In this document: positions 1-31,241 of the stretch, one piece after another
Layout: the number at the start of each line of letters is the position of its first letter
Position numbering within the stretch: the first letter of the stretch is position 1
IMG/VR virus record: IMGVR_UViG_3300034418_011721
Coordinates: 1-31,241 of that record
Origin: a virus
Strand: one strand, 5' to 3'
DNA: 31,241 nt
The notes under the pieces: generated by a model
What the model saw: only the letters and a program-made list of their open reading frames with translations
What the model was told of the DNA's origin: nothing
Database searches by the model: none
Translations under genes and position numbers: made by a program

Positions 1-570
1 AAGAATCCGTTTACCATGACCAATTCTTCAACTCAAGTTTCTGTAAGTTTTCCTTTTAGTGGTTATCAAAACGGAGACTTTATAAGATTCTATGATGTTA
101 AAAGTCCTGTGGGAGGAGTTGCAATTTCTACGTTACAATTAGAAACTACTTTAAACGGAAATATTACAGCAACAGATACCTCTATTACTTTAACTGACAC
201 TTCTGCTTTTCCTAGTCAAGGATACATTGCAATTGAAAAAATAAATGCAACATCTGGATTATATGAAACTGAAACTATTTACTACAATGGTAATTCAGCA
301 AATGTTTTATCGAATTGTGTTCGAGGAACAGCTGCTCCTTTCAGAGGACAGACTCCCAAAAACACACCCGCAGGTGAACACTCAAGTGGAGCAAAAGTTT
401 ACGGTGCTTACGCAGTAACGATGGTTCCAACAGTAGTAGCACAAGCGGGACAACCTTCAACTGTTACAGAATTTAACAGTTTTACTTTTAATTTAATCAG
501 TGCTGCAAGTAGCACAGAAACGGGAGGCGGGTTCCAATGTTTAGCTGGACCTGTTAATGATAGAGCATGA
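1..570 (+). CDS. Virion structural protein, 5'-truncated
   Basis: The reading frame is open to the first base, so the gene probably begins upstream. The first in-window ATG, at base 16, has no Shine-Dalgarno sequence before it and lies inside what looks like a continuous beta-strand pattern. The visible part is about 189 residues, Thr/Ser/Asn-rich and without charged helices. Segments such as STQVSVSFPF followed by GDFIRFYDV resemble the short 'switch from dull to sharp turn' modules (HGL..GD.V.F) of phage tail tube and nozzle proteins; a comparable module occurs in the 646-residue protein at 9809. The stop overlaps the next start (ATGA, 567-570), so it is translationally coupled to the adaptor-like gene. 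A tail or head-tail interface role is inferred from neighbours and composition; no enzymatic motif is visible. Confidence 0.6.
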   Translation, partial: KNPFTMTNSSTQVSVSFPFSGYQNGDFIRFYDVKSPVGGVAISTLQLETTLNGNITATDTSITLTDTSAFPSQGYIAIEKINATSGLYETETIYYNGNSANVLSNCVRGTAAPFRGQTPKNTPAGEHSSGAKVYGAYAVTMVPTVVAQAGQPSTVTEFNSFTFNLISAASSTETGGGFQCLAGPVNDRA

Positions 571-1220
571 CATACACAGAATTAGTACAAAAAATTAGAG
601 ACTACACAGAAGTAGATGCAAATGTTTTAACTTCAACTATTATAGATGGATTTATTGAAAATGCAGAATTTAAAATTCTTAGAGAAGTTGATTCAGATAA
701 CAACAGAAGATATGCAACAGCTAACTTAATTACTTCAGATAGATTTATTTCAAGACCTGCAGGTTTATTAATTGTTAGATCTGCTCAAATTATTGATTCA
801 GATGGAAGTTCTCAACCAAACAATAGAGATTTTTTACAATATAGAGATACAAGTTTTATGTCAGAATTTAATCCTACGGAAGCTACTGGAGTACCTAAAT
901 ATTACAGCTTATGGGACGAACAAAACATTGTAGTAGCCCCTACACCCGATGCTACTTATACAATTCAGTTAAACTATATCTTGAAAGACCCTGGTTTATC
1001 TGCTACAAATACCACTACATATTTAAGCCAAAATTTTCCCAACGGCTTATTGTATGCATGCCTAGTAGAAGCTTACGGCTTTTTAAAAGGGCCCATTGAC
1101 ATGCTCCAGTTATATGATAAAAAATATAATGAAGCCGTCAAAGGATTCTCAATTGAACAAATGGGAAGACGAAGACGGGATGAATACCAAGCAGGTGTTC
1201 CTCGAATAGGAAAACAATAA
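567..1220 (+). CDS. Phage adaptor (head-tail connector) protein, SU10-type
   Basis: The 217-residue product has a helical N-terminus (TYTELVQKIRDYTE then a long helix ending NAEFKILREV). This is followed by a beta-rich middle with PAGLLIVRSA and a C-terminal helical bundle beginning GLLYACLVEAYGFLKGP. This order is typical of the phage SU10-like adaptor family, which sits between the portal ring and the nozzle in podoviruses. The C-terminus is basic (GRRRRDE). The start overlaps the preceding stop by ATGA. The family assignment comes from overall pattern recognition, not a search, but length and domain order fit well. Confidence 0.7.
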   Translation: MTYTELVQKIRDYTEVDANVLTSTIIDGFIENAEFKILREVDSDNNRRYATANLITSDRFISRPAGLLIVRSAQIIDSDGSSQPNNRDFLQYRDTSFMSEFNPTEATGVPKYYSLWDEQNIVVAPTPDATYTIQLNYILKDPGLSATNTTTYLSQNFPNGLLYACLVEAYGFLKGPIDMLQLYDKKYNEAVKGFSIEQMGRRRRDEYQAGVPRIGKQ

Positions 1221-1230
1221 GGAGATATAC
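1219..1230 (+). promoter_or_regulatory. Strong ribosome binding site resembling the T7 gene 10 leader
   Basis: AAGGAGATATAC lies eight bases before the ATG at 1232. The Shine-Dalgarno core is AAGGAG (1219-1224), overlapping the stop of the adaptor gene. The 12 bases match the T7 gene 10 leader known for very efficient translation. The site fixes the start of the 146-residue gene and predicts high expression of it. Confidence 0.7.
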
Positions 1231-1231
1231 T

Positions 1232-1672
1232 ATGGCTATAACACAAGCAATCGCAAATGCTTTTAAGAAACAATTATTAGAAGGTGATCAAAATTTTTCT
1301 TCATCTGGTGGTGATGTTTTTAAATTAGCGCTTTATACTTCTTCAGCAACTCTAAACTCAGCAACTACTTCATTCACAACTACAAACGAAGTTGCGAACA
1401 CAGGTACTTACGCATCGGGTGGTGATCCATTAGCAGGTCAAAATACTTCAATTGCATCAGGTGTTGCAATTGTAGACTTTGCAGATTTATCATTTACAGG
1501 TGTAACGTTGACAGCTAGAGGTGCAATGATCTACAATACATCTTCTGCAGTTACTAATGCAGCAGTTGCAATTTTAGATTTTGGAGCAGATAAAACAGCT
1601 ACATCAGGAACTTTCACAATACAGTTTCCGGCATTTACTACAGCAGCAGCTATATTAAGAATATCTGGTTAA
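1232..1672 (+). CDS. Small virion structural protein, unknown role
   Basis: The product has 146 residues, is rich in Ala, Thr and Ser, and has no cysteine. It begins with a short amphipathic helix (AITQAIANAFKKQLLEG) and then shows alternating beta-strand segments such as FKLALYTSSATL and GVAIVDFADLSFTGVTL. Proteins of this length and style recur in marine phage tail regions, usually unnamed. The excellent ribosome binding site suggests a protein needed in many copies. It is followed after ten bases by the first tail-fibre gene, which also has an AAGGAG site. A decoration, tail-knob or fibre-attachment subunit are all possible; I cannot choose between them. Confidence 0.6.
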   Translation: MAITQAIANAFKKQLLEGDQNFSSSGGDVFKLALYTSSATLNSATTSFTTTNEVANTGTYASGGDPLAGQNTSIASGVAIVDFADLSFTGVTLTARGAMIYNTSSAVTNAAVAILDFGADKTATSGTFTIQFPAFTTAAAILRISG

Positions 1673-1682
1673 GGAGAATTAA

Positions 1683-3551
1683 ATGGCGTTAGTCGTAAAC
1701 GATAGAGTTAAAGAAACCTCTACCACTACTGGTACGGGCGTTCTTACTCTTGCAGGAGCAGTAACAGGGTTTGAAACTTTTTCTAGTGCAATTGGAAATA
1801 CGAACACAACGTATTACGCAATTGTAAACACCGTTAATGCAGAATTTGAAGTTGGATTAGGAACAGTAGGAGCAGGTACTTTAACTAGGACTACTGTTAT
1901 ATCATCATCAAATTCTGATAGTGCAGTAGATTTTGCAGCGGGCACAAAAAATGTTTTCTGTACTTTACCGGCATCAAAATCAGTAATACTAGATGCAAGT
2001 GGAAACATTGTTGCAAACAATGGAAGTAACTTAACAGATTTAAATGCAAGTAATCTAACTTCAGGAACTGTTCCTGATGCAAGATTTCCAGCAACACTTC
2101 CAGCTTTAAATGGATCCGCACTAACAGCATTGAATGCAACACAATTAACTTCAGGTACAGTACCTGACGCAAGATTCCCATCAACACTTCCAGCTGCTAA
2201 TGGAAGTAATTTAACAGATTTAGTTGCTACAAATATAGCAACAGGTTTAGTTCCAACCGCAAGACTAGGAACTGGTACAGCTTCATCTACAACTTTTTTA
2301 GCAGGTGATCAAACTTACAAAACTATTACTGCAGACATTACAGCAGTCACAGCTGGGGATGGTTTAACAGGTGGCGGATCTTCAGGAGACGTTACATTAA
2401 ACGTTGGAGCTGGAAACTTAATTGATGTTCAAGCAGATCAAATAGATGTTGATCTTTCAGAATTAACTACATCTACATCAGACGCTGATGGAGATTTCTT
2501 TGCTGTAGTTGATGCAGCAAACGCACAGAAAAAACTTACAAAAGGCAATATTGCTATTTCAGGTTTTAATAATGACAGTGGATTCATTGATGGATCTGCT
2601 TTAAATGCTTCTAATTTAAGTTCAGGAACTGTTCCTGACGCAAGGTTTCCAGCGACTTTACCAGCTTTAAATGGAAGTGCTTTAACAAATTTAGATGCAG
2701 CTAATTTAGCGACTAATTTAGTTCCAACCGCAAGACTAGGTACAGGAACAGCTTCTTCTACAACTTTTTTAGCAGGGGATCAAACCTATAAGACTATTAC
2801 TGCAGATATTACAGGTGTTACAGCAGGTTCTGGTTTAACAGGTGGCGGAACTACAGGTGATGTTACATTAAACGTTGGTGCAGGTGCTCTTATTGATGTC
2901 ACAGCAGACGCTATCGATGTAGATTTATCAGAACTTACAACCTCTACTTCAAATGGAGATGGAGATTTTTTTGTTGTAGTTGATTCTTCTAATAATCAAA
3001 AAAAATTAACTAAAGGTAATATTAACAACTCAGGTTTTAATAATGACGCTGGCTACACAACAAACGTTGGTGACATTACAGGCGTTACAGCAGGATCTGG
3101 TTTAACAGGTGGTGGAGCTTCAGGTTCTGTTACCTTAAACGTTGGAGCTGGGACAGGTATTGATGTTGCAGCGGATGCAGTTTCAGTTGATGTATCAGAC
3201 TTTATGTCAAATGGTTCTAACAATAGAATTGTAACTGCAACAGGTACAGATGCAATGAACGCTGAAGCGAATTTAACATTTGATGGTTCTACCTTAACTG
3301 TAACTGGTGCCGCTTCTGTTGCAGGGCATATTACTCCAGGAACAAATGATACTTATGACTTAGGAGCTGTAGGAAATGTTTGGAGAAACATATACACTGG
3401 TGACTTACATTTATCTAACGAAGCAAAAGATGAAGGTAATGCTATTGATGGTACAAAAGGTAATTGGACAATCCAAGAGGGTGCTGAACATTTATATATT
3501 TTAAATAATAAATCAGGTAAAAAATATAAATTTAAGTTAGAGGAAATTTAA
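1683..3551 (+). CDS. Large tail fibre protein with tandem repeats
   Basis: The 622-residue fibre has an N-terminal domain (about 1-115) likely to attach to the virion. Repeated segments with signatures SGTVPDARFP, LVPTARLGTGTASSTTFL, GLTGGG..G.VTLNVGAG and DVDLSELTTSTS occupy about residues 115-505. A C-terminal cassette starts near residue 548 (NDTYDLGA, then WRNIYTGDLHLSN) and ends with a basic tail. The repeats are imperfect and in phase at 157 residues. The C-terminal cassette is also carried by the 234-residue fibre at 4804. The protein presumably forms a trimeric beta-helical or beta-prism shaft for host recognition. Its stop overlaps the start of a small gene (TAATG), a usual position for a fibre chaperone or assembly factor. 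Confidence 0.8.
   Translation: MALVVNDRVKETSTTTGTGVLTLAGAVTGFETFSSAIGNTNTTYYAIVNTVNAEFEVGLGTVGAGTLTRTTVISSSNSDSAVDFAAGTKNVFCTLPASKSVILDASGNIVANNGSNLTDLNASNLTSGTVPDARFPATLPALNGSALTALNATQLTSGTVPDARFPSTLPAANGSNLTDLVATNIATGLVPTARLGTGTASSTTFLAGDQTYKTITADITAVTAGDGLTGGGSSGDVTLNVGAGNLIDVQADQIDVDLSELTTSTSDADGDFFAVVDAANAQKKLTKGNIAISGFNNDSGFIDGSALNASNLSSGTVPDARFPATLPALNGSALTNLDAANLATNLVPTARLGTGTASSTTFLAGDQTYKTITADITGVTAGSGLTGGGTTGDVTLNVGAGALIDVTADAIDVDLSELTTSTSNGDGDFFVVVDSSNNQKKLTKGNINNSGFNNDAGYTTNVGDITGVTAGSGLTGGGASGSVTLNVGAGTGIDVAADAVSVDVSDFMSNGSNNRIVTATGTDAMNAEANLTFDGSTLTVTGAASVAGHITPGTNDTYDLGAVGNVWRNIYTGDLHLSNEAKDEGNAIDGTKGNWTIQEGAEHLYILNNKSGKKYKFKLEEI
2134..3057 (+). repeat. Two 471-base tandem repeat units within the tail fibre gene
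   Basis: Unit 1 (about 2134-2586) and unit 2 (about 2605-3057) align at a constant offset of 471 bases, or 157 codons. I checked this at four places: the SGTVPDARFP codons (2150 vs 2621), the VPTARL codons (2251 vs 2722), GLTGGG (2361 vs 2832) and SGFNND (2560 vs 3031). A third, partial copy of the GLTGGG module starts near 3099. The differences are mostly third-position changes, so the duplication is not very recent, or it is held by selection. It encodes fibre shaft modules. Confidence 0.85.
3326..3548 (+). repeat. C-terminal fibre cassette, copy 1
   Basis: This segment encodes NDTYDLGAV.NVWRNIYTGDLHLSN and the following GTKGNWT.QEG and basic tail. It matches 5271-5493 in the other fibre gene at an offset of about 1945 bases. 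Most differences are silent. Confidence 0.8.
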
Positions 3552-3763
3552 TGATTTTTAATTTTGACACAAAACAATACGATAGTGAAAAATTATCTGA
3601 TCAAGGTAAAATGTATTTATCAAAGCTTCAAAATATTGTTGCTAAAAAACAAAATTTAACTTTAGAATTTAATGATTTAGAAGTTTTACAAAAACATTAT
3701 TCTGATTTATTAAAACCAGAATTACCTAAAGAAGAAAAAGAAGAACAAAAAACAGGAGCCTAA
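3551..3763 (+). CDS. Small DUF6447-like protein, possible fibre accessory factor
   Basis: The 70-residue product begins with a short beta hairpin-like part (FNFDTKQYDSEKLSDQGK). A long helix follows (about residues 20-55: YLSKLQNIVAKKQNLTLEF then a second amphipathic stretch), and the tail is charged and rich in Glu/Lys. This pattern of a 'Y-D/S-L-S-D' head followed by one coiled-coil helix fits the small DUF6447-type proteins found beside marine phage tail fibres. The start overlaps the fibre stop (TAATG), so the two are co-translated. A role as tail fibre chaperone or assembly factor is inferred from position alone. Confidence 0.55.
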   Translation: MIFNFDTKQYDSEKLSDQGKMYLSKLQNIVAKKQNLTLEFNDLEVLQKHYSDLLKPELPKEEKEEQKTGA

Positions 3764-3766
3764 TTC

Positions 3767-4756
3767 ATGGCCCTAGGAGTTAGTGCATATTCAGAGACAC
3801 CTTTCGGTGCAGAGAATTCTAGTGTAATTGTATATCCATTAGGTATTGAGTTAACAGCTCAAGAAAATTCAGGTATTGTTGTTATAGATGTGGACGTTTC
3901 TGCAACTGGTCAAGCTTTGACATCTTCTGCTGGAACAGCAGATGGTTCTTCACTAGTTGACATTGGTTTAACTGGTCAAGCTTTAACTGCAGCAGAGGGG
4001 ACACTTGATCAATCTTCAAACCAAGAGATTGATGTAACAGGTTTTGATTTAAATCTTAACCTAGCTAATTCTACACATGATACTTTAACAGCTTTTGGCG
4101 AAGCACCTTTTGCAACATTAAGTCCAGCTACATTCCTTATTCCTGTTGAAGTAGAAGCGACCACTGGTGGTATTGTTGGAACATTCCCTCTACCTATGTC
4201 TTTAGGTAATGTTACCGAAATTACAGCAGATGCTCTTGTTAATTTAACAGGTTTCCCATTAACAATGCAGGAAAATACTCCAGGAGTTGTTGGAGATGCA
4301 AATGTTTCAATTACAGGATTTTCAACACCATTAGTTTTAGGAACTGCTCAAGGTTTTACTGATGTTACAACAGAAGATGTAACAGGTATAGGATTTAATA
4401 TAAACTTAGGAAGTGTTATTGCTTTCGCTGATGTAGATGTTTCAATCACAGGTTTCCCACTAACAATGCAGGAAAATGCTGCAACAGTTACTGGAGATGC
4501 TAACACTACCGCAACAGCTTTACCTATGACAGCTGCTCTTGGTACAGCTGTTTTAGACGCTAACACTTTAGTAGATTTAATTGGTTTTGATTTAACCATG
4601 CAGGAGGGAACTGCAACAGCACCAGATTCATTAGCTATATTAACAGGAATTGAAATGACAATGGCTGAAGGAAGTGTTGTAGGTCCTGTTATATGGAACC
4701 CAGTACCTACAGGTAATGCACCTATAGATCCTCCAGGTTGGAAAGAAGTAGCTTGA
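3767..4756 (+). CDS. Repeat-rich adhesin-like structural protein
   Basis: The 329-residue acidic protein has almost no Lys/Arg and no cysteine. It is built of short beta repeats of the form V.ITGF.LTMQEN...V.GDAN or TGQALT...GTAD. Two strong copies are 67 residues apart (codons for GFPLTMQEN at about 4250 and 4451), and a weaker one is near 4577. The N-terminal part (SAYSETPFGAENS) and a second FGEAPFATLSP motif near residue 110 look like repeated start modules. It has an AGGAG ribosome site and lies between two fibre genes, so it is probably a tail spike or adhesin shaft. Such repeat proteins are common and poorly named in marine phages; the receptor role is inferred. Confidence 0.6.
   Translation: MALGVSAYSETPFGAENSSVIVYPLGIELTAQENSGIVVIDVDVSATGQALTSSAGTADGSSLVDIGLTGQALTAAEGTLDQSSNQEIDVTGFDLNLNLANSTHDTLTAFGEAPFATLSPATFLIPVEVEATTGGIVGTFPLPMSLGNVTEITADALVNLTGFPLTMQENTPGVVGDANVSITGFSTPLVLGTAQGFTDVTTEDVTGIGFNINLGSVIAFADVDVSITGFPLTMQENAATVTGDANTTATALPMTAALGTAVLDANTLVDLIGFDLTMQEGTATAPDSLAILTGIEMTMAEGSVVGPVIWNPVPTGNAPIDPPGWKEVA
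4241..4618 (+). repeat. Internal 201-base repeats in the adhesin-like gene
   Basis: The segment 4241-4304 recurs at 4442-4505 (offset 201 bases, 67 codons) with the same TGFPLTMQEN core. A degenerate third copy with LIGFDLTMQEG lies at 4577-4618. Confidence 0.7.
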
Positions 4757-4781
4757 TTTATGGTGATAATATAATTATAAT
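4753..4781 (+). promoter_or_regulatory. Predicted sigma70-like promoter upstream of the second fibre
   Basis: A -35 element TTGATT (4753-4758) is separated by 17 bases from a perfect -10 TATAAT (4776-4781); a second TATAAT overlaps at 4770-4775. The gap before the fibre gene at 4804 is 47 bases, unusually wide for this genome, which supports a real signal. TATAATTATA is also palindromic, so chance in AT-rich DNA cannot be excluded. Confidence 0.45.
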
Positions 4782-4803
4782 TGTATATTTAGGAATTTAA
4801 AAA

Positions 4804-5508
4804 ATGGCAAATACTACATCAACAAGTTTAAAATTAACTGTACAAGCTACTGGAGAAAATTCAGGGACTTGGGGTCAAATTACTAATACTAATTTACTTA
4901 TTTTAGAGCAAGCTATTGGTGGATATGATGCAGTAGGTTTAAATGCAACCACTGGTGCAACCTTGACTTTTTCAAATGGTGTTTTATCAAATGGTAAAAA
5001 TCAAGTTTTAAGATTAACAGGAACTATTACAACTGCTGTTAATGTTACAATTCCAGACTCTATAGAAAAAACTTATTTAGTTGAAAATGCAACAACAGGT
5101 GCCTTTACCGTAACCTTTAAAACAACTAGTGGGACAGGAGCTACTTGGTCTACCACAGACAAAGGGTATAAAATTTTATATTCAGATGGAACTAATGTTG
5201 TAGATATTACAGCAGACTTAGGAGATATTACTGCTGGCGACGTTACTTCAGGGAGCATAACTGCTACAGGAAACATTGTACCTGGTGCAAATGATACTTA
5301 TGATCTAGGAGCTGTAAGTAATGTATGGAGAAACATATATACAGGAGACTTACATCTTTCTAATAAATTTAAAGAAAAAGGTAATATAGTTGATGGAACT
5401 AAAGGAAATTGGACTTTACAAGAAGGTGAAAGTGATATATTTATGATTAATAATATATCTGGAGAAAAATTTAAAATTAATTTATCTAAGATAAAAGGAG
5501 ATTCATAA
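4804..5508 (+). CDS. Short tail fibre protein sharing a C-terminal cassette
   Basis: The product has 234 residues. The N-terminus (TSLKLTVQATGENSGTWGQ, then NTNLLILEQAIGG) is the standard start of many marine phage fibre or baseplate-associated proteins, with a conserved GTWG turn. Beta-rich sequence follows to about residue 155. The C-terminal ~75 residues repeat the cassette of the 622-residue fibre (NDTYDLGAV, NVWRNIYTGDLHLSN, GTKGNWTLQEG). Two fibres with different N-terminal halves and a common C-terminus suggest either a shared attachment or chaperone-recognition tip, or a recombination hot spot for host-range change. It is preceded by a predicted promoter and its stop overlaps the collar gene start (TAATG). 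Confidence 0.75.
   Translation: MANTTSTSLKLTVQATGENSGTWGQITNTNLLILEQAIGGYDAVGLNATTGATLTFSNGVLSNGKNQVLRLTGTITTAVNVTIPDSIEKTYLVENATTGAFTVTFKTTSGTGATWSTTDKGYKILYSDGTNVVDITADLGDITAGDVTSGSITATGNIVPGANDTYDLGAVSNVWRNIYTGDLHLSNKFKEKGNIVDGTKGNWTLQEGESDIFMINNISGEKFKINLSKIKGDS
5271..5493 (+). repeat. C-terminal fibre cassette, copy 2
   Basis: This is the second copy of the segment at 3326-3548. The two copies share the amino acid pattern DTYDLGAV, NVWRNIYTGDLHLSN, GTKGNWT and QEG, with many synonymous differences. Confidence 0.8.
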
Positions 5509-6095
5509 TGGGACTATTTTCAGACGGAACAGAAATTATTAATGGGGGAGAACTACTAGAAGGTGGTATTCCTACAGCAACTATTGTTCCATGGACAGAT
5601 TCATCAGTACCATCTGGATTCTTAGAATGTAATGGTGCAGCAGTTTCAAGAACAACTTATTCTGCATTATTTGCAATTGTAGGTACTACTTACGGCGCAG
5701 GTAATGGTTCAACCACTTTTAACGTTCCTGATTTAGCAGATAACGTACCAGTTGGAAAATCTAATAACAAAGCTTTAGCATCTACAGGTGGAGCAAATAC
5801 TGTAACCTCAACAGGAAATGTTGCTGGTTCAACAGCAAATGCTACTTTATCGACACCGCAACTTTCTTCTCATAGTCACTCTGTCGCTTTAAACGCTGGT
5901 ATGACAGGTGGAGAACCTTTTACAGTACAACAAATTTCCAGACCTCAATTTGGTAATGGACAACCTATATCTGCTACCTCAGGTAATGCAGGAAGTGGTG
6001 GTGGTCACTCTCACAATATGAGTGCAAACTTTAGTGGTGATGCAACTTCCGTTGTTCAACCTTATTTAGCATTAATTTATATTATTAAAACTTAG
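5508..6095 (+). CDS. Tail collar domain protein
   Basis: This 195-residue protein has a clear phage tail collar domain (residues about 24-80): IVPWTDSSVPSGFLECNG, then a YSALFAIVGTTYG segment and the FNVPDLADNVPVG signature. The C-terminal part is Gly/Ser/Asn-rich. It contains two HxH pairs, SHSHS (His122/His124) and GGHSHN (His167/His169), which in T4 short and long tail fibres bind metal ions along the trimer axis. The chain ends with the hydrophobic LALIYIIK typical of this family. It therefore looks like a trimeric tip protein of the tail apparatus. An AAGGAG ribosome site lies before the start, which overlaps the previous stop. Confidence 0.85.
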   Translation: MGLFSDGTEIINGGELLEGGIPTATIVPWTDSSVPSGFLECNGAAVSRTTYSALFAIVGTTYGAGNGSTTFNVPDLADNVPVGKSNNKALASTGGANTVTSTGNVAGSTANATLSTPQLSSHSHSVALNAGMTGGEPFTVQQISRPQFGNGQPISATSGNAGSGGGHSHNMSANFSGDATSVVQPYLALIYIIKT

Positions 6096-6102
6096 GAGAA
6101 AA

Positions 6103-6489
6103 ATGGCAACGAACGCAACATGGACAGTAGTATTTGAGGACCAAACAGTTATTAAGCAGACAGGAGATGCTGCAAAAACTGGTTATATTATTAACGATGA
6201 TGTTTTTTGGAATCAATCTAAATTTTCAAACATTTGGGCTATTCAATATGGTACTTCAAATACTTCTGATGAAGTAGAATATAGAGATGGCACTCCTCAC
6301 TCTGCTTATGATTCCTCTGTATTAGGTGATATTAATGATTTTATTACAAGATGGGATTCAGCTCATTTAGCAAAGTTACAATCTGATTGGGACAACGATA
6401 ACCTTGTTAATGATGATGGTACTCCTGCTGAAACAGAAGCAGAAAAGATTTCTAGACTTGGGGCTAGACCAACTTCTTATTCTTCATAA
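6103..6489 (+). CDS. Conserved marine phage protein of unknown function
   Basis: The 128-residue acidic protein has a beta-rich first half (WTVVFEDQTVIKQTG, then FSNIWAIQYGT) and a helical second half (DFITRWDSAHLAKLQSDWD). Similar 'WTVVFEDK.II' proteins follow the collar or fibre genes in many marine phages, without assigned roles. AGGAG overlaps the stop of the collar gene. The last 13 bases overlap the 3' end of the opposite-strand dioxygenase operon, leaving no room for a classical terminator between the convergent units. Confidence 0.6.
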   Translation: MATNATWTVVFEDQTVIKQTGDAAKTGYIINDDVFWNQSKFSNIWAIQYGTSNTSDEVEYRDGTPHSAYDSSVLGDINDFITRWDSAHLAKLQSDWDNDNLVNDDGTPAETEAEKISRLGARPTSYSS

Positions 6490-6983
6490 TCTTCTATAAA
6501 CAAAGTTGCCGTAAATCTTTTAAGATTTACAATTTCACTTTTTTGAGGAGAGTGCATCCAATTAGACGGAAATAAAACAGCTCTGTTTTCTCTAAAACCT
6601 ACGTGAATATCCAATTCACCTTTAGTATAAAAAACAGTTCCATTAGTTACTGCAGTAGGCCCACTAATCATTATAAGAGCATTTAATTTAGAAAGTCCTA
6701 CATCATCGTGTGGAATAAAACGATTTAAATTTCTTTGATCTATTCCTGAACTATGTTGTATTTTATTAATTTTGATATTAAATTTTTTTTCAACTTGTTT
6801 AGTAAATATTTTTTCAATCGCTGGTTCGTATGTAAAATACCATCTATTACCATAAAAATTTTCTTGATTTTTTTCTGTAGTGCCTTCAAGAAAACAAGGT
6901 GAATAAAAAGCTTTATTCAAAGTAAAATCTTGTATAAATTTTAAATCATTTTCTTCAAAAAAATTATCTAATATTTTAATCAT
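6477..6983 (-). CDS. 2OG-Fe(II) dioxygenase-fold protein (operon gene 6)
   Basis: This 168-residue double-stranded beta-helix protein has a complete facial triad. HDD supplies His92 and Asp94 in FIPHDDVG, the distal His144 is in NWMHSP, and the 2-oxoglutarate-binding Arg156 is in KRFTATLF. The stretch GTVFYTKGELDIHVGFRENRAVLF matches the first gene of the operon (9230-9778, GTGFYHKGNLNTYIGFVENRAIFF) closely enough to call the two paralogues of the DUF6445-like 2OG group. It is the promoter-distal gene of the six-gene minus-strand operon and overlaps its upstream neighbour by eight bases. The substrate is unknown. Confidence 0.75.
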   Translation of the reverse strand: MIKILDNFFEENDLKFIQDFTLNKAFYSPCFLEGTTEKNQENFYGNRWYFTYEPAIEKIFTKQVEKKFNIKINKIQHSSGIDQRNLNRFIPHDDVGLSKLNALIMISGPTAVTNGTVFYTKGELDIHVGFRENRAVLFPSNWMHSPQKSEIVNLKRFTATLFIEDYEE

Positions 6984-7575
6984 TTTTAAGCATCATCCAA
7001 GAAGTTAAAATATATTTTTCATTAGATAGTGGTGAGTTACCTCTATGAACATATGGGAAACTTGCAGGCCAAATAACTATTCTACCTTTTTTAGGTTTTA
7101 CTCTTTTTGAGAAATGTAAAAATTCTGTTTCTCCTCCTTCTTTCACATCATTTAAATATATTGAAAAAGCAAAAGCACGCGATGCAGTATCGTATGTTCT
7201 TCCATGTTCAACATGCCAAACATGATATCCTTGAGTAGGTAATGTTTTTTGTATCTTTAGAGTGGTAAAATGAAGAGGTACTTGATCGTAAGTTTCTGAA
7301 GCACCTGTATTTTGATCATAATGAATCCAAGCTAACTCATAATTAACCATCATACTTTTTAATTCACTCCACCAAATGTTTAAATTATCCGGTGTTGCAA
7401 AATATTGATTATCGTGTTTATGTAATACCGATGCATTTTCAAATTGAATTCTATTTAATGTTTTATTAAATTTATTTTGATCTTCAAACAATTTAATCGC
7501 TTTGTCACATTCTTCTGGTAAAATGTAGTTATCGTAAACTCCAATAAAATTTTCTATGTTAGCTGTTTTTTTCAT
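6976..7575 (-). CDS. Prolyl-4-hydroxylase-like 2OG-Fe(II) oxygenase with HxE ligand pair (operon gene 5)
   Basis: The 199-residue product has the core layout of the prolyl 4-hydroxylase family: YHVWHVEHG (His118, His121, Glu123), then FSIYLNDVKEGGETEFL, KPKKGRIVIWPASF, distal His177 in YVHRGNSPLS and Lys187 in EKYILTSW. The usual HxD is replaced by HxE, a variant seen in the phage subgroup with the YHxWHxE signature. Lysine instead of arginine as the 2OG carboxylate partner is normal for P4H enzymes. It overlaps gene 4 by 17 bases and gene 6 by 8. Peptidyl proline hydroxylation is possible but not shown. Confidence 0.8.
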   Translation of the reverse strand: MKKTANIENFIGVYDNYILPEECDKAIKLFEDQNKFNKTLNRIQFENASVLHKHDNQYFATPDNLNIWWSELKSMMVNYELAWIHYDQNTGASETYDQVPLHFTTLKIQKTLPTQGYHVWHVEHGRTYDTASRAFAFSIYLNDVKEGGETEFLHFSKRVKPKKGRIVIWPASFPYVHRGNSPLSNEKYILTSWMMLKND

Positions 7576-8167
7576 GTATTTTTTTTATTTCTTTTTCTAA
7601 ATTATATATTGCAGGGCTATTTTTTGCCATATTAAATATTAAACTATATCTTTTTTCTTCATTTTTTGATGCGTCAAAACCATGAAGTATGTTTGGAGGA
7701 AATATATAATATTCTCCAGGTTGAGGAGTTATTTTTAAATTTAGTTCTGGTAAAATTAAATCACAACCTTTGGTTAAATACAAAATTCCATGATAACAAG
7801 GGTGCTCGTGATAAGACACTAAATCACCTTTTTTTATTTCATTACCCCAAGCATCACTAATTATATTTTTTGAAAAAAAATATTGGAACAAATCAGGATG
7901 AGTTGTTTGATGATTATTTATTAAATAAGTTATGAATTTGGTAAATGAGGGTTTATTTAAAAAATAAGTCCAATCTGTCATTCCACCTTTTACGTTTGTG
8001 TAATTTTCCATATTTGAATTTAAATTATTTTTTATCTCCATTATAAATTGATGAATAAGTTCTGGCAAAAAATATGTGCCAAAAATAATTTCTACTTTTC
8101 TTGGGTAAGTAATAACTAAACTATTTTTGTGTTCATTGATTTTATTTTTATCTAGAATATTTATCAT
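7559..8167 (-). CDS. Cupin/2OG-Fe(II) oxygenase-like protein with HxH motif (operon gene 4)
   Basis: The 202-residue protein has an N-terminal helical half and a C-terminal beta-helix barrel from about residue 105. Likely metal ligands are His120 and His122 in SYHEHPCYHGILYL and His162 in NILHGF; Arg173 in EKRYSLIFNM is the likely 2-oxoglutarate anchor. PQPGEYYIFPPNILH is the usual turn before the distal histidine. HxH instead of HxD is expected for the 2OG-FeII_Oxy_5 (PF13759-like) group or for cupins, so the chemistry may differ from its neighbours. It overlaps gene 3 by ATGA. The substrate is unknown; a metal-binding but non-2OG role is possible. Confidence 0.7.
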   Translation of the reverse strand: MINILDKNKINEHKNSLVITYPRKVEIIFGTYFLPELIHQFIMEIKNNLNSNMENYTNVKGGMTDWTYFLNKPSFTKFITYLINNHQTTHPDLFQYFFSKNIISDAWGNEIKKGDLVSYHEHPCYHGILYLTKGCDLILPELNLKITPQPGEYYIFPPNILHGFDASKNEEKRYSLIFNMAKNSPAIYNLEKEIKKIHEKNS

Positions 8168-8697
8168 TTTTTTTTGCCTGTATCTTTAAAATAAGAATCA
8201 TACTTGTGATGAGTAAATGGACCGTGTTGATTTACATAGTGAAAAAAAACTTGAGCTATACCCTCTCCTTTATAAATACCCGGTCTTCCGTGTTTTTGAT
8301 CACAACCTGCATATAAAACTGCATCACCTTCTTTTAACTCAAATGATGTTCCTTCAACTATAATAGGCCAGTTATCATATTTTTTTACACAGGCTGTAAC
8401 AGATATTTCACATGATGGCCTGTCGGTATGTTTTTTTAAAGTGGCACCAAAAACATAATATCTCCAATAAGCGTAAGTAGGAAATAGTTTTAAGTTACTT
8501 TCTTTTTCTACTAAAGGTAATTTTGTATCTAACAAAGCAGTCATTAAAGGATCATGGTACCACGCAGGTGAAAAAGACTGATTATCAATTTGATAATCTT
8601 TATTTTGATCCACTTTATTATAACAGTATTTTTGATAAACTTTTAATTCATCTTTATTAAAAAAATTTTTTATTAATTTATAATTTACTGCAGCCAT
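8164..8697 (-). CDS. 2OG-Fe(II) oxygenase-like protein lacking the usual 2OG arginine (operon gene 3)
   Basis: This 177-residue protein has the sequence YWRYYVFGATLKKHTDRP, giving the HxD pair His90/Asp92. Next come a beta segment EISVTACVKKYDNWPIIV, the turn LKEGDAVLYAG, and distal His136 in QKHGRPG. Instead of the usual R-x-S strand about ten residues after the distal His, it has IAQVFFHYV, so the 2OG-binding basic residue is missing or moved (Arg138 is a candidate). The KH.R...QVFFHYV ending is characteristic of a phage/bacterial subgroup, which argues for a functional variant. The C-terminus is basic (KDTGKKK). It overlaps gene 2 by 13 bases. Confidence 0.7.
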   Translation of the reverse strand: MAAVNYKLIKNFFNKDELKVYQKYCYNKVDQNKDYQIDNQSFSPAWYHDPLMTALLDTKLPLVEKESNLKLFPTYAYWRYYVFGATLKKHTDRPSCEISVTACVKKYDNWPIIVEGTSFELKEGDAVLYAGCDQKHGRPGIYKGEGIAQVFFHYVNQHGPFTHHKYDSYFKDTGKKK

Positions 8698-9230
8698 GAT
8701 ACTATACTATATCTAGTTCCTTTTGTTATAGGTTGAATACTATGTGGATACATAAAATTACTAGGAAAAAAAACTATTGATCCTTTACAAAGTTTTATTC
8801 TTTTAATTTCTTGATCTTTTTGATCTGTAAAAATTAAATCTCCACCTTTATATTCATCGTTAAGATTCATAATTACACTTAAATATCTAAGTGAGTTACT
8901 ATAATGATCAGTGTGAATTTCATATTTTCCACCAGGGTAATATTTTAATAAGTCTATTTGATTAACAATACTACTATCCATTTTTGGAAATTTAGATTTG
9001 TAATGAAAATATAATCTTTCTATTTCAGTTTTAATATAATTCCAATAAAAAAGGTTTGTAGGAGTATTAAAATTTAAATGATATCCATTTACATTTCTTA
9101 TGTCAGTACATACTCCACTTTTCACACTTAATTTTTTTTTAGATTTTTTATTTATCAAAGGTATAATTTTATCTATAAATTCAGGGGAAATAATATTTTT
9201 TAATTCAACAATAAAATCTGTATGATCCAT
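8685..9230 (-). CDS. 2OG-Fe(II) oxygenase, P4H superfamily (operon gene 2)
   Basis: This is the most canonical of the six, at 181 residues. LLKYYPGGKYEIHTDHY gives His106 and Asp108, followed by SVIMNLNDEYKGGDLIF, the turn CKGSIVFFPSNF, distal His163 in YPHSIQPI and Arg173 in TRYSIVSWL. All four catalytic or binding positions of the P4H/PKHD-type family are present and correctly spaced. The N-terminal ~60 residues are the usual helical support with a Lys-rich patch (KKSKKKLS). The start shares base 9230 with the stop of gene 1 (TAATG). Protein hydroxylation is the most common activity of the family, but the substrate cannot be read from sequence. Confidence 0.85.
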   Translation of the reverse strand: MDHTDFIVELKNIISPEFIDKIIPLINKKSKKKLSVKSGVCTDIRNVNGYHLNFNTPTNLFYWNYIKTEIERLYFHYKSKFPKMDSSIVNQIDLLKYYPGGKYEIHTDHYSNSLRYLSVIMNLNDEYKGGDLIFTDQKDQEIKRIKLCKGSIVFFPSNFMYPHSIQPITKGTRYSIVSWLQ

Positions 9231-9778
9231 TATTTTTTTACTCCATAAAATATACCTAAAGTATATCGGGCACTACTTTCCCCTAAACCTTGTAAACAAG
9301 TATGGTAAATATCACATCCATTAAAAAAAATAGCTCTGTTCTCTACAAAACCAATATATGTATTTAAATTTCCTTTATGATAAAAACCAGTTCCATTATA
9401 CGTAATTTCTTTACCTTTAAGATATATTAAACAATTAAATTTGTTTTTGTAAATTCCTTTAGCACAAGTAGTATCCTCATCTACGTGAGGACTTAAATTA
9501 TTTTTATTATCTCTCATTTGAAAGCCTGCAGAAAGAACTTCTAATTTATTGTTGTTTGGAAAAAAACAATTTTTAATTTTGTCAAAAATCCATTTGTTTT
9601 CTTTATTTTGCTTAAACTCATGAGATAAACCATATAAACCAAATTCATTAGTATTTGGAGAATAACTTATTTTATTTAAATTATTTACTAAAATATTGTA
9701 TTCACTATCACTAAAAAAATCATCAATTATTTTAAGATTTAAGGCGTTAACTGCAGGTTTAATAATTACATCTTTCAT
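9230..9778 (-). CDS. 2OG-Fe(II) dioxygenase-fold protein (operon gene 1)
   Basis: The 182-residue protein is the promoter-proximal gene of the minus-strand operon. Motifs are LSPHVDEDT (His98, Asp100), GFYHKGNLNTYIGFVENRAIFF, IYHTCLQG (His159) and SARYTLGIFYG (Arg171), a complete set of iron and 2-oxoglutarate ligands. It is a paralogue of the last gene of the operon (6477-6983). There is no clear Shine-Dalgarno sequence before the ATG at 9778; the leader is only about 20 bases if the predicted promoter is right. The start was chosen because the protein begins with a normal beta-strand/helix lead-in and no other start lies nearby. Confidence 0.75.
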   Translation of the reverse strand: MKDVIIKPAVNALNLKIIDDFFSDSEYNILVNNLNKISYSPNTNEFGLYGLSHEFKQNKENKWIFDKIKNCFFPNNNKLEVLSAGFQMRDNKNNLSPHVDEDTTCAKGIYKNKFNCLIYLKGKEITYNGTGFYHKGNLNTYIGFVENRAIFFNGCDIYHTCLQGLGESSARYTLGIFYGVKK

Positions 9779-9780
9779 TC

Positions 9781-9801
9781 TTTATATATTTAATATATAA
9801 A
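9781..9801. repeat. Perfect 10-base inverted repeat between divergent operons
   Basis: TTTATATATT, one central T, then AATATATAAA form a perfect dyad in the 30-base gap between the dioxygenase operon and the 646-residue virion gene. It is a candidate operator or bidirectional promoter core. Being entirely A/T, it could also arise by chance or simply melt easily. Confidence 0.5.
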
Positions 9802-9803
9802 CC

Positions 9804-9831
9804 ACTATATGCTACAAAAATTAAATTTCAA
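9804..9831 (-). promoter_or_regulatory. Predicted minus-strand promoter of the dioxygenase operon
   Basis: Read on the minus strand, TTGAAA (9831-9826) is followed after 16 bases by TATAGT (9809-9804). The expected start point falls inside the inverted repeat at 9781-9801, just before the ATG of operon gene 1. On the plus strand a TATAAA at 9796-9801 would place a start at about 9808, making the 9809 gene nearly leaderless, which fits its lack of a Shine-Dalgarno sequence. Confidence 0.4.
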
Positions 9832-11749
9832 GCCCGGTTTTGACAAAATGGTTACAGAATCAGGGGCCGAAAGTCGATGGATCGATGGCGATTTTGTTAG
9901 ATTTAGATATGGACTACCTGAAAAAATAGGGGGTTGGTCACAACTTACTAATTCTAATAATACATTACCAGGTGTAGCAAGAGCGCAACATGCGTTTGCT
10001 GCTATAAATGGTGAAAAATATGTAGCTATAGGAACCTCACAAGGTTTATTTTTATATTACAGTGGAGAATTTTTTGACATTAGTCCTTTAGCTACAGCCA
10101 TTACTGGAGCTACCTTTGATGCAACGTCAGGATCTTCAACAGTTACAGTTAACAAAACTGCTCATGGTTTATTAGATGGAAGATATGTAACATTTTCATC
10201 TGTTACCGTCCCATCTGGCTCAGGTTATGCAATAAGTGATTTTACAGATAATACTTTTGAAGTATTAAACAAAACAGATAATACTTTTCAAATTACAATG
10301 CCTACAAATTCTGCAGGTTCAACATCAGCGACTGGATCAGCAACAATTGATCCTTATGAAATTGTTGGTCCTACTTTTCAAACTGCAGGTTTAGGTTGGG
10401 GTACAGATACATGGGGCTCAAGCACATGGGGAACTGCAAGTGCAACTAGTAATGTAATTTTAGATCCAGGTTTATGGTCTTTAGATAATTTTGGTCAAAT
10501 ACTTGTTGCAACTATTCACAATGGTAAAACATTCACTTGGAATGCAGGTGCCGGAACCCCTAGAGCAAACAGAGCAGCCATTATGTCAGGTGCACCTACT
10601 AAAACAAGATTAACACAAGTATCTGATAGAGATAGACATGTATTTCATTTTGGAACAGAAACAACTATTGGCGATATCACAACTCAAGATCCAATGTTTA
10701 TTAGATTTAGTGATCAAGAAAATTTTAACGTATATCAACCAACAGCAACTAATACTGCAGGGACGTTTAGATTAGATAAAGGTAACGAAATTATTGGAGC
10801 TGTATCTGGTAAAGATTATACTTTGGTTTTAACAGATACATCAGCATATGTAATTCAATTTGTTGGACCACCATTTACTTTTTCAGTTAGACAAGTTGGT
10901 ACTAACTGTGGATTGATTGGACAAAATGCACTTAGTTATTCTAATGGTATTGTGTTTTGGATGTCAGGGGAAGGTGGGTTTTTTATGTTTGATGGTACTG
11001 TAAAATCTATTCCTTGTGAAGTTGAAGACTTTGTATTTAGCACAACAGGGGATAATTTAGGAATTAATCAAAGTTCAAATCAATTAGTTTATGCAGAACA
11101 CAACACATTGTATAATGAAATTAATTGGTTTTATGCCGAGTTTGGATCTACTCAAATTAATAGATGTGTAGTATATAATTACGCAGAAAGGGTTTGGACT
11201 ACCTCATCATTAGCTAGAACTAGTTATATAGATCAAGGACTTTTTGATTTGCCTTATGCAACGGAATACAATTCGACCTCTTTACCTAACTTTCCAATTC
11301 AAGGTATAACAGCAACCTATGGTGCATCTATTTACTATGCTCATGAAACCGGAACCGATCAAGTAAATTCATCTGGTACAACTTCTATTGATGCTTTTAT
11401 TCAATCAGGTGATTATGATATAGCAAGTAGATCAAGTGCTTTAGGAACTCAAACAGGTGTTGCAGACTTTAGAGGAGATGGTGAATATATCATGTCAGTT
11501 AAAAGATTTATACCTGATTTTCAGGTATTAGAAGGAAACTCAAAAATTACTTTACTTCTAAATGATTACCCTAATGGCACAGCTGCAAGTTCTCCCCTTG
11601 GACCCTTTACAGTTAGCTCATCTACTGATAAAGTAGATACTCGTGCAAGGGCAAGACTAGTAGCACTTAAAATAGAAAATGATGCAGTTGGAGAAACCTG
11701 GCGTTATGGTACTCTTAGACTGGATGCAAAACCAGACGGAAGAAGATAA
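9809..11749 (+). CDS. Large nozzle/stabilisation-like virion protein
   Basis: The 646-residue protein starts with KLNFKPGFDKMVTES, then GRWIDGDFVRFR-like and LPEKIGGW segments, the hallmark of a family of podovirus tail-hub proteins often labelled 'phage stabilisation' or nozzle proteins. A small inserted beta domain at about 105-190 (STVTVNKTAHGLLDGRYVTF, then DNTFQITMPT) resembles modules found in several phage structural proteins. The rest shows repeated short beta blades with Trp/Phe/Tyr (GWGTDTWGSSTWG; VSDRDRHVFHFG; GEGGFFMFDG), consistent with a propeller. It probably plugs the tail channel below the adaptor. It has no Shine-Dalgarno sequence, and its promoter region is shared with the divergent operon. 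The start is supported by the conserved N-terminus. Its stop overlaps the next start (TAATG). Confidence 0.7.
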   Translation: MLQKLNFKPGFDKMVTESGAESRWIDGDFVRFRYGLPEKIGGWSQLTNSNNTLPGVARAQHAFAAINGEKYVAIGTSQGLFLYYSGEFFDISPLATAITGATFDATSGSSTVTVNKTAHGLLDGRYVTFSSVTVPSGSGYAISDFTDNTFEVLNKTDNTFQITMPTNSAGSTSATGSATIDPYEIVGPTFQTAGLGWGTDTWGSSTWGTASATSNVILDPGLWSLDNFGQILVATIHNGKTFTWNAGAGTPRANRAAIMSGAPTKTRLTQVSDRDRHVFHFGTETTIGDITTQDPMFIRFSDQENFNVYQPTATNTAGTFRLDKGNEIIGAVSGKDYTLVLTDTSAYVIQFVGPPFTFSVRQVGTNCGLIGQNALSYSNGIVFWMSGEGGFFMFDGTVKSIPCEVEDFVFSTTGDNLGINQSSNQLVYAEHNTLYNEINWFYAEFGSTQINRCVVYNYAERVWTTSSLARTSYIDQGLFDLPYATEYNSTSLPNFPIQGITATYGASIYYAHETGTDQVNSSGTTSIDAFIQSGDYDIASRSSALGTQTGVADFRGDGEYIMSVKRFIPDFQVLEGNSKITLLLNDYPNGTAASSPLGPFTVSSSTDKVDTRARARLVALKIENDAVGETWRYGTLRLDAKPDGRR

Positions 11750-12795
11750 TGGCAATAGATAAAAGAATAAATTATGAAATGCAAGGTGATGAAAAACCAG
11801 CAAGAAATTATTTAGGTAAACAAAAAACTGTAACCGTTCCTGTTAAATGGAAATCTAGTCCAGAAGCTCCTGCAACAGAATTAGCTTATATTACTAAAAA
11901 AGAAAAAGATTTATTAATTAAAAAAGATTTACATGGTTCTTTAAAAAAAGGCCCTAATACTGGTCCTTCAGGGATTATGTCTTTAGACTCCCAAGGAGAT
12001 TATACCAGAGATAGAAGTCAAGACGCAGCTAGAAGTCAAATGTCTAGAAGAGATAGTGAAGCGGCTGTGAGACAAGAAGCGGAACGTAAAAAAGTTTTAA
12101 CAGGTCAAGTAGATAGAGGTCAAACGGCAAAGACAGGTCCAAGAACAAGACAATATTCTAATTTACCAGAAATTATAACTATGCCTGATGGTACAAGTAA
12201 ATATATTGGATCAGCTTATAAAAGCTATGGTCAACCAAGTTTTTTTGGAAATTTATTTAGTAGAGGTGCGCCAGGTTATAGAGGTATAAAAGGATTACCT
12301 GTATTTGGAACACCTACATTTGAAACTAGAAAAAGACCCGATGGTAGTCTTGAATATTTTACTGAAGATGAAGAGTTTGGAGAAACTAGAAATGCAGTTC
12401 CTCTTGGAATATTTGGATTAGTAAAAAATATTTTTGATTCTTTTAAAAAACCAAAAGATATGTCTGAATTTAATAAACTTAGTTTAACCGCTCCTGCAGA
12501 TCAAAAAGTTTATATGCCTAAAGGCGCTGATCCTTCTATGGTTATTAACAATCCTTTTGATAGATTACTATTTGCAGATCCTACTCAAGATATTTCTCCA
12601 TCAAAGGTTGAAGTAGATTCTTCTAGTTTAGTGCCTAACGTAAGTTCTTCTAATTTAATATCACTTATACCAGAACGGATAAACTCTGCTTTATATGCAG
12701 AGCAAGACACAAATGATCAACAACCTTTAGTTGATGAATCGTCTAAATATGTAAGTAGACCATATCCTTTTTTTCCTTATAGCGGGAGCGTTTAA
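11749..12795 (+). CDS. Marine phage virion-associated protein, GIM-motif family
   Basis: The 348-residue, largely hydrophilic and probably disordered protein begins with a basic region. It contains AYITKKEKDLLIKKDLHG followed by GPSGIMSLDS near residues 72-83, a motif typical of unnamed marine podovirus proteins. The middle is Arg/Gln-rich (DRSQDAARSQMSRRDSEAA). A more compact stretch spans about 150-230 with PGYRGIKGLPVFGTP and FGLVKNIFDSFKKP. The C-terminus is Pro/Ser-rich. It could be an internal virion, scaffold or ejection-related protein; low complexity and location among structural genes support virion association only. TAATG junctions on both sides show coupled translation. Confidence 0.55.
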   Translation: MAIDKRINYEMQGDEKPARNYLGKQKTVTVPVKWKSSPEAPATELAYITKKEKDLLIKKDLHGSLKKGPNTGPSGIMSLDSQGDYTRDRSQDAARSQMSRRDSEAAVRQEAERKKVLTGQVDRGQTAKTGPRTRQYSNLPEIITMPDGTSKYIGSAYKSYGQPSFFGNLFSRGAPGYRGIKGLPVFGTPTFETRKRPDGSLEYFTEDEEFGETRNAVPLGIFGLVKNIFDSFKKPKDMSEFNKLSLTAPADQKVYMPKGADPSMVINNPFDRLLFADPTQDISPSKVEVDSSSLVPNVSSSNLISLIPERINSALYAEQDTNDQQPLVDESSKYVSRPYPFFPYSGSV

Positions 12796-12959
12796 TGGCT
12801 AAAGTAACTGCCTATATACCTGAACCGAAACAAGAGTATGAAGTAGACAATCAAAGACAAATTTTAGAGTCTATTGCTACAGTAAAAGATCAACTTAATT
12901 TTTCATTTCAAAATGACTTGAAAGAAGAGCAAGATACATATAATTATTTTTTATCATGA
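12795..12959 (+). CDS. Small conserved marine phage protein (54 aa)
   Basis: A 54-codon frame runs from the TAATG junction at 12793-12797 to a stop that overlaps the next start (ATGA, 12956-12959). Both junctions are translationally coupled, which strongly supports it as a real gene despite its size. The product starts MAKVTAYIPEP and has a helical middle (NQRQILESIATVKDQLNFSF) and an acidic end with NYFLS. Short proteins with this NQRQI...LKNQLNFSFQ pattern recur in marine podoviruses next to structural genes. The function is unknown; it may be a small tail or capsid accessory protein. Confidence 0.7.
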   Translation: MAKVTAYIPEPKQEYEVDNQRQILESIATVKDQLNFSFQNDLKEEQDTYNYFLS

Positions 12960-13291
12960 CCATACAATATAAAAGCGAAGTATTTGATTTAACGACTACT
13001 AACTTAACTACAGTATTAACAGTAGCGACTTCCGCAGTAGCAATTGTAAAAACAGTTCAAACAGTGCATGATACTGCTAGTTCAGTGGACATAGATTTAC
13101 TTTTAAAAAAATCAGGGGGTAGTAATGTTATTATTGGTCATGAAGACTTAAATAAAGAGACTGTTAACATGTTAAAAAATACCTTGAATTTAGAAGCAGG
13201 GGACGTTATAAAGATGCAAGCGGGGACAGCAAATGAAATAACAGGTGCTGTGAGTTACGCTTTAATAGATAGGTCGCAACAAAATGGATGA
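12956..13291 (+). CDS. Small beta-rich structural protein
   Basis: The product has 111 residues with alternating hydrophobic beta strands (LTTVLTVATSAVAIVKTVQTVH, then SVDIDLLLKKSGGSNVIIG). A short helix ETVNMLKNTLNLEAGD follows, then the ending GDVIKMQAG..NEITGAVSYALID. The architecture resembles small phage tail-associated or capsid-decorating beta-sandwich proteins. It starts within the preceding stop (ATGA) and overlaps the next gene by eight bases, so four small genes here form one coupled set. The specific role is not recognisable. Confidence 0.6.
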   Translation: MTIQYKSEVFDLTTTNLTTVLTVATSAVAIVKTVQTVHDTASSVDIDLLLKKSGGSNVIIGHEDLNKETVNMLKNTLNLEAGDVIKMQAGTANEITGAVSYALIDRSQQNG

Positions 13292-13511
13292 TAATATTTT
13301 AAAAATAGATTGTACTACAACAGTAGTATTAAGAAATACTAGAACAAATAAGATATACAAAGACGAAGCAGAGAAAGAAGCTGATATAGCAGATCCTAAT
13401 ACTGAAACAGTCGCAGAGCATATTGCTCAAGATTTAACAGTACAGGTATCTCCGAAAGGACTAAACATTTTACAGAAAGTCATGAATGATAATAAGAAAT
13501 CAAACACCTAA
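13284..13511 (+). CDS. Small phage protein of unknown function (75 aa)
   Basis: The 75-residue protein has an N-terminal beta hairpin (ILKIDCTTTVVLRNTRTNKIY) and a C-terminal helical part ending LNILQKVMNDNKK. Acidic stretches (DEAEKEADIADPNTE) separate them. It overlaps both neighbours, by eight bases upstream and 26 bases downstream, where the glycosyltransferase start lies inside its last codons. The pattern resembles small proteins preceding glycosyltransferases in other marine phages. No function can be assigned. Confidence 0.6.
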   Translation: MDDNILKIDCTTTVVLRNTRTNKIYKDEAEKEADIADPNTETVAEHIAQDLTVQVSPKGLNILQKVMNDNKKSNT

Positions 13512-14433
13512 AGGTGGAACAGAATTACAGTTTGAGTATTTAGAAAAATACGTAGATAAAAAATTATTAGATCAAGTTCAGATTACAACATCTGTACCTG
13601 AAAAAATTCCATTACATCCAACTAAAGTAAATATACTTTGGCAAAAGAATTCATATGATCAACCGAATCTTGCACCATGGTTTCAAGATAAATCTAATCA
13701 TAAAAAGTATGATTGGTATGTTTTTAATTCTCATTGGACTTTTGAAAAATTTAGAATGATGTTTGGATTACCATTAGAAAAATGTGTAGTTATTAAAAAT
13801 GGTATAGATTACATTAAAAAAGCTGAACCTTACAAAGAAGGTGACCCTATAAAAATCATTCATCAAAATACACCGTGGAGAGGATTATCTGTTTTACTTG
13901 GTGCTATGCAATTAGTTAAGAACCCATTAATTACTTTAGATGTTTATTCATCAACAGAAATATATGGCAAAGATTTCATGGAAAAAAATGATGATAACTA
14001 TAAAGAACTTTATGAACAAGCAAAACAATTACCTAATGTAAACTACATAGGTTACAAACCTAATAGTTATATTAAAGATAACATACATAAATATAATATG
14101 TATGTGTATCCAAGTATATTTGAAGAAACATCTTGTATATCTTTATTAGAATGTATGGCAGGTGGTTTATATTGTATCACAACCAATTTAGGTGCACTAT
14201 TTGAAACAGGTGCAGAGTTTCCAATGTATGTTCCTTATGATGATAATTATATGAGACTAGCTTCTAAATTTGCTTATGGAATAGAAGCTGCAGCTAAAAC
14301 TTTACATCATCCACAAATACATAATCACATAGAGTCACAATCTCATTATGTTAACATTTATTACAATTGGAATAAAATAGGCAATGGATGGACCAATTTT
14401 TTAAAAGGAGCTATCAATGCAAAATCCCAATAA
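13486..14433 (+). CDS. GT-B fold glycosyltransferase (family 4-like)
   Basis: The 315-residue protein resembles GT4-type glycosyltransferases. It has an N-terminal GGTELQFEYLEKY donor/acceptor loop (about 10-22), an NSHWTFEKFRMMFGLP linker strand-helix near 81-96, and then VVIKNGID. The C-terminal Rossmann-like half has IIHQNTPWRGLSVLLGA, LPNVNYIGY, and IFEETSCISLLECMAGG, in which Glu214 and Glu222 form the EX7E nucleotide-sugar signature. TTNLGALFE completes the family pattern. It has no membrane segment, so it is cytosolic. The start overlaps the preceding gene by 26 bases, and the chosen ATG gives the expected short lead before GGTE. It is followed by a GT-A enzyme, suggesting a joint sugar-transfer job on DNA, protein or envelope. 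Confidence 0.85.
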   Translation: MIIRNQTPKGGTELQFEYLEKYVDKKLLDQVQITTSVPEKIPLHPTKVNILWQKNSYDQPNLAPWFQDKSNHKKYDWYVFNSHWTFEKFRMMFGLPLEKCVVIKNGIDYIKKAEPYKEGDPIKIIHQNTPWRGLSVLLGAMQLVKNPLITLDVYSSTEIYGKDFMEKNDDNYKELYEQAKQLPNVNYIGYKPNSYIKDNIHKYNMYVYPSIFEETSCISLLECMAGGLYCITTNLGALFETGAEFPMYVPYDDNYMRLASKFAYGIEAAAKTLHHPQIHNHIESQSHYVNIYYNWNKIGNGWTNFLKGAINAKSQ

Positions 14434-15316
14434 ACCTATATGGTTTAACAAACCTGATGATTCAGAAGTAACCACAATTAATTTAACAGAAGCTAGTAAA
14501 CATTCTAATTATAGAATAATGGTGTGTACTCCTTGTCATAGTGATACTTCTATGCATTACACACAAGCTGTTTTAAAATTTCAACAAGAGTGTATGCAAA
14601 AAAGAATACAAGTTAGTTTTACATTATTAAAATCTTCTTTAGTTACACAAGGTAGAAATTTATGTGTAGCTGAAATGTTAAATCATCCTGATAATTATAC
14701 TCATTTATTATTCATAGATTCAGATATCGACTTTCAATTTTCTACTATTGAAAAAATGTTAGATGCAGATCGTGATGTTATAGCATGTCCTTATCCTATG
14801 AAAATGTTAGACTGGGATAAGATATGGAGAAGAGTCAATAATAAAGAAGATGCAATTACCTCTGCTCAAGATTTATCAAGAGCTGGCTTTACTTACCCAA
14901 TAAAAGTAAAAGATAAAAATAACATTATAGCTGATAAAGGTATCATAGAAGTAACTCACGCTCCTACAGGATGTATGTTAATTAAAAGAAAAGTATTAAC
15001 CAGCATGATTGAAAAATACCCTGAGTTAGAAATATTTCAACCCACTTACATTAATGGTGTAGAAGAAAAAAAAGATAATATGTATAACTTATTTGACACA
15101 ATCCATGACCCTAAGACTAAGCGTTATTTTGGTGAAGATTTTGGTTTTTGTGAGAGATGGGGTAAAATGGGTGGTAAGGTTCATATCTACGTAATGGATG
15201 TAATAACACATGTTGGAGAGTTTCAATACTGTGGTAGTTTTTATGATGATTTATACCAAGGTCATAGACCTGCAAAGCATGCCAAACCGCTTGACGAAGA
15301 TACAAAAATCAAATAA
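14417..15316 (+). CDS. GT-A fold glycosyltransferase (GT2-like)
   Basis: The 299-residue protein has the GT-A hallmarks IMVCTPCHSDT (about 34-44), GRNLCVAEML (79-88), and the metal-binding DxD in LLFIDSDIDF (Asp101-Asp103). GCMLIKR, YFGEDFGFCERW and THVGEF follow near the C-terminus. It is a clear paralogue of the 235-residue enzyme at 27506, sharing FIDSD, GRN, the GED motif and the terminal TH.G.F. An AAGGAG site lies ahead of the start, which overlaps the GT-B gene by 17 bases. The two enzymes are co-expressed within the structural region. Acceptor and sugar are unknown; candidate acceptors include hydroxylated protein side chains made by the neighbouring dioxygenases. Confidence 0.85.
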   Translation: MQNPNKPIWFNKPDDSEVTTINLTEASKHSNYRIMVCTPCHSDTSMHYTQAVLKFQQECMQKRIQVSFTLLKSSLVTQGRNLCVAEMLNHPDNYTHLLFIDSDIDFQFSTIEKMLDADRDVIACPYPMKMLDWDKIWRRVNNKEDAITSAQDLSRAGFTYPIKVKDKNNIIADKGIIEVTHAPTGCMLIKRKVLTSMIEKYPELEIFQPTYINGVEEKKDNMYNLFDTIHDPKTKRYFGEDFGFCERWGKMGGKVHIYVMDVITHVGEFQYCGSFYDDLYQGHRPAKHAKPLDEDTKIK

Positions 15317-15372
15317 AGTATAGTATTTTCAGGATATCTATGCCTGCTCAACAATATAAATGTATTTAAATT

Positions 15373-16266
15373 ATGGCAATATCAAGAATGCAACAACCCA
15401 GACAATTATACGGACTAGGAAGTTTAGTTAAATCAATAGGTAAGACAGTTAAAAAAGTTGTTAAATCACCTATTGGTAAAGCTGCTTTAATAGGTCTTGG
15501 TGGTGCAGGTCTAATGGGTATGGGTCCTTTTTCAGGACTTGGAGCACTTGGATCAAAAATTGGAGGAGCTCTTTTTGGTGGTGCAGGTATTGGACCAGCA
15601 GGTAAGTTCGGAACAACCAAAGGAATTTTAAGTAGTCTAATGGGTAAAATCCCTGGCGGTGGATACACTCTAGGAGCAATAGGAAGTATTTTAGCTGCTT
15701 CAGGTATGAGTCCAGAAGAGATAGAAGCAACTAAAAGAGATCCAGAAAAAGTAAAAATTTATTTAAGAGATTATTATAGTAAAACAAATCCTGATGCATC
15801 TGCTGAAGAAGTAGAAGAGTTTGTTACAACCAATACATCTGAGTATGCTGTAGGTGGTAGAGTTGGTTTAGAAGCTGGAGCTAATAAAGATTTTCAAGAA
15901 TATTTAAAAGGTAGAGAAGAATTTAATAAAAAACAAAATGCTGAACAACTTTATAAAGAATATTTAGAAAACAAACGTAGACAAAAAGTAGCTGTAGAAA
16001 AAACAATGGCAGCTAATGGAGGATTAATGCCTACAGGTATTATGAGAACTAATCAAGCTGGTACTATAGAACGAGACTATAGAGAGACTGGTGGATTTGT
16101 ACCAGTTGGTATAAAAGAAAAAGCAGATGACGTACCTGCTATGTTAAGTAAAAACGAATTTGTAATGACAGCAGATGCTGTTAGAGGAATGGGTGGCGGA
16201 AACATTGAAAAAGGTGCCCAAAGGTTATATGATCAAATGAAAACAATGGAAAAGAGAGTAGTGTAA
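15373..16266 (+). CDS. Internal virion/ejection-type protein, glycine-rich N-terminus
   Basis: The 297-residue protein has a basic amphipathic start (SLVKSIGKTVKKVVKSP). A Gly/Ala/Leu/Met-rich hydrophobic region at about 35-80 could insert into membranes. A charged helical middle with KGREEFNKKQNAEQLYKEYL comes next. The conserved C-terminal segment PTGIMRTNQAG, GGFVPVG, ADDVPAMLSKNEFV is diagnostic for a family of unnamed marine podovirus proteins. The design of membrane-active N-terminus plus coiled coil is typical of DNA-ejection proteins. The stop overlaps the next start (TAATG). The 56 bases upstream contain no strong promoter. Confidence 0.6.
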   Translation: MAISRMQQPRQLYGLGSLVKSIGKTVKKVVKSPIGKAALIGLGGAGLMGMGPFSGLGALGSKIGGALFGGAGIGPAGKFGTTKGILSSLMGKIPGGGYTLGAIGSILAASGMSPEEIEATKRDPEKVKIYLRDYYSKTNPDASAEEVEEFVTTNTSEYAVGGRVGLEAGANKDFQEYLKGREEFNKKQNAEQLYKEYLENKRRQKVAVEKTMAANGGLMPTGIMRTNQAGTIERDYRETGGFVPVGIKEKADDVPAMLSKNEFVMTADAVRGMGGGNIEKGAQRLYDQMKTMEKRVV

Positions 16267-17132
16267 TGGCAGTAACAGAAACAAGAGTATTACCACCAGA
16301 ATTTATAGAAGCAGCAGGTAAAGTTTATTTAGGTGACCTTGCAACAGCTACAGGTGGATATAAAACAGCTGATCTATCTAAAGCATTTGGTCAACAATTT
16401 GTTGCTGGTCAAGATCCTTTACAAGCACAAGCTCAACAATTAGCCACACAAGGTATTGGTGCGTATCAACCTTTTTTAAATCAAGCTGCAGCTGCACAAA
16501 CAACAGCTGGTGGGTTAACAGGACCTCAAGCTTATCAACAGTTTATGTCTCCTTATCAACAAGATGTTATTAGTGAGACATTAAAAGAATATGATGTACA
16601 GTCACAAAAAGGTCTACCAGCATTAGCAGCACAAGCAATTAATGCAGGTGCTTTTGGTGGTGGTCGTGAAGGCGTACAAAGAGCAGAGTATCAGGCAACA
16701 AGCGACAGGAACCGAGCAGCATTACAAGCACAGTTATTACAGCAAGGTTTTGGTCAAGCTCAGAATGCAGCACAACAAGCTTTTATGAATCAACAAACTT
16801 TAGGTAATCAACAATTAAATTTAGCTGGTCAACAACAACAATTCTTAGGTCAAGATATTGGAGCGTTGTCTACTTTTGGTGCACAGAACCAAGCTTTACA
16901 ACAAGCTCAATTAGGAGCACAACAACAGTTAGCTCAACAACAATTACAACAACCGTTAACAGCTGCACAGCAATATGGTCAAGGTGTTACAAGTTTGATA
17001 GCTGGATACCCAGGTCAAACAACTCAAGTTAATCAACCTAGTCCAAACCCACTTGCAACAGCAATAGGAGCTGGTGGAACGTTAGCTGGTATATACAGAG
17101 CGTTTAATCAACCCGGTGTATTCAACAGATAA
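16266..17132 (+). CDS. Gln/Ala-rich coiled-coil internal virion protein
   Basis: The 288-residue protein begins VTETRVLPPEFIEAAGKVY. It then becomes extremely rich in Gln and Ala with long predicted helices, for example AQNAAQQAFMNQQTLGNQQLN and repeats of QAQLGAQQQLAQQQLQQ at about 155-235. A GAFGGGREGVQRAEY turn near residue 130 interrupts the helices. The C-terminus has a small hydrophobic patch (LATAIGAGGTLAGIYRAF). This composition fits ejection or channel-forming internal virion proteins of podoviruses, where Ala/Gln-rich helices are common. It is coupled on both sides within the ejection module. Confidence 0.6.
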   Translation: MAVTETRVLPPEFIEAAGKVYLGDLATATGGYKTADLSKAFGQQFVAGQDPLQAQAQQLATQGIGAYQPFLNQAAAAQTTAGGLTGPQAYQQFMSPYQQDVISETLKEYDVQSQKGLPALAAQAINAGAFGGGREGVQRAEYQATSDRNRAALQAQLLQQGFGQAQNAAQQAFMNQQTLGNQQLNLAGQQQQFLGQDIGALSTFGAQNQALQQAQLGAQQQLAQQQLQQPLTAAQQYGQGVTSLIAGYPGQTTQVNQPSPNPLATAIGAGGTLAGIYRAFNQPGVFNR

Positions 17133-17133
17133 T

Positions 17134-18336
17134 ATGAGAACTTTTAAAAGACCAATGTTTAGAAAAGGTGGTAATGTCGGCAACGGCATTATGTCTGGTA
17201 TTGTAGATAGATCTATGCATGCTGAAAATCCTTTTGTATCTGATGTAGATATAGGTACTCCTAAAACTCAAGCTGAATACATAGAAGAAATACAAGCGGG
17301 AGCTGGTGGCTACGGTGGATATGATCCTTTAACAAGTTTCTTACTAACTGCTGGACCTTCTGTTGCAGGAGCTACAGGTTTTGCTGATGCAATAAATAGA
17401 TTACAACCAGCTACTAAACAATTAATAGAACAAGCAGATAAAAAAGCTAAGTTTGACAGAGATGTAAGAATGGCTGGAACTAAACTTGCATTAGGTGACC
17501 AACAAAAATTTGATGACAGAAGATTCCAATTAGCCCTTACAGCTGATGATAGATCTTACAAAGATTTCTTAAAAGAAGATGAAAGAGATTATCTTGCAAG
17601 TATAAAAGCTGATGACAGACTTTATAATAAAGAATTAATTAAAGATGAAAGAAAATTCAACTTAGATTTAATAAAAGACTCAAGAGCTTATGATAAATTA
17701 CAATTGGATGATAAAAGAGACTATGACGCTAAGATATTAGATGAAGCTAGACAATATGCTAATATGAAAGACGAAGAGAAAAGAGAATATGAAAAAGGAT
17801 TAATTGAAGAAGGCAGACAATTTGAACTTGATAAAATTATAAGAGCAGAAAAATTCCAAAAAGAAATTCTTACAGAAGAACGAGAATTAGATAAACGATA
17901 CACAGAAAAAGATTTTATAGAAGTCTATGAAGGTGATACTTTACAAGCTAATAATAGAGCTGAGTTTGAAAATAAAAAACTAAAAACTAAGTTTATAGAA
18001 AAATTTGGATCTAACTTTGATGGTTTCTTAAACGGACCTAATGATCCTCAAGAATCTACATTGATTAAAAAAGGAAATAATAAAAAAGTTGGTAAAGTTT
18101 ACTACGATGTAAACACTGGTGAAGCTAAGATATACAATAAAAAAACTGATGGTACTTATGGTTTCCAAGTAATTGATATTGAGACATATGTAAAACCAGA
18201 CGCACCAAAAGGTAGTACAGAAGAAGAAAAAGGTGCAGAGATAGATAAAAGATTTGAAGTTTTAAGTCCTGAACAAAAAAGAATAATAGAAGAAATACAA
18301 AAAAATAAGCCTGACGATTTTGGCACCGGAGCATAG
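17134..18336 (+). CDS. Charged coiled-coil virion/ejection protein, GIM-motif family
   Basis: I start this gene at the ATG at 17134 rather than the in-frame GTG at 17116. The start MRTFKRPMFRKGG is the conserved beginning of marine phage homologues, and it places the start directly after the preceding stop. The 400-residue product continues NVGNGIMSGIVDR and then a Gly-rich membrane-compatible stretch (GAGGYGGYDPLTSFLLTAGPSVAGATGF). A very regular charged helical array follows at about 105-270 with a period near 11-12 residues (DDRSYKDF, DERDYLAS, DDRLYNKE, DERKFNLD, DSRAYDK, and so on). The C-terminal 100 residues are a small mixed domain (KVGKVYYDVNTGEAKIY) and an acidic tail. The right-handed coiled-coil-like repeat suggests a tube or lining protein. 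Confidence 0.65.
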   Translation: MRTFKRPMFRKGGNVGNGIMSGIVDRSMHAENPFVSDVDIGTPKTQAEYIEEIQAGAGGYGGYDPLTSFLLTAGPSVAGATGFADAINRLQPATKQLIEQADKKAKFDRDVRMAGTKLALGDQQKFDDRRFQLALTADDRSYKDFLKEDERDYLASIKADDRLYNKELIKDERKFNLDLIKDSRAYDKLQLDDKRDYDAKILDEARQYANMKDEEKREYEKGLIEEGRQFELDKIIRAEKFQKEILTEERELDKRYTEKDFIEVYEGDTLQANNRAEFENKKLKTKFIEKFGSNFDGFLNGPNDPQESTLIKKGNNKKVGKVYYDVNTGEAKIYNKKTDGTYGFQVIDIETYVKPDAPKGSTEEEKGAEIDKRFEVLSPEQKRIIEEIQKNKPDDFGTGA

Positions 18337-18344
18337 GAGTCTAA

Positions 18345-21300
18345 ATGGCAGAGTTTTTACCTCTTAATAACGCCGAAGAAAACAATGATACAGCGTGGTA
18401 CACAGCTGCCGCTTCTGGTATTGCATCAGGTCTATTAAAAATACCTGAAGGTGTAGTCTCTCTTGCAGCAGAACTAATTGATCTTGGAGCTGATACAAAC
18501 ACAGCAGCGAGTGTAGAAGAATTTTTTGATAAACTAAATCCATTTGAAGAGATAGCAGAAGAAAGAGCTATAGGTAAACTTACAGAAACACTAGTACAGG
18601 TTGGTATACCAGGTGCTATTGGATTTAAAGCAGCAAACAAGGTAGCTAGAAATCTTACAGCAAAAGCAATCAGAGCAAAGAAAGCTAATGCTTACGCTAA
18701 TTTAAGAGGAGCTCCTGTTTTGTCAGCAATAAATAAAGCTAGAGATTTAAATAAAAAATCTAAGAAGTTTAGATATGCAGCAGCAGTGGCTGGTGGTGCA
18801 GCAGGTGAAACATTTGTAGCTGACGTAGAAAACATTGGATCATTTGGAGATCTATTTGGTGGTGGTCCAACTAAAATGGATAGAGAAGAAAGTTTTGGTA
18901 GAGAAGATGCTACAAGAAAATTATTAAACAGATTAAAGTTTGGTTCTGAATCTTTGTTGGTTACTCCGTTTGTATATGGTGCAGGAAAATCAGCTAAGTT
19001 ATTAGCTAATAGAGGTAAAGATCTTGCTTATAGTAATTCTAAATTTGCAAGATGGTTAGATAAATATGTAAGAGCACCGTTTACTCCTCAAGGTGGTATG
19101 ACAAAAGAATTATTTGGAGAAGAAACATTTAAAGAAGCTTTGAAATCTAGAGATACATTAAGAGCAAAAGAAATTGTAGATAACATTACAAGAGAAGTAG
19201 ATAATATATACCCTCAATCAGAAATAATGTTTAACAAATCAGTACAAGTAGAAAAAGAAAAATTTTTAAAAGGTCTTAATGATGTTTTATTTGAAGGTAA
19301 TATTAGAGATAGAGTTGATCCTAAAAAACTAGATAGTCTTTTAGATCTTATGAGAAAAAGTAATGTAAGTGAAGAGTCTAGACAACTAATTGTTAATGGA
19401 GTCAATAATGCTAGAGATGAGTTTACTAATTTAATTACTATTTTAGATAATAATACTTCCGGTGCTAAACTAAACAAAGGTGTAAAAGAACTTCAATCTT
19501 TATTGAAAGGTAGAGTTAATGGTTGGATAGGTGGTACTTACAGAATATTTGAAGACCAAGGTAAAGGTATATTTAAATTTTTTAAAAGATACGAACCAAC
19601 TGATGAAGTAATTAATAATGCTACTAATTTTTTTAGAAGAGAAATTGCAAAAGAAAATGGTGATGCAGCTTTTGATATAGCAAGCAATGCTTATCAAAAA
19701 GAAGCTAGTATTATAGTAGATGACATTCTTAGAGAAGCTAGTCTTAGAGGAAAACCTAAAGCTTTAAAGTTTAATGAATATATTAATAAAACGATGGAGG
19801 GAAAACCAGGCGCTGATTTTATAAGAGCAGAAATAAAAGAAACTAAGTTACCACCAAAAGAACTTAGAGAATTATTTGGAGAGGTTCAGGATCCAAGGTA
19901 CTCTATATTTAATGGTATAACTAATTTATCTTCTGTGGCTAGAACATCTGAATATTTAAAAAGAGTGGCATTAAAAAATGATGAAGTACAAGCAGCTGGC
20001 GGTAGAGGATTTTTTTGGAATGATGAAAACGCTTTTAGACTAGGTGTGAATCAAAAAAATACAGGCATAACATCTGTTAAAATGGATGATGTTATAAGTA
20101 AACTACCAGAAGCAGCTAACATACCTAATCCTTTAGCAGGTAAAATTACTACACCTGAAATAGCTGAAGCTATAAAAAATGCAAACAACATAGCAGGTGG
20201 TCTTCAAGGTTTTGTAAGAGGTGAAGGTAAAGAAGGAGCAGAAGCTGCTGTTAGTTGGATGTATAGAAATTTATTACTATTTCCAAAAGGAGTTTCACAG
20301 TTAGCTAAGACAGTATTCTCAATACCTACACACATAAGAAACGTAATTAGTGCGTTTGGTTTCGCTGGAGCAAATGGTAATTTATTTAATCCAATAGAAT
20401 TTTCTAAAGCCTTTAAAGAAGGTATAGAAACTACAGGTCTTTTAAAAGCTGGTCCTCCAAGTGAAGCAGCACAAGCAGCTTACAGAGAATTAGTAGAACT
20501 TGGTGTTGTAAATTCACAAGTTCAAATAGGAGATCTAAAAGCTTTGCTACAAGACATTAGATTTGGTCAACAAGCTGCAAATGTAGATACAGTATTAAAT
20601 CCTATGCTAGCTAAATTAAAAAAAGTAGGAGCTTTTTTTCAAGGCAAGTATGTAGCTGAGGATGACACTTTTAAAATTGCTAGTTATGTAATGGAGAAAG
20701 CTAAATTAAAAAGCCGTTATGCTAAAAGAAAAATAGATGTAACTGATGCTGTACTTAACAGAGAAGCAGCTAACGTTGTAAAAAACACTGTACCTAATTA
20801 TGCCTTTGTTGGTTCTGCAGTTAGAACTGCAAGACTACTACCTGTAGGTAACTTCATGTCCTTTCCATCAGAAATGATTAGAACTACAACTAATATTGCT
20901 GAACTAGGTTTAAATGAAATGAGACACATACCAGCAGCGGGAGTAAGAGTTAAAGGAAGTAATTTAGGTTTAACAGTTACTGAAATATTAGAAGATGGAA
21001 CTGAACAAGTTGTTAAGAATAATGCTCTTGATAGTGGAGCATATGGTGATGGAATAAAAAGATTATTAGGTCTTGCTACGTTTACAACAGCAGCTCCAGT
21101 TGCATTAACAGAAGGTGCAAAAGCTTTGTACGATATATCTCAAGACGAATTAGATGCACTAAGAAGATTTGTACCTGAATGGTCTAAAAACTCTACACTA
21201 ATTCCAATTAGAGATGATGATGGTGAATTAAGATACATAGACTTTAGTCACAGTAATGCTTACGATGTAATAGCTAGACCTCTAAGAACTGTTTTAAATA

Positions 21301-22337
21301 ATATTCAAGATGGTCAAATGAATGACCAACAAGTATTAGCTAGTTTTGTAAATGGAATTAACGAAGCAGGAGCTGAAATTATGAATCCATTTATTTCAGA
21401 ATCTATTTGGACAGAAGCTGCAGGAGATTTAACTGTTAGAGGTGGAGTAACTAAAGACGGCAGAAGATTATACACAGATCAAACTTCTGCTGGTGACAAA
21501 GCTGCGATTAGATTTTTACATTTAGGAAATGCATTAGCACCATCATACAAACAGTTTGTAAGACTAGCTCAAGCTGCAACAGAAACACCAACAGCACGAG
21601 GAGAAACATTAGATGTTGGGCCTGAGATAGCAGGCTTCATGGGACTTAGACCAATTAAAGTTGACCCATTAAGATCAATGGGTTTTAAAATTTCTGGTTA
21701 TCAAAGAGGTATTAGGGATGCAAGAAGAGAATTTACTGGTGGTTACTTTGGTTTATTAAAAGGTGGTCCAGTTGATCCTAATGATATTATTTTAAGATAT
21801 TTAAAATCAAACAAAGCTAAGTTTGATGTACAACAAAATATGTACAATGATTTAAATGCAGCTGAAGTATTAGGTGTAGGAAATAATGATTTACGTAGAC
21901 AGTTTGATGAAAGACAAATTAGTAGCGAAGACTATAATAATTTAAGAAGAGGTAGATTTGATCCTTATGTTCCATCAGGTGAAATTGCAAATAAGTTTAG
22001 AGACATTGCAAATAATCTTGGTGAAGATAACCCATACAGAGAAGCTCTACCTGCATTAAATGAAATAAGAAGAGAGTTAAGACAACTACAATTAGGTGAG
22101 CCTTTTAATATTGATCCGTTAGAATTTTTAATACCACCTGCGCCACCAACACCACCATTGCCAACATCAGTTACTTCTGCAATGCCAAACAACCAAACAA
22201 TTACTCAAGGACAAACCATTTTAAATCAAACGCAAATGGCCGCTGGTACATCCGGAGGATTGACTGCGTTAGAAGAAGCTTTATTGTCTAGTGAAGAAAA
22301 ACAAATAAGATTAAGATCAAGAGGAATAACAACATAA
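18345..22337 (+). CDS. Large internal virion (ejection) protein, 1330 aa
   Basis: This is the largest gene of the window. The N-terminal part has hydrophobic amphipathic segments (ASGIASGLLKIPEGVVSLAAEL, IPGAIGFKAANKVARN, AAAVAGGAAGETFVADV). Long helical charged regions follow (about 250-560), then a segment with AEAAVSWMYRNLLLFPKGVSQL and IRNVISAFGFAG at about 630-680. A conserved core has FFQGKYVAEDDTFKIASY, PNYAFVGSAVRTARLLP and NFMSFPSEMIR (about 765-855). The C-terminus is Pro-rich. I see no lysozyme, transglycosylase or protease motif. Size, composition and position after the other ejection-type genes match the giant internal proteins that podoviruses inject ahead of their DNA. The ATG follows GGAG at short distance. 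Confidence 0.65.
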   Translation: MAEFLPLNNAEENNDTAWYTAAASGIASGLLKIPEGVVSLAAELIDLGADTNTAASVEEFFDKLNPFEEIAEERAIGKLTETLVQVGIPGAIGFKAANKVARNLTAKAIRAKKANAYANLRGAPVLSAINKARDLNKKSKKFRYAAAVAGGAAGETFVADVENIGSFGDLFGGGPTKMDREESFGREDATRKLLNRLKFGSESLLVTPFVYGAGKSAKLLANRGKDLAYSNSKFARWLDKYVRAPFTPQGGMTKELFGEETFKEALKSRDTLRAKEIVDNITREVDNIYPQSEIMFNKSVQVEKEKFLKGLNDVLFEGNIRDRVDPKKLDSLLDLMRKSNVSEESRQLIVNGVNNARDEFTNLITILDNNTSGAKLNKGVKELQSLLKGRVNGWIGGTYRIFEDQGKGIFKFFKRYEPTDEVINNATNFFRREIAKENGDAAFDIASNAYQKEASIIVDDILREASLRGKPKALKFNEYINKTMEGKPGADFIRAEIKETKLPPKELRELFGEVQDPRYSIFNGITNLSSVARTSEYLKRVALKNDEVQAAGGRGFFWNDENAFRLGVNQKNTGITSVKMDDVISKLPEAANIPNPLAGKITTPEIAEAIKNANNIAGGLQGFVRGEGKEGAEAAVSWMYRNLLLFPKGVSQLAKTVFSIPTHIRNVISAFGFAGANGNLFNPIEFSKAFKEGIETTGLLKAGPPSEAAQAAYRELVELGVVNSQVQIGDLKALLQDIRFGQQAANVDTVLNPMLAKLKKVGAFFQGKYVAEDDTFKIASYVMEKAKLKSRYAKRKIDVTDAVLNREAANVVKNTVPNYAFVGSAVRTARLLPVGNFMSFPSEMIRTTTNIAELGLNEMRHIPAAGVRVKGSNLGLTVTEILEDGTEQVVKNNALDSGAYGDGIKRLLGLATFTTAAPVALTEGAKALYDISQDELDALRRFVPEWSKNSTLIPIRDDDGELRYIDFSHSNAYDVIARPLRTVLNNIQDGQMNDQQVLASFVNGINEAGAEIMNPFISESIWTEAAGDLTVRGGVTKDGRRLYTDQTSAGDKAAIRFLHLGNALAPSYKQFVRLAQAATETPTARGETLDVGPEIAGFMGLRPIKVDPLRSMGFKISGYQRGIRDARREFTGGYFGLLKGGPVDPNDIILRYLKSNKAKFDVQQNMYNDLNAAEVLGVGNNDLRRQFDERQISSEDYNNLRRGRFDPYVPSGEIANKFRDIANNLGEDNPYREALPALNEIRRELRQLQLGEPFNIDPLEFLIPPAPPTPPLPTSVTSAMPNNQTITQGQTILNQTQMAAGTSGGLTALEEALLSSEEKQIRLRSRGITT

Positions 22338-22558
22338 TGCCCAACGGAGATAAAATAAACCCTAAAACAACAAGAGAGCATTTACTTTCTATTTACGGAT
22401 ACATTACTGGATTAAAAAAAGACGTTAAACATATGCATGATGGTATACACGATTTGGGCGGTAAGATAGACAAGATCTATTGGGTGTTATTGGGTACTGT
22501 TGGGGCAGTATCACTTCTGCTATTAGAAAAAGTTTTAGATAAAGGTTTGTTTTTTTAA
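22337..22558 (+). CDS. Holin-like small membrane protein, one C-terminal helix
   Basis: The 73-residue product has a hydrophilic helical N-terminus (TTREHLLSIYGYITGLKKDV, then HMHDGIHDLGGKIDKI). A single membrane helix at about 47-66 (IYWVLLGTVGAVSLLLLEKV) and a short basic end follow. This one-helix, C-anchored layout resembles the XhlA/haemolysin-type holin accessory proteins and small phage proteins placed after the ejection module. Its start overlaps the preceding stop (TAATG). Its last bases meet the stop of the opposite-strand SNF2 gene (22555-22558). Lysis function is likely but unproved; no endolysin gene is visible in the window. Confidence 0.55.
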   Translation: MPNGDKINPKTTREHLLSIYGYITGLKKDVKHMHDGIHDLGGKIDKIYWVLLGTVGAVSLLLLEKVLDKGLFF

Positions 22559-23994
22559 ATCCATTCTTTTAATTCTTCACCCATAATATCTGAAGCAATA
22601 TTTAATTTTTTACGCAAAGCTTTTACAACTTTAGTATCAATAGTATCTTCAGTTACTATATCAATATAAGTCATAGGATATTTTTGTCCAATACGATCAA
22701 TACGAGCTTCTGACTGTAATCTTTTTTCAAGGTCATAACCATTAGAATAATAAACCATTGTGCTGGCTGCAGTAAGTGTGATACCATAGCCACCGGTTTG
22801 AGTAGTACCTACAAAAAATCTACAGTTGTCATCTTCTTGAAATTTCTTTATATTATCTTGTCGATCTTCCATCGTAGTTTTACCATAATAATCTACTACA
22901 ACATCATCACGACCATATTTTTTTCTAATAGCTTTTATAATAGTTTCAATATCTCTTTGATAGTGGGACCATATAACAACCTTACCTTCTACTTCAGATA
23001 AAATTTCCATAAGCTCTGTTACTCTATGATTGGGGATGTCTTGAATAGTTCCATCATCAGCAGTGAAATGACCACAAAGAATTTGATGAAGTCTCATTAA
23101 CTGTACCATTACATTATTAGTAGTTAATGCTTTTCCTTCAAGCTGCGCCATTGCATATTTCTTCATAGCTTTATAAAGTTTTTCTTGTTGAGGTGTCATT
23201 GTAATTTGACGTTTCATAAATGTTTTTTCTGGTAAATCTAAACAATCATCTTTTAATACACGCATTGAAAAAGGTTCTATTAATTTAGATAGTTCACCAA
23301 GGTTTCTATAACCAACCACTATATTCGTACTATGACTACCAAGATTAATTGTTCTCATCTCTGCATACCTAGATCTAAAATCATAATAAGAGTCTGTATT
23401 CAAGAGCCAGGAACCAAGGAACTGACATTGGCTAAATAAATCTAACGGTGAATTAGTTACAGGCGAACCTGTTAATATTCTTCTGTACTTAGCAAGGGTT
23501 CTTAGTTTTAAAATATTTTTAGTTCTATTAGAAGTAGGTGTTTTGATAGTAGTAGATTCATCTATAGCCATCATTGCATTGTGTGAGTCTAAAAATCTAC
23601 GAGCAAACTCTTTACCAAAATCATAAGAAAAAGCCTCTACATTCATAATTAATATATGTAGTTCAGTTCCTGTTTGAAACAGGGTATTTAATTTTTTAGT
23701 TTGTTCACCAGATTTGTCTGAGCTTTTCCAAAGAACAACTTTTTTATTTATATAGTCAGGCAGGTGTGTAGGTATTTGATCTTCATACCAATTTTTATAA
23801 ACACCTTTTGGTGCAATAAGAAGCAAACCATTTATCTTGCCTTGGTTATAAAGCATAGCTGCATTATCAATTAATACTTTTGATTTACCTGTACCCATTT
23901 CCATAAAATAGGCAAAGTATTCTTTCTCCCAAGAACGTTCTAAAGCTTTAAGTTGATGAGCATAAGGCTCAGTTTTAAATTTATAATTTAACAT
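22555..23994 (-). CDS. SNF2-family helicase/ATPase
   Basis: The 479-residue protein has the complete SF2/SNF2 motif set: Q-like motif YAHQLKALER, Walker A MGTGKSKV (34-40), Ia LIAPKGVYKNW, Walker B DEST (145-148), and III ILTGSPV (174-179). The second RecA domain carries KVVIWSHYQRDIE, GTTQTGGYGITLTAA and motif VI QSEARIDRIGQ (427-437). It uses ATP to translocate along or remodel duplex DNA. Compact phage SNF2 proteins of this size are often near replication genes. Here it forms a one-gene antisense island with its own promoter, facing and overlapping the holin-like gene by four bases. No nuclease or methylase domain is fused. Roles in replication, recombination or countering host DNA-binding proteins are possible. 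Confidence 0.9.
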   Translation of the reverse strand: MLNYKFKTEPYAHQLKALERSWEKEYFAYFMEMGTGKSKVLIDNAAMLYNQGKINGLLLIAPKGVYKNWYEDQIPTHLPDYINKKVVLWKSSDKSGEQTKKLNTLFQTGTELHILIMNVEAFSYDFGKEFARRFLDSHNAMMAIDESTTIKTPTSNRTKNILKLRTLAKYRRILTGSPVTNSPLDLFSQCQFLGSWLLNTDSYYDFRSRYAEMRTINLGSHSTNIVVGYRNLGELSKLIEPFSMRVLKDDCLDLPEKTFMKRQITMTPQQEKLYKAMKKYAMAQLEGKALTTNNVMVQLMRLHQILCGHFTADDGTIQDIPNHRVTELMEILSEVEGKVVIWSHYQRDIETIIKAIRKKYGRDDVVVDYYGKTTMEDRQDNIKKFQEDDNCRFFVGTTQTGGYGITLTAASTMVYYSNGYDLEKRLQSEARIDRIGQKYPMTYIDIVTEDTIDTKVVKALRKKLNIASDIMGEELKEWI

Positions 23995-24015
23995 TTACTT
24001 TTCTTTCTAAAAAGT

Positions 24016-24044
24016 TATATAGTGTATAAAAAGAAAAAAGTCAA
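24016..24044 (-). promoter_or_regulatory. Predicted sigma70-like promoter of the SNF2 gene
   Basis: On the minus strand TTGACT (24044-24039) is followed after 17 bases by TATATA (24021-24016). This would start a transcript about 15 bases before the ATG at 23994, and the leader carries an AGAAAG purine tract. Five of six -35 bases and the optimal spacing match the consensus. The -35 overlaps the start codon of the divergent 118-residue gene. Confidence 0.6.
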
Positions 24045-24400
24045 TGAGCAAAGTTTATTTAGTACAAGAAATACCTGTATGGAGAGAACATGAAAATCCA
24101 GAAAAAGCTGGACAACCTAAGATTGATATTACCCCTGCATTAAAGTATGGCGAAATTAAGATTATGTTTCCTCGTTTAAAACAAATGCAATTTTCTCCAG
24201 GACCAATGGTAATGGAAATAAAAAACTCATTAAAAGATTTTACAACCGATGATTATTTATTACTTTATGGCGATCCTGCCATAATTGGTGTTGTATGTGC
24301 AGTAGCTTCTGACATTACAAATGGTAAATTTAAATTGTTAAAATACGATAGAAGACAATTTTCTTATTACCCGATTGAATTAAATATTTTTCAAAACTAG
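24044..24400 (+). CDS. Conserved marine phage protein of unknown function (118 aa)
   Basis: The 118-residue product has beta segments KVYLVQEIPVWRE, YGEIKIMFPRLKQMQFSPG and DDYLLLYGDPAIIGVVCAVASDI, and ends KFKLLKYDRRQFSYYPIELNI. It has no catalytic motif. Similar proteins with LYGDP.AIG.A.AIA are widespread in marine phages at the beginning of the replication block. The gene diverges from the SNF2 gene. The gap contains TATAAA at 24025-24030, but no good plus-strand -35, and the Shine-Dalgarno is weak. A regulatory or DNA-metabolism accessory role is a guess from position only. Confidence 0.6.
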   Translation: MSKVYLVQEIPVWREHENPEKAGQPKIDITPALKYGEIKIMFPRLKQMQFSPGPMVMEIKNSLKDFTTDDYLLLYGDPAIIGVVCAVASDITNGKFKLLKYDRRQFSYYPIELNIFQN

Positions 24401-24428
24401 TTGACAATAAAAAATATATCTTTATATA
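24401..24428 (+). promoter_or_regulatory. Predicted strong sigma70 promoter of the replication operon
   Basis: A perfect -35 TTGACA (24401-24406) starts immediately after the stop of the 118-residue gene. With a 16-base spacer it is followed by -10 TATATA (24423-24428). The 75-base gap before the next ATG is the largest in the window and also holds an AAGGAG ribosome site. This is the best promoter match I found, probably recognised by the host housekeeping sigma factor for early transcription of the DNA-metabolism genes. Confidence 0.7.
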
Positions 24429-24450
24429 GGATAGTGCAAATATAAATTTA

Positions 24451-24466
24451 AACTATTAAACTATTA
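24451..24466 (+). repeat. Tandem AACTATTA repeat in the early leader
   Basis: AACTATTA occurs twice head to tail between the predicted promoter and the AAGGAG site of the next gene. It lies in the expected 5' untranslated leader and could be an operator, a translational control site or chance. Confidence 0.5.
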
Positions 24467-24475
24467 AGGAGTAAC

Positions 24476-25036
24476 ATGACGATCAATCTAAGAGCTGATG
24501 CACCTAGTCAGGTGGAAATCACTAATCCAGAAAAACTAACAGACGAAATAAAAAAACTTCAAGACATACAACAAGAAATACAAAACTATAAAGATAGAAT
24601 TAAAGACTTAGAAGATAGTGAAAGCTATTTATCTGAAGTAACAATTCCTGATTTGATGCTTTCTATGAATCTTAAAACCATGAAATTAAAAGATGGTTCT
24701 GAGATAGAGATAGATAATAGATTTTTTGCCACTGCGTTAGCTGAAAAAAGACCAGAGGCATATCAATGGCTTCGAGAGAACGGACTAGGCAACATTGTGA
24801 AAAATGAAATCACAGTGAGGTTTGGAAAGGACGAAGATAACAAGGCGACGCAATATGCTACCCTTGCAAGAGGACAAGGCTATGAACCGGAACAAAAAGT
24901 TTCTGTTAATGCCGGAACCCTTAGAGTTGCTTTGAGGGATCTCCACGAACGTGGTGGTCAGATACCCTCAGAGTATTTCAGTACATTTGCTGGATATCGA
25001 ACTAAGATAACTGGTAAATCTAAATCAACAGACTAA
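24476..25036 (+). CDS. Putative DNA-metabolism protein, coiled coil plus C-terminal domain
   Basis: The 186-residue protein starts TINLRADAPSQ, a motif repeated near the start of the next protein. A coiled coil (about 20-55: LTDEIKKLQDIQQEIQNYK, then DRIKDLEDSESYL) and a beta-rich part (MNLKTMKLKDGSEIEID) follow. FFATALAEKRPEAYQWLRENG and a basic C-terminus rich in Gly/Thr/Lys complete it. The VSVNAGTLRVALRDLHERG segment has the look of a phage recombination/replication accessory protein. It is the first gene behind the TTGACA promoter and has a good AAGGAG site, so it is likely made early and abundantly. I do not recognise a named family with certainty. Confidence 0.55.
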   Translation: MTINLRADAPSQVEITNPEKLTDEIKKLQDIQQEIQNYKDRIKDLEDSESYLSEVTIPDLMLSMNLKTMKLKDGSEIEIDNRFFATALAEKRPEAYQWLRENGLGNIVKNEITVRFGKDEDNKATQYATLARGQGYEPEQKVSVNAGTLRVALRDLHERGGQIPSEYFSTFAGYRTKITGKSKSTD

Positions 25037-25057
25037 TAGACTAACAAAGGAGAATCT

Positions 25058-25828
25058 ATGGAAAGTCAAGTAGCAAAGAAAGCTAATGCAGGTGCATTAG
25101 CAACAATAAATCTCAGAGCAGACTCTGGTAAAGGAGCTGAAGAGATTAGTTCAGATGATGTGTCAACACCAATTCTGAAAATCTTACATCAGCTGTCACC
25201 TGAATGTAATGAGAGAGACGCCAAGCATGTAGAAGGAGCTAAACCTGGTATGATTTATGCATCAGGGTTTAGTAAACTTATAAGTGGAGAAGAGGGACTA
25301 GATATTATAGTCGCTCACGCACAAACTAGGTTTCCTGAATGGCAGGAGAGAGGCGATAGTGCTTCAGCTCCAGTAGGAACTCATTTAGAGATTCCAGCCG
25401 ATGCTGTGGAAGAAAAAAATGGAAGATATAGATTACCAAACGGTAACTATGTTGAGAAAACTGCATACTTCTATGTACTAGCAATGGTAGATGGTGAGTT
25501 AAAACCTGCAGTGGTCCCAATGAGATCTTCTAATTTATCTCCAGCGAGGGAATTAAATAACCTCATCAAGAATCTAAGATTCACAGATGATCAAGGTTCA
25601 TTTAATCCTGCAAGTTATTCTGCTGTGTATAAGTTAAACACAATCGGGAGAGTAGCAGGGAGTAAAAGCTGGCATGTCTACAAACCATCAAGAGTAAGAA
25701 ATCTTGATGTTGCTAATAAAGACGATGCGTCTATGTATGAGATAGCAGCACAACTTCAGAAATCTGTTTCTAAAGGTGTGGCTAAACCTAAATACGATGC
25801 TGGTCAACAAAAGCAAGACATAGTATAA
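25058..25828 (+). CDS. Putative single-stranded DNA-binding-type protein
   Basis: The 256-residue protein begins with ALATINLRADSGKG. A core follows with STPILKILHQLSPE, GMIYASGFSKLISGEEGLDIIVAHAQTRFPEWQERG and YFYVLAMVDGELKPAVVPMRSSN, then a C-terminal helix-rich region. The sequence, size and position directly before the primase resemble the ssDNA-binding/annealing-type proteins in marine podoviruses, where such genes sit upstream of primase and polymerase. The C-terminus is not the acidic tail of T7 gp2.5. An AAAGGAG site precedes it, 21 bases after the previous stop. The assignment to ssDNA binding is tentative. Confidence 0.5.
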   Translation: MESQVAKKANAGALATINLRADSGKGAEEISSDDVSTPILKILHQLSPECNERDAKHVEGAKPGMIYASGFSKLISGEEGLDIIVAHAQTRFPEWQERGDSASAPVGTHLEIPADAVEEKNGRYRLPNGNYVEKTAYFYVLAMVDGELKPAVVPMRSSNLSPARELNNLIKNLRFTDDQGSFNPASYSAVYKLNTIGRVAGSKSWHVYKPSRVRNLDVANKDDASMYEIAAQLQKSVSKGVAKPKYDAGQQKQDIV

Positions 25829-25829
25829 T
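25824..25829 (+). promoter_or_regulatory. Possible -10 element ahead of the primase leader
   Basis: A perfect TATAAT overlaps the end of the preceding gene, with TGGTCA (25801-25806, four of six -35 bases) 17 bases upstream. If used, transcription would start near 25836, and the hairpin at 25844-25873 would lie at the 5' end of the primase mRNA. Confidence 0.35.
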
Positions 25830-25843
25830 AAAGTGTTATAACA

Positions 25844-25873
25844 ACGGCGCTGAAGGGAGACTGGAGGCGCCGT
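25844..25873 (+). promoter_or_regulatory. GC-rich hairpin in the primase leader
   Basis: ACGGCGC (25844-25850) and GCGCCGT (25867-25873) form a perfect seven-pair stem with a 16-base purine-rich loop containing GAAGGGAG and most of GGAGG. The stem stands out in this AT-rich genome. No T run follows, so it is not a standard terminator. The purines overlap the ribosome binding region of the primase ATG at 25881, so a translational operator or mRNA-stabilising element is plausible. Confidence 0.6.
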
Positions 25874-25880
25874 ATAAATT

Positions 25881-27509
25881 ATGAAAGAATTTAGAAAATA
25901 TTTTGGTGGACTAGAAAGAGACTTTGGTTTCTGTAATGTTAACAATGGTTATCATGATCCACAAACAAACAAATTAAAATTTGATCCAGGCGATTATGGC
26001 TGGTCTAAAAGAAATATATCTGATCAAGACTATCAAGATCATTTAGATGGTAAACGTGCAATAGGTATACAAGCATGTGATGATAATGGTATGGCTAGCT
26101 TTGGTGCAATCGATATTGATCCGTCTGATTATTCTAGTTTTGATATTCATCATTACCTAAAAGTAATTGAAGACAAAGATTTACCTGTCGTTCCAATTAA
26201 ATCAAAAAGTAATGGACTTCACATATATGTATTTACAGCAGAGAAAGTACCTGCAACTTTAATTAGAGAATTTTTACAAAACTTATTATTCTTATTTGGA
26301 CTATCATCTAAGACAGAAATATTTCCAAAACAAACACAGTTAGGTATGAACCAAGATAATGTCAGAACTTCTGGATCATTTATTAACTTACCTTATTTTA
26401 AGAAAACAGAACGTAAAGCATTGTTACCTGATGGAAAAGAATTAGAGTTCGAAGATTTTTTAAATGTAGTCAAAGACAATCTACAAACAAAAGAATCATT
26501 AAAAGAAGTATCAAATAAAAAAGTAAAAGAAATATTAACTGGTGGTCCTGATGATTTATTAGATGGTCCTCCATGTCTACAGATGATATGCAAACAGGTT
26601 CAGGAATCAGGGAACAAACTAAAAGACGAGCGAGATAGATTTTTATTTAACTACATGGTGTTTGTTAAAAAGAAACACAAAGATGATTGGAAGAAAAAAT
26701 TAATACAAGCTGCAAGAGATTTTATTCAGTATGATGACACTTGGGGTGATGCTAAAGTAAATGAAAAAATAAAAAGTTGGGACAAAGATACAGCTGGTCA
26801 TACCTGTCATGACTTACCTATCTCTTCTTATTGTGCAAAAGGAACTTGCTTACGTAGAAAATTTGGTATTGGAAGTCATAAAGAAAGCAGCTGGCCTCAG
26901 ATATCAGGGCTAATTAAAATAGACTATAAACCTGACCCAGAATATTTTTTTAATGTAGAACTCTCTGACAGTAAGGTAGTTCAAATACATGCTAAACACA
27001 TAAAAAAGATAGCAGAAATGAAAGAGATGAGAGCGCTCATAGCAGACCAAACATCTATATTCCCTCCCATTATTAAGAATAATGAATATCAGCCTATCCT
27101 GGACGCTCTATGGGCCACTAAAGAGGACATTAAACCACCTGCAGGGACTAATCCAATTGAGATGTTAAAGAAATACTTAGAAGACTATGTCAATGGACCA
27201 GAGGCTACTACCTTTGCTTCTTTTAAAAGTGGAGCTGTACTAAAAGATGAAGAGTATTATTACTTTGACTACGATAAATTCTATGAAGAGATTAAAAGAA
27301 ATGAGTGGACAAAAGACAGACCTAGAACTGCAACTTTAATAAAGAGTCATTTCAAAGCTGAGTTTGGATTTCAGAAAAGATTTCCTAAAGGAGAGAATGA
27401 AAAATCATTTCCACCGGTCAGGTGTATAAAAATGCCTGCAGATGATTTGATGAAAGAAGAGATACCAGAAGAAAAAATAACAATAGAAGATAAGGAGAAC
27501 ATAGTATGA
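25881..27509 (+). CDS. AEP-type primase (TOTE-like) with cysteine-rich domain
   Basis: The 542-residue protein has an archaeo-eukaryotic primase catalytic domain. FGAIDIDPSDY supplies Asp78 and Asp80 for metal binding, KSKSNGLHIYVF the sGLH motif (His114), and TEIFPKQTQ (145-153) and VRTSGSFINLPYF the remainder of the active site. From about residue 228 to 330 comes a helical region with five cysteines: PPCLQMIC (232, 237), GHTCHDLP (309), SYC (318) and GTC (323). It ends in RRKFGIG and resembles a PriL/PriCT-like Fe-S or zinc module. The C-terminal 200 residues are helical and acidic. It makes primers for the family A polymerase encoded downstream. The ATG follows the GC-rich hairpin. Its end overlaps the glycosyltransferase start by ATGA. 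Confidence 0.8.
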   Translation: MKEFRKYFGGLERDFGFCNVNNGYHDPQTNKLKFDPGDYGWSKRNISDQDYQDHLDGKRAIGIQACDDNGMASFGAIDIDPSDYSSFDIHHYLKVIEDKDLPVVPIKSKSNGLHIYVFTAEKVPATLIREFLQNLLFLFGLSSKTEIFPKQTQLGMNQDNVRTSGSFINLPYFKKTERKALLPDGKELEFEDFLNVVKDNLQTKESLKEVSNKKVKEILTGGPDDLLDGPPCLQMICKQVQESGNKLKDERDRFLFNYMVFVKKKHKDDWKKKLIQAARDFIQYDDTWGDAKVNEKIKSWDKDTAGHTCHDLPISSYCAKGTCLRRKFGIGSHKESSWPQISGLIKIDYKPDPEYFFNVELSDSKVVQIHAKHIKKIAEMKEMRALIADQTSIFPPIIKNNEYQPILDALWATKEDIKPPAGTNPIEMLKKYLEDYVNGPEATTFASFKSGAVLKDEEYYYFDYDKFYEEIKRNEWTKDRPRTATLIKSHFKAEFGFQKRFPKGENEKSFPPVRCIKMPADDLMKEEIPEEKITIEDKENIV

Positions 27510-28213
27510 CGAAAAAATTACCAAGTGTATTTGTATGTATGCCTACATATGATACCATGCAGGTGGCAACATGTTTATCATTAATAAAATTAATGGATAA
27601 ATTTACACAAGCAAAAATAAAATCTACAGTAAGTACATTTAAATGTCCTTATGTAGGCTATGGAAGAAATGTTTTAACCGCAATGTTTTTAGAATCAGGT
27701 TTTGACTATCAATTATTTATAGATTCAGATGTAGAGTTTGATCCAAAAGTAGTAGGACGAATGTTAGTGTCAGAAAAAGATATGATCTGCACACCGTACA
27801 GAAAGAAGACACAAGATAATACAATAAAATATTCTGTAGCATTTAAAGATCCTACTGACATTAAAATAGATAACAAGGGTTTAACAGAAATAACTGTAGG
27901 GCCTGCAGGGTTAACTTTAGTACATAGAAGAGTTTATGAAAAACTTATGAAAGATCATCCACATTTAAAAATAAAACAAAAAGAAGCTATATCCGAAAAA
28001 GCAAATTCATATTTTTATAATTTTTGGGATACAGTGTTTGATCAAAAATCTGGTTATTGGTGGGGAGAAGATACACATTTTTCTAATCTTGCAACACAAG
28101 CAGGTTTTAAATTTTATGCTGTAGTTGATGGAGAAACAACTCATCATGGCAACTTTGGATTCACGGGAACTTTACTAGATACTTTTAAAAGAACCGATGA
28201 AAAAGCCAATTAA
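27506..28213 (+). CDS. GT-A fold glycosyltransferase within the replication operon
   Basis: The 235-residue protein shares the motif order of the GT-A enzyme at 14417: VFVCMPTYDT, GRNVLTAMF (about 53-61), DxD in LFIDSDVEF (Asp73-Asp75), GPAGLTLVHRRVY, YWWGEDTHFS and the terminal TTHHGNFGF. It is about 65 residues shorter, lacking the N-terminal extension and some C-terminal sequence. The start overlaps the primase stop (ATGA), and its end overlaps the UvrD-like helicase by 17 bases, so it is produced together with replication enzymes. That timing would suit glycosylation of phage DNA or of a host component early in infection. Acceptor and donor are unknown. Confidence 0.8.
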   Translation: MTKKLPSVFVCMPTYDTMQVATCLSLIKLMDKFTQAKIKSTVSTFKCPYVGYGRNVLTAMFLESGFDYQLFIDSDVEFDPKVVGRMLVSEKDMICTPYRKKTQDNTIKYSVAFKDPTDIKIDNKGLTEITVGPAGLTLVHRRVYEKLMKDHPHLKIKQKEAISEKANSYFYNFWDTVFDQKSGYWWGEDTHFSNLATQAGFKFYAVVDGETTHHGNFGFTGTLLDTFKRTDEKAN

Positions 28214-29627
28214 AATATACGGACCACCTGGTACAGGTAAAACTTTTAGATTAATTCGTAGAGTTAATGCTTATGTAAGAACAGGTACACCTTATCACAA
28301 GATAGGTTACTTTGCTTTTACAAAAAAAGCTGCAAAAGAAGCCAGAGAAAGAATAGGTGTAGATGAAAAACAAGTTCCATATTTTCAAACACTTCATGCA
28401 TTTTGTTTTCATTTATTAAACTTAAATGAAAGTGATATTATGCAACCACATCATTATGAAGCTTTAGGTAAAAAATTAAATATAAGAGTTAACTTTAATG
28501 ATAAGTATAATGAAGAACAAACACACTTCTTAACTTGTAATAACCCTTACTTTCAAATGATACAAAGATCTATTAACAAAGATATACCTTTACGAGAAGA
28601 ATTTAATCTTAATGAACATGACAGAAAAGATATAGATAGTTGGGATACGTTAAAGCATATTCATATAAACTTACAAGAATACAAAACAAAAATGCATCTA
28701 CTAGACTTTAATGATCTTGTTAAGAAAGTTGTAAACTCAAAAAAATTTCCTAAGTTAAAAGCTATCTTCATAGACGAAGCACAAGACTTATCTCCATTAC
28801 AATGGCAACTCTATGATAAGCTAAAAGAAAATTGTGATGATATATATTTAGCTGGTGATGACGACCAAGCCATATTCGCTTGGGCAGGTGCTGATGTTAA
28901 TAGATTTATAAAAGAGCCTGCAAATGAACGAGTTTTAAGGTATTCGAGAAGAGTATCAAGAGCAGTACAGGAACAGTCTCAAATAGCAGTGAGTAAGATA
29001 GCAGGCATCAGGAAACACAAAGAATACCTGCCACGGGCGCAAGAGGGCTTTGCGTCTCACATCAATAATTTAGGACAAATAGATCTTACAAAAGGTAAGT
29101 GGTTAATCTTAACAAGAACTAAAAGTAATTTGTTAGACATAATGAAAGAACTTAAAAGTAAAAATATTTATTATCAAAGTAACAAAGGTAAAAGTTTTAA
29201 CGTAGGTATTTATAATGGAGCGATGGCTTATACTAAATGGATAAGAGAAGGTAAGTTAGAAGAAAAAGAAATCAATGACGTCAGAGAATATATTCCCAGC
29301 GGTAATTGGAATCCCGAAAAAAATTGGTATGATATCTTCGTAGCTGATCAGAAAGAAATACTTTATATTCGAAATATAATTTCTGGGGGTGAAATACTTT
29401 CTGAAAATGCAAGAGTGTGGGTGTCTACAATTCATGCAGCTAAAGGTGGTGAAGAAGATAATGTAATACTTTCTTTACACCAGGGAAGTAAGGTACAAAA
29501 AAGTATTCGTCTAAGTGTTGACAAACAAGATGAAGAGCATAGAGTGTGGTATGTGGGGATCACAAGAGCAAGAAATAATTTATATAAACTGAAAGCTAAA
29601 AAGAAAATAAAGGAGTATCAACTATGA
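28197..29627 (+). CDS. UvrD/Rep-family superfamily 1 DNA helicase
   Basis: The 476-residue helicase has SF1A motifs in order: Walker A GPPGTGKT (9-16), Ia FAFTKKAAKEAR, TLHAF, Walker B DEAQD (193-197), motif III GDDDQAIFAWAGAD (220-233), IV WLILTRTKS, V STIHAAKGGEEDNV and VI VWYVGITRAR near the C-terminus. It would unwind DNA 3' to 5' for replication or recombination. At under 500 residues it is compact compared with UvrD (about 720), lacking most of the 1B/2B insertions, which is normal for phage versions. It lies between a glycosyltransferase and the DUF3310 gene, with overlaps on both sides. Confidence 0.92.
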   Translation: MKKPIKIYGPPGTGKTFRLIRRVNAYVRTGTPYHKIGYFAFTKKAAKEARERIGVDEKQVPYFQTLHAFCFHLLNLNESDIMQPHHYEALGKKLNIRVNFNDKYNEEQTHFLTCNNPYFQMIQRSINKDIPLREEFNLNEHDRKDIDSWDTLKHIHINLQEYKTKMHLLDFNDLVKKVVNSKKFPKLKAIFIDEAQDLSPLQWQLYDKLKENCDDIYLAGDDDQAIFAWAGADVNRFIKEPANERVLRYSRRVSRAVQEQSQIAVSKIAGIRKHKEYLPRAQEGFASHINNLGQIDLTKGKWLILTRTKSNLLDIMKELKSKNIYYQSNKGKSFNVGIYNGAMAYTKWIREGKLEEKEINDVREYIPSGNWNPEKNWYDIFVADQKEILYIRNIISGGEILSENARVWVSTIHAAKGGEEDNVILSLHQGSKVQKSIRLSVDKQDEEHRVWYVGITRARNNLYKLKAKKKIKEYQL

Positions 29628-29869
29628 CACATAAAGATATGTTTGAAGATTCATTTCCACAAGATAAACAGATAGGCGGGAGTCATTACAAAGACTTTCA
29701 CATTCAGCCTTATGAGTTTATTTCAAAAAATAATCTTTCGTTCTTTCAGGGCAACGTTGTAAAATATGTTTGTCGTTATTTAAACAAAGCGGGAATACAA
29801 GATTTAGAAAAAATAATTCACTACTGTCAATTAGAAATTAAAACAATGAAAGACAAGAAGAAAAAATAA
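29624..29869 (+). CDS. DUF3310 family protein
   Basis: The 81-residue protein has the DUF3310 signature: GGSHYKDFHIQPYEFI (18-33), then NNLSFFQGNVVKYVCRYLNKAG (36-57) and DLEKIIHYCQLEI. These small phage proteins have a helical MazG/nucleotide pyrophosphatase-like look, and a role in nucleotide metabolism has been suggested, but the function is not established. The start has an AAGGAG site and overlaps the helicase stop by ATGA; its stop overlaps the next start by TAATG. The gene lies between helicase and DNA polymerase, consistent with a role in DNA synthesis. Confidence 0.85.
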   Translation: MTHKDMFEDSFPQDKQIGGSHYKDFHIQPYEFISKNNLSFFQGNVVKYVCRYLNKAGIQDLEKIIHYCQLEIKTMKDKKKK

Positions 29870-30054
29870 TGCCTAACAGAAATTTTAAAGCTAAAGATAT
29901 TACTGTAAACAAACATAAGTTTCGTCTAGAAATTTATGGTAGATTAGTTGACTGGGAAATATTTCCTCATACTTATGATGCAGCTCTGTATGCATTTAGT
30001 AATAAAGATAAATTAAATAAGATAGTAGCAAAGAAATACGTATTACAAAAATGA
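29869..30054 (+). CDS. Small protein of unknown function (61 aa)
   Basis: This is a 61-residue basic protein: NFKAKDITVNKHKFRLEIYGRLVDWEIFPHTYDAALYAF, then a helix DKLNKIVAKK. It shows two or three beta strands and one helix, perhaps a tiny nucleic-acid-binding fold given its high Lys content. It is coupled to DUF3310 by TAATG and to the DNA polymerase by ATGA (30051-30054), which supports its reality. No function is recognisable. Confidence 0.6.
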   Translation: MPNRNFKAKDITVNKHKFRLEIYGRLVDWEIFPHTYDAALYAFSNKDKLNKIVAKKYVLQK

Positions 30055-31241
30055 AAATACCTAAATACTTAACACAAACCGAATGGGTACAGCCCACTGA
30101 ATATCCTGATCTAAGAGATTATGATGAGATTGCAATTGACTTAGAAACACGTGATCCTGATTTAAAATCAAAAGGATCTGGTGCAGTTACAGGTAATGGT
30201 GAAGTTGTTGGTATTGCTGTAGCTACATTTAATGACAAATGGTATTTTCCAATAGCTCATGGTGAAGGACCTAATATGAATAGAGCTAAAACTTTAGAAT
30301 GGTTTAAAGATATTTGTGAATGTCCAGCTACAAAAATATTTCATAACGCAATGTATGACGTATGTTGGATACGTAATTTAGGTATAAAAATCAATGGTTT
30401 AATCGTAGATACAATGATTGCGTGTTCTGTTTTAGATGAGAATAGATTTGCATACACATTAAATGCTTTGTCATGGTTTTATCTTAACGAAGGTAAGAAT
30501 GAAAAAGCTTTGAACGAAGCTGCAAAGTCTAGAGGACTAGATCCAAAAGCAGAGATGTGGAAATTACCTGCAAGTGAAGTAGGAGCTTATGCTGAAAAAG
30601 ATGCTGACCTAACTTTTAAACTTTGGCAGTATGTAAAAAAATTATTACAAGAAGAAGACTGTGAAGATATATTTAATTTAGAGACTGATCTTTTCCCTTG
30701 TTTAGTCGATATGCGTTTCCTAGGGGTTCGGGTAGACGTGACAAGAGCGAATCAATTAAAAAAAGAATTAACAACACAAGAAGAACGACTGATCCACAAA
30801 ATAAAAATAGAGACAGGAGTAGAAACTCAAATATGGGCTGCACGTAGTATCCAAAAAGTTTTTGAACATTTAAAATTACCTTTTGAGAAAACAGAAAAAA
30901 CTGGTGCACCTTCATTTACAAAAAACTTCCTTTCTAATCATGAGCATCCTATAATTCAAATGATAGCAGAAGCTAGAAAAATAAACAAGGTCAATACAAC
31001 ATTCATTGATACAATTTTAAGACACGAACACAAAGGTAGAATTCATGCGGAAATAAATCAAATCAGATCTGATGATGGTGGTACAGTTACAGGTAGATTT
31101 AGTTACTCTAATCCTAACCTACAACAAATTCCAGCTAAAGATCCAAACACAGGACCACTAATAAGAAGTTTATTCTTACCTGAAGAAGGTTGTCAGTGGG
31201 GTACGTTTGACTACTCGCAACAGGAGCCAAGATTAGTTACA
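30051..31241 (+). CDS. Family A DNA polymerase, 3'-truncated by the window
   Basis: The frame is open from the ATG at 30051 to the last base (397 codons); the gene continues beyond. Residues 1-190 form a 3'-5' exonuclease: ExoI AIDLETRD (Asp30, Glu32), ExoII FHNAMYDVCW and ExoIII YAEKDADLT. The polymerase part follows with LGVRVD (linker helix), the motif GGTVTGRFSYSNPNLQQIP and motif A GTFDYSQQEPRL, whose Asp is catalytic; motifs B and C lie outside. Motif A differs from DYSQIELR of Pol I but matches the style of many marine phages. This is the replicative polymerase. Its start overlaps the preceding stop (ATGA), completing the replication operon. Confidence 0.95.
   Translation, partial: MKIPKYLTQTEWVQPTEYPDLRDYDEIAIDLETRDPDLKSKGSGAVTGNGEVVGIAVATFNDKWYFPIAHGEGPNMNRAKTLEWFKDICECPATKIFHNAMYDVCWIRNLGIKINGLIVDTMIACSVLDENRFAYTLNALSWFYLNEGKNEKALNEAAKSRGLDPKAEMWKLPASEVGAYAEKDADLTFKLWQYVKKLLQEEDCEDIFNLETDLFPCLVDMRFLGVRVDVTRANQLKKELTTQEERLIHKIKIETGVETQIWAARSIQKVFEHLKLPFEKTEKTGAPSFTKNFLSNHEHPIIQMIAEARKINKVNTTFIDTILRHEHKGRIHAEINQIRSDDGGTVTGRFSYSNPNLQQIPAKDPNTGPLIRSLFLPEEGCQWGTFDYSQQEPRLVT

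Follow-up and report, generated by a model that had tools for sequence, protein, structure and literature searches.

The antisense oxygenase gene row of a pelagiphage is a large representative of a widespread cassette type exchanged with the tail-tip module

Clustered 2OG-Fe(II) oxygenase (2OG) genes with "ferrochelatase" partners are already published for pelagiphages, the phages of the ocean bacterium SAR11. In HTVC023P-type pelagiphages, several non-orthologous 2OG genes are located near each other, and the "ferrochelatase" gene is always beside one of them; in that description, the 2OG genes are auxiliary metabolic genes that lie close by without being contiguous (Wittmers et al., 2022, PMC9599517). 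A large set of 2OG genes has also been published for the cyanophage S-SCSM1 (PMC9602691). Among the closest known systems is that of HTVC027P, whose overlapping genes gp72–gp74 occupy the antisense strand of the same slot as the locus considered here; gp73 and gp74 are orthologues of the genes designated below as D2 and D3 (72.8 and 67% identity, respectively). However, HTVC027P has three genes rather than six, lacks D4, D5, and D6, and at the position of D1 has gp72, a PF13759 protein unrelated to D1.

The window, i.e., the whole analysed virus record of 31,241 bases, is a fragment of a phage of the HTVC027P/HTVC023P type. Its minus strand carries six ORFs encoding proteins of 168–202 aa, all starting with ATG and named from left to right: D1 (6477..6983, 168 aa), a PHD/P4H-like oxygenase-fold protein and a paralogue of D6; D2 (6976..7575, 199 aa), an oxygenase of PF13640 and phrog_61 and the core gene of the collar-type cassette; D3 (7559..8167, 202 aa), an oxygenase of PF13759; D4 (8164..8697, 177 aa), a member of the phrog_2954 family labelled "ferrochelatase" and oxygenase-fold as judged by its profile and ligands; D5 (8685..9230, 181 aa), an oxygenase of PF13640 and an obligate-looking partner upstream of D4; and D6 (9230..9778, 182 aa), a PHD/P4H-like oxygenase. 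In the direction of transcription, D6 is the first gene and D1 the last. The overlaps between neighbours, from D1 to D6, are 8, 17, 4, 13, and 1 nt, bearing out the initial annotation, which reported six consecutive antisense genes overlapping by 1–17 bases. It also described six different oxygenases; there are indeed six genes, but they form four relatedness groups (D1 with D6, D2 with D5, D3, and D4). The proposed search of virome contigs for synteny of the six retrieved an identical array in two further IMG/VR contigs (L003 and L083), and, since the dataset prefixes of these contigs differ, the array is not likely to be an assembly artefact. Median dN/dS values of 0.12–0.22 in all six families indicate purifying selection on each of them.

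To the left of the row, the plus strand encodes a tail fibre-like protein (4804..5508), a tail collar domain protein (PF07484, 5508..6095), which is probably the tail-tip/receptor-binding protein of the type defined below as A, and a small protein (6103..6489), whose gene is the companion of the collar gene and at its 3' end overlaps D1 by 13 nt. To the right, an AT-rich, conserved divergent spacer of 30 nt (9779..9808) separates D6 from a plus-strand gene for a virion structural/"stabilization" protein (phrog_3287, 9809..11749), 68% identical to that of HTVC027P and 59% identical to that of HTVC023P. A glycosyltransferase is encoded 3.7 kb downstream of the cassette. The spacer is a candidate divergent promoter region, and, given the overlaps and the conserved divergent start region, a single transcript covering D6 to D1 is plausible. 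A promoter and terminator scan yielded no signal above chance, and TAATATATAA, considered as a general phage promoter motif, was rejected (12 matches vs. 13 expected).

Five of the six products, D1, D2, D3, D5, and D6, almost certainly have the oxygenase fold. D2, D3, and D5 are assigned to the superfamily by Pfam matches above the cut-off (PF13640 for D2 and D5; PF13759 for D3, with 27.3 bits vs. the cut-off of 27), D6 by a confident AlphaFold model (pLDDT 87.6, pTM 0.85), and D1, which weakly matches PF13640 (E 0.034), by its homology to D6 (31% identity, 1e-13); D4 and D6 have no Pfam hits. According to Foldseek, the D6 model matches the solved 2OG oxygenases PHD2 and PBCV-1 vCPH with E about 1e-6, and its closest structural matches are mostly protein and small-molecule hydroxylases, with prolyl hydroxylases dominating; hence, by fold similarity, D6 appears to resemble prolyl hydroxylases (PHD/P4H). 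Caenorhabditis elegans NMAD-1, a DNA demethylase, is also among the matches. No convincing relative emerged from a direct sequence search of PDB with D6 or from searches using the profiles A1 and A2, and tblastn of D6 against the phage collection gave no match. The family alignments show invariant ligands H92xD94...H144...R156 in D1, H121xE123...H177...K187 in D2 (the HxE form with Lys), H120xH122...H162...R173 in D3 (where an HxH variant replaces HxD/E), H106xD108...H163...R173 in D5, and H98xD100...H159...R171 in D6. Thus, iron ligands are invariant in all six families, and the Arg/Lys expected to bind 2OG in five of six; the double-stranded beta-helix fold and the iron triad with Arg/Lys that define the superfamily are found in D1, D2, D3, D5, and D6.

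The remaining protein, D4, belongs to a family called ferrochelatase in PHROGs and GenBank. Its family profile aligns to that of D6 with 75% probability, compared to at most 1.4% for controls, and its invariant H90, D92, and H136 are in register with the metal ligands of D6; on these two grounds D4 probably has the oxygenase fold as well. It has no clear 2OG-binding Arg/Lys, Gln149 standing at the position of the late Arg. The model of D4 is of low confidence (pLDDT 66.7), and its best structural matches are 2OG oxygenases, none of them significant (E 0.065 or worse). Hence the earlier assignment of the 2OG-Fe(II) fold to all six genes holds for five of them and is less sure for D4, and the structure prediction suggested as its check is confident for D6 and weak for D4. 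The possibility that D4 is a genuine ferrochelatase was rejected, as the ferrochelatase family model is not matched; Pfam searches at E up to 10 revealed no family for D4, gp67 of HTVC023P, and the homologues from HTVC008M and S-CAM8. If the "ferrochelatase" family is indeed oxygenase-like, the supposed haem-synthesis step would leave phage annotations.

D4 may operate together with D5. A D5-family gene lies directly upstream of 105 out of 125 D4-family genes, and 103 of these 105 adjacent pairs share the 13-nt overlap. Moreover, in HTVC008M and S-CAM8 the D4 gene comes after one of PF13640 type, and in S-SCSM1 D4 and D5 are fused into one protein (ORF248). The near-fixed pair, the fusion, and the conserved order point to a complex or to consecutive reactions. 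In some bacterial genomes, the neighbours of D4 relatives are PF13640 domains carried on the same protein as Sel1 or TPR repeats, and in one case a GT41 O-glycosyltransferase is part of the fusion as well; these neighbourhoods hint at protein substrates.

The six-gene antisense row had initially been considered unusual. When loci were collected through the small tail ORF, i.e., irrespective of their oxygenase genes, this tail gene was followed by antisense oxygenase genes in 56 out of 56 loci and by sense ones in none. The 50 complete intervals contain one to six genes each, always including a D2-family gene, and the only six-gene interval is the cassette of the window itself, where, as in the HTVC027P type, antisense oxygenase genes including D2 are situated between the collar/small ORFs and the phrog_3287 virion protein. 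Thus, phages of this group normally carry these genes antisense, and six genes are at the upper end of the range. The claim holds only in part: the antisense slot is universal in the sample, three such genes are found in HTVC027P, and in 166 dereplicated loci, a set biased by being collected mainly by similarity to D2, D4, or D5, the longest same-strand oxygenase runs comprise one to nine genes, so that the uniqueness of six in a row is rejected by runs of seven to nine. In HTVC023P and 023Pt_psg01, related genes at the tail-fibre locus are in the sense orientation.

Orientation of the cassette follows the type of the tail tip. Tips were assigned to type A (collar/small) or type B (other tip) according to which of a few reference proteins they hit in blast, in a sample drawn from close relatives; under this assignment, 122 type A cassettes are all-antisense, eight are mixed, and none is all-sense, whereas in type B 27 are sense and one is antisense. 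The gene families are partitioned as well: D2 is present in 169/170 type A and 0/30 type B cassettes, the D5 cluster in 108/170 and 0/30, and another D5-like cluster in 0/170 and 27/30, respectively, with D4 occurring in both types. Anchoring on the virion protein revealed many close relatives with sense cassettes and a different tip. The locus L233, in particular, matches the window at 93.8% of nucleotides from the start codon of the virion protein at 9809 onward, which sets the right edge of the exchanged module; the match is absent between 5204 and 9809 and resumes leftward from about 5204, inside the fibre gene, the left edge. Between these boundaries, L233 has a different tip and a different oxygenase set on the sense strand.

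Since kinship inflates the p-values of such associations, we constructed a tree of the neighbouring virion (tail-backbone) protein. It features at least five changes of tip type on supported branches, the window (type A) being sister to L233 (type B), and the strand follows the type in a mean of 4.7 out of five independent pairs and goes against it in none (p 0.0625, with five pairs only). Strand, gene families, the L233 boundaries, and the switches on the tree agree, and thus the tip and the oxygenase cassette are exchanged together. The linkage persists despite fast turnover of the cassettes, with 55 compositions among 124. At the same time, within type A, similar collar proteins do not go with similar cassette compositions (partial Mantel p 0.98; tip part p 0.74), and hence no matching of the optional enzymes to collar variants is visible. 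The initially suggested joint role on the virion is supported by the linkage to the tail-tip module, but not by cassette composition within type A.

The best explanation, which we advance tentatively and rate at somewhat less than an even chance, is that the cassette enzymes are protein hydroxylases modifying the linked tail-tip proteins. Late in infection, with Fe(II), O2, and 2-oxoglutarate, they would hydroxylate side chains in products of the same module, namely the collar-domain protein, its small partner, and the C-terminus of the fibre. D2 would perform the core reaction for tips of the collar type, the action of D5 would be coupled to that of D4, and the other enzymes (D1, D3, and D6) would be optional; the divergent spacer would give the row an operon of its own, transcribed separately from the tail genes. 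The effect of hydroxylation might be to tune stability, assembly, or contact with the receptor; alternatively, it might prepare residues for the glycosyltransferase that the phage itself encodes. We favour this explanation because of the linkage to tip type, the protein hydroxylases among the structural neighbours of D6, the bacterial contexts of D4, and the nearby glycosyltransferase; on the same side we count S-SCSM1, in which four consecutive 2OG genes immediately precede tail-fibre genes. Counted against it are the lack of an identifiable 2OG-binding Arg/Lys in D4 and the weak model of this protein; besides, the linkage could come from co-transfer without a common function. A more specific version, in which each receptor-binding tip type carries its own matched hydroxylase set for maturation of tip proteins, with the D5–D4 pair at its heart, seems to us doubtful; if true, dedicated oxygenase sets would amount to a previously undescribed system by which phage adhesins mature post-translationally.

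Co-transfer would suffice if the row were a moron cassette of unrelated auxiliary enzymes with separate targets, hitchhiking in a recombination-prone slot by the tip and moved by position. The fast turnover, the absence of co-variation with the collar sequence, the low G+C content of the row (26–30% vs. 34–36% in most flanking tail genes), and the scatter of 24 2OG genes over many places in S-SCSM1 (PMC9602691) all agree with it. However, D2 is almost universal in type A and absent from all 30 type B cassettes though the remainder turns over fast, the D5–D4 pair is near-fixed, and a random cargo slot is expected to be mixed rather than filled from a single superfamily; on balance, we consider this unlikely. 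The linkage to tip type would also be explained, with no virion substrates involved, if the enzymes modified glycans, lipids, or outer-membrane proteins of the host surface, e.g., to keep out superinfecting phages that share the tip, and relatives of the phytanoyl-CoA type are annotated in HTVC008M; however, protein and small-molecule hydroxylases make up most of the closest structural matches of D6, and such a role appears improbable.

A metabolic function, that is, drawdown or sensing of 2-oxoglutarate or another effect on host nitrogen/carbon metabolism, has already been proposed for cyanophage 2OG genes (PMC3037559), and host iron-uptake genes rise upon HTVC027P infection (PMC12753301). 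Nevertheless, it leaves unexplained both the partition of families by tip type and the exchange with the tip, and consuming 2OG needs no set of many divergent enzymes, making it quite improbable for the cassette. Modification, repair, or anti-defence acting on phage or host DNA or RNA is suggested by PHROG labels such as "DNA endonuclease V" on the D1/D6 family, by NMAD-1 among the D6 fold matches, and by a weak Pfam match of D5 to PF09859; but the label conflicts with the fold and ligands, prolyl hydroxylases prevail among the D6 matches, and the families adjoin tail genes, not replication genes, so we regard nucleic acids as very improbable targets. Finally, non-catalytic iron-binding virion proteins (the Ferrojan horse hypothesis, discussed for HTVC027P in PMC12753301) would suit the placement among tail genes, but are extremely unlikely given that, besides the metal ligands, five of the six families also keep the Arg/Lys expected to bind 2OG without exception, pointing to catalysis.

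In the open-licence literature that we searched, there is no report of linkage between an oxygenase cassette and tail-tip type, of the near-fixed D5–D4 overlap, or of the "ferrochelatase" family as an oxygenase, and no paper testing tail proteins as substrates of a phage 2OG oxygenase. The linkage of families and strand to tip type turns the vague label of auxiliary metabolism into a testable idea of tail-tip hydroxylation.

Compared to the gene sets described for the same phage group (PMC9599517), the row of the window is contiguous, includes a "ferrochelatase" that itself looks like an oxygenase, and is tied to tip type. Outside this group, the T4-like pelagiphage HTVC008M, from a different phage family, similarly has a row of five oxygenase-fold genes, the last of them from the D4 family, opposite neck/tail genes, although it adjoins the neck genes. 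In the Synechococcus phage S-SCSM1, the four 2OG genes preceding the tail-fibre genes are ORF240–243 (PMC9602691); unlike the window, this is a cyanomyovirus with 2OG genes at many sites, and the row is sense to the tail-fibre genes. The viral collagen prolyl hydroxylase of PBCV-1 (PDB:5c5t/5c5u) and human PHD2 share with D6 the fold and the HxD...H...R site, at sequence identity of 10–17%. The row of the window is a large version of a cassette that is widespread and is exchanged along with the tail-tip module.

The phage family phrog_2954, labelled "ferrochelatase", includes D4 of the window (8164-8697) and members in other compared loci (L085:12289-12909, L228:5983-6624, and L229:4878-5486). 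None of these members has a ferrochelatase match; the family looks like a 2OG-oxygenase fold, and its name is probably a misannotation across marine phages.

The AT-rich, divergent spacer 9779-9808, between D6 and the virion-protein gene, has the consensus CTTTCATTCTCTATAAAACTAATATATAAG over type-A loci (those sharing the collar-domain/small-protein tail tip of the window), its conservation holds in such loci with differing first cassette genes, and it is a possible candidate for a divergent promoter. In a related contig (L250:696-3776), the cassette slot is filled by three large tail proteins, without oxygenase genes, and this set is an alternative occupant of the slot. The tail proteins of window 1683-3551 and 4804-5508 have in common a C-terminal stretch of 108 residues (52% identity), possibly an attachment or chaperone domain.

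The window also carries, at 13486-15316 and 27506-28213, a PF00534 glycosyltransferase gene and two phrog_1574 genes, one of the latter with weak glycosyltransferase matches.

Relatives of D4 occur in bacterial genomes as well. A D4-D5 type pair (L398:4995-6193) lies on a 275-kb contig of the SAR11 single-cell genome SAG-MED28, approximately 3.7 kb from a gene encoding the 20-kDa subunit of NADH dehydrogenase. In an Acidobacteria MAG, a D4-family gene adjoins one for a 786-aa protein (L393:6177-8537) in which TPR repeats accompany two domains, a PF13640 oxygenase and a GT41 O-glycosyltransferase.
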